Positions 1-64,000 of a stretch of 64,000 nucleotides of DNA are shown here, in pieces. The translations under genes were made by a program, and so were the position numbers. Origin of the DNA: an uncultured Tateyamaria sp. (GTDB lineage: Bacteria > Pseudomonadota > Alphaproteobacteria > Rhodobacterales > Rhodobacteraceae); contig NZ_CANNDS010000005.1 of assembly GCF_947503415.1 (NCBI RefSeq), positions 124,001-188,000 on the forward strand. The letters run 5' to 3'. The notes under the pieces are model-generated. The model saw nothing but the letters and a program-made list of their open reading frames with translations, was not told where the DNA came from and did no database searches. The first letter of the stretch is position 1; every line of letters begins with the position of its first letter.

Positions 1-695
1 GCCGAGCAATCGAATTCGGGAAAGGAATAGTTCGTCGGATTTCCCCCTCGGCAATCGTAAGCAACCCGGCGTGGTCCGAGGTTGTAGACGGCTGCGGTAA
101 TTGCGGTAGCCGCCGCGTCCGGTGTGTGCGTGAAGGCGGCCCATCGGCAGGCCCATTCCAGCACTTCGGCCCAAGGCAACTGCGTGTTGGCCGCGGTGAA
201 CGGCGTCTGCACCCACGGCCGTGTTGGTTGGCGCAAGATCACGTAAATGCGGTGCCGCGTCGTTTCAAAATCGTTCCATGGTCCGGCAAAGCTTTCCTTG
301 TATTGCCAGGTCCAGTTCACGTCGAATGCGCCCACGCCGGTTTGCACCAATGCCGGGGCTTGCAGCGTCAGTCGCAGGCCATTGCGTTTGCCGTTTGCGG
401 CAAAGTTGACCGTCGCGGTTTCGGTCGGACCCAGAATGTTGAACTCCAACGGGTTGGTCGGAACCGCCCGTACAAAAACGCGCGTGTTGGAGGGGCCAAG
501 CAGATCGATTGCAACGTCGATCCGGGCGCTTAGTGCGTCCGAGATGGCGTAGGCGGCAGGGAACACCTCCGGGTCGCCCTTTATCCATTCGGGGACACGG
601 CCCGGGTCGCTGCCGTTCCGGCGAATGTTCAGTGCGCCCCGGCGGGAGGATGCAGGATCGTGGTTGAAGGTGATGCTTGCCAGTGTGACGGTCAT
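1..695 (-). CDS. Hypothetical protein at the end of the NRPS operon (3' end outside window)
   Basis: Read on the minus strand from ATG at 695, whose ATGA overlaps the TGA of the preceding NRPS gene, so it is translationally coupled to it. About 231 residues are visible, with no stop before the window edge. There is no signal peptide or membrane segment. The visible part opens with a beta-rich stretch, followed by Trp-rich segments (VNWTWQY, PWNDF, PWVQTPF). It then has a helical part with a WACRWA motif and ends in a Cys/Tyr/Phe-rich stretch (YDCRGG, NYSFPEFDCS). The last motif resembles a papain/transglutaminase-like active-site Cys region, but that is weak inference. Being last in the operon and coupled to it, it may act on or release the NRPS product. 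Function unknown. Confidence 0.75.
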   Translation of the reverse strand, partial: MTVTLASITFNHDPASSRRGALNIRRNGSDPGRVPEWIKGDPEVFPAAYAISDALSARIDVAIDLLGPSNTRVFVRAVPTNPLEFNILGPTETATVNFAANGKRNGLRLTLQAPALVQTGVGAFDVNWTWQYKESFAGPWNDFETTRHRIYVILRQPTRPWVQTPFTAANTQLPWAEVLEWACRWAAFTHTPDAAATAITAAVYNLGPRRVAYDCRGGNPTNYSFPEFDCS

Positions 696-3600
696 GCGCC
701 TGTTGTCCGTTTGCGTTGGCGCGCAGTGCGCGAGATTGGTTTGATGCCGCCTTGTCGGGACGGTGTGGATGGAGCTTCGGTGGGATCTGGTGATTGAGCC
801 TGCGCGTCTGTGGTGTCATCCGCGTCAATGATGCGGGCAAGGCCCTCCACTGTGGGGTTCTCGAAAACGGTGCGCAGGGCAAGGTCGACGCCAAGGTCGC
901 GTTTGATCCGCGAGGCAAGCTGCGTCACCCGCAGTGAATGGCCACCGATGTCGAAGAAATTGTCCGTCCGTTCAAAGTCATCCCGTTCAAGAACGGCGGC
1001 CCAAATTTGCGCCAGTTTCTCCTCGGTAGAGCCTTTGGGTGTGTCCTGCGCTGCGGTTCTTGATGTGGGTTTGGCGGGTTTTGTGCGCGGCTCGGGAAGG
1101 GCTGCGCGGTCAATCTTGCCGTTTCGGTTGAGCGGCAGGGTGTCCAGGTGCACGATGGTCTCTGGCAGCGCGTAGGATGGCATGGTCTTGGCCAAGGCCG
1201 ATGTGAGTTTGTTGCTCAGGTCGTCCGGGGCATCGCTGGCAGGCACGACATAGGCGAGGATGCGTCGCGCTTCTCCCTCTCCCTTGCAGACGACCACGGC
1301 CTGAGCCACGGAAGGCTCCGCCAGCAGCAATGCCTCGATCTCGCTCAGCTCGATCCGGTAGCCGCGCAGTTTGATTTGCGTGTCGATCCGTTCAAGGAAT
1401 ACGATGCGCCCCTCGGCGTCCTGAAGTACCCGGTCGCCAGTGCGGTAGAGCCGCGCGCCGGGTGTGTCGGAGTAGGGATCAGGCAGAAACGACTGTGCTG
1501 TCAGTGCAGCCCGGCCCGCATAGCCGTGCGCCAGGCCGTCGCCACCAAGGTAGAGCTCTCCCGGTGCCCCCTGCGGGACCGGGCGCAGTTGCCTGTCCAA
1601 CACATATGCTGATGTGTGGCCGATGGCATGTCCGATGGGCGGTGCAATCTGGTCGGGTTCGATCGTGGTCAGGTGCTGCCACGTGGCAAAGGTCGTGCTT
1701 TCGGTCGGGCCGTAGACATGCAGCAACCGCTTTGGTCCGCGCCCATTCAGCACGGCACGGACGGCTTGCAGATCAGCGGCCTCACCGCCGAACATCAGCG
1801 TGTCGAGGCTTTGGAATGCGTCGGTACGTTCTGCCGCGATGCGATTGAACAAGGCCGTGGTCAGGAACATCGTGGTGATACGCTTGGCGTCCAATGCGAG
1901 GGCCAGTGCATCGGGTGACAGCACCGTGTCCCTGTCCAGCGCGACCGTCGTGCCGCCATTCAGTAAAGCGCCCCAGATTTCGAACGTGGCGGCGTCGAAG
2001 GCGATGTTGGAATGGCGCGCGATGCGGTCCTGTGCGGTCAGGTCCACGTAATCGGTATTGCGCACCAGACGCGCGATGGCCCGGTGCGGAATTTCGATGC
2101 CCTTGGGGGTGCCGGTCGAGCCGGAGGTGAACATCACATAGGCCACGTCATCCGGTGTCGGATGGCTCTCAATGCCGCTGACCTGAGGGCTGGCATCCGC
2201 TTCTGCGACATCCAGAACGTTGGTGCCGTGTGCGCGTGCGTCCTTCAAATGGTCCGCGTCCGTCAGGATCAAAGGCGCATTCGTTTCCCCAAGAATGCTT
2301 GCGATGCGATCTGGCGGATAGGCCAGATCAAGCGGGATATAGGCCGCCCCACATTTCAGTACGGCAAGCATGGCGGTGACAAGATCATCTGTGGATCGCA
2401 AAAGCAGCGCGACCCGGTGACCCCGCTGGATGCCTGTCGCTTTGAGACGGGCCACCAGTTCGTTTGCGCGCGTGCTGAGCGCGCCATAGGTCAGGTGGCC
2501 GTTTTCGCTTTCGACCGCAATGGCATCCGGCGTGGCTATGGCGATCTGCTCGAACAGGTCCGGCAGTGATGCTTCGGGGTAGGGTGTGACCTCGGTGGCT
2601 GTCTGATGGGCGGGGCAGGCATCCAGAACCACCTGTTCCAGCGTGGCCCGGGGGTCGGTCGCGAGTGTCCGTGTCATGCGGCGTAAAACGCTGAGCAAGG
2701 TCGCGCCGATGGCCCGCACCTTGGCAGGTTCAATCGCCTGTCCGTCATAGAGAAGGCGCACCTGTAGCCCATCGCCGGGGATGACCGCCACGGACAGCGG
2801 GTAGTTCGTGCGTTCGATAAACGTGGTGTCGGCGCTGGCATCGCCGTCCTTGCGCTGGGTCGGATAGTTCTCGAACGCGAAGATCGTGTCGAACAGCAAT
2901 TCGTCACCGGGCAGTCCCGCCCATTCGCGGATCTGGACCAGACCGCAATGGTCAAAGTTGCGGGCGCGCAGCTGGTCTGATTGCAGCTGTGCCAACCAGT
3001 CCGACAACGTGGTGCCATAGGACAGGCGCGTGCGCAGCGGTACGGTGTTGATGAAAAGGCCGATCATCTCCTCGACGCCGCCGATCTCCGCCGGGCGGCC
3101 CGACACGGTGACGCCAAAGACCAGATCATCCTGATCGGTGAACCGGCCAAGGGTGATGGCCCAGGCCCCTTGCAGCAGCGTGTTGAGCGTCAACTGGTGC
3201 GCGACGCTTGCGGCTCTCGCCGCGTCGGCCTCTTCTGCCGAAAGGTGTAATTCAACCTCGCCAAAGTCGTCGGGTCGGTTCGACTGCGCCCCGACGGTTG
3301 CCCGTCCGATCCCGGTCGGTCCGGGCGCATCGGCCATGACCTTGGCCCAATACCCCTCTGCCGATTTCGGGTCTTGTGCCTGCAGCCACTCGATGAAAGC
3401 GCGGTAGGGTCGTGTCTGTTGCAGGTTCGGACGTCCGCCGCTGGCCAGTCGGGCATAGGCGTCGGTGAACTGCGCGAACACCGCCTGAAGGCTCCAGCCG
3501 TCCAGAATGATGTGATGAAAGCTGATCACCATGCGGTAGGCGCTTGGTCCCATCCGCGCGAGGGTGACACGCATCAGAGGGGCCTGGTCCAGCTTGAAGC

Positions 3601-3937
3601 CGCGATCGCGGTCTTCCGCCAGCTTCAATTGCAACGTCACCTCACGCCGTCCGGGCGGTTCCCGGCGCAGGTCCCACGTCTCGACGGCCATGCGGGCGTT
3701 GCGGTGCACCACCTGAACCGGCTTGTCGAGGTCCTCCCAATGAATGGAGGTGCGCAGAGCGGGATTGGCGGCTGTTACCGCAGCCCAAGCCCCGGCGAAA
3801 TGATCGGGGTCAACGGTAGCATCGAACGGGATCACCACCTGCTCGAAATACATCCTTGGTCCGGCTTCATAAACCGAATGGAACAGCATGCCCGATTGCA
3901 TCGGCGAGAGTTCATAGATGTCTTCGATTCCGTGCAT
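692..3937 (-). CDS. Nonribosomal peptide synthetase, module 4 (C-A-PCP)
   Basis: 1081 aa. The condensation domain (about 8-430) has the active-site motif HHIILDG at 141-147. An adenylation domain follows with TSGSTGTPKG, YGPTE, YRTGD and NGKIDR motifs. A carrier domain has GGHSL with the phosphopantetheine Ser near 1001. A basic, low-complexity tail of about 45 residues ends the protein. The A-domain pocket read by eye is D-A-F-F-M-G-V-T-F-K, close to known Ile/Val codes, so an aliphatic residue is inferred. Because the upstream protein ends in an epimerase domain, this C domain should be of the D-accepting (DCL) type. Its ATG lies 2 bp after the upstream stop. There is no thioesterase or reductase domain, so release must depend on another protein. 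Confidence 0.95.
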   Translation of the reverse strand: MHGIEDIYELSPMQSGMLFHSVYEAGPRMYFEQVVIPFDATVDPDHFAGAWAAVTAANPALRTSIHWEDLDKPVQVVHRNARMAVETWDLRREPPGRREVTLQLKLAEDRDRGFKLDQAPLMRVTLARMGPSAYRMVISFHHIILDGWSLQAVFAQFTDAYARLASGGRPNLQQTRPYRAFIEWLQAQDPKSAEGYWAKVMADAPGPTGIGRATVGAQSNRPDDFGEVELHLSAEEADAARAASVAHQLTLNTLLQGAWAITLGRFTDQDDLVFGVTVSGRPAEIGGVEEMIGLFINTVPLRTRLSYGTTLSDWLAQLQSDQLRARNFDHCGLVQIREWAGLPGDELLFDTIFAFENYPTQRKDGDASADTTFIERTNYPLSVAVIPGDGLQVRLLYDGQAIEPAKVRAIGATLLSVLRRMTRTLATDPRATLEQVVLDACPAHQTATEVTPYPEASLPDLFEQIAIATPDAIAVESENGHLTYGALSTRANELVARLKATGIQRGHRVALLLRSTDDLVTAMLAVLKCGAAYIPLDLAYPPDRIASILGETNAPLILTDADHLKDARAHGTNVLDVAEADASPQVSGIESHPTPDDVAYVMFTSGSTGTPKGIEIPHRAIARLVRNTDYVDLTAQDRIARHSNIAFDAATFEIWGALLNGGTTVALDRDTVLSPDALALALDAKRITTMFLTTALFNRIAAERTDAFQSLDTLMFGGEAADLQAVRAVLNGRGPKRLLHVYGPTESTTFATWQHLTTIEPDQIAPPIGHAIGHTSAYVLDRQLRPVPQGAPGELYLGGDGLAHGYAGRAALTAQSFLPDPYSDTPGARLYRTGDRVLQDAEGRIVFLERIDTQIKLRGYRIELSEIEALLLAEPSVAQAVVVCKGEGEARRILAYVVPASDAPDDLSNKLTSALAKTMPSYALPETIVHLDTLPLNRNGKIDRAALPEPRTKPAKPTSRTAAQDTPKGSTEEKLAQIWAAVLERDDFERTDNFFDIGGHSLRVTQLASRIKRDLGVDLALRTVFENPTVEGLARIIDADDTTDAQAQSPDPTEAPSTPSRQGGIKPISRTARQRKRTTGA

Positions 3938-3939
3938 GG

Positions 3940-6900
3940 TCAGGACCGCTCCTCTGCATCCGTATCGTCACCAAACGTCGCCATCAGTCGGGCGAAATCA
4001 TCCTCGTGCATGCGTGCCGCGGGGAAGCTGTCGACCGAGAAGGTGGCGTGCTGATGGGCGCGGGTGGCCTCGACCAGCGCTTCGAGTTCTTCCAGCATCA
4101 TGTCTGCGAAATCCTGGATCGAAGCTGCATCGTATTGCTTGTCGCTGTAGACCCAGGTGAACCCCAGCCGTCCAAAAGACACCGCCCCGTCGACTTCGAT
4201 CAGGTGGCGCCGTTCGGCCTGTGGTGCACGCATCGCGCCCATGTCTTCGGGCGCTGCCCGAATGGTGCCGTCTTCCTGACCGCCAAACTGACCAAGGTAG
4301 TTGAAGCTGATGTCGCGCATCGGCAGATCGTCAAGTTTGCCCCGAATGTCGGCATTGTCAGACAGGTAACGCAGCACGCCAAAGCCCGCGCCGCGATCCG
4401 GGATGGCATCCAACTGATCTTGGACCCGGATCAGGGTGTCCGCGACGGGTTCATCTGCATCCACATCCAGCGCCACGGGGAAGATCGAGGTGAACCACCC
4501 GACGGTGCGCGACAGGTCCATGCCCGGATCGACCAACTCGCGGCCATGACCTTCGAGGTCGAAATACGCGACAGGCACTTCGCCCCAACGCACCATCGCG
4601 CGCGAGAACGCGGTCAGAAGCGCGTCGTTGATCCGGGTCTGGAACACTTGCGGCACTTCGGTCAGCACGGCACGTGAGAGGTCGTCGGAAAGCTCGACCC
4701 GTATTTCGGACGCGTCACCTTCGGTGTTGGACCCTTCGCGGTCGATGGGCAGGAACGCGTCGTCGTTCGGCGGCACCGACGCCCAATACGCGGCTTGCGC
4801 CGTCATGTCAGCCGCTTGCGCACGCTTGTGCATGGCGCTGGTAAATGCTGCAAGGGACGTCGTCTTGGCGGGCAGGGTGATCGCTGCCCCCTCGACCACC
4901 TGTTGGTAGCCCTGCCACAATTGTTCGAACAGGATGCGCCATGACACGCCATCGACCACGAGGTGATGTGCGCAGATCAGCAAACGGGCCGGGCGTCCCG
5001 GACCCATGTCGAACAGAACGACGCGCAAAAGTGGACCATCGGCCAGATCAAGCGACGCCTGCATCTCGGCACAGGCGCTTTCCAGTTCGCGCGTCTGTGC
5101 GGCCCCCCAATACATGCTCAGGTCGATCCATTCGATCCCGTCCTCGTCGCTCAGATCAGCGTGGTGTGCGGTCCAGCCCGTGTCGCCGTTTTTGAAACGG
5201 AGCCGCAGCGCGTCATGGTGCAACAGGAGCGCACGCACCGAAGCATCCAGCGCCTCGGCATCAAGCTCTGGCGGGACTTGCAGCAGGAAGGATTGGTTGA
5301 AGTGGTGTGGGGCAGGAGACGCGTTGTCGAACATCCACGCTTGCGCCGGCGTCAATAGACAGGGGCCTGTGACAACGCTTTGGTCGATGCGGTCCAGCGG
5401 CGTCTCTTGCGCAATCGCGGCCAGTTCCGCGATGGTCTGGTTTTCGAACAGCTGCTGGGCCGTGAACAGGATGCCTTCGGTCTTGGCGCGCGAAACGATC
5501 TGGATGCTGAGGATGGAATCCCCGCCCAGTTCAAAGAAATTATCCAGCACACCGACCTGATCCAGTCCGAGAACATCGCCCCAGACCCATGCCAGGGTTT
5601 TTTCGATATCCGATGTGGCCAAGGCCAGTTCTGCGGTGGTCGCAAGTGCCCGTTCACGCACCGGTGCGGGCAGTGCCTTGCGATCCAGCTTACCATTCCG
5701 GGTGAGCGGCAACGCTTCCATCACGACGTAGTGCGAAGGTTGCATATAGGTGGGCAGGTGTTCGGTGGCGGCCAAGCGCAGTGCTGGAACCAACGCCTCG
5801 GCCACCAGTGCGTGAACCGGATTGTTGGCGTATGCCGTCCAGTCCGGTTCGGTGGACGGCGCTGGCGCCAATGGTGGAATTACAGAGGTGCCGGCGGCGA
5901 AGTGCAACGTACAGCAGGCCGGATTTTCATCCGACGGAACAATGGCCAATGACAGCCCGAGCCTCTCTGCCATGTCGTGCAGTTCGTCGGGCATCGGCGC
6001 GTCTGCGGCGAGCAAAGCCTGCACGTTATCGGCTGAGATCGTGTCATCCCCGTCGCGCACGGCAGCCCAGACCGCAGCAATGCCCGAGACCCTGCCGTTG
6101 GGTACGTTCGTGACCGTGACCGGGGCGCTGTCCGACGTCAGGTGCGCCTCCAATGTACCGAGGGTCAGACCGTCCTGTTCCCAATCCATGCGCGGCTGAT
6201 TGTCGTTGATAAGCTCGCATTCCCCGATGTGCAGAACAACATCATAGCGGAATTGCGACAGCTCGTTTTCCGCATCGCCGCGTTTCCATTGAATATCCGC
6301 CGCCGCGATACGGGGGTGGTGACTTGCCAGCAATCGGAAGAACGCAGGATCGACAAGCAGCTCCCGTTCGATCTGGACGCCGTCCAAAACCCGACGGGAA
6401 ATGTCGGCGCAGTCGATGTCACCTTCATGGCGGGCCAGTTGGATGGCAGTGTGAAAATCTTCGACCAAAGGCAGGCTGCGCAGATCACCCAAAAAGACCT
6501 GCCCTTGGGTCGGGATCGCCGCGATGGCTTGATCCAGCACGTCCTTGAGATAGGCAATGCTCGGGAAATACTGGACAACGGAATTCAGCAGCACGGTGTC
6601 GAATTCATCGCTCCGCTGATCCCCCAATGCGTCAGCGGGTGCCGCGTGCAGATCGCATTTGTCCGCCAGACCTGCCTTGGTCATTCCGCTTTGAAGAGTG
6701 TCGATCACGGGGGCCGACACGTCGGTGCCGCGGTAGTATTCGGCGCGTTCTGCCAGCGGATAGGCCATCATCCCGGTGCCACAGCCAATTTCGAGCACAC
6801 GTTTGGGATCGCACGCGCCGATCCGCGCCAGCGTTGCATCCAGCCAGACACGCATCTCGTCCGCCGGGATCGGCTGGCCGGTGTAACTTGATTGCCAGCC

Positions 6901-9900
6901 GGTGATATCAAACCCACGTTCGACATCATCGGGATTGGCATAAAGGTCATCGTAGAGCGCGCGCCAATGCGCGACCGCGTCTGACTGCCCGGTTTCAAGG
7001 GCGGTGTTGCCGGTGTCTTTTTGCGGCGTAACGTAAGCCACAAGTTGAGCGCTTGGCCCCATATCCTTGCGCGCGAGCACTGCCACGTCAGCCACATCCG
7101 AGTGTGCGGCCAGCACAGCCTCAATCTCCTGCGGCTCAATGCGGAACCCGCGTACCTTGACCTGCCGGTCCTTGCGTCCGAGCAGTTCGATCGTTCCGGT
7201 GTCGTCATAGCGTGCCAGATCGCCGGTCCGGTACATCCGCGCGCCGCTGCCCTTGAAGGGATTGGGCACGAAGGCGTCGGCGGTCCGGCTGGGGTCGCCA
7301 AGATAGCCCCGCGCCAGGCCGTCACCGGCCACGCACAACTCTCCGGCAACGCCAATCGGTGCGAGATGGCCAAAGTCGTCCACGATATAGGCACTGGTGC
7401 CATGGATCGGACGCCCAATGGGGATTGTGGCGCAACCGCCCGGCATATCGTTGATCGCATAGCAGCAGCTGAAGGTCGTGTTTTCGGTGGGCCCGTAGCC
7501 ATTGATTAACCGGCAGTCCGGGAAACGGTCCAAAAACGCTTCGGTATGGCGCGTCGACAGCACGTCACCCCCGGCCAACACTTGCCGCACGCCGGACAGG
7601 GCGTCGAGGTTGTTGTCGACGATCTGATGAAACAGCCCCGCGGTGAGCCACAGCATTGAGACATCGTGCGTGCGGATGCTGTCGGCCAGTGCGTCGAGAT
7701 CGATCTTTCCGGGGGGATGAATGGCCAGCCGTCCACCGTTGAGCAAGGGCGCCCAGACTTCGAGGGTGGAGGCGTCAAACGTCATGGGCGCGAGCAGCAG
7801 CGTCGTCTCATCAGGGCCCATCCGGCAATAGTCTGGGTCGCAGGCAAGCCGCAGAACGGCCTTTTGCGGGACGGCCACGCCTTTGGGAACCCCGGTCGAG
7901 CCGGAGGTATACATGATGTAGGCAAGGCGGTCGCCAGCATCCGCGGGAACAACGGGTGGAATGTCCGCAGCCTTTGGTTTCTTGCGCAGATCGCAGGGGA
8001 TGCGTTTCAGTCCAAGGGCCTTGAACCGCTGCGCCACATCCGTCCCGCCCACCGCATGCACGGCCTTTGCGGTGCCGATCATATGCTGCAACCGTGCGTC
8101 CGGTTCTTCCATGTCGAGGGGCAGATAGGCACCTCCCGCCAGAAGAATGCCGAGTTGCGCCACGATTGTCTGTCGCGTCCGCACTGCTGGGACAACCACC
8201 ACGGTTTCCGTCCCTATTCCGGCCTTTCGCAGGCGATGCGCGAGGGCAATGGCGTGGTCCCGCAAACCGGCATAGGTCAGTTCCCCATCGTCGTCAGCCA
8301 CGGCCACCGCGTCCGGGGTCGCATCGGCCTGAGACAGGAACCGGTCGGCGATGGAGCCTTGAGGGCTGACCGTTTCGTCTTCACGGCCCCACTCGGCGAT
8401 CTTCAGGCGTTCGGGACCACGGACCAGGGGCATTGCGTCGACCGGCATGTCCGGCGCGCGGGTCATCTCCTCGAAAACCGCCAGCAAGTAGCTGGAGAGC
8501 CGTGCGATCCGGTCGGGTTTGAACAGGTCTGTGCTGTACTCAAACGCCCCCGTTAGCCCATCCGGCGTCTCTCGAAATTCGACACGCAGATCGAATTTCA
8601 CCGTGGATCGTTCAACCTCGACCAATCCCAGGTCGCTATGCTTCTGTGGGTTGGAGGCCCCCTGGTCGGCATGCAATTGAAAGATCACCTGAAACAGAGG
8701 GTTTGAGGCGAGATCGCGGTCGGGTTGCAGGTCTTCGACCAATTTTTCGAACGGCAGGTCCTGATGGTCATATGCTTCAAGCGCGCGGGTGCGGACGCGT
8801 TTTAGAACATCGCGGAAACTTGGCGAACCGGACAGATCGTTGCGCATGACAAGCGTGTTCACAAAGAACCCGATCAACGGCTCCAATTCTTTGCGGGTGC
8901 GGTTGGCGATCGGCGTGCCAATGGATATGTCCTCTTGCCCGGTGATCCGGTGCAGCAGGCATTTGAACCCTGCCAGCAATGTCATGAACAGGGTGGCGCC
9001 TTCGCGTTTGCCCAGAATTTCCAACCTATTGGTGAGGTCGGCGGGCACCTTGAACGCGTGCCGCGCGCCGCGGTAGCTGAACACGGGCGGGCGCGGGAAA
9101 TCGGCTGGCAGGTCCAACGGTGTGAGGTCATCCAGTCGGGTGCGCCAGTAGTCCAGTTGTTTCTCGATCAATCCGCCGCTCAACCAGTCCCGTTGCCAGG
9201 CGGCGTAGTCGGAATATTGAATTGGCAGCTCTGGCAAGTTGATCGGTTGGCCCATCGCCAGATTGGCGTAGATCGTCGACAATTCGTGCGAGAATACCGA
9301 CGACGACCAGCCATCGCATACGATGTGATGCATCGAGATGAGGAAGACCCATTCGCTTGGCTGCAGCTTCAGCAACGTTGTGCGCAGCAGCGGTCCCGTC
9401 GCCAGATCGAATGCGGTGTGTGCATCTTCGGTGGCACGTCGCAGGATTTCGGACTGTTGTGCGTCGCTGTCCAGATGCGTCAGATCGTGAACGGGCAGGG
9501 GGATCAGAACCTCGTCTGCGACATGGGCCACGGGTTGCCCGTTCCGCTCGTGCAAGGTGGTGCGCAACACCGCGTGGCGGGCGACAATGGTGTTGATCGC
9601 CTGTTGCAGCACCTCTGGCTGAACAATGGCTTGAAATCTGAGCGCTGAGCTTTCGGTGTACGACGCATTGCCCGGTGCAAGCTGGTCCAGTACCCACAGG
9701 CGCTGCTGGGCAAAGGACAGGGTGATTGGCGCATCGGCGGGCTGTTTTGCAATCGCCGTCTCAGCCTGCTTTTTTACCTTGCCCAGTTTCTTTCCTGCAA
9801 GCCTTGCACGCAGGAGCGCTTGGGTATCGGGAGCGGCGTTGCCTTTGGTGCAGGAGGAGGCTGGCGCGGTCTCTGTATCGGCGTCCACTGCTTCATAGTC

Positions 9901-9942
9901 ACTCAGAAAGGCGGCTTCGGATTTGTTTTCGGAATTTGTCAT
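3940..9942 (-). CDS. Nonribosomal peptide synthetase, module 3 (C-A-NMT-PCP-E)
   Basis: 2000 aa. An N-terminal stretch of about 70 residues precedes the condensation domain (HHIVCDG at 205-211). The adenylation domain spans about 535-980 and later resumes after an insert (core TSGSTGVPKG near 679-688, YGPTE near 816-820, YRTGDL near 904-909, NGKLDR). An N-methyltransferase is inserted between A8 and A10, with SAM motif LEIGCGTG at 1050-1057. The carrier domain has the GGDS variant usual before epimerases. A C-terminal epimerase follows (HHLVVDG, FNYLGQFGG). The pocket read by eye is D-A-L-W-V-A-G-T-F-K, which is Val-like but not a textbook code. The predicted residue is therefore N-methylated and converted to the D form. 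It starts 14 bp after the previous gene. Confidence 0.96.
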   Translation of the reverse strand: MTNSENKSEAAFLSDYEAVDADTETAPASSCTKGNAAPDTQALLRARLAGKKLGKVKKQAETAIAKQPADAPITLSFAQQRLWVLDQLAPGNASYTESSALRFQAIVQPEVLQQAINTIVARHAVLRTTLHERNGQPVAHVADEVLIPLPVHDLTHLDSDAQQSEILRRATEDAHTAFDLATGPLLRTTLLKLQPSEWVFLISMHHIVCDGWSSSVFSHELSTIYANLAMGQPINLPELPIQYSDYAAWQRDWLSGGLIEKQLDYWRTRLDDLTPLDLPADFPRPPVFSYRGARHAFKVPADLTNRLEILGKREGATLFMTLLAGFKCLLHRITGQEDISIGTPIANRTRKELEPLIGFFVNTLVMRNDLSGSPSFRDVLKRVRTRALEAYDHQDLPFEKLVEDLQPDRDLASNPLFQVIFQLHADQGASNPQKHSDLGLVEVERSTVKFDLRVEFRETPDGLTGAFEYSTDLFKPDRIARLSSYLLAVFEEMTRAPDMPVDAMPLVRGPERLKIAEWGREDETVSPQGSIADRFLSQADATPDAVAVADDDGELTYAGLRDHAIALAHRLRKAGIGTETVVVVPAVRTRQTIVAQLGILLAGGAYLPLDMEEPDARLQHMIGTAKAVHAVGGTDVAQRFKALGLKRIPCDLRKKPKAADIPPVVPADAGDRLAYIMYTSGSTGVPKGVAVPQKAVLRLACDPDYCRMGPDETTLLLAPMTFDASTLEVWAPLLNGGRLAIHPPGKIDLDALADSIRTHDVSMLWLTAGLFHQIVDNNLDALSGVRQVLAGGDVLSTRHTEAFLDRFPDCRLINGYGPTENTTFSCCYAINDMPGGCATIPIGRPIHGTSAYIVDDFGHLAPIGVAGELCVAGDGLARGYLGDPSRTADAFVPNPFKGSGARMYRTGDLARYDDTGTIELLGRKDRQVKVRGFRIEPQEIEAVLAAHSDVADVAVLARKDMGPSAQLVAYVTPQKDTGNTALETGQSDAVAHWRALYDDLYANPDDVERGFDITGWQSSYTGQPIPADEMRVWLDATLARIGACDPKRVLEIGCGTGMMAYPLAERAEYYRGTDVSAPVIDTLQSGMTKAGLADKCDLHAAPADALGDQRSDEFDTVLLNSVVQYFPSIAYLKDVLDQAIAAIPTQGQVFLGDLRSLPLVEDFHTAIQLARHEGDIDCADISRRVLDGVQIERELLVDPAFFRLLASHHPRIAAADIQWKRGDAENELSQFRYDVVLHIGECELINDNQPRMDWEQDGLTLGTLEAHLTSDSAPVTVTNVPNGRVSGIAAVWAAVRDGDDTISADNVQALLAADAPMPDELHDMAERLGLSLAIVPSDENPACCTLHFAAGTSVIPPLAPAPSTEPDWTAYANNPVHALVAEALVPALRLAATEHLPTYMQPSHYVVMEALPLTRNGKLDRKALPAPVRERALATTAELALATSDIEKTLAWVWGDVLGLDQVGVLDNFFELGGDSILSIQIVSRAKTEGILFTAQQLFENQTIAELAAIAQETPLDRIDQSVVTGPCLLTPAQAWMFDNASPAPHHFNQSFLLQVPPELDAEALDASVRALLLHHDALRLRFKNGDTGWTAHHADLSDEDGIEWIDLSMYWGAAQTRELESACAEMQASLDLADGPLLRVVLFDMGPGRPARLLICAHHLVVDGVSWRILFEQLWQGYQQVVEGAAITLPAKTTSLAAFTSAMHKRAQAADMTAQAAYWASVPPNDDAFLPIDREGSNTEGDASEIRVELSDDLSRAVLTEVPQVFQTRINDALLTAFSRAMVRWGEVPVAYFDLEGHGRELVDPGMDLSRTVGWFTSIFPVALDVDADEPVADTLIRVQDQLDAIPDRGAGFGVLRYLSDNADIRGKLDDLPMRDISFNYLGQFGGQEDGTIRAAPEDMGAMRAPQAERRHLIEVDGAVSFGRLGFTWVYSDKQYDAASIQDFADMMLEELEALVEATRAHQHATFSVDSFPAARMHEDDFARLMATFGDDTDAEERS

Positions 9943-9956
9943 GATCCAAGTCCCCC

Positions 9957-12900
9957 CTACGATTTCTCATCCAGCAGCGTCTGCGCCTCTGCACCGCTCA
10001 GCGCCTCGATCTCGGCCAGAAGGATGCGCTCGACCTCTGCCGCCATGGTGCGAAGTGTGGGGAAGAGGAAGACGGCCGTGAGGGGCAGTTCGATGTCGAA
10101 TTGCTCGCGCATCGCGGTCACAAGGCGGGTGGCCAGAAGTGAATGACCACCAACGTCAAAGAAGTTGTCCTGCGCATCGATGTTCGCCCGGTTGAGCAGG
10201 TCGGACCAAAGCGCTGCCAGCGCGATTTCGGTGTCCGTCTCAGGTGGCGATGCAATGGCGGCACGTCGGTCGGACGGCGCGTGTTCTGCAAGTGCTTTTC
10301 GGTCCAATTTGCCGTTGGGTAGATGCGGCAAGGCATCAAGTACTGTGACATTTGCGGGGATCATCGGGGCTGGCAGACGCTCAGTCAGAAATTGCCGCAC
10401 AACGTTCGGGTCCAAAGCGTCACTTCCGCCTTTTGCGGTGATCCAAGCATCGAGGCGACCGCCTGCATCGTCCAAGGTCATCGTGACAACGGCCTCATTT
10501 ACCCCCGGGTGGTCCTGTAGGGTCGCCTCAACCTCACCGATCTCGACGCGGTGGCCACGGATTTTGACCTGATGATCCGCGCGTCCGACAAAGGCCAAGG
10601 CGCCATCGGGCAGCAGACGCACCAGATCGCCGGTTGCAAACAAGCGCGCGCCTGCGGTGTCGGAAAACGGATCGGGGACAAAACGGTCCGCCGTCATGCC
10701 CGGCTGATGCAGATACCCGCGTGCCAGATTTGCCCCGCCAGCATAAAGCTGCCCAATAGCGCCCGGCGGGACCGGTCGCATGTTCTTGTCCAGCACATAG
10801 GTCTGCGCGTTGTCGATTGGCTGGCCAATCGGGGCGTCATCGCCGTCTGTGAGGTAAAGCGGCTGCGTGGCGGTCACGTCACCAGCAACTTCGGAGGAGC
10901 CATAGAGATTGATCAGTTGCAGCCGCGATGCTGTGCGCGTCAGTCGATGGGACAAATCGGCGGGCAATCGTTCGCCGCTGGTGAAGAGCCGCGTGAGATC
11001 GGGCAGGGCACCGTCGAAATCAGTGTTCCAGTCAAGCATCTCGCGCAGGAGCGACGGAACCACCAGCAATCGGCTGACCTTGTGCTTTGCAAGCGCATCC
11101 TTGAGCGCGGCAGGATCGCGGGTTTGCGCGTCATCAAGGATCACCGACGGCACACCGGCCAGCAGCGGACCAAACGTCTCCCAAATGGAATCGACAAAGG
11201 CGATGGCCGTTTTCAGACAGCAGGTTTCGTCAGCCCCAAACGGGTATTCGCGCCACATCCAGTTGAACCGGTTCATGGCTGCGACATGTGTCCCCATAAC
11301 GCCCTTGGGACGCCCCGTGGAACCTGACGTATAGATCACGTAAGCCAGCCCGAGTGGGAGCGCCCGCGATGGCATCAAGTCGCAGTTCGGCAAGGGGTCT
11401 TGATCCAACAAGAGCGCATCGTCCACGCCGGTTCGGGAAAGATGGTCCTGCGTTGTCACCACAAGCTTTGCGGCGCTGTCCTCAATGACATAGCGGATGC
11501 GCGCGCTGGGATAGCCCGGGTCGATGGGCACATATGCGGCGCCTATGTGCATCGTGGCCAGCATCGCGGCGACGCAGTCCGGCGAGCGGTCCAGACAGAG
11601 GACAACCCTATCGCCAGACGTGACCCCGCGCGCGGCCAATGCACCCGCGATTTGAGCCATGCGGGCGCGTAACTCTGAATAAGTGACACGCGTGCCGTCC
11701 ACGATCAGCGCACACGCATCAGGCGCGGTTTCGCACCGCCCAATGAAGGCATCAGGCAAAGTGGTTGGGCCCGTGTGCGCAACGTCGCGACCCTTGGCCA
11801 CGCTCAGAACCGCATTCAGTTCATCCGGGCGCATCATGTTGATGTCCGACAGCTTGCGGCCCGGTGCAGTGACCGCATTGCCCAGAAATTGCGTGAAATG
11901 GTCAAAGAGCCGGTTCACCGTTTTCTCTTGGAACAACTCGGTGCTGTACTCGATCCGACCTTTCAGACCCTTCTGTCCGCTCCACAGATGTACGGATAGA
12001 TCAAGGATCGCGGCGCCTTTGTCGACGCCGATGGTCTCCACATCTGCCTGCGCTGCATCTGCAGTCTGGTCATGTGGTGTGAAAAGCTGGAACAGAACCT
12101 GAAACAGCGGATTGCGGCCCAGATCACGGTCTGGATCTAGCTTTTCAACGATGCGCTCAAATGGCGTATCTTGACGCTCAAATGCGGCTATGGCGGTCTT
12201 TCTGACGCGCGCAACCAGATCGCTGAATGTCGGATCGCCGGAGACATCGATGCGCAAAACGACGGTGTTAAGGAACAGCCCGATCAAGGGTTCGACTTCG
12301 GATCGTGACCGCCCTGCGACAGGCGTGCCAATCACAACTTCGTCTTGCCCACTGTGCCGCGCAAGAACCGCTGCAAAGGCCGCCAGTGTGACCATGAATT
12401 GCGTCGCGGCCTCGCGTTTGGCAAGCATTTGCGACCCAGCGGACGCGTTTGCTGGTATTTCCCGGTCGATATGCGCGCCCTCAAAACCCAAGACCCGGGG
12501 CCGGGGGTGATCCAGCGGCAAGGCGAGGTTGGGCAGGTCAGAAAGGTGTTTCAGCCAGTAGGACAGCGCAGGATCATCATCGCTGGCCAGCATGTTCTGC
12601 TGCCACGTGGCATAATCTGCGTATTGGATCGGCAGGGGGTGCGGATCGAAGGGTTGGCCGGTCATCAAAGACCGAACAGCGTCGCTGGTTTCCCGGCTCA
12701 GAACACGCATCGACCACCCGTCCGAGATGATGTGGTGCACCGCCATTGCGAGGATGTCACCCTGATCCGTGCCCCGGATAAAGTGAAAGCGCAGCAAGGG
12801 AGGTTGGCTCAGATCGAAGGGGCGCGACGCTATGCTATGCAACAGTTGCGCCGTCTGAACGGGGCGTTCCTCTGCCGTCAGGTGGCCAAGATCGGTGATC

Positions 12901-13259
12901 TCAACAGGTATGGTCATGTCCGGCATGACGACCTGAACCGCTCCTTCCCCTTTTTCGACGAACCGCGTGCGCAACAGGTCATGGCGCGCAACCACCATGT
13001 TGATCGCCTGTTCTAGAATGGCCGGATCAATAGTTCCGGCCGGAAGAGGCAAGGCGAGGCTTTCGATGTAGAATGGATTTCCGGGTGCCAACCGGTCGAG
13101 AAACCAGAAACGTTGCTGCGAAAAGGACAAAGGTGCCGGTCCGTCATCGATGCGCCTTGGGATCGTGCTTGGCTTGACGGGTTGCCGCGCTGCGGTGTCC
13201 GCCTCAAGCAGTTTGCGCATCAAGGCCTTGCGGCGGTCGATTCCGCCCACAACATTCAT
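9957..13259 (-). CDS. Nonribosomal peptide synthetase, module 2 (C-A-PCP), probable beta-alanine module
   Basis: 1100 aa. The condensation domain has HHIISDG at 175-181. The adenylation domain spans about 500-1000 with core TSGSTGRPKG at 644-653. The carrier domain has GGHSL with Ser near 1040. The usual Asp235 of alpha-amino-acid-activating A domains is replaced: the A4 motif reads FVDSIWETF, giving Val-Asp at the first two pocket positions. The A5 motif is YGSSEVAGD instead of YGPTE. The code read by eye is V-D-W-L-F-S-L-G-D-K, very close to the beta-alanine code VDWVISLADK, so activation of beta-alanine or a related beta-amino acid is inferred. ATG overlaps the preceding stop by 4 bp (ATGA), which indicates translational coupling. 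Confidence 0.95.
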   Translation of the reverse strand: MNVVGGIDRRKALMRKLLEADTAARQPVKPSTIPRRIDDGPAPLSFSQQRFWFLDRLAPGNPFYIESLALPLPAGTIDPAILEQAINMVVARHDLLRTRFVEKGEGAVQVVMPDMTIPVEITDLGHLTAEERPVQTAQLLHSIASRPFDLSQPPLLRFHFIRGTDQGDILAMAVHHIISDGWSMRVLSRETSDAVRSLMTGQPFDPHPLPIQYADYATWQQNMLASDDDPALSYWLKHLSDLPNLALPLDHPRPRVLGFEGAHIDREIPANASAGSQMLAKREAATQFMVTLAAFAAVLARHSGQDEVVIGTPVAGRSRSEVEPLIGLFLNTVVLRIDVSGDPTFSDLVARVRKTAIAAFERQDTPFERIVEKLDPDRDLGRNPLFQVLFQLFTPHDQTADAAQADVETIGVDKGAAILDLSVHLWSGQKGLKGRIEYSTELFQEKTVNRLFDHFTQFLGNAVTAPGRKLSDINMMRPDELNAVLSVAKGRDVAHTGPTTLPDAFIGRCETAPDACALIVDGTRVTYSELRARMAQIAGALAARGVTSGDRVVLCLDRSPDCVAAMLATMHIGAAYVPIDPGYPSARIRYVIEDSAAKLVVTTQDHLSRTGVDDALLLDQDPLPNCDLMPSRALPLGLAYVIYTSGSTGRPKGVMGTHVAAMNRFNWMWREYPFGADETCCLKTAIAFVDSIWETFGPLLAGVPSVILDDAQTRDPAALKDALAKHKVSRLLVVPSLLREMLDWNTDFDGALPDLTRLFTSGERLPADLSHRLTRTASRLQLINLYGSSEVAGDVTATQPLYLTDGDDAPIGQPIDNAQTYVLDKNMRPVPPGAIGQLYAGGANLARGYLHQPGMTADRFVPDPFSDTAGARLFATGDLVRLLPDGALAFVGRADHQVKIRGHRVEIGEVEATLQDHPGVNEAVVTMTLDDAGGRLDAWITAKGGSDALDPNVVRQFLTERLPAPMIPANVTVLDALPHLPNGKLDRKALAEHAPSDRRAAIASPPETDTEIALAALWSDLLNRANIDAQDNFFDVGGHSLLATRLVTAMREQFDIELPLTAVFLFPTLRTMAAEVERILLAEIEALSGAEAQTLLDEKS

Positions 13260-16200
13260 GCGACGGTCCCCGCGTCGACGCCCAGTGCCGCGTCGATTTC
13301 AGCTTCGGACATTTGCGATATGCGGACGAACAATTCGGCTGTGGCTTCCAGATCGTCATCGGCAGCCTCGGCAAGCCCTTCGGCAAAGCTGCGCACGGTG
13401 GGCCTTTCAAACAGGGTGCGCAATGCCACATCCGTTTCGAGGGTTTCGCGCAACTTGTTGATCAGCTGAACCGCAATCAGGGAGTGCCCGCCCAACTCGG
13501 TAAAGAAGTCATCGTCGATCCCGATGTGACCTGTGTCCAGCACTTCGGCCCACAGGATCGACAGTGCTTCCTCCAATGGATTGCGTGGCGCTACATAGCC
13601 CTGCTGGGACATGTTGCGGTCGTGTTCGGACAGTGCCAGAGCACGCCGGTCCAGCTTGCCATTTGCGGTCAGGGGTAACGCATCACGTTGGGAGAAAAAC
13701 GCAGGCACCATATGGGCTGGCAGCACGTCGTTCAGATGGGCGGCAACACGTCCTGACAGATCGCGGAACCGGACAGTCGCCAGCGGGTCATTCGCATGGT
13801 TGCGATAGGCTGCATCGCCGGTTGCGAGGTTGGCCGGGGGCGGATCGTCTGGCGGCGTGACGCCCGCGCGCCAGAACAGCGCCTCGATCCGGTCAGGTTG
13901 ATCAGGGGCGTAACGGACACGCGCCTCCAACCCCAGACGTTCGGCCATCTGACAGAAATCTTCTGGATCCATAGCCGCGTTTTTGGCTTCCATCGCGGTG
14001 GCGAGCGCCTCGTGCAGCGGTTTTTGTGCGGACCCGTTTCGGATCAGACCATTCAGGCGCACCTCGGCAGCGACCCGTGCGTTGGGAATATTGATGATCT
14101 CGATGCAATCGGCATCCGCCCCCTGCAAATGCGCCTCAAGCCGACCGGCATCCAACGCATCCGTCAGCCAATCCAAACGCGTCGGTTCAACATGCGTGTC
14201 AGCGGATCCTACCTGCAAGGTCACATCATAGCGGAACTTGCCCAGTTCATTGTCATATCCACCGCGTTTACATGCACTTTGTATCCCGCTGATCTCAGGC
14301 ACCTCCTTGGCAAGAGCGTGGAAAAAGGCGCTGTCCAGAACCAGCTCTTTCTCAAGGGCGGCTTCGCGGTGGATCAGATGCAAAAGCTCTGCGCCGGTGG
14401 CACTGTCCGGCAGTGCGCTTTTGGCAATGGACAGGTGAAAGGCCCCCAATAGATCAAGGCTGCGGACATCGCCGACAAAGATTGCCCCGCCCGGTCGCAA
14501 CAGTCGGGCGGCCTTGCGTATGACATCCGCCAAGTAGTCGGCGCTCGGGAAATACTGGACCACCGAATTGAGAACGACTGTATCGAAGGACTGGGGTTCA
14601 AACTCCTCCAGTTCATCCGCGCGGCGTTGTAGCACTTCGCCATTTCCTGCCAGCCCCAAAGCGTCCAGGTTCTGGCGCAATTCTTCGACCACGGGGGCCG
14701 AGAAATCGGTGGCGATATAGTGTTCGACCTCGGGTGCCAGTTGCGTCAGCAACAGACCCGTCCCGCACCCAATTTCGAGCAGCCGCTTAGGTTTCAGTGC
14801 GCGGATGCGGGCGACTGTGGTGTCGCGCCAGATGGCCATTTCCGCCTCGCTGATGTTCTGACCGGAATAGCTGCTGGTCCACCCCACTGTGTTGAAACTG
14901 AGGTCGGCGACCTCGTCGTCCTGCCCGTAGATGCCTTCGTAAATGCTTTCCCATTGATCGACATGCTGGGTTGTCAGCGGGTCCGTGTCGTCGCCTTGCG
15001 CACCGTCCGCGGGAACGATGGCTGCGATCAGGGATGAGGCATCGCTGCCAGCGGTGAAAACTGCGCAGTCGGATACGCCGGCTGTGTCACGAATGCGCGC
15101 CTCGATGTCCCCCAACTCCATCCTGAAGCCGCGCAACTTGATCTGGGTATCGTTCCTGCCTTGATAGATCAGCGCGCCGTCCGCACGGCGCAGTGCCAGA
15201 TCGCGGGTTCTATACATCCGCGCACCCGAAATGTCGGAGAAAGGATCGGGTATGAAGGCCGCCGCCGTATCAACCGGGCGATCATGGTAGCCGCGGGCGA
15301 GGTTCGCGCCACTGACCCAAACCTCACCTACAACGCCGACAGGGACGGGGGCCAGGTCGTCATCAAGCACGTAGAGTGCCGTGTTTTCGATCGGATGTCC
15401 GATAGGCACGCCGAACGGTTCGGGCGTGCCGTCCGTCTGGGCGGTGGCGACCTGAATGGTTGTTTCTGTGGGGCCGTAGAGGTTGACGATATCCAGTTCG
15501 AGCGACGCGACAACCTGGGCACGCAAGTCTTCTGGCAAGGGCTCTCCACCGGAAAAGAATTGCTTGAGACATGTGCAGGCATAAAAGCCCGGCTCCTTGA
15601 GCATGAGCCGCAGCAGCGACGGTACGGTCTGAACGACCGTGACATTGTGATCGGAAATGCAACGTACGATCAATTCGGGATCGCGCTGTGCCTCGGGTGG
15701 CAAAAGGACCAGAGTGCCGCCGGACATGAGCGGGGCAAACACCTCCCAAATCGAGGCGTCAAAACACGCGGCCGTGCGCTGAAGCACACGGGTGTCGCGG
15801 TCAAAACCGAACTCAGCCACCATCCAGCGCATGTGGTTCGAAAGGGCCGAATGCGGGACCGTAACGCCCTTGGGCACCCCGGTCGAGCCGGAGGTGTAGA
15901 TCACATACGCAGCGCATTCCGAATGCATCGGACCCGGCGGCGGTGGTCCGTCAAGAACCTCAAGCGGTTCATCCAGCACGACAATCTGCGTCCCGTCGCG
16001 CAAGACGGACTTGGCAAAATCGACATGCGCCCGTTGGGTGAGCATCACATCAAGCTGGCTGTCTTCAGCGATGCGTTTGAGGTGATCGGACGGATAGGAG
16101 GTGTCCAGCGATACGAAAGCAGCACCCGCCGCCATTGTCGCCAACTGGCCGATGACAAGCTCGGGCGAGCGGTCCAGCAGGAGGCCGACGCGCCCTTCGG

Positions 16201-17740
16201 GTCCGACACCTGCAGCCTGAAGATGGCGCGCCAGATTTTCCCAACGCGCGCGCATTTCGGCATAAGTGATGGTTGTGTCGCCCAACTCCAGCGCAACGGC
16301 CTCAGGGCTCTGCTGCACGTGCGCGGCAATCTCGTCCAGAACATGGGATGGGCTGTCGGGCATGTCGGTTTGAGGCCCCAACTCATGGACGTCGATGATG
16401 TCCCAATCCGCCTCCGCACACAGCGGCAACCAAGAGATCGGCGTGTCAGGGCTGTCTGCGGCCGCCTCAAGCAACACCATGAACTCGTCTGCGATCCGCG
16501 CGATGGTGTCTGCCTCGAAAAGATCCGTCGAATACTCGATCATCCCGCGATAGGTGTCCGCCGAGTCGAGCAGCGTGAACGCCATGTCAAAGATCGCGCT
16601 GCCGCGATGCACCTGAGGCCCCGCAGCGCCTTCGCCGGACTGCCCGAGGGTCGGGGCGTTGACCAATTGAAAGGTGATCTGGAACAAGGGGTTGCGGCTT
16701 GGATCGCGGCTTGGGTTGATCTCTTCCACCAGCCGTTCGAAGGGCAATTCCTGATGCTGGTAGGCGTCCAGACAGGTGTCGCGCACCCGTTCAAGCAGCG
16801 TAGCAAAGCTGGGGTCGCCGGTCGCGTCGATCCGGAAGACAAGCGAGTTCACGAAAAAGCCGATCAGCTCTTCTATCTCGGGCTGGGTCCGTCCTGCGAT
16901 CGGGGCCCCGATGGCCAGATCGTCCTGCCCCGAACGGCGCGCCATCACGACGGCGAACGCGGCCAGCAGCACCATGAACGGCGTGGCACCCGAGGGGCGC
17001 CCGGCTGCGCGGACAGCTGCGCTGAGCTTTGGACCCAAATCAATCAGATGCGCCGCCCCCTTGAAGCTGGCGGTGTCTGGGCGCGGTTTGTCGGTTGGCA
17101 GATCCAGCTGCGGCAACCCGCTCAGTTTATCCCGCCAATAGTCCAACTCACCTTCGAGTTCAGTGCCCTGAAATGTCTCACGCTGCCACACCGAGTAATC
17201 GGCATATTGGACCTCAAGCTCTGGCAGAGGGTCAGCCTGCCCAAGTGAAAAGGCCTGATACAGCGCGGTCAATTCGCGTGCCAGAATGCCCATCGACCAC
17301 CCGTCAGAGACGATATGGTGCATCGACAACAGCAAAACGCTGTCGGCTGGTCCGCGCGTTATGACTGAACAGCGGATCAACGGCCCGGTGCGCAGGTTGA
17401 AAACCTTGACGGCATCGGCACCCGCCAGCTCTGCGGTGCGCGTTTCCTGCTCCTGTGGGCTCAAGTGCGAAATATCGATCTCTTCAATGCCAAGCGGCAT
17501 CGTCTCGCGCACGATCTGCGCAGGTTCACCGTCGATCTCGTCAAAAACCGTGCGCAGGGATTCCTGGCGCTGGATAATCGCGTTGAGCGCACGTTCCAGA
17601 ACGGGAATGTTAAGCTGCGCCTGAATGGGGATGGCCAACGGGATGTTGTAAAACGGGTTGCCCGGAGCCATGCGATCCAGCAACCAGAGGCGTTGCTGCG
17701 CGAAGGACAGCGGAAAAACGTACTCGGTGCTCTCGCTCAT
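13256..17740 (-). CDS. Nonribosomal peptide synthetase, module 1 (C-A-NMT-PCP)
   Basis: 1494 aa. The condensation domain has HHIVSDG at 141-147. The A domain starts near 465, with core TSGSTGVPKG at 617-626 and YGPTE near 755. An N-methyltransferase lies at about 925-1330 with SAM motif LEIGCGTG at 988-995. The A10 motif NGKLDR and a carrier domain (Ser near 1420) follow. The pocket read by eye, D-A-W-Q-F-S-L-I-Q-K, lies between Gln-type and Ser-type codes, so the substrate is unsure. The A7 motif reads YRTRDL instead of YRTGDL. This is the first NRPS gene transcribed yet starts with a C domain. Either it accepts an acyl group (lipoinitiation) or it receives a chain from proteins encoded elsewhere. 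Start codon overlaps the peptidase gene by 4 bp. Confidence 0.95.
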   Translation of the reverse strand: MSESTEYVFPLSFAQQRLWLLDRMAPGNPFYNIPLAIPIQAQLNIPVLERALNAIIQRQESLRTVFDEIDGEPAQIVRETMPLGIEEIDISHLSPQEQETRTAELAGADAVKVFNLRTGPLIRCSVITRGPADSVLLLSMHHIVSDGWSMGILARELTALYQAFSLGQADPLPELEVQYADYSVWQRETFQGTELEGELDYWRDKLSGLPQLDLPTDKPRPDTASFKGAAHLIDLGPKLSAAVRAAGRPSGATPFMVLLAAFAVVMARRSGQDDLAIGAPIAGRTQPEIEELIGFFVNSLVFRIDATGDPSFATLLERVRDTCLDAYQHQELPFERLVEEINPSRDPSRNPLFQITFQLVNAPTLGQSGEGAAGPQVHRGSAIFDMAFTLLDSADTYRGMIEYSTDLFEADTIARIADEFMVLLEAAADSPDTPISWLPLCAEADWDIIDVHELGPQTDMPDSPSHVLDEIAAHVQQSPEAVALELGDTTITYAEMRARWENLARHLQAAGVGPEGRVGLLLDRSPELVIGQLATMAAGAAFVSLDTSYPSDHLKRIAEDSQLDVMLTQRAHVDFAKSVLRDGTQIVVLDEPLEVLDGPPPPGPMHSECAAYVIYTSGSTGVPKGVTVPHSALSNHMRWMVAEFGFDRDTRVLQRTAACFDASIWEVFAPLMSGGTLVLLPPEAQRDPELIVRCISDHNVTVVQTVPSLLRLMLKEPGFYACTCLKQFFSGGEPLPEDLRAQVVASLELDIVNLYGPTETTIQVATAQTDGTPEPFGVPIGHPIENTALYVLDDDLAPVPVGVVGEVWVSGANLARGYHDRPVDTAAAFIPDPFSDISGARMYRTRDLALRRADGALIYQGRNDTQIKLRGFRMELGDIEARIRDTAGVSDCAVFTAGSDASSLIAAIVPADGAQGDDTDPLTTQHVDQWESIYEGIYGQDDEVADLSFNTVGWTSSYSGQNISEAEMAIWRDTTVARIRALKPKRLLEIGCGTGLLLTQLAPEVEHYIATDFSAPVVEELRQNLDALGLAGNGEVLQRRADELEEFEPQSFDTVVLNSVVQYFPSADYLADVIRKAARLLRPGGAIFVGDVRSLDLLGAFHLSIAKSALPDSATGAELLHLIHREAALEKELVLDSAFFHALAKEVPEISGIQSACKRGGYDNELGKFRYDVTLQVGSADTHVEPTRLDWLTDALDAGRLEAHLQGADADCIEIINIPNARVAAEVRLNGLIRNGSAQKPLHEALATAMEAKNAAMDPEDFCQMAERLGLEARVRYAPDQPDRIEALFWRAGVTPPDDPPPANLATGDAAYRNHANDPLATVRFRDLSGRVAAHLNDVLPAHMVPAFFSQRDALPLTANGKLDRRALALSEHDRNMSQQGYVAPRNPLEEALSILWAEVLDTGHIGIDDDFFTELGGHSLIAVQLINKLRETLETDVALRTLFERPTVRSFAEGLAEAADDDLEATAELFVRISQMSEAEIDAALGVDAGTVA

Positions 17741-19656
17741 TGGGCATTTCCCTTTGCGTCCCGCAAGAGATCACGCAAGGCACTCCCGATGGGCCGCCCA
17801 AGGCCCGATACCGGATCCCATCCATCGGAGGCCCAGTAACTGCCATTGGAACCGATTGTGACGTCTTCGAAGGCGGTCTGCCGATCCTTTGCTTGGTAGA
17901 TAAGTGGATTGATGTATCCCGCCGCAGTGCCGAGGGATTCGTTGATGCGCGCCATCATCGCGGCGAACAGGGGGGCAACCGCACTGGTGCCGCCGATCAC
18001 GGTGGTTTTGCCATGAACCTGCAGCAGGTATCCCGTGGACGGGTTTGCATTTCCGGCCATGTCGGGAACACCACGCCCGTCGCCGCCGCCTGCTCTTGCC
18101 GTGAAAGGCACTGTTTCTTCCGACTGCCAAGCGGGCCGTGGAAACAGCTTGCTGAAACCACCCCCCGTCGCCTGCCCAAAGGTTGCAAATGTGTTCCAAA
18201 CCGTTTCGTCCAGCGTAGCATCCCCAAATGAGCTGAGCGTCGTCCCACCGCAACCAATGGCCAGCGGACTTGAGGCGGGATAGTCGACCCACAGCTGCCC
18301 ATCGTGAAGCGTGGTTGCGGAGCCATAGTCGCCCGCCGAGCAGAGGATTGTCACACCAAGTGCGGCCGCCGTTTCAAAGAGGTCCTCGAGATGCCGAACG
18401 TGCATTGGGGAGCCCAGCCAGAAACCCTCGGATAAATCCCAACTGATGGACAGCACGCTGGGCCGCGCATCCTTGTCATAAAGGGCGGCCTGAACGGCCT
18501 CGACAAAGCCGCGGGCATGCAGGGGGGCGAAGTACACTACGAGCTTGGCACCGGGCGCGGCGCCCGCAATCACCTGAATGTCCAGCGCGACCTCTGCATC
18601 GTAGGGTTCGATGAGACCGGGCGCATTTGCGCCGCCCGCGACTTCGACATCGCGAATGTCAACGTCCGGCAATCCGAGAAACGCGAGGTAGGCATCAAGG
18701 TCCGACTTGAGGTATCCGCCGCCCAGTTCGACGATCCCTATGCATTGGCCTGAACCATCTGTGTCTTCGGGGAAATCATACAGTTCGGCAATTTGCGGTG
18801 CGGTCTTTATCCCGGTCCGTTCGATCGCAGCCAGCAAATGAGATTGCGCCGTTTGCTGGGCAGACTGGGCCAGCGTATCGCCGTGTTCGGCAATCACAGC
18901 GGTCGCGGCTTCGTTTGCACGCTTGAGGGGCTCGGCCATTTTGCGACCGTAAGCGTTCATCGCGGCAAGCGAGTTGGATGCTCCCATTTCCTGCATCAAG
19001 GCCTCATGGGTCTTTTGCAGGGTCTTTATGTCTTCGTGTGCTGCAAGATCGTCGTTGATGGACGTCAGGGCATTCGCCGTCTGCGTGTTGATATCGGACT
19101 GCATCCGCTGTGAGGCATCCGCGTTGGCTTGGTCGATCTGGTCAGAACCCGCACGGGCTGGCTGATGGCGCGTGATCGACACAGGGCGTTCATCCAGACC
19201 GGTGATTGCGATAATGCTGTCGGCCAGATCTTCGGGGACCTGCAAGCCGCCGACATAGCTGCGATGCAGTGACCCTGCTTGCGTGAAGATCAAAAGGGTG
19301 GTGCGGAACGCAGCAGCGAATTGAACGGCCAAACCTTCCACAATGATCGAGCGTTTGCCGAGGTCGGTGCTTTGTACCGTCAGCCCGAACGGCGCGAGAT
19401 AGGCGATGATTGCTTCGGCGTCCGCCGGGTCCGCGCCATAGTCTTTCTCAATATCCTCGATGCTGAGGTACGTACGCTCACCCGGCGGGAGTGCGCCAAG
19501 CGCTTGTGGATCGGGAAACGGCTTTGCATTACCGCGACGGCGCAGCAAAATGCTGACCTCGTATTGCTGTGTCGCCGGCACCATACCGACAGGCTTGCAC
19601 GACGGATGCGCAGCATGATGGCTGCCATCCAACATGACAAATTGTTGTTCAGACAT
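17737..19656 (-). CDS. Sedolisin/kumamolisin-type (S53) serine-carboxyl peptidase with helical insert
   Basis: 639 aa from the ATG at 19656, chosen because a GGGGGG Shine-Dalgarno-like run lies 8 nt before it; a TTG 18 nt upstream is possible but poorly placed. The N-terminal pro-domain spans about 25-165. A Gln/Ala-rich, probably coiled-coil stretch (about 170-280) is absent from typical family members as I know them. The catalytic domain spans about 285-635. S53 residues are visible: Glu355 and Asp359 (YDAEVALD), oxyanion Asp443 (CSAGDYG), nucleophile Ser558 (GGTSAVAP), and a C-terminal calcium site around Asp598 and Asp614 (GWDPVSGLG). No signal peptide is evident. It is coupled to the first NRPS gene, so a role in maturation, self-protection or regulation of that pathway is inferred. 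Confidence 0.92.
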   Translation of the reverse strand: MSEQQFVMLDGSHHAAHPSCKPVGMVPATQQYEVSILLRRRGNAKPFPDPQALGALPPGERTYLSIEDIEKDYGADPADAEAIIAYLAPFGLTVQSTDLGKRSIIVEGLAVQFAAAFRTTLLIFTQAGSLHRSYVGGLQVPEDLADSIIAITGLDERPVSITRHQPARAGSDQIDQANADASQRMQSDINTQTANALTSINDDLAAHEDIKTLQKTHEALMQEMGASNSLAAMNAYGRKMAEPLKRANEAATAVIAEHGDTLAQSAQQTAQSHLLAAIERTGIKTAPQIAELYDFPEDTDGSGQCIGIVELGGGYLKSDLDAYLAFLGLPDVDIRDVEVAGGANAPGLIEPYDAEVALDIQVIAGAAPGAKLVVYFAPLHARGFVEAVQAALYDKDARPSVLSISWDLSEGFWLGSPMHVRHLEDLFETAAALGVTILCSAGDYGSATTLHDGQLWVDYPASSPLAIGCGGTTLSSFGDATLDETVWNTFATFGQATGGGFSKLFPRPAWQSEETVPFTARAGGGDGRGVPDMAGNANPSTGYLLQVHGKTTVIGGTSAVAPLFAAMMARINESLGTAAGYINPLIYQAKDRQTAFEDVTIGSNGSYWASDGWDPVSGLGRPIGSALRDLLRDAKGNAQ

Positions 19657-19721
19657 GTGAAAACCCCCCGGCAATCGCAGAGTAAAATCGCAAAGCGATA
19701 CTCATTACGAAATCGAAGAGG

Positions 19722-20327
19722 TTACTCCGACGGTGGGAACAACCCCTGGCTTAGCACCGCTGCAGAAGCCATGCCCTGAATGACCAAGGACAAGGTTGCC
19801 GGCGGCAAATCGTCCCCGGATGCTTTGTTCAGCACGTCCCGCAGCGTATCAATGTATTGAAAATATTGGTCCTGACCGTGGCTTTGCGCCTCTTCCATCA
19901 GGTCTTGGCAATCAGTCATGTAGTCTTGAGTCGCGGTATCTGAGTGTTCGGTCATGTGTGACGACATTTCACTCATCAACTCGACGTAGGATTTCTGTGC
20001 GTCGGCAATGCGGGTCGCGTCTTGCGACGCCACTGCATCCAGCACCTTCTGATAGGCGGCCGCGAGACCACCGTCTTCGTCCTGCGGCGCTGCCGTCATC
20101 AGAGCGGCGTAGTATTTTTGCGTGTGCTCCGATTGGCGTTCTTGCAGCGATGTCGCGATATTTGTCAGGCTTTGTGCCAGCGCTTGCACCGCTTCGTTCG
20201 ACGCGCGAATGATCTCGTCGGCGGTCCCTTCCGGCTGTGCATTGGCTTGCGGTTTCTTTGCTTTTTCGCCGTTTTCCGACCTGGACGTTTTGCGAATACG
20301 ACGTGATGTTGGCTTTTTATCTGCCAT
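19722..20327 (-). CDS. Helical hypothetical protein, first gene of the NRPS operon
   Basis: 201 aa. An N-terminal 35-residue basic, Lys/Arg/Ser-rich disordered stretch is followed by Gln/Ala/Ser/Met-rich sequence predicted to be almost wholly alpha-helical, phasin-like in composition. It has a single Cys, and no signal peptide or membrane segment. A Shine-Dalgarno AAGGA lies 9 nt upstream of the ATG. It is the first gene of the minus-strand operon, about 65 bp before the S53 peptidase. Its composition resembles the helical insert of that peptidase, so the two may interact; this is inference, and no convincing sequence match was seen. I do not recognise the family. Confidence 0.75.
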   Translation of the reverse strand: MADKKPTSRRIRKTSRSENGEKAKKPQANAQPEGTADEIIRASNEAVQALAQSLTNIATSLQERQSEHTQKYYAALMTAAPQDEDGGLAAAYQKVLDAVASQDATRIADAQKSYVELMSEMSSHMTEHSDTATQDYMTDCQDLMEEAQSHGQDQYFQYIDTLRDVLNKASGDDLPPATLSLVIQGMASAAVLSQGLFPPSE

Positions 20328-20762
20328 CTGAAAATTCCTTAAAAAGTGTTAACGACGTACCAGATCACGGGGATTCTCGCAATACGAGAGAGCGGTCAGC
20401 CTATGTCGTAGGCAAACTCTGGCTCAACAACCGGGAGGATTTCGGGAGTCTGAAATGCAGATGGCACGGTCAGCGTCAACGAGTTGCTCTTCGCGATCTC
20501 GCCAAGGAGATTTCGCGGCAACCGCTTCCTTTCGCACTGATTTTTTTGGGTGTTTTTCAGAGGAGGCGACCGCCATTGACGGTCGGCTTGGCACTTAAGT
20601 CACTCCAATGGTGGGCTAAGATAGCGGAGAGCTATTCATGTCCAAACACAGGCAAAAGTGCTGTCGAAAAATGCTCCAAAGTGACGCCTTGCGAGAGGCT
20701 TTCACCCTTCACAATCGACGTCAGACGGCTAGGGATCTTCCGGCGTGAAGATGATAGAAAGG
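20328..20762 (-). promoter_or_regulatory. 435-bp upstream region of the NRPS operon with an inverted repeat
   Basis: I see no convincing gene here. It must hold the promoter of the minus-strand NRPS operon. A perfect 5+5 inverted repeat (TCTCG-CAATA-CGAGA) lies at 20375-20389, about 50 bp before the first ATG, and could be an operator or a leader hairpin. A second hairpin (CGACCG / CGGTCG) lies near 20568-20586. No sigma-70 box can be assigned with confidence. An open frame across it on the plus strand also runs through the tRNA, so it is not coding. Confidence 0.4.
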
Positions 20763-20839
<77 letters not shown>

Positions 20840-20917
20840 ACTGGGGCGCGGTATAGCGGTGCCATCCGCGCCCTGCAATTGCAAATCGTAAGGCGCAGGT
20901 GCCCTGCGCCCCGCACG

Positions 20918-22876
20918 TCAAAGCGAGATACGGAATTGTGCAAATCCGTCGGGACCGTCGCCTGCCGGGGCGATGTCCACGCCTTTGACGTCGTCGATAT
21001 AGTCCGCCGCTTTGGGGCCAGTTTCGAACAGCACCGTAGTGTCGTCGAGCGGGGCAAAGGACCAGTTGGCGTCGGCGCGCGGGCTGATCATACCTTGTTC
21101 AACGATGTAGCGCACGATCACGTCGCGGTTGGTGTCCGGCGCTTCGAATACGACCGTATCACCTTTGGCACCGGGGAAGTTGCCGCCGCCGCCTGCGCGG
21201 TAATTGTTGGTCGCGATGATAAACTGTGCTTTGGGATCAATGGGTTCTCCGTTGAACTTCAAGTCCACAATGCGGTTGGCATCTGCATTGATCAGCTCGC
21301 CCTTGGGGTCGAATTTCGAGGGCTGGCTGAGGTCGATCTGGTAGGTCACCCCGTCCATCACGTCGAAATTGTAGCTGGGGAAGTCGGGGTTCAGAAGCGG
21401 TGCGTCGGTGCTGCCCGGTTCCACTTGGTTGAACATGCCGGCCGAGCGTTCGAGCCAATCCTTGACCTCCGCCCCGGTGACCAGAACGGCGCGGGCCGTG
21501 TTGGGGTAGAGGTACAGGTCGGAGACATTCTTGATCGCCACGTCGCCCTTGGGCACGTCCGTGAAGTATTCCGGGCCGCCGCGGCCACCGGCTTTGAACG
21601 GGGCGGCGGCGGACAGGATTGGCAGCCCTTCGTATTCGGTGCCTTGCATCATCTGGGCGATGTACCAGCTTTGCGCGATCGACACGATCTGGACCGAGGG
21701 GTCGTCGGCCACGAGCGCGAAGTAGCTGTGCAGCGGCGCGTCGGTCTTGCCGACGGCGCGGCGGACGTAGGCCAGCGTGGCGTCATGTTCAGCTTGCACG
21801 CTGTCGAGTACGGCTTGCTGGTCTTCGACCAAAGCTGTGACGGAGCGGTCTTCATTGCGTTTGGAGATGGGGCGCGCTTCGGAGCCGTGGCCGGTAATGC
21901 GCCAACTTGACCCGTCGCGTTCGAGCATGAGGTCGATGACGCCGAGATGGGAGCCCCAGAAGCCGCCCATGGCCGCCGGTTTGCCGTGGATCGTGCCGTT
22001 TTCCACATCAACGGCGGGCATGTCGGCATAGGTGGGCGAGGGGAAGACCTGGTGGTGGTGGCCTGTCAGGATCGCGTCGATACCGTCAACAGCGGCGAGG
22101 GGGACAGAGGCGTTTTCCATGCCGTCGCTATGATCCGCCGCGCCGATGCCGGAGTGGCTGAGCGCGATGATGATGTCCGCGCCCTGTTCCTTCATCAGCG
22201 GCACGAGGGTCTTGGCGGTGTCCACGATGTCGCGGGCCTGCACGTTGCCTTCAAGGTGGCGGCGGTCCCAGTTCATGATCTGGGGCGGGACAAAGCCGAT
22301 GAGGCCGACCTTGATTGGGTGGCTTTCACCCGCGCCGTCCGTAACCGTGTGGTCGAGGATCACGAAGGGGGGCACGAGGGTGGTGTCGGCGGCGGCGTCA
22401 GCGCCTTGTTCCTTGGACACGTTGGCGCAGACCACGGGGAAGTTGGCCCCCGCGAGCGACTTCATCAGGAAGTCGAGGCCGTAGTTAAACTCGTGATTGC
22501 CCAAGGTGGCTGCGTCAAATCCCACGGTGTTCATGGCGGTGATGATGGGGTGTTCGTCCCCTTCCTTCATGCCCCGTTCATAGGCGATGTAGTCGCCCAT
22601 GGGGTTGCCCTGAAGGAAGTCGCCATTGTCGATGAGCATGGAATTCGTGGCTTCGGCCCGGATGCTTTCGATGATGGAGGCGGTGCGCGACAGGCCCACC
22701 GTGTCGCGGGGTTTGTCGGCGTAGTAGTCGTAGGGAAAGACGTGCACGTGCAGGTCGGTGGTTTCCATGATCCGCAGATGCGCTTGATTGGTGCTCGCAC
22801 GCAGGCTGAACGGGTGCATTGCAGCAAATGTGGCGGTGGTCGCAAGAAAGGTGCGGCGTGAAATCAGATGTGTCAT
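20918..22876 (-). CDS. cpdB: Bifunctional 2',3'-cyclic-nucleotide 2'-phosphodiesterase / 3'-nucleotidase
   Basis: 652 aa, the usual CpdB length. It hydrolyses 2',3'-cyclic nucleotides and then 3'-nucleotides in the periplasm, salvaging nucleosides and phosphate. A twin-arginine signal is visible ([10 protein letters not shown] at 6-15). The N-terminal metallophosphatase domain shows [21 protein letters not shown] and GHHHQ metal-binding motifs. The C-terminal 5'-nucleotidase domain includes NNYRAGGGG and the substrate-stacking region. It is a single gene on the minus strand with no obvious partner. The neighbouring tRNA-Arg lies downstream of its stop. Confidence 0.93.
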
Positions 22877-23045
22877 GAGGGTCCCCCGGGGTTGGTTCTG
22901 GCACTCACGTTAAGCGCGTATCGGCGGCGTGTCACAGTCTGATGTTGCTCCGGGCGAAAGATTGCGCACAATTTTTCTGTGTGGTTGGGAACCCGGCATG
23001 AGGTGTGGGGTTATCGAGGTGTTGTTTGTAGCAACAGTCCCAAAC

Positions 23046-23081
23046 GGGTGGCGTGCTGTGTTCCCCCGGTGCACGCCACCC
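23046..23081. repeat. Perfect 11-bp inverted repeat
   Basis: GGGTGGCGTGC at 23046-23056 pairs perfectly with GCACGCCACCC at 23071-23081 around a 14-nt loop. It lies in the gap between cpdB and the DUF882 gene, just beyond that gene's terminator. It has no poly-T tract on either strand, so its role is unclear (second terminator, mRNA-stabilising hairpin or a repeat element). Confidence 0.6.
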
Positions 23082-23086
23082 GACAC

Positions 23087-23109
23087 AAAAAAGGGCGCCT
23101 CTGGCGCCC
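23087..23109 (-). terminator. Rho-independent terminator of the DUF882 gene
   Basis: The minus-strand transcript forms GGGCGCC-AGA-GGCGCCC followed by six U residues, 25 bp after the DUF882 stop codon. Confidence 0.88.
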
Positions 23110-23134
23110 TAATCCTTTAGAGGTGTCGATAGGT

Positions 23135-23701
23135 TCAGCCGCCCCAGCTGCGCACGACGCCGCAGTCCATGTGGACGAAATTTGAGCCGGAATACTTCCC
23201 GACGCCGCCACCTCGGCATGCTTGTGCTGCACGTGCCATCTGGCTCACCGAACGTGTGGACAGACGCAAATCGGCGGCTTGACCCTTCATGTGCAAAGAA
23301 TTCTTTGCAACGCCGCGGCTGCGAGACCGCAGCATCGCGTTTGTCTTGGGGCTGCGGTAGCCCGACAAAAGCATGTAGGGTTCGTCGACCTCAAGCAGAT
23401 TGTGGGCTGCCGCCATAATGTCGACATTGCGCAGGTCCATCGATTTGACATCATCTGTGCGCCAGTCCCGCATGAAGTGGTTCACTTCCTTGACCGCGTC
23501 CTTGATGTAGTCGCCTTCGATCCAGTAGATCATGTCGATCCGCTCACCAGTTCGACCCGAGTACATGCGTAACCGGCGGATGTCGCCCGCGCCGCGCAAA
23601 AACCCTGCTGCGTTTGAGAAAGTTGGTGCCGCCGTCACTGCTGTTGCCGCGAATGCGCCAAGTACTGCCCGGCGGGTCATGCCCGTAGAGGTATTGTTCA
23701 T
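23135..23701 (-). CDS. DUF882/M15-type murein endopeptidase (MepK-like)
   Basis: 188 aa. A twin-arginine-type signal (TRRAVLGAFAATAVTAA) precedes the mature protein. It shows the M15 metallopeptidase pattern: SGYRSPKTN near 116-124, SLHMKGQAADL with the zinc-binding His and Asp, and FVHMDCG with the last His. Members of this family (YcbK/MepK) cleave peptidoglycan crosslinks, including those made by L,D-transpeptidases. It is divergent from an L,D-transpeptidase gene 314 bp away, the same pairing as ycbK/ycbB in enterobacteria. That supports a joint role in peptidoglycan remodelling. Confidence 0.88.
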   Translation of the reverse strand: MNNTSTGMTRRAVLGAFAATAVTAAPTFSNAAGFLRGAGDIRRLRMYSGRTGERIDMIYWIEGDYIKDAVKEVNHFMRDWRTDDVKSMDLRNVDIMAAAHNLLEVDEPYMLLSGYRSPKTNAMLRSRSRGVAKNSLHMKGQAADLRLSTRSVSQMARAAQACRGGGVGKYSGSNFVHMDCGVVRSWGG

Positions 23702-24015
23702 TTCACTGCGCGTCCCGTACGCCTGCCTGACCGTGATGTTACACGGAGTTTGCTATCTCATCCCCAGATGCCACATTTCTATGCCATAGCTTGATTCGTT
23801 TACCAAGTGCTGAATCTGGTGAGCAGAACCTCGCAACCCATTTAGGCAAATTTTTGCGCAAAACCTGGCGCATGTGGCGCAAACGCCCTGAGGTGCTGCA
23901 AGGGCGCATCATGCGGGGCCTTCTTGATCCCCATATTGGAATGTGAATGGACAGTGTTTGCAGCCCTTTGGAATAAGGGGCGCCAACTGGCATACAAAAG
24001 TATAATAGGTGCGAT
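23702..24015. promoter_or_regulatory. Divergent promoter region between mepK-like and ldt genes
   Basis: This 314-bp gap between divergent genes has no coding potential I can support. A perfect TATAAT lies at 24001-24006, only 9 nt before the plus-strand ATG at 24016. If it is a real -10 box, the L,D-transpeptidase mRNA would have almost no 5' leader. GGCGCA recurs near 23870-23885. No clear -35 box is seen. Confidence 0.45.
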
Positions 24016-25623
24016 ATGACGGTAAAGATTACACGAGCTTGGATGGTTGCGTTGGCCATCGCGATGACTGCGTTTTTGGCAGGCCAGCCACAAACTGCTT
24101 CTGCGCAGGTCACAGCCTTCAAGCAGGCGGTGGCAGAAGCCGCGGCACGGGATGCAGATATCGCTGCGTTTTATAAGGCCAACAGCTATGACAGCTTGTG
24201 GACGGGTCGGTCGGGGCGCGAACGTCAGCGTCGTGTGGCCCTGTTCAAGGCGCTGTCCGACGCGGGCAATCACGGCTTGCCAGCAGCACGGTATGACGCG
24301 GCAGGATTGCAAGCCAAGATGAAGGCGGCCAAGACCCAGCGCGATCGCGGTCTGGTCGAGGTCGAGATGAGCCGCACCTTCCTGCAGTATTCCCGTGATT
24401 TGCAAACCGGCGTGCTGGTACCGTCCCGGATTGACCGCGCCATTGTGCGGCAGGTGCCTTACCGGGACCGCACATCCTATCTGGTGAATTTTTCGAAATC
24501 GTCGCCTTCCGGCTTCTTCAAAGCGCTCGCACCCAAGACCATGGAATACAACGCGCTCATGAAAGAAAAGCTGCGCATGGAGCGGCTGTTGGCCAAGGGC
24601 GGTTGGGGGCAGAAGGTGCCCGGCAACTCTCTGAAGCCCGGCCAGTCGGGTGACGCAGTTGCCATCATGCGCAATCGTTTGATCGCTATGGGGTTCCTCA
24701 AACGCACCAACACCCAGACCTATGACGCACAGGTTCAAGCCGCCGTTCAGCAGTTTCAACTGGCCCATGGCCTTGTCGCTGATGGTGTAGCCGGGCAGGG
24801 GACCATTGCGGAACTCAACAAGACCGTGCAGCAACGCCTGCAATCCATCATCGTCGCGATGGAACGTGAGCGGTGGGTCAATCAGGAACGTGGCAAGCGC
24901 CACATCCTTGTCAACATCCCGGACTTTACGGCCAAGGTAATCGACAACGGCAAACTGACGTTCCAGACCCGCTCTGTTGTGGGCGCCAACAAGGATGACC
25001 GCCCGACGCCCGAGTTTTCGGATGTGATGGAGTTCATGGTCGTCAATCCCAGCTGGTACGTGCCGCGGTCCATCGTGACCAAGGAATACCTGCCGGCGCT
25101 TAAGGCCAACCGCAACGCGGTGCGCCATATCGAGATCACGGACAGCCGGGGCCGCAAGGTGAACCGGGGTGCGGTGAATTTCAGCCAGTACACGGCCAAG
25201 ACGTTCCCCTTTGCCATGCGTCAGCCGCCCAGCAAGGGCAACGCATTGGGGTTGGTGAAGTTCATGTTCCCGAACCCACACAACATCTATCTGCACGACA
25301 CACCCGCCAAGAACCTGTTTGGCCGCGAAGTGCGCGCCTACAGCCATGGGTGCGTGCGTCTGGCTGATCCGTTCGACTTTGCCTACGCGCTGCTGGCCAA
25401 GCAGGAATCGAACCCGGAGCAGTATTTCCAATCAGTGCTGGCAACCGGCAAGGAAACCCGCGTTGATCTGAAATCGCCGGTGCCGGTGCATATCGTCTAC
25501 CGCACAGCCTTCACAACGGCCAAAGGGCACACACAGTATCGCCGCGACATCTATGGACGTGACGCCAAGATTTGGGGCGCTCTGTCGAATGCAGGGGTGG
25601 CCCTGCGCGCCGTTCAGGGTTAA
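24016..25623 (+). CDS. L,D-transpeptidase with peptidoglycan-binding domain (YcbB/LdtD-like)
   Basis: 535 aa. The N-terminal signal peptide probably ends after QTASA. A helical scaffold domain comes first, then a PG_binding_1 domain (about 208-275, LKPGQSGDAV to DGVAGQGTI), then the YkuD catalytic domain (about 290-480) with the signature SHGCVRL carrying the catalytic Cys. It forms 3-3 crosslinks in the periplasm. Length and domain order match the large YcbB-type enzymes. It is divergent from the DUF882 endopeptidase gene. The start site has only a weak Shine-Dalgarno (AGGT), and a TATAAT sits 9 nt upstream, so a near-leaderless message is possible. Confidence 0.92.
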   Translation: MTVKITRAWMVALAIAMTAFLAGQPQTASAQVTAFKQAVAEAAARDADIAAFYKANSYDSLWTGRSGRERQRRVALFKALSDAGNHGLPAARYDAAGLQAKMKAAKTQRDRGLVEVEMSRTFLQYSRDLQTGVLVPSRIDRAIVRQVPYRDRTSYLVNFSKSSPSGFFKALAPKTMEYNALMKEKLRMERLLAKGGWGQKVPGNSLKPGQSGDAVAIMRNRLIAMGFLKRTNTQTYDAQVQAAVQQFQLAHGLVADGVAGQGTIAELNKTVQQRLQSIIVAMERERWVNQERGKRHILVNIPDFTAKVIDNGKLTFQTRSVVGANKDDRPTPEFSDVMEFMVVNPSWYVPRSIVTKEYLPALKANRNAVRHIEITDSRGRKVNRGAVNFSQYTAKTFPFAMRQPPSKGNALGLVKFMFPNPHNIYLHDTPAKNLFGREVRAYSHGCVRLADPFDFAYALLAKQESNPEQYFQSVLATGKETRVDLKSPVPVHIVYRTAFTTAKGHTQYRRDIYGRDAKIWGALSNAGVALRAVQG

Positions 25624-25656
25624 TCCTGCGCCCCGAAGCAACAAGGGGCGCGGTAC

Positions 25657-26748
25657 ATGGGCTATTCACTGGCAGAGATTGCAGCATCGCTTGGGGCAGA
25701 GGTTCTGGGCGATGCATCTCTTGTGATTGAGGGTTTGGCCGAACCTGCGATGGCGGGGCCAAAGGATCTGGCGCTGGCCTCGAACGAGAAATACGCTGAG
25801 GCGTTGAAGGATGGGTCGGCGCAAGCAGCGCTCTTGTGGCCCGGTGCGGACTTCGCAGCCTTGGGTCTGAAAGGGGCCATCGTGCCCAATCGCCCGCGCT
25901 ATGCCATGGCCGGTCTGACCAAGGCGATGGATCCCGGCCAGCACTGGCCCACGGGCATTCATGCCAGCGCTGTTGTGGATCCGAGTGCTGTGCTGGGAAC
26001 GAACGTGTCTGTGGGGGCCTTCACCATCGTTGGGCCCGGGGCGCAGATTGGCGACAATTGCGTGATCGGCCCGCAATCCTATATCGGCGCACATGTGCAA
26101 CTCGGGCCGGATGCGATGATCCGCGAGCAGGTGAGTATCGGAGCCTATGCCAAGATCGGCGCACGGTTCCGCGCACAGCCTGGTGCCCGGCTGGCCGGCG
26201 ACGGCTTTTCCTACGTCACACCGCAGAAATCCGGGGTCGAAACGGCCCGAGAAAGTCTGGGCCATGCAAGTGCGCAAGACGACCAGTCTTGGGTGCGCAT
26301 CCATTCATTGGGCTCCGTCCTGATCGGGGACGATGTTGAAGTGGGACCCAATTCCTGTGTCGACAGTGGCACCATTCGACCAACCCAAGTGGGGGACGGG
26401 ACGAAGATCGACGATCTGGTGCAAGTCGCGCACAACGTGGTGGTGGGCAAGAACTGCCTGCTGTGCGGCCTTGTGGGCATCGCGGGCTCGACCGTGATTG
26501 GCAACAATGTGGTTTTGGGCGGTCAGGTCGGTGTGTCCGACAACATCAGCATTGGAGACAACGTGGTGGCAGGTGGTGCGTCGGTCATCCTGTCGAACGT
26601 GCCTGCGGGTCGGACGATCCTCGGATATCCGGCCACAAAGATGGATGCGCAGATCGACAGTTATAAGGCTCTGCGCCGCCTGCCGCGCGCCCTCAGGGAC
26701 ATTGCTGACCTTAAGAAAGCGGTTTCCAAGCCCGATGGCAGTGACTAA
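25657..26748 (+). CDS. lpxD: UDP-3-O-acylglucosamine N-acyltransferase (LpxD family)
   Basis: 363 aa. The N-terminal LpxD domain (1-100) is followed by a left-handed beta-helix of hexapeptide repeats (about 105-320) containing the catalytic-His motif VQVAHNV. A C-terminal helix follows. The enzyme N-acylates UDP-3-O-acyl-glucosamine from 3-hydroxyacyl-ACP in lipid A synthesis. AAGGGG lies about 9 nt upstream of the ATG. It is followed after 33 bp by an ACP and a ketosynthase gene and is not part of the usual fabZ-lpxA-lpxB block. It may be a second, specialised LpxD working with its own carrier protein; whether another copy exists cannot be seen here. Confidence 0.88.
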   Translation: MGYSLAEIAASLGAEVLGDASLVIEGLAEPAMAGPKDLALASNEKYAEALKDGSAQAALLWPGADFAALGLKGAIVPNRPRYAMAGLTKAMDPGQHWPTGIHASAVVDPSAVLGTNVSVGAFTIVGPGAQIGDNCVIGPQSYIGAHVQLGPDAMIREQVSIGAYAKIGARFRAQPGARLAGDGFSYVTPQKSGVETARESLGHASAQDDQSWVRIHSLGSVLIGDDVEVGPNSCVDSGTIRPTQVGDGTKIDDLVQVAHNVVVGKNCLLCGLVGIAGSTVIGNNVVLGGQVGVSDNISIGDNVVAGGASVILSNVPAGRTILGYPATKMDAQIDSYKALRRLPRALRDIADLKKAVSKPDGSD

Positions 26749-26781
26749 ATCAGGCCCAAGTCAGGCAAGGGGGCGGACCGG

Positions 26782-27042
26782 ATGAGCATCAAAGACAAGG
26801 TCATCGAGATCGTCGCAGAGCAAGCGGTGCTTGAGCCAGGTGACGTCGCGCTGGACAACACGCTGGAAGATCTGGGGATCGATAGCCTCGGGTTGGTCGA
26901 GAGCATTTTCGCCATCGAAGAAGAATTCGACATTCAGGTGCCCTTCAACGCCAACGAGCCCAAGGCGAGCGACTTTGACATCACAAGCGTGCAGTCGATC
27001 ATTGCGGGCATCGAAAAGCTGATTTCAGAACAGAAAAACTGA
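26782..27042 (+). CDS. Specialised acyl carrier protein
   Basis: 86 aa acidic four-helix ACP with the phosphopantetheine motif DSLGL (Ser35). It differs from the housekeeping AcpP, which is usually highly conserved as DSLDTVE. It also differs in its C-terminal half (SDFDITSVQSIIAGIEKLI) from rhizobial AcpXL as I remember it. Its stop overlaps the next ATG by 1 bp (TGATG), so it is coupled to the ketosynthase. A carrier dedicated to a modified acyl chain for the LpxD encoded upstream is inferred. Confidence 0.88.
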   Translation: MSIKDKVIEIVAEQAVLEPGDVALDNTLEDLGIDSLGLVESIFAIEEEFDIQVPFNANEPKASDFDITSVQSIIAGIEKLISEQKN

Positions 27043-28250
27043 TGTACCGCGTCGTCATTACAGGTGCGGGCACAGTGAACGCCTTGGGCCATAATGTGCC
27101 CGAGACACTTGAGGCCATGCGTGAGGGGCGCTGTGGCATCGGAGATCTGGATTTTCAGGATGTAGACCGCCTGTCGATCCAGATCGGAGGGCAGGTGCGT
27201 GGGTTTGAGGCCGAAGGCCGGTACAACCGCCAGCAAATGAGCCTGTATGACCGCTTCACCCAGTTCACCCTTGCCGCAGCCAAGGAAGCGATTGAACAGT
27301 CCGGTTTGACCTTCTCTGGCGATCAGGCCGCCAAGTCCGGTGTGATCCTGGGCACTGCCGCGGGGGGCGTCAGCACGTGGGACCAGAATTACCGCCTTGT
27401 GTACGAAGAAGGAAAGAACCGCGTTCATCCCTTTGTCGTACCGAAGTTGATGAACAACGCCGCTGCAAGCCATGTGTCGATGGAGTTCAACCTTAAGGGC
27501 CCGTCCTTTACCGTGGCGACGGCCTGTGCATCCTCAAACCACGCCATGGCGCAGGCGTTCCAAATGGTGCGGTCAGGCATGGCGCCCGTCATGATCACGG
27601 GTGGGTCCGAAAGCATGTTGTGCTTTGGCGGGGTCAAGGCGTGGGAAGGGCTGCGTGTGATGTCGAAGGACGCGTGCCGCCCATTCTCGGCCAACCGCAA
27701 TGGAATGGTTCAGGGCGAGGGGGCGGGTGTTTTTGTGTTCGAAGAATATGAACACGCACGCGCGCGCGGGGCCGAAATTCTGTGCGAGGTGGCGGGCTTT
27801 GCCATGTCGTCCGATGCAGGCGACATCGTGATGCCTTCCAAGAACGGGGCAGCACGGGCTATGGCCGGAGCATTGGCTGATGCAGGCGTGAATGCGGATC
27901 AGGTTGGTTACATCAATGCCCATGGCACGGGCACGGCGGCCAATGACAAGACGGAATGTGCAGCCGTAGCGGATGTGTTCGGACCGCATGCGGACAAGCT
28001 GATGATCTCGTCCACCAAGTCCATGCACGGGCATCTGATCGGGGGCACAGGTGCGGTCGAACTGTTGGCGTGCATCATGGCGTTGCGGGACGGGGTGATC
28101 GCACCCACGATTGGCTATGAAGAACCCGACCCCGAATGCGCGCTGGACGTGGTGCCCAATGAGGCGCGGGACGCCGATGTGGATGTGGTCCTGTCCAATG
28201 CCTTTGCGTTCGGCGGCATGAACGCGGTTCTGGCCTTGCGGAAGGTCTGA
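27042..28250 (+). CDS. Beta-ketoacyl-ACP synthase II (FabF family)
   Basis: 402 aa, normal KAS II length. The catalytic triad is visible: Cys in TACASSNHA, His in NAHGTGTAANDKTE, and His in STKSMHGHLIGG. It condenses malonyl-ACP with an acyl chain for fatty-acid elongation. It is translationally coupled to a dedicated ACP and lies downstream of lpxD. That suggests elongation or remodelling of a special acyl chain, for example a lipid A chain, rather than bulk fatty-acid synthesis. The operon ends at a strong terminator 7 bp downstream. Confidence 0.93.
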   Translation: MYRVVITGAGTVNALGHNVPETLEAMREGRCGIGDLDFQDVDRLSIQIGGQVRGFEAEGRYNRQQMSLYDRFTQFTLAAAKEAIEQSGLTFSGDQAAKSGVILGTAAGGVSTWDQNYRLVYEEGKNRVHPFVVPKLMNNAAASHVSMEFNLKGPSFTVATACASSNHAMAQAFQMVRSGMAPVMITGGSESMLCFGGVKAWEGLRVMSKDACRPFSANRNGMVQGEGAGVFVFEEYEHARARGAEILCEVAGFAMSSDAGDIVMPSKNGAARAMAGALADAGVNADQVGYINAHGTGTAANDKTECAAVADVFGPHADKLMISSTKSMHGHLIGGTGAVELLACIMALRDGVIAPTIGYEEPDPECALDVVPNEARDADVDVVLSNAFAFGGMNAVLALRKV

Positions 28251-28256
28251 CGAAAA

Positions 28257-28282
28257 AGCCGCCCCGATGTGTCGGAGCGGCT
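28257..28282. terminator. Bidirectional Rho-independent terminator between convergent operons
   Basis: AGCCGCCCCGA and TCGGAGCGGCT form an 11-bp stem with one mismatch around a TGTG loop. It is flanked by AAAAA on the left and CTTTCC on the right. It serves the ketosynthase gene and the convergent IalB-family gene. Confidence 0.8.
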
Positions 28283-28304
28283 CTTTCCTACTTTAGAAGT
28301 TCTA

Positions 28305-28919
28305 TCAGAATTGAGCGATGGACGTCTTGTCGAAAGAGGCGGTGAAACCGCTGAGCGACATGGTCAACTCGACTTTCTGATCCGGCGCCAAGGCCGGGAC
28401 AATTGTCAGTTTCGCACTTGCACCGCGACGGAACTGCGCCACTTCCTCAGCGACCAGACCAACACGAGAATAACATCCGATCGAGTTGCAGAATGCGTAA
28501 GGGTAGCGACGGGCCTGTCCGCCATCCACTTCCATTGTCAACTGCTGTGGCAGGGATGTTTCCAAGGGCACGATGATGGTAGCCCCGGCGACAGCGCGCC
28601 CACCTTCCGGCAGGCGAAAGATCGAGATTTCCGCGATCGGTGTGCCTTCGCTGTCGGACATCAACTGGTACATCTGACAGGGATCTTCGCCATCCTCGGT
28701 CTTGATGCACCGCAGATCCCAAGCACCGTTGGTTTCTGCGGTATAAGTCTCTCCGACCTGCGGCAAGGACGCGTCTTCGCCAAGGCTCAACTGGTCTTCG
28801 ATGGCGGTTCCCACATCGGGCGTTTCGGGGGTGTCTTCGGTTGTCGTATCCGTGGATTGGGCCATGACGCCAATTGGCATCAGCAGGGCCACGGAGAGGG
28901 CAATCAGGGACGTACGCAT
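28305..28919 (-). CDS. Invasion-associated locus B (IalB) family secreted protein
   Basis: 204 aa. The signal peptide ends near VMAQ. A short Asp/Glu/Thr-rich linker follows, then the IalB domain: WDLRC at about 67-71, an ISIFRLP stretch, a YPYAFCNSIGCYSRVGL segment with conserved cysteines, and C-terminal beta strands. The family is periplasmic or outer-membrane-associated and common in alphaproteobacteria. Its molecular role is poorly known, although a Bartonella member affects erythrocyte invasion. It is a single gene ending at a shared terminator. Confidence 0.88.
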   Translation of the reverse strand: MRTSLIALSVALLMPIGVMAQSTDTTTEDTPETPDVGTAIEDQLSLGEDASLPQVGETYTAETNGAWDLRCIKTEDGEDPCQMYQLMSDSEGTPIAEISIFRLPEGGRAVAGATIIVPLETSLPQQLTMEVDGGQARRYPYAFCNSIGCYSRVGLVAEEVAQFRRGASAKLTIVPALAPDQKVELTMSLSGFTASFDKTSIAQF

Positions 28920-29017
28920 ATCAATTCCGCTCTTGTTTCATTTGAAGGTTTGCTAGCACGGACGGCGGGCAGTGTCAGGGCCAAAGCGCAAAGTTTTCAC
29001 AACAAGCGTGACACAGC

Positions 29018-29045
29018 AAAAAAGGGGACCCCAAAGCCCCCTTTT
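29018..29045. terminator. Terminator-like hairpin upstream of the IalB gene
   Basis: AAAAAAGGGG and CCCCCTTTT arms flank a short loop, giving an A-run on one side and a T-run on the other. It could stop transcription on either strand and may insulate the IalB promoter from the small-RNA locus upstream. Confidence 0.5.
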
Positions 29046-29188
29046 CCACGTGTCTTTTTTCTCTCCCCGTCGGACTGGCCGACTTATTGCGCGAAGGTTA
29101 CGAGAGCAGGTGGCGGGGGTCAACCGCCAATATGGTAAAAAGATTCTGCTGCAAAATCAGTATCTAAACCACTTGGTCTATTTTGGAC

Positions 29189-29285
29189 AAAAAAAGGCCG
29201 CGCACAAGGCGCGGCCAGTCTGACAGGGAGGAAGTGTTCCGCGCCAGGAGGACTCTCAGCGGGAACAAAAACACTATGGCACCCA
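29189..29285 (-). ncRNA. Candidate anti-Shine-Dalgarno small RNA (CcsR/'cuckoo'-like)
   Basis: The minus strand encodes a compact unit. A hairpin (GUUCC/GGAAC stem plus CGC/GCG) has a loop carrying UCCUCCU (29245-29252). A second single-stranded CUUCCUCCC follows (29226-29234). A strong terminator closes it: GGCCGCGC-CUUGU-GCGCGGCC then seven U residues (29189-29216). Paired CCUCC-type motifs before a terminator are the hallmark of alphaproteobacterial anti-SD small RNAs. No protein gene ends at this terminator. The 5' end is not certain, and no promoter could be assigned. Confidence 0.6.
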
Positions 29286-29340
29286 ATGGTTAACTTTGTA
29301 TGGTCGCGCCGAAGGCCCTTATGGACAAAAGGTTAACGGC

Positions 29341-30882
29341 ATGAGCGACAGCATTTTTATCGGTGGAGGCGGTGTTGATTATGCCGAAAAACAGGGCCTG
29401 ACGCTGAAGTACGCCAACCGACACGGATTGGTGGCAGGGGCGACCGGGACGGGCAAAACGGTGACGCTGCAAATTTTAGCGGAAGGGTTCTCGAATGCGG
29501 GCGTGCCGGTGTTTCTATCGGACGTCAAAGGCGATCTGTCTGGGCTGGCGAAATCGGGCACCGAGACGCACAAGCTGCATGGGCCTTTCACTGAACGTGC
29601 TGAGAAGATTGGGTTTTCCGACTACACCTATCATGCCTGTCCGGTGACGTTTTGGGACATGTTCGGTCAGCAGGGCCACCCGGTCCGCACCACGGTGTCC
29701 GAAATGGGGCCGCTCTTGCTGGCGCAGTTGCTGGAGTTGACCGAGGCGCAGGAAGGTATTTTGAACATCGCCTTCCGGCTGGCTGATGAGGAGGGTATGC
29801 CGCTTCTTGATCTCAAGGATCTGCAGGCGCTGCTGGTGTGGGTCGGCGAGAATGCCAAGGACCTGTCACTGCGCTATGGCAACGTATCCACGCAGTCCAT
29901 TGGTGCCATTCAGCGGCGATTGCTTGTCTTGGAAAATCAAGGCGCGAGCCAGCTTTTTGGAGAGCCCGCGCTGGAGTTGTCCGATTTGATGCGCACGGAT
30001 GCAGACGGAAAGGGTGTCGTCAATATCCTTGCGGCGGACAAGTTGATGGCGTCGCCGAAGCTCTATGCCACGTTCCTGTTGTGGCTATTGTCCGAGTTGT
30101 TTGAGGAACTGCCCGAGGTGGGCGACCCCGACAAGCCGAAGTTGGTGTTCTTTTTCGACGAGGCGCATTTGCTGTTCGAGGACGCACCCAAAGCACTGGT
30201 CGACAAGGTGGAACAGGTGGCGCGTCTGATCCGATCAAAGGGTGTGGGCGTCTATTTCATCACGCAAAATCCGGCTGACGTGCCCGAGGATATTTTGGGG
30301 CAGTTGGGCAATCGGTTCCAGCATGCGTTGCGGGCGTTTACGGCCAAAGACCGCAAGGAGCTCCGCATGGCTGCAGAGACCTATCGTGAGAACCCGCGGT
30401 TCGAAACAGAACAAGCCATTCGCGAGGTGGGTGTGGGCGAAGCGGTGACATCTATGCTGCAGAAAAAAGGGGTGCCGGGGATTGTGGAGCGGACATTGAT
30501 CCGGCCGCCATCGTCTCAGCTTGGTCCGATGACAGATGCCGAGCGTCAGGCCTACCTGCAAGCTTCGGACATGTCCGGGAAGTACGATGAAACGCTGGAT
30601 CGAAAGTCGGCCTTTGAAATGCTGAAAGAGCGGGCGGACAAGGCCGCGAAAGAGGCGGCGGATGCAGAGGAGAAGGCGGAGGAGTTGGAACCGGTACTGC
30701 GCGACTTCAATGCCGGTCGCAGATACACTGGCACGCGCGTCGCCCGGTCAACATCCAAGCCTGCGCGGCGCGGCGCAAGCTTTGGCGAGGCGATGACCAA
30801 AATGGTGGTCAAGGAACTGACCGGGACCACCGGGCGCCGGATGGTCCGGGGGATTCTGGGCGGCCTCTTCAAAGGACGTTGA
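29341..30882 (+). CDS. HerA/DUF853-family ATPase (YjgR-like)
   Basis: 513 aa from the ATG at 29341 (MSDSIFIGGGG); the 15 codons before it lack support. A P-loop ATPase of the HerA/FtsK superfamily, with Walker A GATGTGKTVTL near 35-45, Walker B LVFFFDEAHLLF, a sensor-like FITQNPADVPEDILGQLGNRFQHALR, and an arginine-finger region. The C-terminal 100 residues are an Ala/Glu/Lys-rich coiled coil and a basic tail. The family (DUF853) is widespread, usually stand-alone, with uncertain role in DNA or nucleotide metabolism. There is no nuclease partner (NurA, SIR2 or similar) nearby, so a defence role is not suggested. Confidence 0.88.
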   Translation: MSDSIFIGGGGVDYAEKQGLTLKYANRHGLVAGATGTGKTVTLQILAEGFSNAGVPVFLSDVKGDLSGLAKSGTETHKLHGPFTERAEKIGFSDYTYHACPVTFWDMFGQQGHPVRTTVSEMGPLLLAQLLELTEAQEGILNIAFRLADEEGMPLLDLKDLQALLVWVGENAKDLSLRYGNVSTQSIGAIQRRLLVLENQGASQLFGEPALELSDLMRTDADGKGVVNILAADKLMASPKLYATFLLWLLSELFEELPEVGDPDKPKLVFFFDEAHLLFEDAPKALVDKVEQVARLIRSKGVGVYFITQNPADVPEDILGQLGNRFQHALRAFTAKDRKELRMAAETYRENPRFETEQAIREVGVGEAVTSMLQKKGVPGIVERTLIRPPSSQLGPMTDAERQAYLQASDMSGKYDETLDRKSAFEMLKERADKAAKEAADAEEKAEELEPVLRDFNAGRRYTGTRVARSTSKPARRGASFGEAMTKMVVKELTGTTGRRMVRGILGGLFKGR

Positions 30883-30942
30883 TCACATACCATATCGGGG
30901 GACCAGGATCAGTGATCTGTCACGATACAAGGTTTGTCTGCG

Positions 30943-31242
30943 ATGTCCGATGCCCACCGTCTGAGACATGTTGTATTTTTCCGCGCAAAGAAGCGCGCGG
31001 ATGTCGATCGCGTGTTTGACGGCCTCTCTATTCTGGAGGGCAATCCCCACGCCGATGTGATTTCAGTGCGTAGAAACACGCATAACGACGCGCTATCGGA
31101 TGAGGTGGACGTGGTGGTCTACGCTGAATTTCGGAACACGCAGGCGCTGGCCGAATACAAGGCGCATCCGCTCTATCAGCGGTCCATCGACATTGTGCGC
31201 CCCTTGCGCGATTTGCGCGTGGCTGCGGATGTTACGTTTTGA
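30943..31242 (+). CDS. Dabb (stress-responsive alpha/beta barrel) domain protein
   Basis: 99 aa from the ATG at 30943, which has AAGG 10 nt upstream; the TTG at 30934 is too close to that site. A single Dabb domain: RHVVFFRAKK at the start, a central VVVYAEF strand, and YKAHPLYQ followed by VRPLRDLRVAADV at the end. These ferredoxin-like barrels act as dimers, and their substrates are mostly unknown. The last 11 bp overlap the tail of the convergent DUF2306 gene. Confidence 0.85.
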   Translation: MSDAHRLRHVVFFRAKKRADVDRVFDGLSILEGNPHADVISVRRNTHNDALSDEVDVVVYAEFRNTQALAEYKAHPLYQRSIDIVRPLRDLRVAADVTF

Positions 31243-31915
31243 TGGGCTGTGGCTTGCGCCGCATCCACCACTCCAAAATCAGCAGATAAGGCAGGAAAAA
31301 CGCGAACACCTGTATCTGGTCAAAAACGCCAGAGAAGTCAGGCTCGGCAGCAAGTCCGCAGAGTGCCTCGCTCAGCGTACAGGTGGTCCCATACCAAAGC
31401 CCATAATGCAGCCGGTAGAGCCATGATCCCAGCCCCAGAACGATCAGGCGCAGACCCCAGCGGCGGTGGCGGTCATAGTCACCTTGCATCGCGAGGCGAG
31501 GCGTCTGGATCGCGGCGATGATCATCAGCGCGCCGTAAAGGCCGAAACCGGCCGACATGAGCGTGCCGCCGACCGTGCCGCTGAGCACGATGTAGATGAG
31601 CCCGCCGATGCCGGTCAGCAGCGCTGTCACGGCCAGCACACGGCCCGAGATGCGGTGGATAAGCGGCCAGCGGCGGCGGATGGGACCGGCGAGTTGGATG
31701 ACCGACAGGGTTGTGACCAGCGCGCCGGTGATCATGTGGGCGAACAGCGCCATGAGGCTGGGCATTGGGCCAGTAAGGCGTTCAATAGCCGATGTGTCGC
31801 CGGTGAGGCCGAGGGTGCCGCGTGAAGCGGAGTGCCAGACAAAGCCTTGGATCAGGACAAACAGCAGTACCAGCCCGACGATGGTCCATCCGGCGCGGGT
31901 GGCGCTGCGCTGCAT
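31232..31915 (-). CDS. DUF2306-like multi-pass membrane protein
   Basis: 227 aa with about six or seven hydrophobic segments and His-containing helices: HMITGALVTTLSVIQL, HRISGRVL, HRRWGLRL and LHYGLWYG. The pattern resembles DUF2306/cytochrome-b561-like membrane proteins. Its ATG lies one base after the livM stop, with AGAGG inside the livM end as ribosome-binding site, so it is the last gene of the transporter operon. Whether it assists transport or is only co-transcribed is unknown. Confidence 0.8.
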   Translation of the reverse strand: MQRSATRAGWTIVGLVLLFVLIQGFVWHSASRGTLGLTGDTSAIERLTGPMPSLMALFAHMITGALVTTLSVIQLAGPIRRRWPLIHRISGRVLAVTALLTGIGGLIYIVLSGTVGGTLMSAGFGLYGALMIIAAIQTPRLAMQGDYDRHRRWGLRLIVLGLGSWLYRLHYGLWYGTTCTLSEALCGLAAEPDFSGVFDQIQVFAFFLPYLLILEWWMRRKPQPIKT

Positions 31916-31916
31916 G

Positions 31917-33221
31917 TTACCTCTCTGGAATCAGCCCTCTGGGGGAGAAGCGTAGCACCAGCAGCAGCACGACCCCCATGGTCAAAAGTCGCATGTGGGC
32001 GGCACTGTCCAGCAGGTGTTCGCGCAGCCAGAACCCTTCGGCCATGCCGGAAGTCGCCGTTTGCATGACCCAGAGCCCGATGGGTTCGACCATGACCCAG
32101 AGCCACCAGATCAGGAAGCCGCCCAGCACCGCGCCCAGATTGCTGCCCGATCCGCCCACGATCACCATGACCCAGACGAGGAAGGTGAAGCGCAGGGGCT
32201 GGTAGGTGCCGGGTGTCAGTTGCCCGTCGAGGGTGGTCATCATGGCGCCCGCAATGCCGCAGATGGCGGAGCCGAGCACGAAGATTTGCAGGTGGCGGGC
32301 GGTCACGTCCTTGCCCATGGCTTCGGCGGCGACCTCGTTGTCGCGGATGGCGCGCATCATGCGACCCCAAGGCGAGTGCAGCGCACGCTGAGCAAGCAGG
32401 AACAGGATCAGCAGCACAACGGTAAAAAGGCCCGCGTAGATGGTTTTCACCCAGAGGGTCGAGGCGGTGACCGGGTCGAGGCCCAGACCAGAGGCGCGTT
32501 CCACAAAGGTGGCGCTGTTTTGCAGGTCGATCTCGTAAGGGGCGGGGCGGGGCAGGCCGACCACGTTTTTCACGCCGCGGGCGAGCCAGTCTTCGTTTTT
32601 TAGGATGGCAATGATGATTTCCGCGATGCCCAGCGTGGCGATGGCAAGGTAGTCGGAGCGCAAGCCGAGCGCCGTCTTGCCGATGATCCACGCGGCCCCT
32701 GCGGCCAGTACGCCGCCCACGGGCCAGGCCAGCAGCACAGGCAGGCCAAGCCCGCCAAGGTAGCCCGCATTGGCGGGGTTCACCGCCTCGACCGCTTGGA
32801 CACCGCCGTCAAAGACGGCGCGGTAGATGAAGAAACCTGCGATCAAGATGACCAGCATGCCTATGGTCCGGATGCGCCCTTTGGGCAGTGCCCCATAGGC
32901 AAGGATCGCGCCCACGATGGTGGCCGCCCCGAGGATCAGCGATAGGATCACGCGCAGCCCGCCTGCGGCCCACGCCTCGCCCACGGGGGGCATGGAGATG
33001 AGGACAGTTGCCAGACCTCCCAATGCGACGAAGCCCATGATGCCCACGTTGAAGAGGCCCGCAAAGCCCCATTGCAGGTTCACCCCCAGTGCCATGATGG
33101 CCGAGATCAGGCCGAAATTCATTATGGTGATGGCGAGGTTCCACGACGTCATCATGCCTGTGCCGATGATCAGGACGGCGATAAAAGCGAAGTAGAGCGT
33201 GTTGCGTGTCGTGTCGGTCAT
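31917..33221 (-). CDS. livM: Branched-chain amino acid ABC transporter permease
   Basis: 434 aa from the ATG at 33221, which overlaps the livH stop (ATGA). The open frame extends further upstream inside livH, but that part is not coding. It has about ten transmembrane segments and the LivM signature LGLRSDYLAIATLGIAEII. The EAA-type cytoplasmic loop begins MRAIRDNEVAAEAMGKDV and is followed by the GAMMTTLDGQLTPG region. It pairs with LivH in the inner membrane to form the channel. It is longer than E. coli LivM through an expanded N-terminal membrane section (about 60-160). Confidence 0.94.
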   Translation of the reverse strand: MTDTTRNTLYFAFIAVLIIGTGMMTSWNLAITIMNFGLISAIMALGVNLQWGFAGLFNVGIMGFVALGGLATVLISMPPVGEAWAAGGLRVILSLILGAATIVGAILAYGALPKGRIRTIGMLVILIAGFFIYRAVFDGGVQAVEAVNPANAGYLGGLGLPVLLAWPVGGVLAAGAAWIIGKTALGLRSDYLAIATLGIAEIIIAILKNEDWLARGVKNVVGLPRPAPYEIDLQNSATFVERASGLGLDPVTASTLWVKTIYAGLFTVVLLILFLLAQRALHSPWGRMMRAIRDNEVAAEAMGKDVTARHLQIFVLGSAICGIAGAMMTTLDGQLTPGTYQPLRFTFLVWVMVIVGGSGSNLGAVLGGFLIWWLWVMVEPIGLWVMQTATSGMAEGFWLREHLLDSAAHMRLLTMGVVLLLVLRFSPRGLIPER

Positions 33222-34228
33222 ACGGATTTCCCCGCGAAAAGCCCCGTGGGCCTGAACAGAAGCACGATCAGCAGGATCACGAAGCTGACGGCGAATTTGT
33301 AGTCGGTGGAGAGAAGCTGGGCCAGGCCGTCCGGGGCCAGCGCTTCGGGCAGGGCGTAGCCTGCGACCTTCTTCCAGGCATAGGTGATCATCACTTCGGA
33401 AAACGCGATGGTGAAGCCGCCCGCGATGGCCCCGATGGGAGAGCCAAGCCCACCGACAATGGCAGACGCGAAGATCGGCAACAGAAGCTGGAAATAGACA
33501 AACGGCTTGAACGATTTGTCGAGGCCGTAGAGCACGCCCGCAACTGTGGCGAGGGCCGCCACGATCAGCCATGTGACCATGACCACCCGTTCAGGGTTGA
33601 TACCGGACAGGAGGGCGAGGTCTTCGTTATCGGAATAGGCCCGCATGGACTTGCCGGTGCGCGTCCGGTTCAGGAAATAGAACAGAAGGGCGACGACGAT
33701 GATGGCGGTGACGACCGTGATCCCTTGGGTCGTGCGGATCGCCAGCCCTTCGTCCAGCCCTGTCATCGCCTTGAATGTGCGCACCGAGATGATGAAGCGT
33801 TCGCCATCGGCAAAGCGCTGGTCATTGGGTCCAATGATGAAGCGGACTAGGCCGTTCATGATGAACATGACGCCAAGCGACACCATGACGAAGATGATCG
33901 GTTTGGCTTTTTGCGTGCGATAGAAACGATAGACGCCGCGGTCGGTTGCAAGGATGAGGGCCGCGCAGACGGCGATGCCGAAGGGCAGGGCGAGGAGGGC
34001 GGTGGGCAGCGGGCCTGCGGAGATGCCGACGCTTTGGAAGCCCCATGTGATGAGGATGGTCGCCATGGTGCCAAAGGCCATCGTGTCGCCATGAGCGAAG
34101 TTGGAGAACCTGAGGATGCCGTAGATCAGGGTGACACCCAGAGCGCCGAGGGCCAGTTGGGAGCCATAGGCGATGGCGGGGATCAGGACGAAGTTCGAGA
34201 GTGTGATGAAGGCGTTGAGGAGGTCCAT
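33218..34228 (-). CDS. livH: Branched-chain amino acid ABC transporter permease
   Basis: 336 aa from the ATG at 34228 (MDLLNAF), preceded by AAGGTAG about 9 nt upstream. It has about eight transmembrane segments and the LivH signature ALGVTLIYGILRFSNFAHG near the N terminus. The EAA loop (MRAYSDNEDLALLSGINPERV) and the GGLGSPIGAIAGGF motif are also present. It forms the membrane channel with LivM; the two genes overlap by 4 bp. A small secreted-protein gene separates it from livF. Confidence 0.95.
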   Translation of the reverse strand: MDLLNAFITLSNFVLIPAIAYGSQLALGALGVTLIYGILRFSNFAHGDTMAFGTMATILITWGFQSVGISAGPLPTALLALPFGIAVCAALILATDRGVYRFYRTQKAKPIIFVMVSLGVMFIMNGLVRFIIGPNDQRFADGERFIISVRTFKAMTGLDEGLAIRTTQGITVVTAIIVVALLFYFLNRTRTGKSMRAYSDNEDLALLSGINPERVVMVTWLIVAALATVAGVLYGLDKSFKPFVYFQLLLPIFASAIVGGLGSPIGAIAGGFTIAFSEVMITYAWKKVAGYALPEALAPDGLAQLLSTDYKFAVSFVILLIVLLFRPTGLFAGKSV

Positions 34229-34235
34229 TTGTCGA

Positions 34236-34589
34236 CTACCTTTCAGGGCCGCAGGTACCAAAGTACCCACGGACGCCACCGTCGTTGAAATCTATCTGCC
34301 ATGCAGTTTCACCGCCTGGCCCCACTGCGATGACTTCGCGCGAGACCGCGGTGCGAAAACTGTATTCCGCGCCGTTGGAATTGGTTCGACGAAGTGTTCC
34401 GTCGTAAGTTCCGCTGCCGCCGACGGCAATCTTGGCCCGTGTACCATTGCTCGCGATGTTGACGGGCAGGCGTACTTGGTACTGGCCGTCGGGAAGTACC
34501 TGTGTTTCGAACATACATGACCTCTGAACGGTGCCAGCCGACAGTGCGATCGGGAGCAAAGTGAAAAAGAGTATCAAAAACCACCGCAT
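34236..34589 (-). CDS. Small secreted hypothetical protein inside the liv operon
   Basis: 117 aa from the ATG at 34589; a GTG at 34598 overlapping the livF stop is an alternative. A G-run sits 8 nt upstream of the ATG. A clear signal peptide (FLILFFTLLPIALSAG) precedes a roughly 95-residue beta-rich mature domain with two cysteines (QRSCMF, FGTCGPER) that could form a disulfide. It lies between livF and livH and is co-transcribed. A periplasmic accessory of the transporter is possible. Family not recognised. Confidence 0.75.
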   Translation of the reverse strand: MRWFLILFFTLLPIALSAGTVQRSCMFETQVLPDGQYQVRLPVNIASNGTRAKIAVGGSGTYDGTLRRTNSNGAEYSFRTAVSREVIAVGPGGETAWQIDFNDGGVRGYFGTCGPER

Positions 34590-34594
34590 CACAA

Positions 34595-35422
34595 TCACCC
34601 CCCCAAAAAGCTCTTGCGCACTTCGGGGTCAGCCAGCAGTTCCTTACCCGTCCCCGTATACGCATTCCGGCCCTGCACCAGCACATAGCCTTTGTCTGCA
34701 ATCTCAAGCGCTTGGCGGGCGTTCTGTTCGACCATCAGGATCGGGATTCCGGTGCGCGCCACCTCGATGATCCGGTCAAAGAGCTCGTCCATGACGATGG
34801 GGCTGACCCCGGCTGTGGGCTCGTCCAGCATCAGCACCTTGGGCTGAGTCATCAGCGCGCGGCCCACGGCGACCTGTTGGCGCTGGCCGCCCGACAACTC
34901 GCCCGCAGCCTGATGGCGCTTTTCCTTGAGGATTGGGAACAGGTCATAGACCTGCGCCATAGTGTCCGAGAAATCGTCCAAACGGATGAAGGCACCCATC
35001 TCAAGGTTCTCCTCGACGGTCATGGAGGTGAAGATGTTGGAGGTCTGGGGCACAAAGCCCATGCCGCGGCCCACGCGGTCTTGAGGCGACAGATCGGTGA
35101 TGTCTTCGCCATCCAACCGGACCGAGCCTTGCCGCACGTCCAGCATGCCAAACACAGCCTTCATCGCGGTGGACTTGCCCGCACCGTTGGGGCCGACAAT
35201 CACGGCAATCTCGCCGGGGTTCACGGCCACGGTGCAGTCATGCAGGATGTCCGGGCCAGCCCCGTAGCCGCCTGTCATGGTGTCGCCGATCAAAAAGGCT
35301 TCTGCCGTGTTCATGGCGGCCTTGGTGCCGGGTGACGCGGTCAATGTTCCGCCCCCTTTGGGATTGGTGATCGACGCGTCGCGGTTGCCGCGGTTGTCTT
35401 GATAAGAGCTGTCCGAGGGCAT
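34595..35422 (-). CDS. livF: Branched-chain amino acid ABC transporter ATP-binding protein
   Basis: 275 aa. It carries Walker A GPNGAGKST near 78-86, a Q-loop (VPQTSNIF), signature LSGGQRQQVAVGRA, Walker B VLMLDEPTAG, and the H-loop replaced by VEQNAR as usual in LivF. It has an unusual 40-residue hydrophilic N-terminal extension (Asn/Gly/Thr rich) before the ABC domain. A later Met at residue 37 (MNTAEAFLIG) could be the true start. It energises import together with LivG. Confidence 0.94.
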   Translation of the reverse strand: MPSDSSYQDNRGNRDASITNPKGGGTLTASPGTKAAMNTAEAFLIGDTMTGGYGAGPDILHDCTVAVNPGEIAVIVGPNGAGKSTAMKAVFGMLDVRQGSVRLDGEDITDLSPQDRVGRGMGFVPQTSNIFTSMTVEENLEMGAFIRLDDFSDTMAQVYDLFPILKEKRHQAAGELSGGQRQQVAVGRALMTQPKVLMLDEPTAGVSPIVMDELFDRIIEVARTGIPILMVEQNARQALEIADKGYVLVQGRNAYTGTGKELLADPEVRKSFLGG

Positions 35423-35424
35423 GT

Positions 35425-35967
35425 TTACGGCCTGCTTTTGAACTGGGTGAGGGCGGCGGTGTGCAGGTCGCGCAGGGGTTGTTCGACCGCGTCGACCCGT
35501 TCGAATTTGCTGCGTTTTTCCTGAAGGGTGTAGACGAGAAGCACGTGGTCGTTGAGCGGTAGCGCCTCGACCACAAGGGCTGCCATGACACCGTCGTCCT
35601 TGTGGCGGCCCAGCATTTCTGTCCGCATGGTGTCGGCGTCCCCTATCTTGCCCGGCCCGCGCACGATGTCCGACAGCGCGTAAAAGCGCGGCGTGCCCTT
35701 GCCCATGATCTGGAAGGTCATCATGTCAAAGACATCGTCCCATGATGCCAATTGCCGGTCGATGGGCATGAGGGCAATATGGGATGAGACGAGCGGTTCG
35801 TCTTGCAGCACGTAAGTGGTGACCAGATCAGGCATGGCTGCGCGTGTGACAAATGCGTTGCGTTCGCGCAGGTCGGAGCAATAGGCGATATCGACGACAA
35901 TCGGCTTGCACTCTGCCCATGCGGTAACGGGCAACAGGAGCGCAAGTGCTACTGCGATCAGCCTCAT
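35425..35967 (-). CDS. Secreted hypothetical protein inside the liv operon
   Basis: 180 aa. The signal peptide ends after AWA (MRLIAVALALLLPVTAWA), and two cysteines follow (ECKPIVVDIAYCSDL). The rest is a mixed alpha/beta domain without familiar motifs. Its start overlaps the livG stop (ATGA) and its end lies 2 bp before the livF start, so it is translated with the transporter subunits. Together with the second small secreted gene it makes this liv operon atypical. A periplasmic role in substrate handling is only inferred. Confidence 0.78.
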   Translation of the reverse strand: MRLIAVALALLLPVTAWAECKPIVVDIAYCSDLRERNAFVTRAAMPDLVTTYVLQDEPLVSSHIALMPIDRQLASWDDVFDMMTFQIMGKGTPRFYALSDIVRGPGKIGDADTMRTEMLGRHKDDGVMAALVVEALPLNDHVLLVYTLQEKRSKFERVDAVEQPLRDLHTAALTQFKSRP

Positions 35968-36746
35968 GCGCCCACCTTGTCCTTGTTTTTGAGACCAGTA
36001 CCCAAATACGCCTCGATCACGTGCTCGTTGGCCTTGATCTCGGCCAATGTGCCCTCGGCCAGCACCTTGCCCTCGGCCATGCAGATGACCGGGTCGCAGA
36101 TCTTGCCGATGAAATCCATGTCGTGCTCGATCACCACAAATGTGTAGTTGCGCTCCTTGTTCAGCCGCAGGATCGCGTCGCCTATGGTGTTGAGCAGGGT
36201 GCGATTCACGCCTGCGCCGACCTCGTCCAGAAACACGATCTTGGCGTCGACCATCATGGTGCGGCCTAGTTCCAGCAGCTTTTTCTGTCCGCCCGAGACC
36301 TGACCCGCCTTGTGGTCTGCCAGATGTTCGACCGTGAGGAATTCGAGAACCTCGTCGGCCTTGGCCGCGAGCGCGCGTTCCTCATCCGCGATGCGTTTGC
36401 GCCCGAACCACGTGTTCCAGAGCGTTTCGCCCGATTGCGCGCCCGGCACCATCATCAGGTTCTCGCGGCAGGTCATGGAGGAAAACTCGTGCGCGATCTG
36501 GAATGTGCGCAAGAGTCCCTTGTGAAAGAGCGTGTGCGGCGGCAGGCCGGTGATGTCCTCGCCATCCATGGTCACGCGCCCGGATGTCGGTGGAAGAACG
36601 CCCGCGATTACATTGAAAAGAGTGGTTTTTCCGGCGCCGTTAGGTCCGATCAACCCGGTGATGGACCCCTGTTCAATCGACAGAGATGCGCCGTCGACCG
36701 CGTGGAAACCGCCGAAATGCTTGTGAATGTCGTCAACGACGATCAT
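35964..36746 (-). CDS. livG: Branched-chain amino acid ABC transporter ATP-binding protein
   Basis: 260 aa from the ATG at 36746 (MIVVDDIHKHFGG), with GGGGAAG just upstream; a TTG at 36791 would add 15 residues without a good ribosome site. Walker A GPNGAGKTT, LRTFQIAHEF Q-loop region, signature VSGGQKKLLELGR and Walker B IVFLDEVGAGVN are present. The Walker B Pro of the usual DEP is replaced by Val. The H-loop is IEHDMDF. It partners LivF. It is separated from the binding-protein gene by a hairpin that may lower its expression relative to that gene. Confidence 0.94.
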   Translation of the reverse strand: MIVVDDIHKHFGGFHAVDGASLSIEQGSITGLIGPNGAGKTTLFNVIAGVLPPTSGRVTMDGEDITGLPPHTLFHKGLLRTFQIAHEFSSMTCRENLMMVPGAQSGETLWNTWFGRKRIADEERALAAKADEVLEFLTVEHLADHKAGQVSGGQKKLLELGRTMMVDAKIVFLDEVGAGVNRTLLNTIGDAILRLNKERNYTFVVIEHDMDFIGKICDPVICMAEGKVLAEGTLAEIKANEHVIEAYLGTGLKNKDKVGA

Positions 36747-36800
36747 GTGCTTCCCCGTGTCACCTTGTGCTGCTTTAAGAACAGTCTTCAAGATATTGAA

Positions 36801-36825
36801 ACAGCCCGAGGAAACCCCGGGCTGT
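36801..36825 (-). terminator. Intra-operon hairpin (attenuator) between binding protein and livG
   Basis: The minus-strand transcript forms ACAGCCCGGGG-TTT-CCTCGGGCTGT, then a modest U-rich stretch (GUUUCAAUAUC). It sits 21 bp after the binding-protein stop. Such hairpins commonly let the binding protein be made in excess over the membrane and ATPase subunits. Confidence 0.7.
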
Positions 36826-36845
36826 CCATATTTCTGTCGTCGCCT

Positions 36846-38033
36846 TTAACGGAAGCGGGCTGTGTTGTCCTTGCCGCCGTCGAAGTTGATCTCGCGGTAG
36901 TTGCCTGCCGCTTCGCCGGGGCCGATCAGTTCCACGCCCGTGGCACCGACATAGTCGATCTCGCCGCCGTCTTTCAGGATCTGCAAACCTTTGGCCAGCT
37001 CACCCACGCCGATCTGTTCGCCGGGTGCGTTGGCGACGTCCATCACCTTGCCCTTGTAGTCGGCACTGTCCTTGGACCCTGCCGCTTGCATGGCGAGCAT
37101 GATCAGGGCTGCGGCGTCGTATGATTCAGGCGTGAAGGGCGAGGTGTGGTCGAACGCGCCGCCCACCAGCTCGCCAAAGGCGGCTGTCAGTTCTTCGGAC
37201 GGGCTGGGGTGTGCACCCGAGGAGCCGTCGATTTCCGAGCCGAAGTTTTCCAGCAGCTTGGCCGAGATCATGCCATCGGGGAAGTGGAACGTGTCGAAGG
37301 CACCGGAGTCGAGTGCTGCGCGCACAACGCCCGAGCCGCCCTGATCGACGTAGCCCGCCACAACCAGACGCTCACCACCGGCAGCTGCCAGCGCGCCAAC
37401 TTCGGCCGAGTAATCGGCTTTGCCGTCTTCGTGCGCGGCGTTGATGGTGACGGAGCCACCTGCAGCTTCAAACGCGGCCTGGAAGCTGTCTGCCAGACCT
37501 TTGCCGTAGTCGTTGTTGGTGTAGGTGACGGCGACTTCCTTGATGCCCTGATCAATCAGGATATCGGTGATGACCACACCCTGGCGTGCGTCAGAAGGCG
37601 CTGTGCGAAAGAACAGGCCGTTGTCTTCATTGTCGGCGTGGCTGAGGCCCGGCGACGTGGCCGAGGGCGAAATCATCACGACACCGTTGGCGACCGCCAC
37701 GTTGTTCAGGATAGCCCCTGTCACGCCTGAGCAGTCCGCGCCCATGATGGCGTCCACGCCGTCGGAGGTGATCAGACGTTCAGCAGCAGCGCTGGCGGCG
37801 CCTGCATCAATGCAAGTGCTGTCCGCGCGAACCGACGCTACGGTGGCGCCATCAAGCAGCAGACCCGAATCCGTGACTTCCTTCATCGCCAGTTCGGCGC
37901 CGTCCGCCATCGAGGGCGTAAGCGATTCAATCGGGCCGGTGAAGCCCAGAATGACACCGATCTTGACGTCCTCGGCGGAGACGGATCCGGCCATAAGTGC
38001 CGTTGCGGCCGAAGCCATAAGCAGTTTTTTCAT
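36846..38033 (-). CDS. Branched-chain amino acid ABC transporter substrate-binding protein
   Basis: 395 aa, a Peripla_BP_6/LivK-type protein. The signal peptide is MKKLLMASAATALMAGSVSA. The mature protein starts with EDVKIGVILGFTGP, the usual first strand. One disulfide is likely between the Cys residues of DSTCIDAG and GADCSGV. Further family segments are MISPSATSPGLS, RTAPSDARQG and TYTNNDYGKGLADSF. AGGGAGA lies 6 nt before the ATG. It is the first gene of the liv operon and delivers the ligand to LivHM. The ligand could be branched-chain amino acids, other amino acids, amides or aromatic compounds. Confidence 0.94.
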   Translation of the reverse strand: MKKLLMASAATALMAGSVSAEDVKIGVILGFTGPIESLTPSMADGAELAMKEVTDSGLLLDGATVASVRADSTCIDAGAASAAAERLITSDGVDAIMGADCSGVTGAILNNVAVANGVVMISPSATSPGLSHADNEDNGLFFRTAPSDARQGVVITDILIDQGIKEVAVTYTNNDYGKGLADSFQAAFEAAGGSVTINAAHEDGKADYSAEVGALAAAGGERLVVAGYVDQGGSGVVRAALDSGAFDTFHFPDGMISAKLLENFGSEIDGSSGAHPSPSEELTAAFGELVGGAFDHTSPFTPESYDAAALIMLAMQAAGSKDSADYKGKVMDVANAPGEQIGVGELAKGLQILKDGGEIDYVGATGVELIGPGEAAGNYREINFDGGKDNTARFR

Positions 38034-38191
38034 GTGTATTCTCCCTGTGGAACGTTGTCCTGGCGCGGAGCCTAAGCGGGGCTTTCAGAAAAGAAAAGTC
38101 GAATAGTCCAGCCTTCCCCACGGGAAAGTGGTTGGACCGGGCCACCCCAATCCCTAGCTATTATGCAAAGCCATGGATGAAGGATGTCTCG

Positions 38192-39280
38192 ATGCGCCTG
38201 TTTGCAGTTCTCGCCCTTGCTGTATTGCCGATGTCGGCGATTGCCCTCGAAACGCAACGCGGGAACGTGACGGTGACACCGGTTGCGACCGGTCTGGATG
38301 CGCCTTGGGGCGTCGCCGAGTTGCCCGATGGCAGCCTGTTGGTGACCCAGCGCGAGGGACAATTGGTGCGCGTTGTAGATGGTCAGGCACGGGTTGTGCG
38401 CGGAACCCCTCGCGTGGCCGCACGCGGGCAGGGCGGATTGCTGGATGTGACGCTGGCGCGCGATTTTGCGACCACGCGGACCCTGTTCCTCACCTATTCC
38501 AAGCCTCAGGGCGGCGGATCGGGAACAGCGCTGGCTGCGGCCGAGTTGAGTTCGGATGGCCGTCGTCTTGAGAACCTTCGTGATCTGTTTGAAAGCGCGC
38601 GCGGGGGCAGCGGGGGCCGCCACTTTGGCAGTCGCGTGGTCGAGGCACCCGATGGCACGCTCTATGTCACCATTGGGGACCGGGGGGACCGTCCGTCTGC
38701 GCAGAACCCGGCAAATCATAACGGCGCGATTGTTCGCGTAAACCGAGATGGGACCGTACCTGCGGACAATCCCTTTGTCGGTCAGAACGGCGTTCAGCCG
38801 CATATCTGGTCCTATGGCCACCGCAATCCGCAGGGGGCCGGTCTTGACGGGCGCGGCACGCTGTGGACGGCCGAGCATGGCGCGCAGGGCGGGGATGAAG
38901 TGAACCGGGTGAAGAAAGGCGCAAACTTTGGCTGGCCCATCATTTCATACGGCGTGCACTATTCCGGGGCCAAAATTGGCGAAGGCAAATCCAAGAGAGG
39001 CATGGAGCAGCCCTCGTTCTACTGGGACCCGTCAATCGCGCCCTCCGGTCTCATGGTCTATCAGGGCAACATGTTTCCGGAATGGCGGGGCGATATGTTC
39101 GTAGGGTCGCTCAAATTTCATTACATCTCGCGGCTCAATGTCCGGGGCGGCAATGCGCGTGAAGTCGAGCAGATCAAAGGGAATGAAACCTTGCGCGTGC
39201 GCGATATCGTCGAAGCGCCCGATGGCAGCATACTTTTCATTTCGGTCGGCAATGGCACAGTCTACAGGATGACGCGCTGA
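38192..39280 (+). CDS. PQQ-type soluble sugar (aldose/sorbosone) dehydrogenase
   Basis: 362 aa from the ATG at 38192 (MRLFAVLALAV), with AAGGA 7 nt upstream; an earlier in-frame ATG at 38177 lacks one. The signal peptide ends near AIA. It is a six-bladed propeller of the GSDH family: GLDAPWGVAELPDG, HFGSRVVEAPDGTLYVTIGDRG, SYGHRNPQGAG, WTAEHGAQGGDEVN and GANFGWP. The catalytic-base His of HFGSR and the Arg/His of GHRNPQG are present. It oxidises sugars periplasmically with PQQ, like YliI. It is divergent from the liv operon and shows no linked PQQ genes. Confidence 0.9.
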   Translation: MRLFAVLALAVLPMSAIALETQRGNVTVTPVATGLDAPWGVAELPDGSLLVTQREGQLVRVVDGQARVVRGTPRVAARGQGGLLDVTLARDFATTRTLFLTYSKPQGGGSGTALAAAELSSDGRRLENLRDLFESARGGSGGRHFGSRVVEAPDGTLYVTIGDRGDRPSAQNPANHNGAIVRVNRDGTVPADNPFVGQNGVQPHIWSYGHRNPQGAGLDGRGTLWTAEHGAQGGDEVNRVKKGANFGWPIISYGVHYSGAKIGEGKSKRGMEQPSFYWDPSIAPSGLMVYQGNMFPEWRGDMFVGSLKFHYISRLNVRGGNAREVEQIKGNETLRVRDIVEAPDGSILFISVGNGTVYRMTR

Positions 39281-39320
39281 TCCGGGCACGTTAGGGTGCG
39301 CCCGAAGACAGGAGTGCCAA

Positions 39321-39701
39321 ATGCCGATTGAACGCCTTGATCACGTGAACCTGCGCACAACACGCCTTGCCGAGATGATACAGTGGTATGAAGAGATATT
39401 GGGTCTGTCCTCCGGAACGCGGCCTGATTTCGGCTTTGACGGCGCGTGGCTTTACGCTGGCGATGTCGCGGTTGTTCATCTGATTGCAATCGAGGATGAC
39501 CATGCTGCGGGGTCCGAAACTGCTCTCAAGCTGGAGCATTTTGCGTTCCGCGCATCTGGCGATCCGGAGGCCTTTCAGGATCGGTTGCAGCAAAAAGGTG
39601 TTGCCTACCGCAGATCGGGTATTGAGGCGCTGCATCTGGCGGCGTTCAACGTTTGGGACCCCGACGGCAACCACATTCACGTGGATTACGTGACTGAGTG
39701 A
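39321..39701 (+). CDS. VOC-family (glyoxalase/bleomycin-resistance-like) protein
   Basis: 126 aa single VOC domain made of two beta-alpha-beta-beta-beta units: LDHVNLRTTRLAEMIQWYEEILGL, then LEHFAFRASG, then NVWDPDGNHIHVDY. The metal-site positions H (first strand), H (LEHF) and the late His/Asp of the DPDGNHIHVD motif are visible. The substrate cannot be told. It lies 40 bp after the sugar dehydrogenase on the same strand and may be co-transcribed. Confidence 0.88.
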   Translation: MPIERLDHVNLRTTRLAEMIQWYEEILGLSSGTRPDFGFDGAWLYAGDVAVVHLIAIEDDHAAGSETALKLEHFAFRASGDPEAFQDRLQQKGVAYRRSGIEALHLAAFNVWDPDGNHIHVDYVTE

Positions 39702-39736
39702 TCGAACACCGGGCAAGGAAATGACTTGGTATGCGC

Positions 39737-40039
39737 TCAGACCTGTTTGCGCAATTTGCCCCGCCAAGCCAGAGATTGCCGGTTCATGTCATGGAGGTTT
39801 GCGCGCCCCGTGATGATATCGTCGCAGAGAGAGACCGCCTGCAGGGCTTGCTCGTACGTCAGGTGTTTATAGGCGGGCCGGGCAAGGTGGTCGTACCATA
39901 CACCACCGCACAGGGTATCCAGCACGATCCGTTGAAAGCAATGGTCGTTACGCACAGGCCAGTTGCGCCCAGGCTCTGACGCGAGACGCGGCATGACCTG
40001 TTGGGTGAGGGTCAGGTAGCGACCGACTGGATCGATCAT
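39737..40039 (-). CDS. Conserved hypothetical protein coupled to a methyltransferase
   Basis: 100 aa, no signal peptide. Notable segments are RNWPVRNDHCFQRI, DTLCGGVWYDH and NRQSLAWRGKLR. The pattern is one I associate with short roseobacter proteins, sometimes loosely labelled acetyltransferase, but no GNAT motif is visible, so I give no function. ATG overlaps the stop of the SAM methyltransferase by 4 bp, so the two are translationally coupled. Confidence 0.75.
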   Translation of the reverse strand: MIDPVGRYLTLTQQVMPRLASEPGRNWPVRNDHCFQRIVLDTLCGGVWYDHLARPAYKHLTYEQALQAVSLCDDIITGRANLHDMNRQSLAWRGKLRKQV

Positions 40040-40755
40040 TGTAATTGCGAAGGGACCGTCGCGATCCCCATGTAAATGATTGCCTTGCTGGGCAGGGGGC
40101 CGAAGGTGAAATCGAAACGCCTGTTCATGCCACGCGGACCGAGCCCGGTTTGAGGACCTATGTCAAATCCGGCATGGGACAGGGCTGCTGTCAGCTCTGC
40201 CGGGGTGATGAACATGTCGGGATCATGTGTACCTTTGGGCAAAAGTCCCACGATATCTTCGGCAATGGTGATCGCGGCGAACCGGGCGACGGGATTGCGG
40301 TTGATCGTGTCGAACAGAAATGTGCCACCAGGCCGCAGAACGCGCGCAACCTCGGCCAGTACCTGATCAAGGTCCGTCACGTGTTCCAGCACATCGACGC
40401 AAACCACAGCGTCAAAGCTGTCACTGGGATAGGTCAAGTCCTCGCCCACACCAACGTCATAGCGGATGTCCTTGCCCGCCTTTGCTGCATGACTTCTGGC
40501 CGCCTCGATCGCCTGCGCGGCGGGATCAATGCCAATGACCTTCGCGCCTCGGTCCGCCAGCGCTTCGGCCATGAAGCCGCCCGCACATCCCAGATCAAGC
40601 ACCAACGTGCCGGACCAATCGATGTGCCTATCGAACCACTTGAGCCGCCCCGGCACCATGTTCTTGAGTGTCCGCACCCACCTGATGTCGTCAGACCACC
40701 AATTGGTGGCGACATCATCGTAAATGTCCAGGTTGTTGCGGCGGGTCTTAGTCAT
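40036..40755 (-). CDS. Class I SAM-dependent methyltransferase (UbiG-like)
   Basis: 239 aa from the ATG at 40755 (MTKTRRNNLD). It has motif I VLDLGCAGGFMAEAL, motif II acidic residue GIDPAAQAIE, DAVVCVDVLEHV and LRPGGTFLFDT. The N-terminal IYDDVATNWW and the length match UbiG-type O-methyltransferases. The following segment diverges from the usual WWDPEG...P pattern, so this may be a paralogue with another substrate. It overlaps the upstream membrane-protein gene by 8 bp and the downstream hypothetical by 4 bp. A three-gene operon is likely. Confidence 0.85.
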   Translation of the reverse strand: MTKTRRNNLDIYDDVATNWWSDDIRWVRTLKNMVPGRLKWFDRHIDWSGTLVLDLGCAGGFMAEALADRGAKVIGIDPAAQAIEAARSHAAKAGKDIRYDVGVGEDLTYPSDSFDAVVCVDVLEHVTDLDQVLAEVARVLRPGGTFLFDTINRNPVARFAAITIAEDIVGLLPKGTHDPDMFITPAELTAALSHAGFDIGPQTGLGPRGMNRRFDFTFGPLPSKAIIYMGIATVPSQLQ

Positions 40756-41563
40756 GTTTCGGCTTTCGCAAATTGGGTAGGGCGTAGGGCACGGTGGCCT
40801 TGTAGGCCGCGAACCTGTCACCATAGCGCTGTGTAAACCGCCGTTCCTTGAGCATGGGTGCAAGCAGGCAATAGGCGGTGAGGGTGGTCGCAAGCGCCAG
40901 TTGATCCGGCGTCCAGACCGGTACGGTCCAAGTGGTCAGCGCGAAAGCCACGTAGATCGGTTGCCGGATGAAACGAAACGTGCCTTGGGTGGGCATGTCG
41001 GGAAAGGTGGGGCGCTTGTTCTGCGCCAGAGACATCCAGCCCAATGCGCCGGACTGCACCTCGGCCCCGGCATCATAGCTGGCCTTGATCAAAAGCGCCC
41101 AGCTTGCGGCATAGGCGAAGCATATCCCGGCAAATGCGATCCCCTCGGCTTGCCACCAGATCACGCCGCTTGGTGTCCAAAGCGCAAACAGCAAGAGCAA
41201 TTGGACGGACGCGACGATGGCATAGGTCGTTGTGGCCAGCGTGCTTCCATGTGGCGCAGGGGCAAGACGCAGCAGGCTGCGGCCACCGCGTTTGGTCAGC
41301 AGGATCGAATGAACCAAGGGAAATTGCAGGATCAGCAGCGCATTGGCGACATAGGCCCACGGCGCAGGCAGCCGCCCCAGGCTCTCACTCATCCCAAAAA
41401 ACATGGCCGCAATCATGGCGAGCACTGCCGCTACAAAGATCACATGGCAGACGACCCCGTAGGCAAATGCCAAAAGCAATCTGCTGCGACCGGGAGGGGG
41501 ACGCAAAGTGCCCAGCGCGAGGGACAACAGGCGCCGGAACGGGGATGGCTCGGTGTGATGCAT
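40748..41563 (-). CDS. Isoprenylcysteine methyltransferase-like (ICMT/PEMT) membrane protein
   Basis: 271 aa from the ATG at 41563 (MHHTEPSPF); the frame stays open 90 nt upstream to a GTG, and neither start has a clear Shine-Dalgarno. It has five or six transmembrane segments. The C-terminal half has the phospholipid/isoprenylcysteine methyltransferase pattern: FRFIRQPIYVAFALTTW, then APMLKERRFTQRYGDRFAAYKATVP. Substrates may be lipids or quinone precursors. Coupled to a soluble methyltransferase, it probably belongs to a shared lipid-modification step; this is inference. Confidence 0.8.
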   Translation of the reverse strand: MHHTEPSPFRRLLSLALGTLRPPPGRSRLLLAFAYGVVCHVIFVAAVLAMIAAMFFGMSESLGRLPAPWAYVANALLILQFPLVHSILLTKRGGRSLLRLAPAPHGSTLATTTYAIVASVQLLLLFALWTPSGVIWWQAEGIAFAGICFAYAASWALLIKASYDAGAEVQSGALGWMSLAQNKRPTFPDMPTQGTFRFIRQPIYVAFALTTWTVPVWTPDQLALATTLTAYCLLAPMLKERRFTQRYGDRFAAYKATVPYALPNLRKPKHD

Positions 41564-41660
41564 GACAGGGCAACTAGCCACAGTCCAAATCGTGTCCAGC
41601 GTCCCCGTCAAAAGGTCGCATTGGGTTGTGTTTCCCTGACTTCGGGTCCTCACAAAGGGT

Positions 41661-41688
41661 GGGTTGCCTGCGCGTGGCCAGGCAACCC
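41661..41688 (-). terminator. Hairpin downstream of the subtilase gene
   Basis: A perfect 10-bp stem (GGGTTGCCTG / CAGGCAACCC) with an 8-nt loop lies 57 bp after the subtilase stop. A short T-containing stretch follows on the minus strand. A likely operon terminator, although the T-tract is weak. Confidence 0.6.
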
Positions 41689-41744
41689 GGTCGTTCAGTC
41701 GCGGATTGCTTGCTGTCGGCGCGCGCTCGCACGCGTCACCTCAC

Positions 41745-43835
41745 CTACCTGAACTTGATCCGGCTCACATCCACCGCGTAGCGGTATTTTCCAGATCCCG
41801 ACTGGGTTGGATCAGGTGCCGTGTCGGGGGCGAGCTTCTTCATGCCGGGCACATACGACACCGGGTCCGCGGCCCAATCGCGGCCACTGCCCGAGAAGGC
41901 GTGGATCGCCACACCCGCCGCTCTGGCCATGCGTGGGGCAGCACTGCTGGTTCCGCTCCGTCGCACAAGGGTCCCACTGCGCGATCCGGCGCTCAGGACC
42001 CCGCCAAGAAAGACGCTTTCGTCGCCCTCTGCCGTCAGGTCCGGTCCGTCCCGATCTGATCCGAATGTGGAAGATGGGCGGTTGCAGGGGCCAGACGCGG
42101 AATAGGCGGACAACTCTGACGTGCGGGCCGTGTATGCGGCCACCACCACCGGCGAGTCGCCACAGGCAAACCCGCTGAGTGTTCCGGCCCGTGTCACCGG
42201 GCAATCCGAGTTCGGCGGGTCGGTGCGCAGCGGCTCACCGTACTTTCCGAACCGTTCGTAGCAGGGATTGTCAAAAAAGGCCTGTTTGCCGCCCGGCCTG
42301 AGACCCGGCAGTGTTTCGTCCCTGCGTACCCATAGCTCGATCTGGTTTTCAGCATCCGCTTCGCGCAGAATCCTGATCGTCCAGATGCCCGACGGTGCCA
42401 CCGGTTCTGACTGGTCAATGCTGGCTGTCGGGCTGATGGAGAGCTGCGCAAGGCCGCGCTGTATCCGCCCGGACGAAAACGCGTAGGACAGACGTGCAAT
42501 CTCCTTGCCGTCGGGATCGTTGAACCGTGCGCTGGGGGTGCCGGTGGTGAAAACCTGATGCGTTTCGCGAGTTGGAGACGTAACCTCGATGACCGCTTCG
42601 GAGGGGTGTGTGCCCGCGTAAGGCATCCAAATCTGTACCAAACCGCTGGTGCGATCATCCGGCAGCACGGACAGGTTGAACGTGGTTTCCGTATCACCAG
42701 CCCGTGCGACGCCATGCAGACGCGACAGGTTCGCATTGCCGGCTGGCAGCGTCAGCCATGTTTTCTGCTGTTCGGACGTGGTGACAGCGCCGGGGCCAAA
42801 ATAATGCTCGAACAGGCGTGCAAACAGTCCGGTGCCGTCATGCGGCCCACCTGAGTTTCCGTACGAGAGGTTGAACACCACCTTCGCGAGGTCCCCGTTA
42901 GCGGTTCGGAAGCGACGCGCCTCGTTCACCAGCATCTGGAAGCTGAGGTAGAAGCTGGGCAACAGTTCCACGCCAGACGTGTCCTCGACCAGCCGGGAGG
43001 GCAGCGCGGCGCAGATGATGGGCCTGTCCGGCCCGCTTGCATCCATCAATTGACCAGCGGCGAGCCCCATCACGTGGCTGCCATGGGATGAGCGCAGCGC
43101 CACTGTCGAAAACACCTGATGAAAGAAGTCGACCTGCCCGGTGCGCGCGTAGAACATGTCTTCGTCAAGCAGGCCGTCAAAGGTGCAATCGCTCAAGAGC
43201 GCATCAATCGCGGGTTTGTGCAGCACCCGTCCAGCCGTGCTGTCTGGATCCTGAGGCAAGGGCCGTGCACCCAGTATTGCGGCATAGGCCACGCGGCTGG
43301 ACACGGCACCGTCGCGAAAGAGGTTATGCGCAATGGCAATCCCGTCATCGACAACAGCCATCACCGTGGCTGTGTCATCGACAGGCGGATGTGGCTCCGT
43401 GTTCGGCCATTGGGCATCGAAATCCAACATCTCCTGATCGATGATGCCGCCCAGTACCAACGACTGCACGCGCCATCTGTTGGCTGTCTCGCCCCGTTCG
43501 GGGCGAACGTTCAGGCGATCCAGTGTGGATTTGCGCGCAAAGATTGATACCGGTTGATCATCGCGGGTGATTGCCCGTTCCTTGGCGCCATAGGCAACCG
43601 GGACCAGAAACTGCACCTCGTCATCCGGGATGGGCGGGAGGTTCGGAGCGCGCGTGCCAAGACCGCGTTCCATCGCGTTTGCGATGAAGGCGTCAATGGA
43701 GCCTTCGATCTCGATTAGGGCAGACCACCATTCATCCCGTTTGAAGACGTGTTGGAGCCGGGTAAGACGGAAATCCGCCTCCTGGCTCAGCGGGACGGGT
43801 GCGTCGCCGGGGACGTCGTCTGGATAATCCTGCAT
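41745..43835 (-). CDS. Subtilase (S8) peptidase without evident signal peptide
   Basis: 696 aa. The catalytic triad is visible: Asp in MAVVDDGIA near 160, His in SSHGSHVMGLAAG near 250, and Ser in RSGTSSAAPRMAR near 630. The oxyanion Asn is in FNLSYGNSGG. A roughly 150-residue N-terminal region precedes the catalytic core. A beta-rich insert of about 230 residues (around 370-560) lies between the His/Asn and Ser parts. The N terminus is hydrophilic (MQDYPDDVPGDAP), so export by Sec or Tat is not apparent. It lies 12 bp after the SAY-repeat PAP2 gene and shares its operon. A peptidase that trims or matures a neighbouring product is inferred. Confidence 0.92.
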   Translation of the reverse strand: MQDYPDDVPGDAPVPLSQEADFRLTRLQHVFKRDEWWSALIEIEGSIDAFIANAMERGLGTRAPNLPPIPDDEVQFLVPVAYGAKERAITRDDQPVSIFARKSTLDRLNVRPERGETANRWRVQSLVLGGIIDQEMLDFDAQWPNTEPHPPVDDTATVMAVVDDGIAIAHNLFRDGAVSSRVAYAAILGARPLPQDPDSTAGRVLHKPAIDALLSDCTFDGLLDEDMFYARTGQVDFFHQVFSTVALRSSHGSHVMGLAAGQLMDASGPDRPIICAALPSRLVEDTSGVELLPSFYLSFQMLVNEARRFRTANGDLAKVVFNLSYGNSGGPHDGTGLFARLFEHYFGPGAVTTSEQQKTWLTLPAGNANLSRLHGVARAGDTETTFNLSVLPDDRTSGLVQIWMPYAGTHPSEAVIEVTSPTRETHQVFTTGTPSARFNDPDGKEIARLSYAFSSGRIQRGLAQLSISPTASIDQSEPVAPSGIWTIRILREADAENQIELWVRRDETLPGLRPGGKQAFFDNPCYERFGKYGEPLRTDPPNSDCPVTRAGTLSGFACGDSPVVVAAYTARTSELSAYSASGPCNRPSSTFGSDRDGPDLTAEGDESVFLGGVLSAGSRSGTLVRRSGTSSAAPRMARAAGVAIHAFSGSGRDWAADPVSYVPGMKKLAPDTAPDPTQSGSGKYRYAVDVSRIKFR

Positions 43836-43847
43836 ACCAACCCCCGA

Positions 43848-45005
43848 TCAGTCTTGTGACGCGGGGAGGTCGCGCCATTCGGCCACGGCCTGTTTCCACA
43901 GCCAGTTCAGCATTGCAGCGGACGTGCCGTCGTGGTCATGTTTCTTGGAACTGCCCCAATGCGTGCCGCCGCTTTCGATTTTCTTGCGGATGCGGTCGCC
44001 GTCCGGGCGGTAGAGCGCGTGCCATTCGAAATCCGATTCCGAATTGAAACTGGTGCCGTCAAATACGCTGGAGGTCCAGCCACAGCCGTCGGCAACGTCG
44101 TGGATGTGTTCGGCCAGTGTCAGGCCAAGCAGCGCGCCCGCGGCACTGTCGACCGGGAAATGCACACCCGCAACCGTCCGGTTGATGGCCACGCGTGAAG
44201 CTTGCCGCATCAGCATCTCACCCCAATAGGCGTCATCGGTGTATTGCGGCGCCTGGCTTTCACGCAGCAGTTTCCAAAGGATGCGCGCGATCAGGAAGGC
44301 TTCGGTCGCGTGACCGCTGGGCAGGGACGCATGGGTTGGCGTGGGGATCATCGGTTGCACCTGGGGCGAAAACTCGATGGGGCGCTTGACCGCAAGTGCG
44401 AACTTGGTGCGCTGAATGACCGTGAACGAGAACATCGTCGCCGCATTCAACAGCTCAAGCGTGCGCGGTGTGCGCGACGGATCCATGTAGCCGATGGTGG
44501 CGAAAAACGGGATGGGCAGACTGATCTGGCCAAGGATTTCCGCGGCCCGGTCGCCCCGGATTTGAGAGTAACCTTCAAGGTAGTTCATCTGATCGGCCAG
44601 TTGGTCGATGGTCGGGGCCGTCATTTCCATCATCTCGGAGAATTTGGGCGCTTTGCCCCCGGCGCTGATCCCATCGCGCCGCCAGACGGTGACGCCGGGC
44701 GTGCCGCCCTCACACTGTGCCGTTACATCGACGGTCGGTGCCAGTTCGGACATGTAGAGAGCGGTTTGCACATCTGTTGACAGACGCTTTAGCGCGTTTG
44801 GATCGTTTGGTGGGGCGGGGTTGGGATGGGTTATCTTGTCGATGGTCGCCCCGACAATCCCGTCGCGGTTCGTCATCAGGGCAAGCGCATCTACCGGCGC
44901 CTCCCGTCCATATGCACTATAGGCGCTGTAGGCACTGTATGCGCTATAAGCACTGTAGGCACTATACGCGCTGTATGCGCTATACGCACTCTCTGGATTT
45001 GCCAT
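43848..45005 (-). CDS. PAP2/vanadium-haloperoxidase-fold protein with N-terminal (Ser-Ala-Tyr)9 repeat
   Basis: 385 aa. After MANPE come nine uninterrupted Ser-Ala-Tyr triplets (residues 6-32), then GREAP. The rest resembles bacterial vanadium-dependent haloperoxidase-like PAP2 proteins: AVKRPIEFSP, PSGHATEAFLIARIL, and the SRVAINRTVAGVHFPVDS His-containing motif. Residues expected to bind phosphate or vanadate (Lys, Arg, Ser-Gly-His, Arg, His) are all present, so an active phosphatase or haloperoxidase is plausible. No signal peptide or membrane segment is visible. It is co-transcribed with a subtilase and preceded by a regulator gene. The repeat has no counterpart I know in this family. Confidence 0.88.
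   Translation of the reverse strand: MANPESAYSAYSAYSAYSAYSAYSAYSAYSAYGREAPVDALALMTNRDGIVGATIDKITHPNPAPPNDPNALKRLSTDVQTALYMSELAPTVDVTAQCEGGTPGVTVWRRDGISAGGKAPKFSEMMEMTAPTIDQLADQMNYLEGYSQIRGDRAAEILGQISLPIPFFATIGYMDPSRTPRTLELLNAATMFSFTVIQRTKFALAVKRPIEFSPQVQPMIPTPTHASLPSGHATEAFLIARILWKLLRESQAPQYTDDAYWGEMLMRQASRVAINRTVAGVHFPVDSAAGALLGLTLAEHIHDVADGCGWTSSVFDGTSFNSESDFEWHALYRPDGDRIRKKIESGGTHWGSSKKHDHDGTSAAMLNWLWKQAVAEWRDLPASQD
44910..44990 (-). repeat. 9-bp tandem repeat x9 coding Ser-Ala-Tyr
   Basis: Nine in-frame copies of AGY-GCN-TAY. All differences are at third codon positions: Ser is always AGT or AGC, Ala uses all four codons, and Tyr is TAT or TAC. First and second positions are invariant. 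The peptide sequence, not the DNA, therefore appears to be what is preserved. Confidence 0.97.
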
Positions 45006-45032
45006 CGGTTTTCTTCCTTGCTTGGTTGCGTA

Positions 45033-46862
45033 TCAGTTGGGAACGCCGAGCGATCTGAGGACCTCGGCAAAGCGTTGCCCGTTCTGGAATTCGGCGCTGG
45101 GTGAGCTTCTTTGCCATTCGCTCACGCGGAAATCGGGCTGCAGCGTCAGCAACTCGTCTGCGGCCTTTTGTGCAGCGTCGTGATCACCCGAACCGAAATA
45201 GGCAACGGGAAGCATCCGCCTGGCCGACATATGTGCCCGGTTCAGCCGCAACGACTGCTTGGTCAAGGCCAATGCCCGGTCGTAGTCCTCTGCGGCCAGA
45301 CTGGCTCCTGCAGCGAGGGTCAGATACATGAACCGATGCGGATCAAGCGGCGTGAGATGCAGCGCTCGTTCGGTATCGCGTTTGGCGTTTTGCCCGCGAT
45401 CCGTGAAGCCACGCAACATGCCGCGCAGACTGCGTCCGTTTGCATCGTTCGGGTTGTTTGCCAACGCCTGATTGTAGCGTTCTTCGGCCGTATCCAGATC
45501 ATGGGAAAGGTGCACAAGAACCTGACCTTCACAGACCAGTGCAAGCGTGTGGTTCGGGTCCAGATCCAGCGCGCGGGAGGTGTGTTCAAGCGCGCTTTCG
45601 GACTCGCGACGCGGATCGTCGGCCCAGCCCTGGATCGCTTTCAGGGCGTGCCAGCGTGCCATCCAAGCAAGCGGGGCAGGGTGGTTCGGAACCTTCTCGT
45701 GCAGCAGATCCAAATAGCCTTTGGCCTTTTTGAAATCATCAGGCGACAGCCGGTGCATCAGGCCCACGGCGCCGCTCAGAACGCTGAACAGTTTCAGATC
45801 GCCAATCGGGCGGGAATGCACGCGCCTGACCTCATTGGCCATAATCGCGCGGCGGATGTTTGCGACCACAAGGTCCAGCCCTTCGGTCGACGGCATCGCC
45901 GGGTCATAGGGCACCTGCATCCGCTCCGCCCACAGAACGTAGCCTGTTTCTGTTTCAGCAAACTCCAACGACACCCAAACCTGGTTTCCATGGTGCGCCA
46001 GAACGCCGGACAGGATGAAATCCGCATTCAGCCGGGTGTGCACATCAGCAATACCCAGTGGCTCGCCGCCAAGTGTGCCGGTGGACATGCGTGAGATGAC
46101 ATTGACGTCTTGTCCCATGCCGAGCAGGCGCGCGACTTCGTCTGCCAGAAAGAACCCGAACACATCCATTGCATCCGACGCGATGCTTTTGAAAGGCAGA
46201 ACGGCAAGCGTCGGCATGACGTCGCGCGGATCGAGTTGTGGGGCAACTGTTTCGATGTCGGGATTCAAGTGCGCGTTCGGAGCAATGACATGGCCTTGTG
46301 TCATCGCAGCGGGCAGGCCGGTCCGGTGCCCTTGCACATCAATTGCCGAAACCTGCGCCCCAAACAGGCGAAACCCTTGTTTCGGCACTGTCATCAGGAT
46401 CTGACGATCCCCGTCCATCAACGCCAGCCTGATGTCCCTGATGCATTGTGTCAGGCTGGCATCCGTGACGATGGTATTCGGCCACACTTGTTGAACAAGG
46501 TCATCTTTTGAAACCAGCTGTCCGAGGTGTCCGGCGAGAATATCAAGCACCAGCGCGGATTGCGCGCGCAGATATGTGGCCTCTCCGTTTGGTCCGGTCA
46601 GTTGCCCGGACCCGACCTCGTACACATAGCCCCCCAGCTGCACGATTGACTGCACCCGGTCATTGCCATCACGACGGATTGCACTTGTATCGACGCTTCC
46701 ATCGCCCTGCATTGTGATCAACCCCAGTTTCAGGGGGAGTGTCATGTGTCCCGGCTGACAGCCCCCCACCCCGACACGCGCATTTGTAGATGCTGTAGGT
46801 GCGAGGTGAGGTTCACGCAAAACGGGTTCAGTGTCCACCAGATTGTCAGATGCACAAGTCAC
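45033..46862 (-). CDS. Winged-helix / TPR transcriptional regulator (CadC-like, soluble)
   Basis: 609 aa from the GTG at 46862, whose GTGA overlaps the upstream stop; an ATG at 46745 (MTLPLKLG, 570 aa) is a reasonable alternative. The OmpR/CadC-type winged-helix domain spans about 75-185 (VYEVGSGQL, HLGQLVSKDDLVQQVW, SLTQCIRDIRLAL, TVPKQGFRLFG). A TolB/FlgO-like domain follows (TLAVLPFKSIASD, DFILSGVL), then TPR repeats to the C terminus. There is no transmembrane helix, unlike classical CadC, so it should sense an internal cue. It lies 27 bp upstream of the SAY-repeat gene and probably controls this island. Confidence 0.86.
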   Translation of the reverse strand: MTCASDNLVDTEPVLREPHLAPTASTNARVGVGGCQPGHMTLPLKLGLITMQGDGSVDTSAIRRDGNDRVQSIVQLGGYVYEVGSGQLTGPNGEATYLRAQSALVLDILAGHLGQLVSKDDLVQQVWPNTIVTDASLTQCIRDIRLALMDGDRQILMTVPKQGFRLFGAQVSAIDVQGHRTGLPAAMTQGHVIAPNAHLNPDIETVAPQLDPRDVMPTLAVLPFKSIASDAMDVFGFFLADEVARLLGMGQDVNVISRMSTGTLGGEPLGIADVHTRLNADFILSGVLAHHGNQVWVSLEFAETETGYVLWAERMQVPYDPAMPSTEGLDLVVANIRRAIMANEVRRVHSRPIGDLKLFSVLSGAVGLMHRLSPDDFKKAKGYLDLLHEKVPNHPAPLAWMARWHALKAIQGWADDPRRESESALEHTSRALDLDPNHTLALVCEGQVLVHLSHDLDTAEERYNQALANNPNDANGRSLRGMLRGFTDRGQNAKRDTERALHLTPLDPHRFMYLTLAAGASLAAEDYDRALALTKQSLRLNRAHMSARRMLPVAYFGSGDHDAAQKAADELLTLQPDFRVSEWQRSSPSAEFQNGQRFAEVLRSLGVPN

Positions 46863-47500
46863 GATACGCTGGATTGCAAAAATAGTGCGGCATCGCCAAC
46901 ACGGGCACAGTAAAGACCAACCAGCCCCACCGACTGGAGCGTGCGCGCCGACGTGGCCGAGATGGAAATGTCCTTGGTTCCAATGGCATATGTCAGCGGC
47001 AGTGTTGGGTTTTCGATCAAAACGCCCAGAAAGCCTGGTGCCGTGGTCGTGGTCATCACCAGCCAGCCTTTCTTGCCAAGCCGCGCCTGGGACTCTCCAT
47101 AAGCGAGGTTTTGGGCAGGCAAAACTGCACTGAAATCGGACAACTCCTCCAGATAAATAAGCTCGCTGTCTATTTCAGTCAGCAAGGGGAACACCGCGCC
47201 GTTGCGCGACCAGTCACAGATGGCACCAAATGTCGGTTTCGGGGACAGCGATGTGCAGTAGAGCCAATGGGATGTCGTGTGTGTGCCGTCGTGATCGCGC
47301 CCCATCCAGCTGTAGGTGGCACCGACCTGAATAGTGCCGGACATCTCACCATCAGAGATGGCCAGCTGATGCACCTCCTGTCCCATGATCTGGCCGGTCG
47401 ATAGTGTGCCAATGCCGTTGTAGACAACTGGGGCGACTTCGGTGGCGATACCCGGATAGTGAGGATAGACGTGAATGTCCGATATGTTCCTGCTTTGCAT
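46859..47500 (-). CDS. Hypothetical protein, first gene of the minus-strand island operon
   Basis: 213 aa from the ATG at 47500 (MQSRNISDIHVYPHYPG); the open frame extends upstream into non-coding sequence. No signal peptide or membrane segment. Tyr/Trp/Thr-rich and probably beta-structured (ATYSWMGRDHDGTHTTSHWLYC; PGFLGVLIENPTLPLTYAIG). It is coupled to the regulator gene (GTGA overlap) and divergent from the paralogous pair at 48-50 kb. I do not recognise the family. Confidence 0.75.
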   Translation of the reverse strand: MQSRNISDIHVYPHYPGIATEVAPVVYNGIGTLSTGQIMGQEVHQLAISDGEMSGTIQVGATYSWMGRDHDGTHTTSHWLYCTSLSPKPTFGAICDWSRNGAVFPLLTEIDSELIYLEELSDFSAVLPAQNLAYGESQARLGKKGWLVMTTTTAPGFLGVLIENPTLPLTYAIGTKDISISATSARTLQSVGLVGLYCARVGDAALFLQSSVS

Positions 47501-48054
47501 CTCGATGGGTCTTTCTATTTCGTCGCTCGGACGGTTTTGACGGATGTTGAGACAGCAATAGCGGCAGAGACCGCGCTTGACCTGAAATCCATCTGAAATC
47601 TGTCTGAAATTAACCATTTGGCAGAAGCGTCGCGGGACCAAAGCGAGCATGGAACACGTGATCCTTTCGGCGCGTGTTGCCGCTGGGGCGATGTCAGCGA
47701 TGGCGGGGCGGGATTGTCTGCTCCTTATGTTGGGATGTGCGCGGCGCAGACATTTGGTTCCGCGACAAGATGCGGTGCCATTTCATAGGGTTGGTCAGTG
47801 ACGGGCAGTCATGGCGAGCTCGCACCCGCTGTCTGAATTCACTGATCGAAAATGATCACGCGGTCACCTCAAGCAACTCGGCCAAAGTGGCTTCCACATC
47901 GTCTCACCAGACGTTCAACGCGGTCTGAAATCCGTTGATTTGCGTTCGATTTCACGCGGTCTTCAGGACGCCAAATGACGTGCCGCATACCCTGATTTCA
48001 CCGGCCACGATCAACCAAACAGGTCGGACACTCAACTTTGTTAGGGAGACTCTC
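47501..48054. promoter_or_regulatory. 554-bp divergent intergenic region
   Basis: It separates the minus-strand regulator operon from the plus-strand paralogue pair. No open frame in it has a ribosome site and homologue-like composition, and no RNA gene is seen. It must contain both promoters. A strong AGGGAGA lies 6 nt before the plus-strand ATG at 48055. Binding sites for the winged-helix regulator would be expected here, but I could not identify a repeated motif. Confidence 0.4.
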
Positions 48055-49026
48055 ATGTCTGCAAATCTGCCAAGTGCAACCGACGGAATGTACAATACTC
48101 TTTGTGACGCGCTGAAGCTCAGCGACAAGCAATTCCAGATGATCCAGGGTGTTTTGCCCGTTCAGTCCGACGCGTCGGGCCTCTACAACTTCGTCGATGG
48201 CATTCCGCCTCAATCCGTTGCGGTCCTGTATACCAGCAACCCGCTCAACAGCCTGAACGGCAACGTTCAAATCATGCTTAACGATGCAAACCCCAGTTTC
48301 CTGACAACCCTCGCGACCACCAATTACATGAACCCGAAGTACTGGGTTGATGGGAACGTGGCCGTGGACCCGCTGTATGTGCCGACATTCGCAGACCTGC
48401 AAAAACAGGTCGATGCGGGATCAAGCGCCAGCTTCTCGTTTGATTCCGAGACATCGGACTCCAACATCTCCAACTCCTGGGCAAACAGCAGCAGCTCTGC
48501 CGGTGTGGGGTTCTGGGGCACGTCTTCGAGCAGCGTCTCGACCGATCTGAATTCGATGGCCTCGTCTTCGCGGATCACGGTGGAGGGCACGTTTGACAAA
48601 TTCGCCTATCTGAACACCCGTGCGGGCGGCTGGTTCACGCAGGGCTTCTTTACCAACCAGTATCAGAATCCCGCCGACTGGAAGAATGGTCAAACCGCTT
48701 GGGACACTGTTTTTGGCTCCAGTGGTTCGGCGCAACGCGTGGCCAACCAGATCCTGATTGTGAACGGCTACAAAATCACCGTGCGGTCCTATGCCAGCTA
48801 TTCCGAGGCGCAGTTCTCGGAAATACAGAAAAGCAAGGACACGAATGTGTGGCCGTTCTACACGTCTTCGTCACACTCGACGGCGGTGCAGTCACACCAC
48901 CACAACGATGACCAGTCGATCTCGACCACGATCACACAAGAACCGGGAAGCCTGCAGATCTTTGGCGTCGGTGTCATTCCGACCGATCAGGCGATCCAGG
49001 GCAATACTGTCAGCAGGATGATCTAG
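48055..49026 (+). CDS. Hypothetical Ser-rich protein, paralogue A
   Basis: 323 aa from the ATG at 48055 (MSANLPSATD), preceded by AGGGAGA. An N-terminal segment of about 110 residues is followed by a Ser-rich low-complexity stretch (about 120-180). A domain with GGWFTQGFF, AWDTVFGSSGSAQRV and NGYKITVRSY comes next, and a His/Ser-rich stretch (HSTAVQSHHHNDD) lies near the C terminus. No signal peptide. The central domain aligns with the next gene, so the two are paralogues. It lies opposite the regulator operon and is a likely target of that regulator. Function unknown. Confidence 0.8.
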   Translation: MSANLPSATDGMYNTLCDALKLSDKQFQMIQGVLPVQSDASGLYNFVDGIPPQSVAVLYTSNPLNSLNGNVQIMLNDANPSFLTTLATTNYMNPKYWVDGNVAVDPLYVPTFADLQKQVDAGSSASFSFDSETSDSNISNSWANSSSSAGVGFWGTSSSSVSTDLNSMASSSRITVEGTFDKFAYLNTRAGGWFTQGFFTNQYQNPADWKNGQTAWDTVFGSSGSAQRVANQILIVNGYKITVRSYASYSEAQFSEIQKSKDTNVWPFYTSSSHSTAVQSHHHNDDQSISTTITQEPGSLQIFGVGVIPTDQAIQGNTVSRMI

Positions 49027-49139
49027 CGCGTCGTCGCAAATCCAAGCCGTCATGCAGAGTGTGTTCTGCGTGGCGGCACCTTTGCGTAGAGCAGAGCGGT
49101 CACGGCCATTCTGTCCCGACACCGCCACAGGAGGTTTCC

Positions 49140-49976
49140 ATGACGATCCGTTACGAAGACGTGCTCATCGCTGCAATTGCATCGGCAATACAGGCGGACA
49201 CCGCGTCCCTGCGCCCGGTGTTTTCCGAGTTGCCACACAATGACGCCCTTTTGTTTTCCCTTTTTGATACTGTTTCTCCCGATGCGGACGCATTGGAATT
49301 CAGCACGGTTTTCGGGCAGATTTTGACGGCGCAGCCACCCAGCCCGTTGCTGTCCGTTGCAAAGCAGAACTTCGCCCAACCAAGCAACTGGCTGTCGGCA
49401 GGCACACGTCAGATTGCGAAATACACACCAACCCGCAGCGACATCGTACAGTCAATCGATACCGGTCCGTCCATCGAACACCGGTTTGACGGGCATGGTC
49501 CGGAAGACGCGCGCGGGCTTTCCGGTCTGACGGCCTCTGACGCCGGGTTCAGGCTTTTGCCGCGGGGCGTGGATTGGACAAACGCCCGAATCCAATCGCT
49601 CAAACTGGATATTCGGCATGCGGCATTGATGCCCATCCGGCAGGGCGCGTGGTTCAATCAGGGTGTTTTCGCAATGGCCCACAGCAACCAACAGTGGCTT
49701 CCCAATCCGACGCACACGACATGGAACAGTGTATTTGGACCGGCAGGCGCGCTTCAACGCGTTCCGACGGGCGTTCTGGTGGGCTCAGGCTTGGACTTGC
49801 AAATCACGATCACGTCTGAAGATGAGTGGGACGTTGTAATACCCCCTGAATGGCCCTTGGCCAAAGCCGTGACCACAACGGCGGACATGACCGTCACCTT
49901 AACCGTGACTACACCACCTTCCGAGCCGCTATTACTTGGCTTGCAGGATCAAGCCGTCGCTGATTTGCTGGGGTAA
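49140..49976 (+). CDS. Hypothetical protein, paralogue B
   Basis: 278 aa from the ATG at 49140 (MTIRYEDVLIAA), with AGGAGG 5-8 nt upstream; an earlier in-frame start is not needed. It shares with the upstream gene the pattern G-x-WF-x-QG-x-F, then W-x-SVFG-x-x-G-x-x-QRV, then a V-x-x-G strand. This supports tandem duplication and divergence. No signal peptide, no membrane segment, no catalytic motif recognised. The 113-bp gap and same strand suggest one transcript. Function unknown. Confidence 0.78.
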   Translation: MTIRYEDVLIAAIASAIQADTASLRPVFSELPHNDALLFSLFDTVSPDADALEFSTVFGQILTAQPPSPLLSVAKQNFAQPSNWLSAGTRQIAKYTPTRSDIVQSIDTGPSIEHRFDGHGPEDARGLSGLTASDAGFRLLPRGVDWTNARIQSLKLDIRHAALMPIRQGAWFNQGVFAMAHSNQQWLPNPTHTTWNSVFGPAGALQRVPTGVLVGSGLDLQITITSEDEWDVVIPPEWPLAKAVTTTADMTVTLTVTTPPSEPLLLGLQDQAVADLLG

Positions 49977-50015
49977 TCATACCGGTGCCAGTCGCATGTA
50001 CTGAGGGAGTGATTG

Positions 50016-50105
50016 TGGCGGAGAGACAGGGATTCGAACCCTGGGTGGGCTTGCACCCACAACGGTTTTCGAGACCGCCCCGTTCGACCACTCCGGCACC
50101 TCTCC
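50016..50105 (-). tRNA. tRNA-Ser (anticodon CGA)
   Basis: 90-nt class II tRNA on the minus strand including an encoded CCA. The acceptor is GGAGAGG/TCTCTCC with one G-U pair. Anticodon stem GCGGT/ACCGT has loop CTCGAAA, giving CGA (codon UCG). The variable arm is long (TGTGGGTGCAAGCCCAC), as in serine tRNAs. The T-loop is GGTTCGAATCC. It marks the right edge of the accessory island. Confidence 0.96.
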
Positions 50106-50265
50106 GCGGGGGTCTGGTGCGCCCAATTAGAAGGAACGCGCCCGACGCGCAAGGCAGTTTTTGCGCAATCTGGCGCACACGGGAAATTTGATGGACGCGC
50201 CCGCAAAAACCCGTAGCCTTGCGCGCAACGAAATCGAGATTGAGCAGATCTGAGAAAGGATACCG

Positions 50266-51093
50266 ATGCGCGCGTTACGTATCAGCCTTGCCACCCTTGT
50301 TCTGACCTTGGCCGCGCCTGTCATGGTGTGGGCCGCTGACAGGGCCAAATTACAGGATTTTCTGGAAGTCACCGGCTTTGATGTTGCCTTGGAAAGCATT
50401 CGCTTGTCGGCCGAGTCTGCGCCGCAAATGTTAGGCATGCAGGCGGAGGATTTCGGCACGGAATGGTCGCGTCTGACGACCGATGTGTTCGAGACCGAGG
50501 TGATGCACGACCTTGCACTCGATATTCTGGAACGGACGTTGGAAGAGGACATGCTGACCCATGCAGCTGACTTCTATGCCACGGATCTGGGCCAGCGTCT
50601 GGTCGAAGCTGAAAACGCCAGCCATATGAAGGAAGACGATGATCTGAAGCACGAAAGCGGTGAAGCAATCGTTGCGGGACTTGAGGCGCTCGAAAGCCCG
50701 CGGCTTACATATCTCAAGCGCATGAACGAGGCGTCAGACAGTGCTGGTGTCAGCGTGCGTGCCATTCAGGAGATTCAGGTGCGCTTTCTCATGGCCGCTG
50801 CCGGGGCAGGGGTGATCGAATTGCAATTGGAAGAGCCGGACCTGCGTGAGCTTTTGTCCAGCGACGAGGATGTCCTGAAAGAAGAGATCGCAGCCAGCGC
50901 GCTGACGGGGGCCGCCTATACTTACCAGTCGTTTTCGGACGAAGAGGTATTGGACTATGCCAAGGCGCTGGAGCATCCGAAGATGCGCCACGTCTATGAC
51001 CTGATGAACGCGGTGCAGTACGAGATCATGGCCAACCGCTTCGAAGCCCTTGCCCGCGCAATGCAGGCTCTTCAACCCAGTCAGGAGCTTTAG
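50266..51093 (+). CDS. DUF2059-family secreted protein, copy 1
   Basis: 275 aa. The signal peptide ends near VWA. The mature protein is helical and acidic. It holds a DUF2059-like helical hairpin (EDMLTHAADFYATDLGQRLVEAEN) and a second one near the C terminus (FSDEEVLDYAKALEHPKMRHVYDLMN). The family is periplasmic and of unknown function. Its stop adjoins the ATG of a second, related gene, so the two form an operon. Confidence 0.82.
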   Translation: MRALRISLATLVLTLAAPVMVWAADRAKLQDFLEVTGFDVALESIRLSAESAPQMLGMQAEDFGTEWSRLTTDVFETEVMHDLALDILERTLEEDMLTHAADFYATDLGQRLVEAENASHMKEDDDLKHESGEAIVAGLEALESPRLTYLKRMNEASDSAGVSVRAIQEIQVRFLMAAAGAGVIELQLEEPDLRELLSSDEDVLKEEIAASALTGAAYTYQSFSDEEVLDYAKALEHPKMRHVYDLMNAVQYEIMANRFEALARAMQALQPSQEL

Positions 51094-51864
51094 ATGCGCC
51101 TGTCCGCGCTGGTCTTGGTTCTTGGAGTGGCGGCGCAGGGCGCTTGGGCGGATGTGAACCGCCTTATCGATGCGATGGGCGTACCCGAGATCATTGCGGC
51201 CTTTGCCACCGAAGGGATCAAGGCCGGTCAATCCATCGACGAGAGCTTTTTGAACGGGCAGGGCGGCGATGTTTGGGCCGATACGGTGCTGCGTCTTTAC
51301 GACGTTGCGCGTATGGAAAACGAGCTGCGGACCGCCATGGCGGAGGAGTTGGACGCGGAAGTGGCGGAACAGGCGCTTTTGTTTTTGGAAAGCGACCTCG
51401 GCGTTCGGATCATTGATCTTGAGGTGCAGGCCCGGCAGGCTTTCATCGACGAAAGCGTAGAGGCGGCGGCCAAGGCGTCCCCGTCTGCGCAGGGCGATCC
51501 GGTGACGGACTATATCGTCAGCCGAGATCTCATTGAACGGAACGTGGACGTTGCTGTCGCGGCACAGGCCGCATTCCTCGAAGGGTTTTCCGAAGCATCG
51601 GGTCGTCTTGATGATTTGCCTGACATGGATCAGCTGCGTGCGCGCATTCTGGTCGACACGGAAAGCTGGCTGCGCGGCTATAACGCGCTGGTCCAGTCCG
51701 CAATGACCGAGGACGAGATCGACATCTACACAGCCTTTTGGGACACCGAAGTGGGCGAGGCCGTGGATGATGCGTTGTTTGTTGCCTTTGGTCAAAGCTA
51801 CACCACGCTGTCCTATGCTTTGGGGCAGGCCGCAGGGCGTTTGGCCCCACAGAACGAGCTTTGA
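51094..51864 (+). CDS. DUF2059-family secreted protein, copy 2
   Basis: 256 aa. The signal peptide is MRLSALVLVLGVAAQGAWA. It keeps the same layout as the preceding gene: an N-terminal helix, a hairpin (EVAEQALLFLESDLGVRIIDLE), and a C-terminal hairpin (MTEDEIDIYTAFWDTEVGEAVDDALF). It is a tandem paralogue with no gap between stop and start. A periplasmic pair that works together, perhaps as a heteromer, is inferred. Confidence 0.8.
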   Translation: MRLSALVLVLGVAAQGAWADVNRLIDAMGVPEIIAAFATEGIKAGQSIDESFLNGQGGDVWADTVLRLYDVARMENELRTAMAEELDAEVAEQALLFLESDLGVRIIDLEVQARQAFIDESVEAAAKASPSAQGDPVTDYIVSRDLIERNVDVAVAAQAAFLEGFSEASGRLDDLPDMDQLRARILVDTESWLRGYNALVQSAMTEDEIDIYTAFWDTEVGEAVDDALFVAFGQSYTTLSYALGQAAGRLAPQNEL

Positions 51865-52035
51865 ATATGCACGACGCGCGGCTTTAGGGCTGCAGCAGAC
51901 GCTAAGCGTTGTGCGCATACTGAATGCGTGCATTCCCCCGATCCTGAAACGCTGCAATAAATTGAAGGACGTAGTGCAGAAATTCGCATATTGTGCGTTC
52001 CAGTCCGTGGCGCGGGACGTCGCCGGGGAGGACGA

Positions 52036-52950
52036 ATGAACGAAAACACGCGCCAATCTGCTTTTGACGGCGACCTTCTTGATGTGACCGGTAGCCTCGA
52101 CAGCTTGTTGATTGATGGTCGCATCAATGTCGAGACCGGGTCCATCTTTGCAGATGACTTCATGCAGTATGCGCAGTTTCGGGCGGGCACTCACGCAAGC
52201 CGCGGGCGTATGCACAACAAGATCACGCTGGTGTACAGCAATGATGTCGATGGCAACCTGGATGCGCGCCTGGATGGTGGACGCGTCGATTTTGCGCCCA
52301 AGCCCGGCATGTTGTATTTTGTCCCCGAAAAAGTCGTTCAGGAATATGAGTTCTCCGGCGAGGCCCGCAACACTGCCGTCACGCTCGACGCGGACTTTTT
52401 GCGCTCGGTCGCCGATGCCAACCCCGAGTTTCGCAACAGTCGCATTGATGAACCGCGCTTTCCGTTTCGCAATCCGAACATCGTCCGCAAGATGAGCGCC
52501 CTTGTTTCACTGGCCGGGCGGCAGGACATGGGATGGAGAACCCTGTCCGAAGCCTGCCGTCTTGAGATCGCGGTGGAGTTATTGAAATCGCTCAACACAG
52601 ATGTCGATGCCGCGGTCAGCACACTCAGCCAATATGAGCTGAATGTGATCAAGGATTATGTCCGCGCCAATCTGGAAAACAACATCGGATTGGAGAGCGC
52701 CTCTGCCCTCATTGGACGGGACATCTACGGGTTCGGTCGCGCCTTCAAGGCGGCAACAGGCCGTACCTTTCATCAATACGTGACGTTCCAACGTATTGAT
52801 GAGGCGCGTCGCTTGCTGACCCAAACCAGCATGCCGATCATCGAAGTGGCCTATGCCTCGGGTTTCAGTTCGCAGGCGCACCTGACCACAGTAATGGGGC
52901 GTCATTTAGGCCTGACCCCGGCTGTCATCCGGAAGAGCGCCAACGCGTAA
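52036..52950 (+). CDS. AraC-family transcriptional regulator, copy 1
   Basis: 304 aa from the ATG at 52036, with GGGAGGA just upstream. The N-terminal sensor region of about 190 residues is unlike the classical AraC cupin sequence. The C-terminal double helix-turn-helix domain (about 205-300) carries GRDIYGFGRAFKAATGRTFHQYV and IIEVAYASGFSSQAHLTTVMGRHLGLTP, the AraC signature. Its whole length aligns with the next gene. There is no adjacent structural gene that names a target. Confidence 0.92.
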   Translation: MNENTRQSAFDGDLLDVTGSLDSLLIDGRINVETGSIFADDFMQYAQFRAGTHASRGRMHNKITLVYSNDVDGNLDARLDGGRVDFAPKPGMLYFVPEKVVQEYEFSGEARNTAVTLDADFLRSVADANPEFRNSRIDEPRFPFRNPNIVRKMSALVSLAGRQDMGWRTLSEACRLEIAVELLKSLNTDVDAAVSTLSQYELNVIKDYVRANLENNIGLESASALIGRDIYGFGRAFKAATGRTFHQYVTFQRIDEARRLLTQTSMPIIEVAYASGFSSQAHLTTVMGRHLGLTPAVIRKSANA

Positions 52951-53177
52951 GTCTGGGTTGGAAACCCTTTGGACGCGTTGTGGTGCAGCGTGCTTTTCCC
53001 AACTTACGTATGTCGTTTCTCCGAACGCCGCAGGCTCCACCCATAAAAAGCTGAATGTTTTCGGGCTTTGATGCCGGGAACGTAAAATTGTGCAATTCAA
53101 TGAAAAACTGATGTGTGGCGCTTAGCATATAAGGGCGTGGCGCACGGCGATGTGCGTCACAACGCGAAGGTACGCAC

Positions 53178-54092
53178 ATGCACAGGACCCAGGATCAGGG
53201 TGTCAAATCAGAGCAGTTTCTGGAAATGTTGGACTCGCTCGACAATCTGATCGTCGATGGTCGCATTGATGTGGAAGCGAACACCATTCACAACGCTCCC
53301 AACATGCAGGCTGGCCGTTTCACTGCGCGCCCGCATGCAAGCCGGATCAAACTGTCAAAGCATGTCACTTTAATCCATGCGACGGACTGCGAAGGGCATT
53401 TGAAGGCGCGGTTGGATGGAAAGCCGCTTGAGCATGATGTGGCCTCGGGCCTTTTGTACTTTATCCCTCCCAAAGTGATGCAGGAGTACGAGTTCGACGG
53501 TCTTACCCGGAATACGCTGATCACACTGGACGCAGATATCATTCAACGGGTCATCGACGAAAATCCCGAGTTCCGGAATGCGTCGGTTGAGGAGCCACGA
53601 TTCCCGTTTCGCAATCCCAGAATGGCCCGGAAGATGGACATCTTGATGACGTTGGTGTCCCGTCAGGATATGGGATGGCGATCCTTGAGTGATGCCTGCA
53701 ACGTCCAGATTGCCGTCGAACTTCTGAAAACGCTCAGCAATGGCAGCTCCAAGACGGTCAAGCCGTTGGCGCGGGTCGAACTTGGAGCGGTGCGGGACTA
53801 TGTGCAGGCGCATCTTGAGGGCAATGTCGGGCTCGAAGATGCCTCTGCCTTGTTGCAACGCGACATTTACGGGTTTGGGCGGGCCTTCAAGGCCGCAACC
53901 GGTCAGACTTTTCACCAATACCTGACCCGGATGCGTGTGGATAAGGCGCGCCACTTGCTGACCGAAACTACGATGCCGCTGATCGAGATTGCATATGCCT
54001 GCGGCTTTAGCTCCCAAGCGCATCTGACCACGGTAATGGGGCGCCATCTGGGGCTGACACCCGGCGTCATTCGGCAACAGGCGCGCAGCTGA
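53178..54092 (+). CDS. AraC-family transcriptional regulator, copy 2
   Basis: 304 aa, the same length as the preceding regulator and clearly paralogous throughout: LDSLDNLIVDGRIDVEANTI, RFPFRNPRMARKMDIL, QRDIYGFGRAFKAATGQTFHQYL and IAYACGFSSQAHLTTVMGRHLGLTP. Both sensor and DNA-binding parts are duplicated, and the recognition helices are almost identical. The two may therefore bind the same sites while answering to different signals. A 227-bp gap with its own leader separates them. Confidence 0.92.
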   Translation: MHRTQDQGVKSEQFLEMLDSLDNLIVDGRIDVEANTIHNAPNMQAGRFTARPHASRIKLSKHVTLIHATDCEGHLKARLDGKPLEHDVASGLLYFIPPKVMQEYEFDGLTRNTLITLDADIIQRVIDENPEFRNASVEEPRFPFRNPRMARKMDILMTLVSRQDMGWRSLSDACNVQIAVELLKTLSNGSSKTVKPLARVELGAVRDYVQAHLEGNVGLEDASALLQRDIYGFGRAFKAATGQTFHQYLTRMRVDKARHLLTETTMPLIEIAYACGFSSQAHLTTVMGRHLGLTPGVIRQQARS

Positions 54093-54273
54093 TAGATAGC
54101 CGTTGACAACAAGCATGGGTTCCCCCAAAAGGCCGTTATGCGCCGCTGGGGTCTTCCCGGCGGTGCTTTATTTCGTAATGACGCCCCATGCAGGGCGCGC
54201 TGTTCGAGGCGGCACATGCCGAAAACGCCGGACAACCGGGGCCACAGAACGCGGCTGACAAAGGAAGAACGCA

Positions 54274-54987
54274 ATGTTCGCGGTTATGAAAACCGGCGGC
54301 AAACAGTACAAAGTTCAATCGGGCGACACGCTCCGCGTTGAAAAACTGGCCGCAAATGCAGGTGACAAAGTCCAATTCAACGAAGTTCTGATGGTCGGTG
54401 GCGACAAGCCCCAGGTCGGATCGCCCGTTGTTGACGGCGCAGGCGTTCAAGCCGAAGTCATCGAACAGATCAAAGGCCCCAAGACGATTAACTTCGTCAA
54501 GCGTCGCCGGAAGCACAGCTCCAAGCGGACCAAGGGTCACCGTCAGCAACTGACGTTGGTGAAGATCACCGACATTCTGGCATCCGGCGCAGACAAGTCC
54601 GGAGTGATGGCTGCTGAAAACGGTGCAGGCTTTGGCGCTGTGATCAGCGATGGCCAGTACGCCAAGAACAAGACACAGCAGAACGAGATGGCGCGCCGCG
54701 TCGTCGAGGGTGAAGCCAACGAGAAGGTTGCAGAGACCAAGCCGAAGAAAGAAGCCAAGAAAGCAGCGCCTAAAAAGGCCGCAGCCGGTGGTGACGATCT
54801 GAAAGAACTGTCGGGTGTTGGCCCCGCACTTGAGAAGAAACTGCACGAAGCGGGTGTGACCACCTTCGCGCAGGTCGCAGCATGGACCCCCGAGGACGTT
54901 GCTGATATGGACGAGAAACTGTCTTTCAAAGGCCGGATCGAGCGTGAAGGCTGGATCGAACAGGCCAAAGAAAAGACTAAAGGCTAA
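54274..54987 (+). CDS. rplU: 50S ribosomal protein L21 with C-terminal helix-hairpin-helix extension
   Basis: 237 aa, more than twice the usual L21 length of about 103. Residues 1-105 are L21 (MFAVMKTGGKQYKV, VKRRRKHSSKRTKGHRQ, LVKITDI). An Ala/Lys/Glu-rich linker (about 130-175) leads to a helix-hairpin-helix-like domain, DLKELSGVGPALEKKLHEAGV, ending at the C terminus. Such extensions occur in Rhodobacteraceae L21. The added domain may bind rRNA or other nucleic acid. The rpmA gene follows after 12 bp. Confidence 0.95.
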   Translation: MFAVMKTGGKQYKVQSGDTLRVEKLAANAGDKVQFNEVLMVGGDKPQVGSPVVDGAGVQAEVIEQIKGPKTINFVKRRRKHSSKRTKGHRQQLTLVKITDILASGADKSGVMAAENGAGFGAVISDGQYAKNKTQQNEMARRVVEGEANEKVAETKPKKEAKKAAPKKAAAGGDDLKELSGVGPALEKKLHEAGVTTFAQVAAWTPEDVADMDEKLSFKGRIEREGWIEQAKEKTKG

Positions 54988-54999
54988 GGAGAGAGACGC

Positions 55000-55269
55000 A
55001 TGGCACATAAAAAAGCAGGCGGTTCATCCCGCAACGGTCGCGACTCTGCCGGCCGCCGTCTTGGCGTGAAACTCTATGGTGGCCAGTCCGCCATCCCCGG
55101 TAACATCATCGTGCGTCAGCGCGGCACCAAGTTTTGGCCAGGTGAAGGCGTGGGCATGGGCAAGGATCACACGATCTTTGCAACCGTCGATGGCGCCGTG
55201 ACCTTCCATAAGGGTCTTAAAAACCGCACGTTTATTTCCGTGCTCCCGGCGGCGGAGGCTGCTGAATAA
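55000..55269 (+). CDS. rpmA: 50S ribosomal protein L27
   Basis: 89 aa. The N terminus [16 protein letters not shown] is that of L27, which reaches the peptidyl-transferase centre. [10 protein letters not shown] and [13 protein letters not shown] follow. GGAGAGA lies 5-10 nt upstream of the ATG. It is in the rplU-rpmA operon and ends 29 bp before a strong terminator. Confidence 0.98.
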
Positions 55270-55298
55270 GCCGTACCCAGAGGGTTTTGACAAAATCA

Positions 55299-55327
55299 GG
55301 GATCGGCGGAAACGCCGGTCCCTTTTT
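55299..55327 (+). terminator. Rho-independent terminator after rpmA
   Basis: GGGATCGGCG-GAAA-CGCCGGTCCC (10 bp including one G-U pair), directly followed by TTTTT. The GAAA tetraloop and T-run make it a strong terminator for the rplU-rpmA transcript. Confidence 0.92.
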
Positions 55328-55361
55328 CGTTTCCGCCCCCGCCACAAGCGAGGATGGTCTG

Positions 55362-55865
55362 ATGACTGACCACATGACAACAGAACGCCTGACCTTACGC
55401 GCGCCTCGGACTGAGGACGCGGCAGCCATCGCGTCGATGGTTGGCGATCTGGAGGTATCGCGTTGGCTGACGCGCGTACCCCACCCATACGCATTACAAG
55501 ATGCGCAGGAGTTCATTAGTCGTGTCGCAGTCGGCGGCGGCAACACTTTTGCAATCTGTGTGGGCACGCAAGTGGTGGGCTGTATTGGAACCGAAGTTCA
55601 GCTTGGCTATTGGCTGGGCAAGAACCATTGGGGCCGCGGCTATGCCTCAGAGGCGGCGCACGCGATGGTGCAACGCCACTTCGCACAAGGTCATGCTGAG
55701 TTGCAAAGTGGATATTTTGTGGAAAACGCGGCCTCGCGTCACGTGTTAGAAAAACTGGGATTCGTGCGTACGTCGCAAGAGCAATCGCGAAGCCCTGCGA
55801 CCGGTGACTGCCACGTGCTGCAACGTATGGTTTTGACTCAGGATATGTGGAAGGCGCAGGCATGA
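55362..55865 (+). CDS. GNAT-family N-acetyltransferase
   Basis: 167 aa from the ATG at 55362 (MTDHMTTERLTL). It is a RimJ/RimL-like acetyltransferase: TERLTLRAPRTEDA at the start, YWLGKNHWGRGYASEAAHAMV as the acetyl-CoA-binding region, and ENAASRHVLEKLGFV near the end. The substrate is unknown; protein N-termini are common for the family. Its TGA overlaps the next ATG (ATGA). Confidence 0.9.
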   Translation: MTDHMTTERLTLRAPRTEDAAAIASMVGDLEVSRWLTRVPHPYALQDAQEFISRVAVGGGNTFAICVGTQVVGCIGTEVQLGYWLGKNHWGRGYASEAAHAMVQRHFAQGHAELQSGYFVENAASRHVLEKLGFVRTSQEQSRSPATGDCHVLQRMVLTQDMWKAQA

Positions 55866-56413
55866 ACACGTCCTCCAAACCCGAGCTGCGCGGCCCTCGC
55901 GTCTTGTTGCGGGACGTGGTCCCCGGTGATGTCGACGCGCGGTTCGCGTTGGGCAACACCCCCGACATCATCAAGATGTTTGGGGGCGACCCGACGCAAG
56001 TGCGCGACATCACCCGGGATGCGGCCGAGGCTTGGGTGACCGCCCAGAAGACGGAACCGTATGCGTGGGTAATCGAAGTGGCGGATCGGCTTCTCGGTGC
56101 CGTCCGTCTGCACACGCTCAATCCGGCGGACAAACGGGCGCAGATTGCCATAGGCATCCTTGACCCAAGCGCCTTGGGCAAGGGCTTTGGCACGGAAGCG
56201 ATGCAGGTCTTGGCCCGGCACGCCTTTGAGACGATGGGGATGCACCGGCTAGGTTGCCGCGTACTGGCCTTCAATGATCGTGCGATTGCCTCTTACGAGA
56301 AGGTGGGCTTTGTCGTGGAAGGGCGCGAGCGCGAAGCGGCCTTGATCGGTCAGGAGTGGCATGATGATTTGATCATGGGCCTTTTGGACCGCGATCTTGT
56401 CCGGCTGACATGA
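55862..56413 (+). CDS. GNAT-family N-acetyltransferase
   Basis: 183 aa from the ATG at 55862, coupled to the previous gene. Motifs are RGPRVLLRDVVPGDVDARF, AIGILDPSALGKGFGTEAMQVL (acetyl-CoA loop) and NDRAIASYEKVGFV. Probably RimJ/L-type. It overlaps the LysE-type exporter gene by 4 bp. Confidence 0.9.
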   Translation: MNTSSKPELRGPRVLLRDVVPGDVDARFALGNTPDIIKMFGGDPTQVRDITRDAAEAWVTAQKTEPYAWVIEVADRLLGAVRLHTLNPADKRAQIAIGILDPSALGKGFGTEAMQVLARHAFETMGMHRLGCRVLAFNDRAIASYEKVGFVVEGREREAALIGQEWHDDLIMGLLDRDLVRLT

Positions 56414-57012
56414 CGGTTGCGGCCATGTCCTTTGCTGTGTTTGCCGCCAGTCAGGTCGGCACGCCGGGACCGGCCAACATGGCGCTGCTGGCCACAGGTG
56501 CGCGCTACGGATTTCGTGCAGCACTGCCTTTTGTGGCAGGCGTTGCCTTGGGCAAGCAATTTGTAATCTGGCCTGTCGGTTTTGGCCTTATGCAGTTGGC
56601 AGAGCAGGGCCCGTGGATCTTCGAGACACTCAAGTGGGTGTCGGCCGCGTACATTATCTGGTTGGCCTGGAAGGTGTCGCAACTGCGATTGGGTCCATCC
56701 GATCATGCGCCAAGGGCCCCCGGCTTCATGGCTGGATTGATCGTTCATCCGCTCAACCCCAAGGCCTGGGCAATGATCGTGGCGGGATTTACCAGCTTCG
56801 TGACGCCCGGCACGGACCCCGTTATCGCAACGGCAACCATTGGCGGGATACTGCTGGCCACGCAGGTGGTTTTGCACCCGTTGTGGACACTTGCCGGTGA
56901 TCGCATCGCGCGCACCCTCGTAGGAACGCGCGCGGAACCCTATCTGATGTATACCCTTGCGGCCCTGACGGTCGCATCGGTTCTATTTGTTCTGTTCGGA
57001 GGAGGGACATGA
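56410..57012 (+). CDS. LysE/RhtB-family exporter
   Basis: 200 aa with six hydrophobic segments. The family motif near the N terminus is SQVGTPGPANMALLATGARYG. The central HPLNPKAWAMIVAGFTSFV is also typical. It exports amino acids or related small molecules; the substrate is unknown. It is embedded between acetyltransferase genes with 4-bp overlaps on both sides. Confidence 0.9.
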   Translation: MTVAAMSFAVFAASQVGTPGPANMALLATGARYGFRAALPFVAGVALGKQFVIWPVGFGLMQLAEQGPWIFETLKWVSAAYIIWLAWKVSQLRLGPSDHAPRAPGFMAGLIVHPLNPKAWAMIVAGFTSFVTPGTDPVIATATIGGILLATQVVLHPLWTLAGDRIARTLVGTRAEPYLMYTLAALTVASVLFVLFGGGT

Positions 57013-57551
57013 CGATGGAGATGGAAAAGATTGTGACCCAGAATGTGATCGAGACCGACCGCTTTGTGCTGCGCCCGTTGCGGCGGTCCGACCTAGGCCT
57101 GATCGAGATGTATGCCGGTGACAAGCGTGTCGCTTGCAACACACAAACCATCCCGCATCCGCTTCCGCCCGGAACAATCGAAGCTTTTGTCGCCCGTGCC
57201 ATGGCGGACGAACGGGACGAGGATGTGTGGGCCATGGACGGCCACAAAGCCGGCGGGTCCGAAGTGATGGGACTTATTTCCCTGACCCGGATGGACCGGA
57301 ACCAGTCAGAGGTCGGGTATTGGGTCGCGCCGCATTTCTGGAATACGGGCCTTGCATCCGACGCGGTGCAGGCGCTGGTCGAAGCAAACCCGATGGGCAA
57401 CGCCACCATGTTCGCGAGCGTGTTTCAGGACAATCCGGCTTCGGCCCGTGTGCTGACCCATTGCGGGTTCGAGTACCTGGGCGATGCCGAGGGGTTCTCG
57501 GTTGCACGTGATGCTGCGGTACCCACGTGGACTTATAGCCGCAAACTCTGA
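57009..57551 (+). CDS. GNAT-family N-acetyltransferase
   Basis: 180 aa. Motifs are ETDRFVLRPLRRSDLGLIEMY, VGYWVAPHFWNTGLASDAVQAL and DNPASARVLTHCGFEYLG. It is the third acetyltransferase of this operon and starts inside the exporter gene's stop (ATGA). A GC-rich hairpin without a T-run (57554-57572) lies between it and obgE, just ahead of the obgE ribosome site. Confidence 0.9.
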   Translation: MTMEMEKIVTQNVIETDRFVLRPLRRSDLGLIEMYAGDKRVACNTQTIPHPLPPGTIEAFVARAMADERDEDVWAMDGHKAGGSEVMGLISLTRMDRNQSEVGYWVAPHFWNTGLASDAVQALVEANPMGNATMFASVFQDNPASARVLTHCGFEYLGDAEGFSVARDAAVPTWTYSRKL

Positions 57552-57577
57552 TTGCGGGGGGCGTGCCCCCGCGCTAG

Positions 57578-59715
<2,138 letters not shown>

Positions 59716-59790
59716 TCTTCTTCTGACTATAAATACCACCGCCGGAGGCACCAAAGTCATTTGATGCACCGCCTGCAAAGGACGCGACAT

Positions 59791-61056
59791 ATGAAAGACT
59801 TCGCTGACATCCCCGCCCTCATGGCTGACATCGGGTCCCGCGCCAAGGCGGCCTCCGCCAAGCTGGCATTTGCCAGTGCCGAGCGCAAGCATGCGGCCTT
59901 GATCAGCGCTGCCGAACATGTCTGGAAAAACCGTGAGGCGATCATTGTTGCCAACGGGAAAGATATGGAGTTCGGGCGGAACAAGGGTTTGTCGGATGCG
60001 ATGATGGACCGCCTGCGCCTTGATGAGGATCGCATTCAGGGCATCGTCGATGGCCTGCGTGCGGTGGCGGAACAGGCTGATCCAGTGGGCGAAGTGCTGG
60101 CTGAGTGGACGCAGCCCACGGGTCTGAACATCCAACGCGTGCGCACACCTTTGGGCGTCATCGGTGTGATCTATGAAAGCCGTCCGAACGTGACCGCAGA
60201 CGCAGGTGCGCTGTGTCTGAAGGCTGGAAACGCAGTGATCCTGCGCGGGGGATCAGAAAGTTTCCATTCCTCCGGAGCGATCCATGCCGCGCTGCAAGCA
60301 GGATTGCGTGACGCGGACCTGCCCGAGGATGCGATCCAGTTGGTGCCGACGCGCGACCGAGCGGCGGTCAGTGAGATGCTGACTATGACCGACACAATCG
60401 ATGTGATCGTGCCCCGAGGCGGCAAAGGGCTCGTGGGGCTGGTCCAACGCGAGGCGCGTGTGCCTGTTTTCGCCCATCTCGAAGGCATCGTGCACATTTA
60501 CATCGACAAGGATGCAGATCCGGAAAAGGTGCTCCAAGTAGTACTGAACGCCAAGACGCGACGGACAGGGATCTGTGGCGCAGCGGAGTGCTTGTTGATC
60601 CATCAGAACGTGGCCACAACCATCGGTCGGGGCGTCGTCAAGGCGCTGATGGATGCCGGTGTTCGGGTGCATGCTGACATAGCGCTGCAAAACATCGATG
60701 GTGTATTGGCCGCTACGGACGGTGACTGGGGCAAGGAATACCTCGACATGGACATCGCCGCAAAAGTGGTGCCCGACATCGACGGCGCCATCGCGCATAT
60801 TCGCACGCACGGCTCAAATCATACCGATTGCATCCTGACCGAAGACGCTGATGCGGCGACACAATTCTTCAACCAACTGGACAGCGCGATCCTGATGCAC
60901 AACGCCTCCACCCAGTTTGCAGATGGTGGCGAGTTTGGCATGGGGGCCGAGATTGGCATTGCCACGGGAAAAATGCACGCGCGCGGACCGGTAGGTGCTG
61001 CTCAGCTCACGAGTTTCAAGTATCTGGTGCGTGGCGACGGGACCGTGCGCGCCTAA
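59791..61056 (+). CDS. proA: Gamma-glutamyl phosphate reductase
   Basis: 421 aa from the ATG at 59791, with AAGGA 8 nt upstream. An aldehyde-dehydrogenase-fold enzyme with the nucleotide-binding region [25 protein letters not shown] and the catalytic Cys in [25 protein letters not shown] is at the C terminus. It reduces gamma-glutamyl phosphate made by ProB to glutamate semialdehyde. Its last 4 bp overlap the tail of the convergent chpT gene. Confidence 0.97.
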
Positions 61057-61646
61057 AAGCGGATGGAAAGACGCTCTGGCGCAATGTCGGTCTGCAATTT
61101 GCGTTGAGCATCCGGTGCCACCGAGGCCAACAGCGCAAATTGCACATGCGCCGGCGCCAGTTCGTCCACCTCTTTGCCAGCCAGCAATCCCCACAGGCCC
61201 TGATCGACGCTTTGCTTGGCCGAGTGACCGCTGATGTCCCAGCGGCCGTCCACACAGGTCACTTCTATCCGGCCACCATAGGGCAAGCTGGTTTCCAGAC
61301 ATTGTACTGCCAGAAACGCCATGCGCACCGCCCAGCGGGGCTGTGGGTCAAGCGGGCCATACGCGACTTGCAGGCGACCCCCATGCATGCTGTCGGACAG
61401 GATTGAGACAACCTCCGCCCGGCCAAGTGACTGGTCGCTTGCAGCGCCATAGGCGATGCGAAAGAACCGGATACGCGCGCTTGCATTTCCAACGCTTTCC
61501 GAGATCAGCTCAAGCTCAGGCCCTTCGCGCGCATCAGACATCCCCAGCAGTTCGAGCCCGTTGTTGATCGCCCCGATAGGCGATATGAGGTCGTGACAGA
61601 TGCGACTGCCGATGAGCGCGGCAAGATTGATATTACTTTGGCCCAT
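61053..61646 (-). CDS. chpT: Histidine phosphotransferase ChpT
   Basis: 197 aa. The N-terminal dimerisation and phosphotransfer helices carry the phospho-acceptor His18 in [21 protein letters not shown]. The C-terminal half is a degenerate ATPase-like domain. ChpT relays phosphate from CckA to CtrA (and CpdR) in alphaproteobacteria. In Rhodobacteraceae this pathway controls motility, gene-transfer agents and cell-cycle-linked traits. Location beside proA is typical of the group as I know it. Confidence 0.93.
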
Positions 61647-61684
61647 GAGTGGCCCCCCAATTGAGAGATGGAAATGGCCCTGTC

Positions 61685-61867
61685 ATGGAAGATCTGAACG
61701 CCATTCTGGCCCCCGGGATGTTAGTGCGTCATCCCCAGTACGCGGACTGGGGCATCGGACAGGTCCAGAGCAACATTGCAGCCAAGATCACCGTGAATTT
61801 TCCCAATGAGGGCAAGGTGGTGATTGATGGGACGCGTATTGCGCTGGTTCCGGTCTTTGATGCCTGA
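61685..61867 (+). CDS. DUF3553 small protein
   Basis: 60 aa from the ATG at 61685. The whole protein is one small beta domain with the pattern PGMLVRHPQYADWGIGQVQS, then VNFPNEGKVVI. It resembles the CarD/TRCF-interaction-type or Tudor-like fold described for DUF3553. It is divergent from chpT by 38 bp. Function unknown. Confidence 0.85.
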   Translation: MEDLNAILAPGMLVRHPQYADWGIGQVQSNIAAKITVNFPNEGKVVIDGTRIALVPVFDA

Positions 61868-61962
61868 ACATCCTTTCCGAATTCTTAACGTGATGCAACC
61901 ACAGGTCGCATTCATGATCGCCTCTCTACCCAATTGATTGCAATGCCGCTACACGACCTGCG

Positions 61963-62724
61963 ATGAGCCTGACCCAAGACCCGAAATTCCGCGTGGCACT
62001 TGCACGGACCGCCGAAGACCTGCGGGCTGCACAGGCATTGCGCTACGATGTGTTTGTCCGAGAACTGGGTGGATCGGGCGGTATGGTAGATCACGAAGTG
62101 GGTCTGGAGCAGGACCGTTTTGATCCTTTTTTTGATCATCTGCTGTTGCATGACGATGCAGCCGGGCAGGTTGTCGGGGTCTACCGCATGCTGCGAGAGG
62201 CGCAGGCCGAGGCCGCGGGGCAATTCTATTCCGAAGACGAATATGATGTATCACCCTTGCGGGCGACCGGACGGCGTTTGCTGGAGCTTGGTCGCAGCTG
62301 CGTACATCATGAATATCGTGGTGGCCCGGCGATGTATCACTTGTGGAATGGTCTGGCAGGTTATGTCGCCGCACATCAGATCGACATCATGTTTGGCGTG
62401 GCCTCGTTCCATGGCACGGACGTTCAGGCACTGGCGCAACCTCTGTCATTGCTCCACCACCGCCATCTGGCGCCCGAAGCTCTGCGCGTGCGTGCGCGAC
62501 CGCCGCACGGGGTCGCTATGGACATCCTGACCGAAGACCGGATTGACCGTCGGGCCGCAATGGTGGATGTGCCCGCGCTTATTAAGGCGTATTTGCGGTT
62601 GGGCGGCGTCGTGGGCGAGGGTGCCTATATCGACCAAGCGTTCAATACTGTCGATGTCTGCCTGATCATGGACACTGCCGCCATGTCTGACCGTCAAAAG
62701 CGCATTTACGGAGCAAAGCCATGA
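61963..62724 (+). CDS. olsB: L-ornithine N-alpha-acyltransferase (OlsB)
   Basis: 253 aa, GNAT-type acyltransferase. Typical segments are LRYDVFVRELGG, the acidic FDHLLLHD strand, LELGRSCVHHEYRGG, and the FGVASFHGTDVQALAQPLSLLHHRH region. It transfers a 3-hydroxyacyl group from ACP to ornithine, making lyso-ornithine lipid. The stop overlaps the olsA start by 4 bp, which confirms the pair. Confidence 0.92.
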   Translation: MSLTQDPKFRVALARTAEDLRAAQALRYDVFVRELGGSGGMVDHEVGLEQDRFDPFFDHLLLHDDAAGQVVGVYRMLREAQAEAAGQFYSEDEYDVSPLRATGRRLLELGRSCVHHEYRGGPAMYHLWNGLAGYVAAHQIDIMFGVASFHGTDVQALAQPLSLLHHRHLAPEALRVRARPPHGVAMDILTEDRIDRRAAMVDVPALIKAYLRLGGVVGEGAYIDQAFNTVDVCLIMDTAAMSDRQKRIYGAKP

Positions 62725-63578
62725 ACATGACATGGGACGGCGCGCCACCGCCCGAACATGTCGCGTGGGGACCAACGGCCTTTTTACGCATTGTGTGGCG
62801 CGGACTCGGGATTGGCTTGATTGTAGTCGTTGGGTTGGCGCTTTTGTTTGCATTGCGTGTGATCGAACGCCCGCTTTTCGGGTTGGCACGGCCGTGGACG
62901 CCGTGGATCACGCAAGTTGTGTGTCGCCTGTCCCTATTCTGGTTGGGTCTGTCTTACGTCCGGACCGGGACGCCGATGAAGGGTCAGGGCGCAATTGTCG
63001 CCAACCATTCCAGCTGGCTGGACATCTTCGTTCTGAACGCGGCCGACCGTGTTTATTTCGTCTCCAAGTCCGAGGTGGCCGGGTGGCCGGGCATTGGCAC
63101 CCTCGCCAAGGCCACCGGCACTTTGTTCATTGCCCGCGATCCACGGGCCGCCAAAGTTCAGACGGAGCTGTTTCAGGACCGTCTTCTGGCAGGGCAACGG
63201 TTGCTGTTTTTTCCCGAAGGCACCAGCACCGATGGGCAACGTGTTCTGCCCTTCAAGACCACGCTTTTCGCTTCGTTCTTTGCGGAAGATTTGCGACCGC
63301 ATCTGTCGATCCAGCCGGTGACCGTCGTCTACCACGCACCTGCGGGGTGGGATGCGCGGACCTATGGATGGTGGGGGGACATGGAGTTTGGCACGCATTT
63401 GCTGGCAACCCTCGCCTTGCCGAAACAAGGGAGTGTCGAAGTAATCTATCACAGCCCTTTGCCGGTCATAGATTTTGCCAACCGCAAGTCCCTCGCGGCT
63501 GGTGCGGAAGATCGGGTGCGGTCGAGCCATACGCCGTCAGCAAGTGCGACAACCTCGAAAGGCAATTCGTCGAATTGA
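62721..63578 (+). CDS. olsA: 1-acyl-glycerol-3-phosphate / lyso-ornithine lipid O-acyltransferase (OlsA)
   Basis: 285 aa. An N-terminal membrane helix (about 30-55) precedes the PlsC domain, with catalytic NHSSWLD (HX4D) near 94-100 and the substrate motif FPEGTSTDG near 168-176. It acylates lyso-ornithine lipid from OlsB and may also make phosphatidic acid. It is translationally coupled to olsB. A 280-bp gap with no gene I can support separates it from rpsB. Confidence 0.92.
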   Translation: MNMTWDGAPPPEHVAWGPTAFLRIVWRGLGIGLIVVVGLALLFALRVIERPLFGLARPWTPWITQVVCRLSLFWLGLSYVRTGTPMKGQGAIVANHSSWLDIFVLNAADRVYFVSKSEVAGWPGIGTLAKATGTLFIARDPRAAKVQTELFQDRLLAGQRLLFFPEGTSTDGQRVLPFKTTLFASFFAEDLRPHLSIQPVTVVYHAPAGWDARTYGWWGDMEFGTHLLATLALPKQGSVEVIYHSPLPVIDFANRKSLAAGAEDRVRSSHTPSASATTSKGNSSN

Positions 63579-63858
63579 CGTTTTCCCGCGCGGTGCATCG
63601 TTATTTGGGGCACAGCCCCGTTTCGCGAACGCCCGGAGACATCTTAGGCCCGAAAAGAGGGGCGCTGTCCGGCATAGGTGAGGACTTGGCTTTGGGGGCT
63701 TGTCATTCAGCGAACACTGCCGTAAAGCCCGCGCATTAATCCGCAGTTCGGGGCGGGCAGATGGGGGAGACATCCCCAGATGTCCACCGGTTGGTGGGTC
63801 CTTTGATCGGGCGCACTGATACCCCGGACGAGGCGAAAACCGGAAAAGGATAAAGCAC

Positions 63859-64000
63859 ATGGCTCTTCCCGAGTTCTCCATGCGCCAGCTGCTGGAAGCA
63901 GGCGTACACTTTGGTCACCAGACACAGCGCTGGAACCCGCGCATGTCGCCCTTCATCTATGGCGCACGCAACGGCATCCACATCATGGACCTGACGCAGA
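63859..64000 (+). CDS. rpsB: 30S ribosomal protein S2 (5' part)
   Basis: The first 47 codons are visible and the gene runs off the right edge. [21 protein letters not shown] and [12 protein letters not shown] are the strongly conserved S2 N terminus. AAAAGGA lies about 9 nt upstream of the ATG. The 280-bp leader may hold translational control of the rpsB-tsf operon, but no defined motif was recognised. Confidence 0.96.

Follow-up and report, generated by a model that had tools for sequence, protein, structure and literature searches.

The window, a stretch of 64,000 nucleotides from a contig of an uncultured Tateyamaria sp., encodes an enzyme that begins with the same tripeptide nine times over. 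The locus raises the question of what this repeat is, how it is kept repetitive and which protein might read it.

The tailed enzyme in the window

The features are given below in window coordinates, the tail together with the gene that contains it and the genes around it.

44910..44990, minus strand: tail of nine perfect Ser-Ala-Tyr units, residues 6-32 (ORF translation; pLDDT about 32)
43848..45005, minus strand: tailed PAP2-superfamily enzyme of 385 aa, acid-phosphatase-like (PF01569, 6e-11)
45033..46862, minus strand: upstream gene for a protein with a winged helix, a middle domain and a TPR domain (Trans_reg_C and TPR in Pfam)
41745..43835, minus strand: subtilase (S8) (PF00082, 8.5e-11), without a hydrophobic export segment by hydropathy
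46859..47650, minus strand: 263-aa ORF upstream of the TPR gene, an optional part, found near the TPR gene in close relatives only

The product of the ORF at 43848-45005 (minus strand) starts with MANPE-(SAY)9-GREAP and continues into the PAP2 domain. As the preliminary description had stated, the nine SAY triplets are perfect and the DNA at 44910-44990 varies only synonymously: 14 bases differ from the column majority and all 14 differences are synonymous. Since only 45 of the 243 single-base changes open to the array would be synonymous, the chance of 14 out of 14 is about 6e-11, assuming that every single-base change is equally likely. In the 4.87-Mb assembly no second match to three SAY units was found when Ser codons of either box were accepted and one mismatch was tolerated. 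It had been considered that the true start might lie downstream of the repeat. A Shine-Dalgarno-like AAGGAAG is located 7 nt 5' of the ATG and the tail is kept at the protein level in relatives, which makes the ATG upstream of the repeat the credible start. AlphaFold2 predicted a confident domain preceded by a tail with a pLDDT below 50 (about 32), and in this model the SAY tail is probably disordered. No model in Pfam, NCBIfam or PADLOC covered the window's tail.

The identity of the enzyme was addressed by motif and fold. The residues of K-x6-RP, P-S-x-H and R-x5-H-x3-D were invariant in 40 aligned domains, and the Gly of PSGH was kept in at least 90% of them. Among PDB sequences the window enzyme matched an acid phosphatase at 3.6e-10 and a bromoperoxidase at E 0.016, and Foldseek placed class A acid phosphatases first, with the best haloperoxidase at E 0.0067. 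By motif and fold the window enzyme belongs to the PAP2 superfamily and is class A acid phosphatase-like, with a predicted activity; database records name the Phaeobacter copy 'phosphatase PAP2 family protein'. The PAP2 part of the earlier assignment to a PAP2/vanadium-haloperoxidase fold is upheld by PF01569 and the motifs. The haloperoxidase part was not supported, since relatives of that kind are much weaker in sequence and fold than the acid phosphatases. The active-site residues as such are common to PAP2 phosphatases and haloperoxidases. By hydropathy alone, 3 of 125 PAP2 domains passed the cut for a hydrophobic export or membrane segment, and these segments lay inside the chain.

The tail across the family

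Relatives were collected with and without the tail in the query. A whole-protein search of 148 related genomes gave a match in 45, and 40 places were fetched. Searching named genomes with the tail-less aligned domain (A1, 40 rows) gave 378 relatives, of which the best 80 were used; in a phylum-wide draw this domain matched in 54 of 398 genomes, from which the 15 strongest new loci were taken. Because these queries carried no tail, tails were not selected for in the latter two samples. Together with the window this made 136 loci, and 125 remained in the first set after removal of 11 domain-sequence duplicates. Of the 125 distinct loci, which draw on the best 80 of 378 relatives, 124 carry at least three exact copies of a unit in tandem at the N-terminus. 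The only untailed locus, L138, begins inside the domain at a contig end. The repeat is therefore not absent or frameshifted in close relatives, a possibility that had been raised against its importance. No such tail had been known to the preliminary description in this family; here it is the family rule, with many different units. Among the best 80 of 378 relatives the module was present in many Alpha- and Betaproteobacteria.

The 124 tails of the first set had periods of 3 (118 tails), 4 (4), 5 (1) and 6 (1) residues and comprised 66 unit types; the period-3 tails contained 3-19 copies. A second set of 40 regions was picked by hand from a part of the weaker PAP2 matches. In 39 of them a PAP2 match was found (L223 had none), 24 tailed and 15 untailed, and two of the tailed ones duplicate the first set. 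Their arrays include the dipeptides (NK)n, (NR)n, (SR)n, (AN)n and (GL)n as well as (DAR)7, (TGN)n and (GGNWF)3. L207, L212 and L271 have three exact copies each, and the L212 array is imperfect. Both sets together gave 80 unit types with periods 2-6 in 146 non-duplicate tails, for example SAY, NAY, SGF, GGV, DAR, NK and SR, and Pro and Cys were absent from all 146 units. The 14 weaker loci of the phylum-wide draw divided into six tailed and eight untailed.

Within a tail, the units were nearly always exact. The 118 period-3 tails held 1152 perfect units against 37 that were one residue off (in or touching the tail, in 30 tails), a count biased towards perfection by the definition of a tail as a perfect stretch. 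Interruptions occurred in 33 period-3 tails. Within 12 residues of the longest array the tail's own unit recurred in 34 tails, compared with a mean of 4 for the units of other loci. Repetition is thus conserved and unit identity is nearly free: the units are identical within a protein, are replaced wholesale between lineages and differ between paralogues of one genome. The window genome itself carries a second module on contig C1 at about 784300-785500, with a (HAG)10 tail, its own TPR gene and a subtilase. In L284 (7279-8730) a PAP2 whose dipeptide tail, (GL/GN/GS)n, is long and irregular lies beside a TPR protein, and no adjacent protease was found there. Outside the PAP2 genes, few other arrays of at least 5 units were seen in the first-set loci (1.75 Mb), and they were unrelated to the modules. 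Near position 12550 of L089 a 1007-codon frame contains (PVD)8, the other strand reading (GST)8, and the first 1.2 kb of L078 (minus strand) contain a long (GS)n.

We then compared the DNA of the units. None of the 121 tails with at least four copies had identical DNA units throughout. Adjacent units shared a codon in 788 of 2953 cases compared with 1063 after shuffling of the order (Wilcoxon p = 6e-15; 121 tails, the three first-set tails of three copies being omitted), and units two apart were identical more often than shuffled ones (83 vs 59). The avoidance of equal neighbouring codons was replicated in 19 further tails (113 of 350 vs 142, p = 0.003). The peptide is kept repetitive, and the DNA is kept non-repetitive. 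Selection on the peptide, proposed earlier from the window, was supported by the 14 synonymous differences and by this codon-neighbour test. In the simplest reading of these sequences, slippage would be harmful and synonymous changes that break up the DNA repeat would be favoured.

Copy number was followed in plasmid-borne copies, with 16 regions fetched out of 35 plasmid matches. The plasmid copies of 14 Phaeobacter strains from three species always had NSF units, in 5, 6 or 7 copies, all perfect; this sample covers 14 of 21 Phaeobacter records with many near-identical strains and six distinct tail DNAs. P. inhibens M633 has two identical adjacent units where other strains have one, which resembles a fresh 9-bp duplication, and judging from such DNA, units are born through 9-bp duplication. 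On a plasmid of Parasedimentitalea marina (4001-5042 of the fetched region) the PAP2 match lies in two pieces with the (NSF) tail still readable upstream; here PAP2 and S8 are shortened 'hypothetical' genes and appear broken. In P. inhibens M647 the tailed PAP2 has a hypothetical gene on either side, where other strains have genes annotated as TPR and S8.

The exchange of units between relatives was examined on a quick tree of the 124 domains, where the 66 unit types require 81 changes. Proteins that are 90-92% identical can differ in every unit, as in the pairs (SGY)9/(SGF)11, (GGV)12/(GGI)12 and (SGF)11/(SGL)11. In the GGV/GGI pair L115/L120 the orthologous Gly, Ile and Val codons are 73% identical, whereas the units within an array share only 24-26% of their codons. 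Amplification of one mutant unit followed by neutral drift was rejected for this pair, since the codon identity within the arrays is far below the orthologous one. Among 12 switched pairs, codon identity within the array was lower than orthologous identity in most and most clearly so in the closest; L040/L043 and L145/L156 did not follow this. A swap of the tail along with its flanks was rejected for L115/L120 and L041/L042, where the array flanks are no more divergent than the rest. The upstream flank was clearly more divergent in L144/L152 and L144/L153 and somewhat so in L092/L095, and in these three pairs tail and flanks may have been exchanged together. The order of the units could be traced (p < 0.05) in six close pairs with the same unit (L113/L116, L126/L127, L090/L101, L139/L141, L131/L140 and L068/L139), not in the other pairs tested. 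Across switched pairs it was not traceable, save for the borderline L041/L042 (p = 0.044). Arrays would have been switched by fast selected scrambling, by unit-by-unit change or by local exchange of arrays older than the species.

Partners and possible readers of the tail

The TPR ORF is 609 aa long as listed, with a GTG start. Residues 1-68 of its model had a pLDDT below 50, and the true start may lie further in. Among the 113 long loci of the first set, 111 had a TPR homologue; of the other two, L138 is cut and L067 is a contig of 9 kb from a genome that is 79% complete. In 110 of the 111 the TPR gene was within 1.5 kb of the enzyme gene, an adjacency also expected of the receptor and peptide genes of RRNPP systems, and in 87 it was on the same strand. 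In the second set a TPR match accompanied 24 of 24 tailed and 1 of 15 untailed PAP2s (Fisher p = 1e-9), where the untailed PAP2s are distant subfamilies, the events are non-independent and five TPR queries came from second-set tailed loci. The single untailed exception, L278, had a weak match. When only first-set TPR queries were applied to the first 20 second-set regions, all 14 tailed PAP2 loci gave a match and none of the 5 untailed ones did. Of the eight untailed weaker phylum-wide loci, one was covered by the comparison of tail and TPR partner. The putative output domain of the TPR protein varied: the window protein has a winged helix (Trans_reg_C), L204, L206 and L207 have Guanylate_cyc, and L271 has BTAD/SARP.

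The neighbouring subtilase, which had been noted before as a protein that might cleave the tail, turned out to belong to the same module as the tailed enzyme, with an S8 homologue at 121 of the 125 loci of the first set. By its triad the partner is a subtilase (S8): in the 121 aligned homologues Asp was kept in 120, His in 121 and Ser in 110, and the other cells are gaps. Most second-set loci had a divergent S8, which in L205 lies on the other side. In L206 (Pfam) and, by similarity, in L204, L267, L268 and L269, S8 is replaced by Peptidase_A4 (A4/eqolisin), which is unrelated to S8. Since S8 is exchanged for an unrelated enzyme, proteolysis as such seems to be needed. With the queries used, no protease was found in the four tailed loci L207, L270, L271 and L284. 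By hydropathy alone, a hydrophobic export or membrane segment was seen in 1 of 121 S8 proteins, inside the chain, and in 0 of 104 TPR proteins.

The 263-aa ORF at 46859..47650 had no match in Pfam, NCBIfam or PADLOC. Membership in a known anti-phage defence system was considered and rejected, as PADLOC gave 0 families for 6 window proteins. Further upstream, the adjacent ORFs of 363 aa (47935-49026, plus strand) and 305 aa (49059-49976, plus strand) show a distant paralogous relationship (26% over 171 columns, E 3e-15) and have no Pfam or NCBIfam match; homologues of the first also occur in L078 and L096. The window also contains a tRNA-Ser(cga) gene at 50016-50105 and a tRNA-Arg(ccg) gene at 20763-20839, both on the minus strand.

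The divergence of the partners was compared in 31 sister pairs, 16 of which have different units (median distance 0.38, compared with 0.22 for pairs with the same unit). Where the unit differs, the TPR domain was about 1.8-fold more diverged given the PAP2 and S8 distances (coefficient 0.58, permutation p = 0.005), and the excess was also seen given the PAP2 distance alone (p = 0.014); these values come from several related tests. For S8 the coefficient was -0.28 (p = 0.03; p = 0.18 given PAP2 alone). Ratios to PAP2 showed the excess in the TPR domain (p = 0.007) and in the TPR protein as a whole (p = 0.009, or 0.04 by another alignment), not in the winged helix (p = 0.15) or the middle domain (p = 0.07). 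Relative to S8 all parts of the TPR protein diverged more, including the middle domain (p = 0.004) and the winged helix (p = 0.02). When the pairs were restricted to one narrower range of distances, the TPR/PAP2 ratio was not significant (p = 0.19). Column covariation of the unit class was computed with S8, the TPR protein and PAP2, and its null was inflated in all three. The idea of a partner that itself contains the tail's unit was rejected: the fetched regions near the modules held no related array. Triplets of a tail's own unit were weakly enriched in the cognate S8 (113 vs 91 shuffled, a value reached by 8 of 500 shuffles), and no such enrichment was found in the TPR protein or the PAP2 domain. 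The co-occurrence and the divergence tests favour the TPR protein as the candidate reader of the tail.

Our leading, tentative reading takes the tail as a multivalent peptide ligand, specific to the lineage, that would be bound by the TPR protein and cut by the protease. From the architecture, co-occurrence, selection and replacement reported above, we infer binding, cleavage and an output. The array would be a ligand with a lineage-specific 'password' unit that is read by the TPR domain, and its identical copies would provide avidity or dose. Cutting of the array by the protease would either free the enzyme from the TPR protein or yield short peptides for the TPR protein to sense. Transcription or a cyclic nucleotide would then be the output, given by a domain that is exchangeable (winged helix, SARP/BTAD or class III cyclase). 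A peptide-reading module fits because the tail is linked to the TPR protein and both the protease and the output domain are exchangeable. We place the probability no higher because the sister-pair effect extends beyond the TPR domain and the co-occurrence events are non-independent. Other points against this reading are the lack of an export segment by hydropathy, the four tailed loci without a detected protease, the absence of RRNPP receptors from the 50 listed fold matches of the TPR model and the fusion of the array to an enzyme, for which a pheromone gives no reason.

Alternatively, the units of different molecules might cohere with each other in a condensate or fibre, the different units of paralogues keeping them apart. 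Such homotypic assembly is the simplest account of tails that are uniform within and free between proteins, and explains the uniformity as well as the ligand reading does. Many of the units follow a small-small-aromatic pattern or have a high content of Gly, Ala, Ser and Asn, and similar low-complexity segments are known from FUS and the FG nucleoporins. The tails are probably disordered as predicted, and the two paralogues of the window genome differ in their unit (SAY vs HAG). However, the charged units (NK)n, (NR)n, (SR)n, (DAR)7, SGD and GGE also occur and are poor candidates for self-cohesion, and the TPR partner and the protease are left unexplained, which makes assembly a doubtful candidate.

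The array could also be a site that is bound or cut by the protease of the module, with activation or destruction of the enzyme as the outcome and the copies as redundancy. The presence of S8 in nearly all first-set loci with its triad kept, the replacement by a non-homologous protease and the slight enrichment of own-unit triplets in the cognate S8 are in line with this. The divergence of S8 did not rise at unit switches, the coefficient being negative, a broad subtilase specificity would need no exact repeats, and four tailed loci lack a detected protease. We regard this explanation as rather unlikely.

Unlikely, too, is a propeptide with many copies of a 'word' of 2-6 residues, which the protease would excise and the adjacent TPR protein would read as a private signal of each lineage and paralogue. 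Here the matching of receptor and copies would drive the replacement of whole words, and the synonymous scrambling would stop slippage.

That the tails are a mutational by-product, 9-bp slippage arrays tolerated in a disordered N-terminus, is very improbable. The copy number varies by single units, M633 shows an apparent fresh duplication and the tails are probably disordered as modelled, but uniform DNA units are missing from all 121 tails, equal adjacent codons are avoided, the codons shared within the L115 and L120 arrays are far fewer than the orthologous ones and one-residue-off units are rare. A tethered substrate of the enzyme for halogenation, Tyr cross-linking or phosphate transfer, as the preliminary description had proposed, is hardly credible. 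SAY does contain Tyr and Ser, and the enzyme has the active-site residues common to PAP2 enzymes and haloperoxidases, but 104 of 124 units are without Tyr and 72 without Ser, Thr and Tyr (e.g. GGA, GGV, HAG, NVG) and the fold is nearer to acid phosphatases.

Comparison with known systems

To our knowledge, there is no known protein family in which exact repetition is conserved while the repeated word is nearly free. Low-complexity repeats of the FG-nucleoporin or prion-like type likewise have units that are short and uniform and that often include one aromatic residue; the tails differ from them in having charged and aliphatic units too and in changing wholesale between lineages. With class A (PAP2) acid phosphatases such as PDB 7f17/7f18 the window enzyme has the active-site residues and the core fold in common, and it differs by extra regions, the repeat tail, the TPR partner and the lack of an export segment by hydropathy. 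The TPR partner has a fold like that of CadC-like winged-helix/TPR regulators and of PEX5, a TPR receptor that reads a tripeptide. In contrast to these it has no membrane segment by hydropathy, and in relatives its output domain is swapped for SARP or a cyclase. Tripeptide repeats are also present in a strain-variable Bacillus bacteriocin, described in PMC2674419 as repeated Cys-Xaa-Xaa; Cys occurs in 0 of the 146 tail units. In open-licence papers no description of the module or the tail was found, and the main text of a survey of prokaryotic low-complexity regions (PMC6821194) is without the words 'PAP2' and 'tripeptide'.

Uniformity selection, synonymous scrambling and the replacement of whole arrays can be traced here in pairs of proteins that are about 90% identical. 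Even if the tail serves assembly or protease docking, the module is found in many Alpha- and Betaproteobacteria, and the tail of the window enzyme is without a Pfam, NCBIfam or PADLOC model. If the TPR partner reads the words, more than 100 matched pairs of word and receptor would be available to learn how TPR domains read short peptides.

The closest comparison is with RRNPP/RRNPPA quorum sensing. In these systems (PMC10075063, PMC11343458) a short peptide specific to the lineage and a TPR protein that carries an output domain are encoded by adjacent genes, and proteolysis is involved, as we propose for the tailed module. Some RRNPPA propeptides contain several putative pheromones (PMC11343458), and according to PMC10075063 the receptor has about 250-500 aa and the propeptide 10-100 aa. 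The TPR ORF of 609 aa as listed and the 385-aa enzyme are outside these ranges. The RRNPP/RRNPPA systems are found in Bacillota and the tailed module in Proteobacteria, where near-perfect arrays of 2-6 residue units are fused to a 385-aa enzyme. The RRNPP propeptide is exported by a Sec signal or PptAB, whereas the module is without a hydrophobic export segment by hydropathy alone. Among the 50 listed of 1656 fold matches of the window TPR model were consensus TPRs, OGT, APC subunits, PEX5 and CadC, and no RRNPP receptor of the Rap/PlcR/NprR type was among these 50. Membership in RRNPP was rejected on receptor length, propeptide size and export. In conclusion, the module may, by analogy, work like RRNPP-type peptide sensing though it is not a member of that family, and if the tail is indeed read by the TPR protein, the Proteobacteria would gain a peptide-code system.
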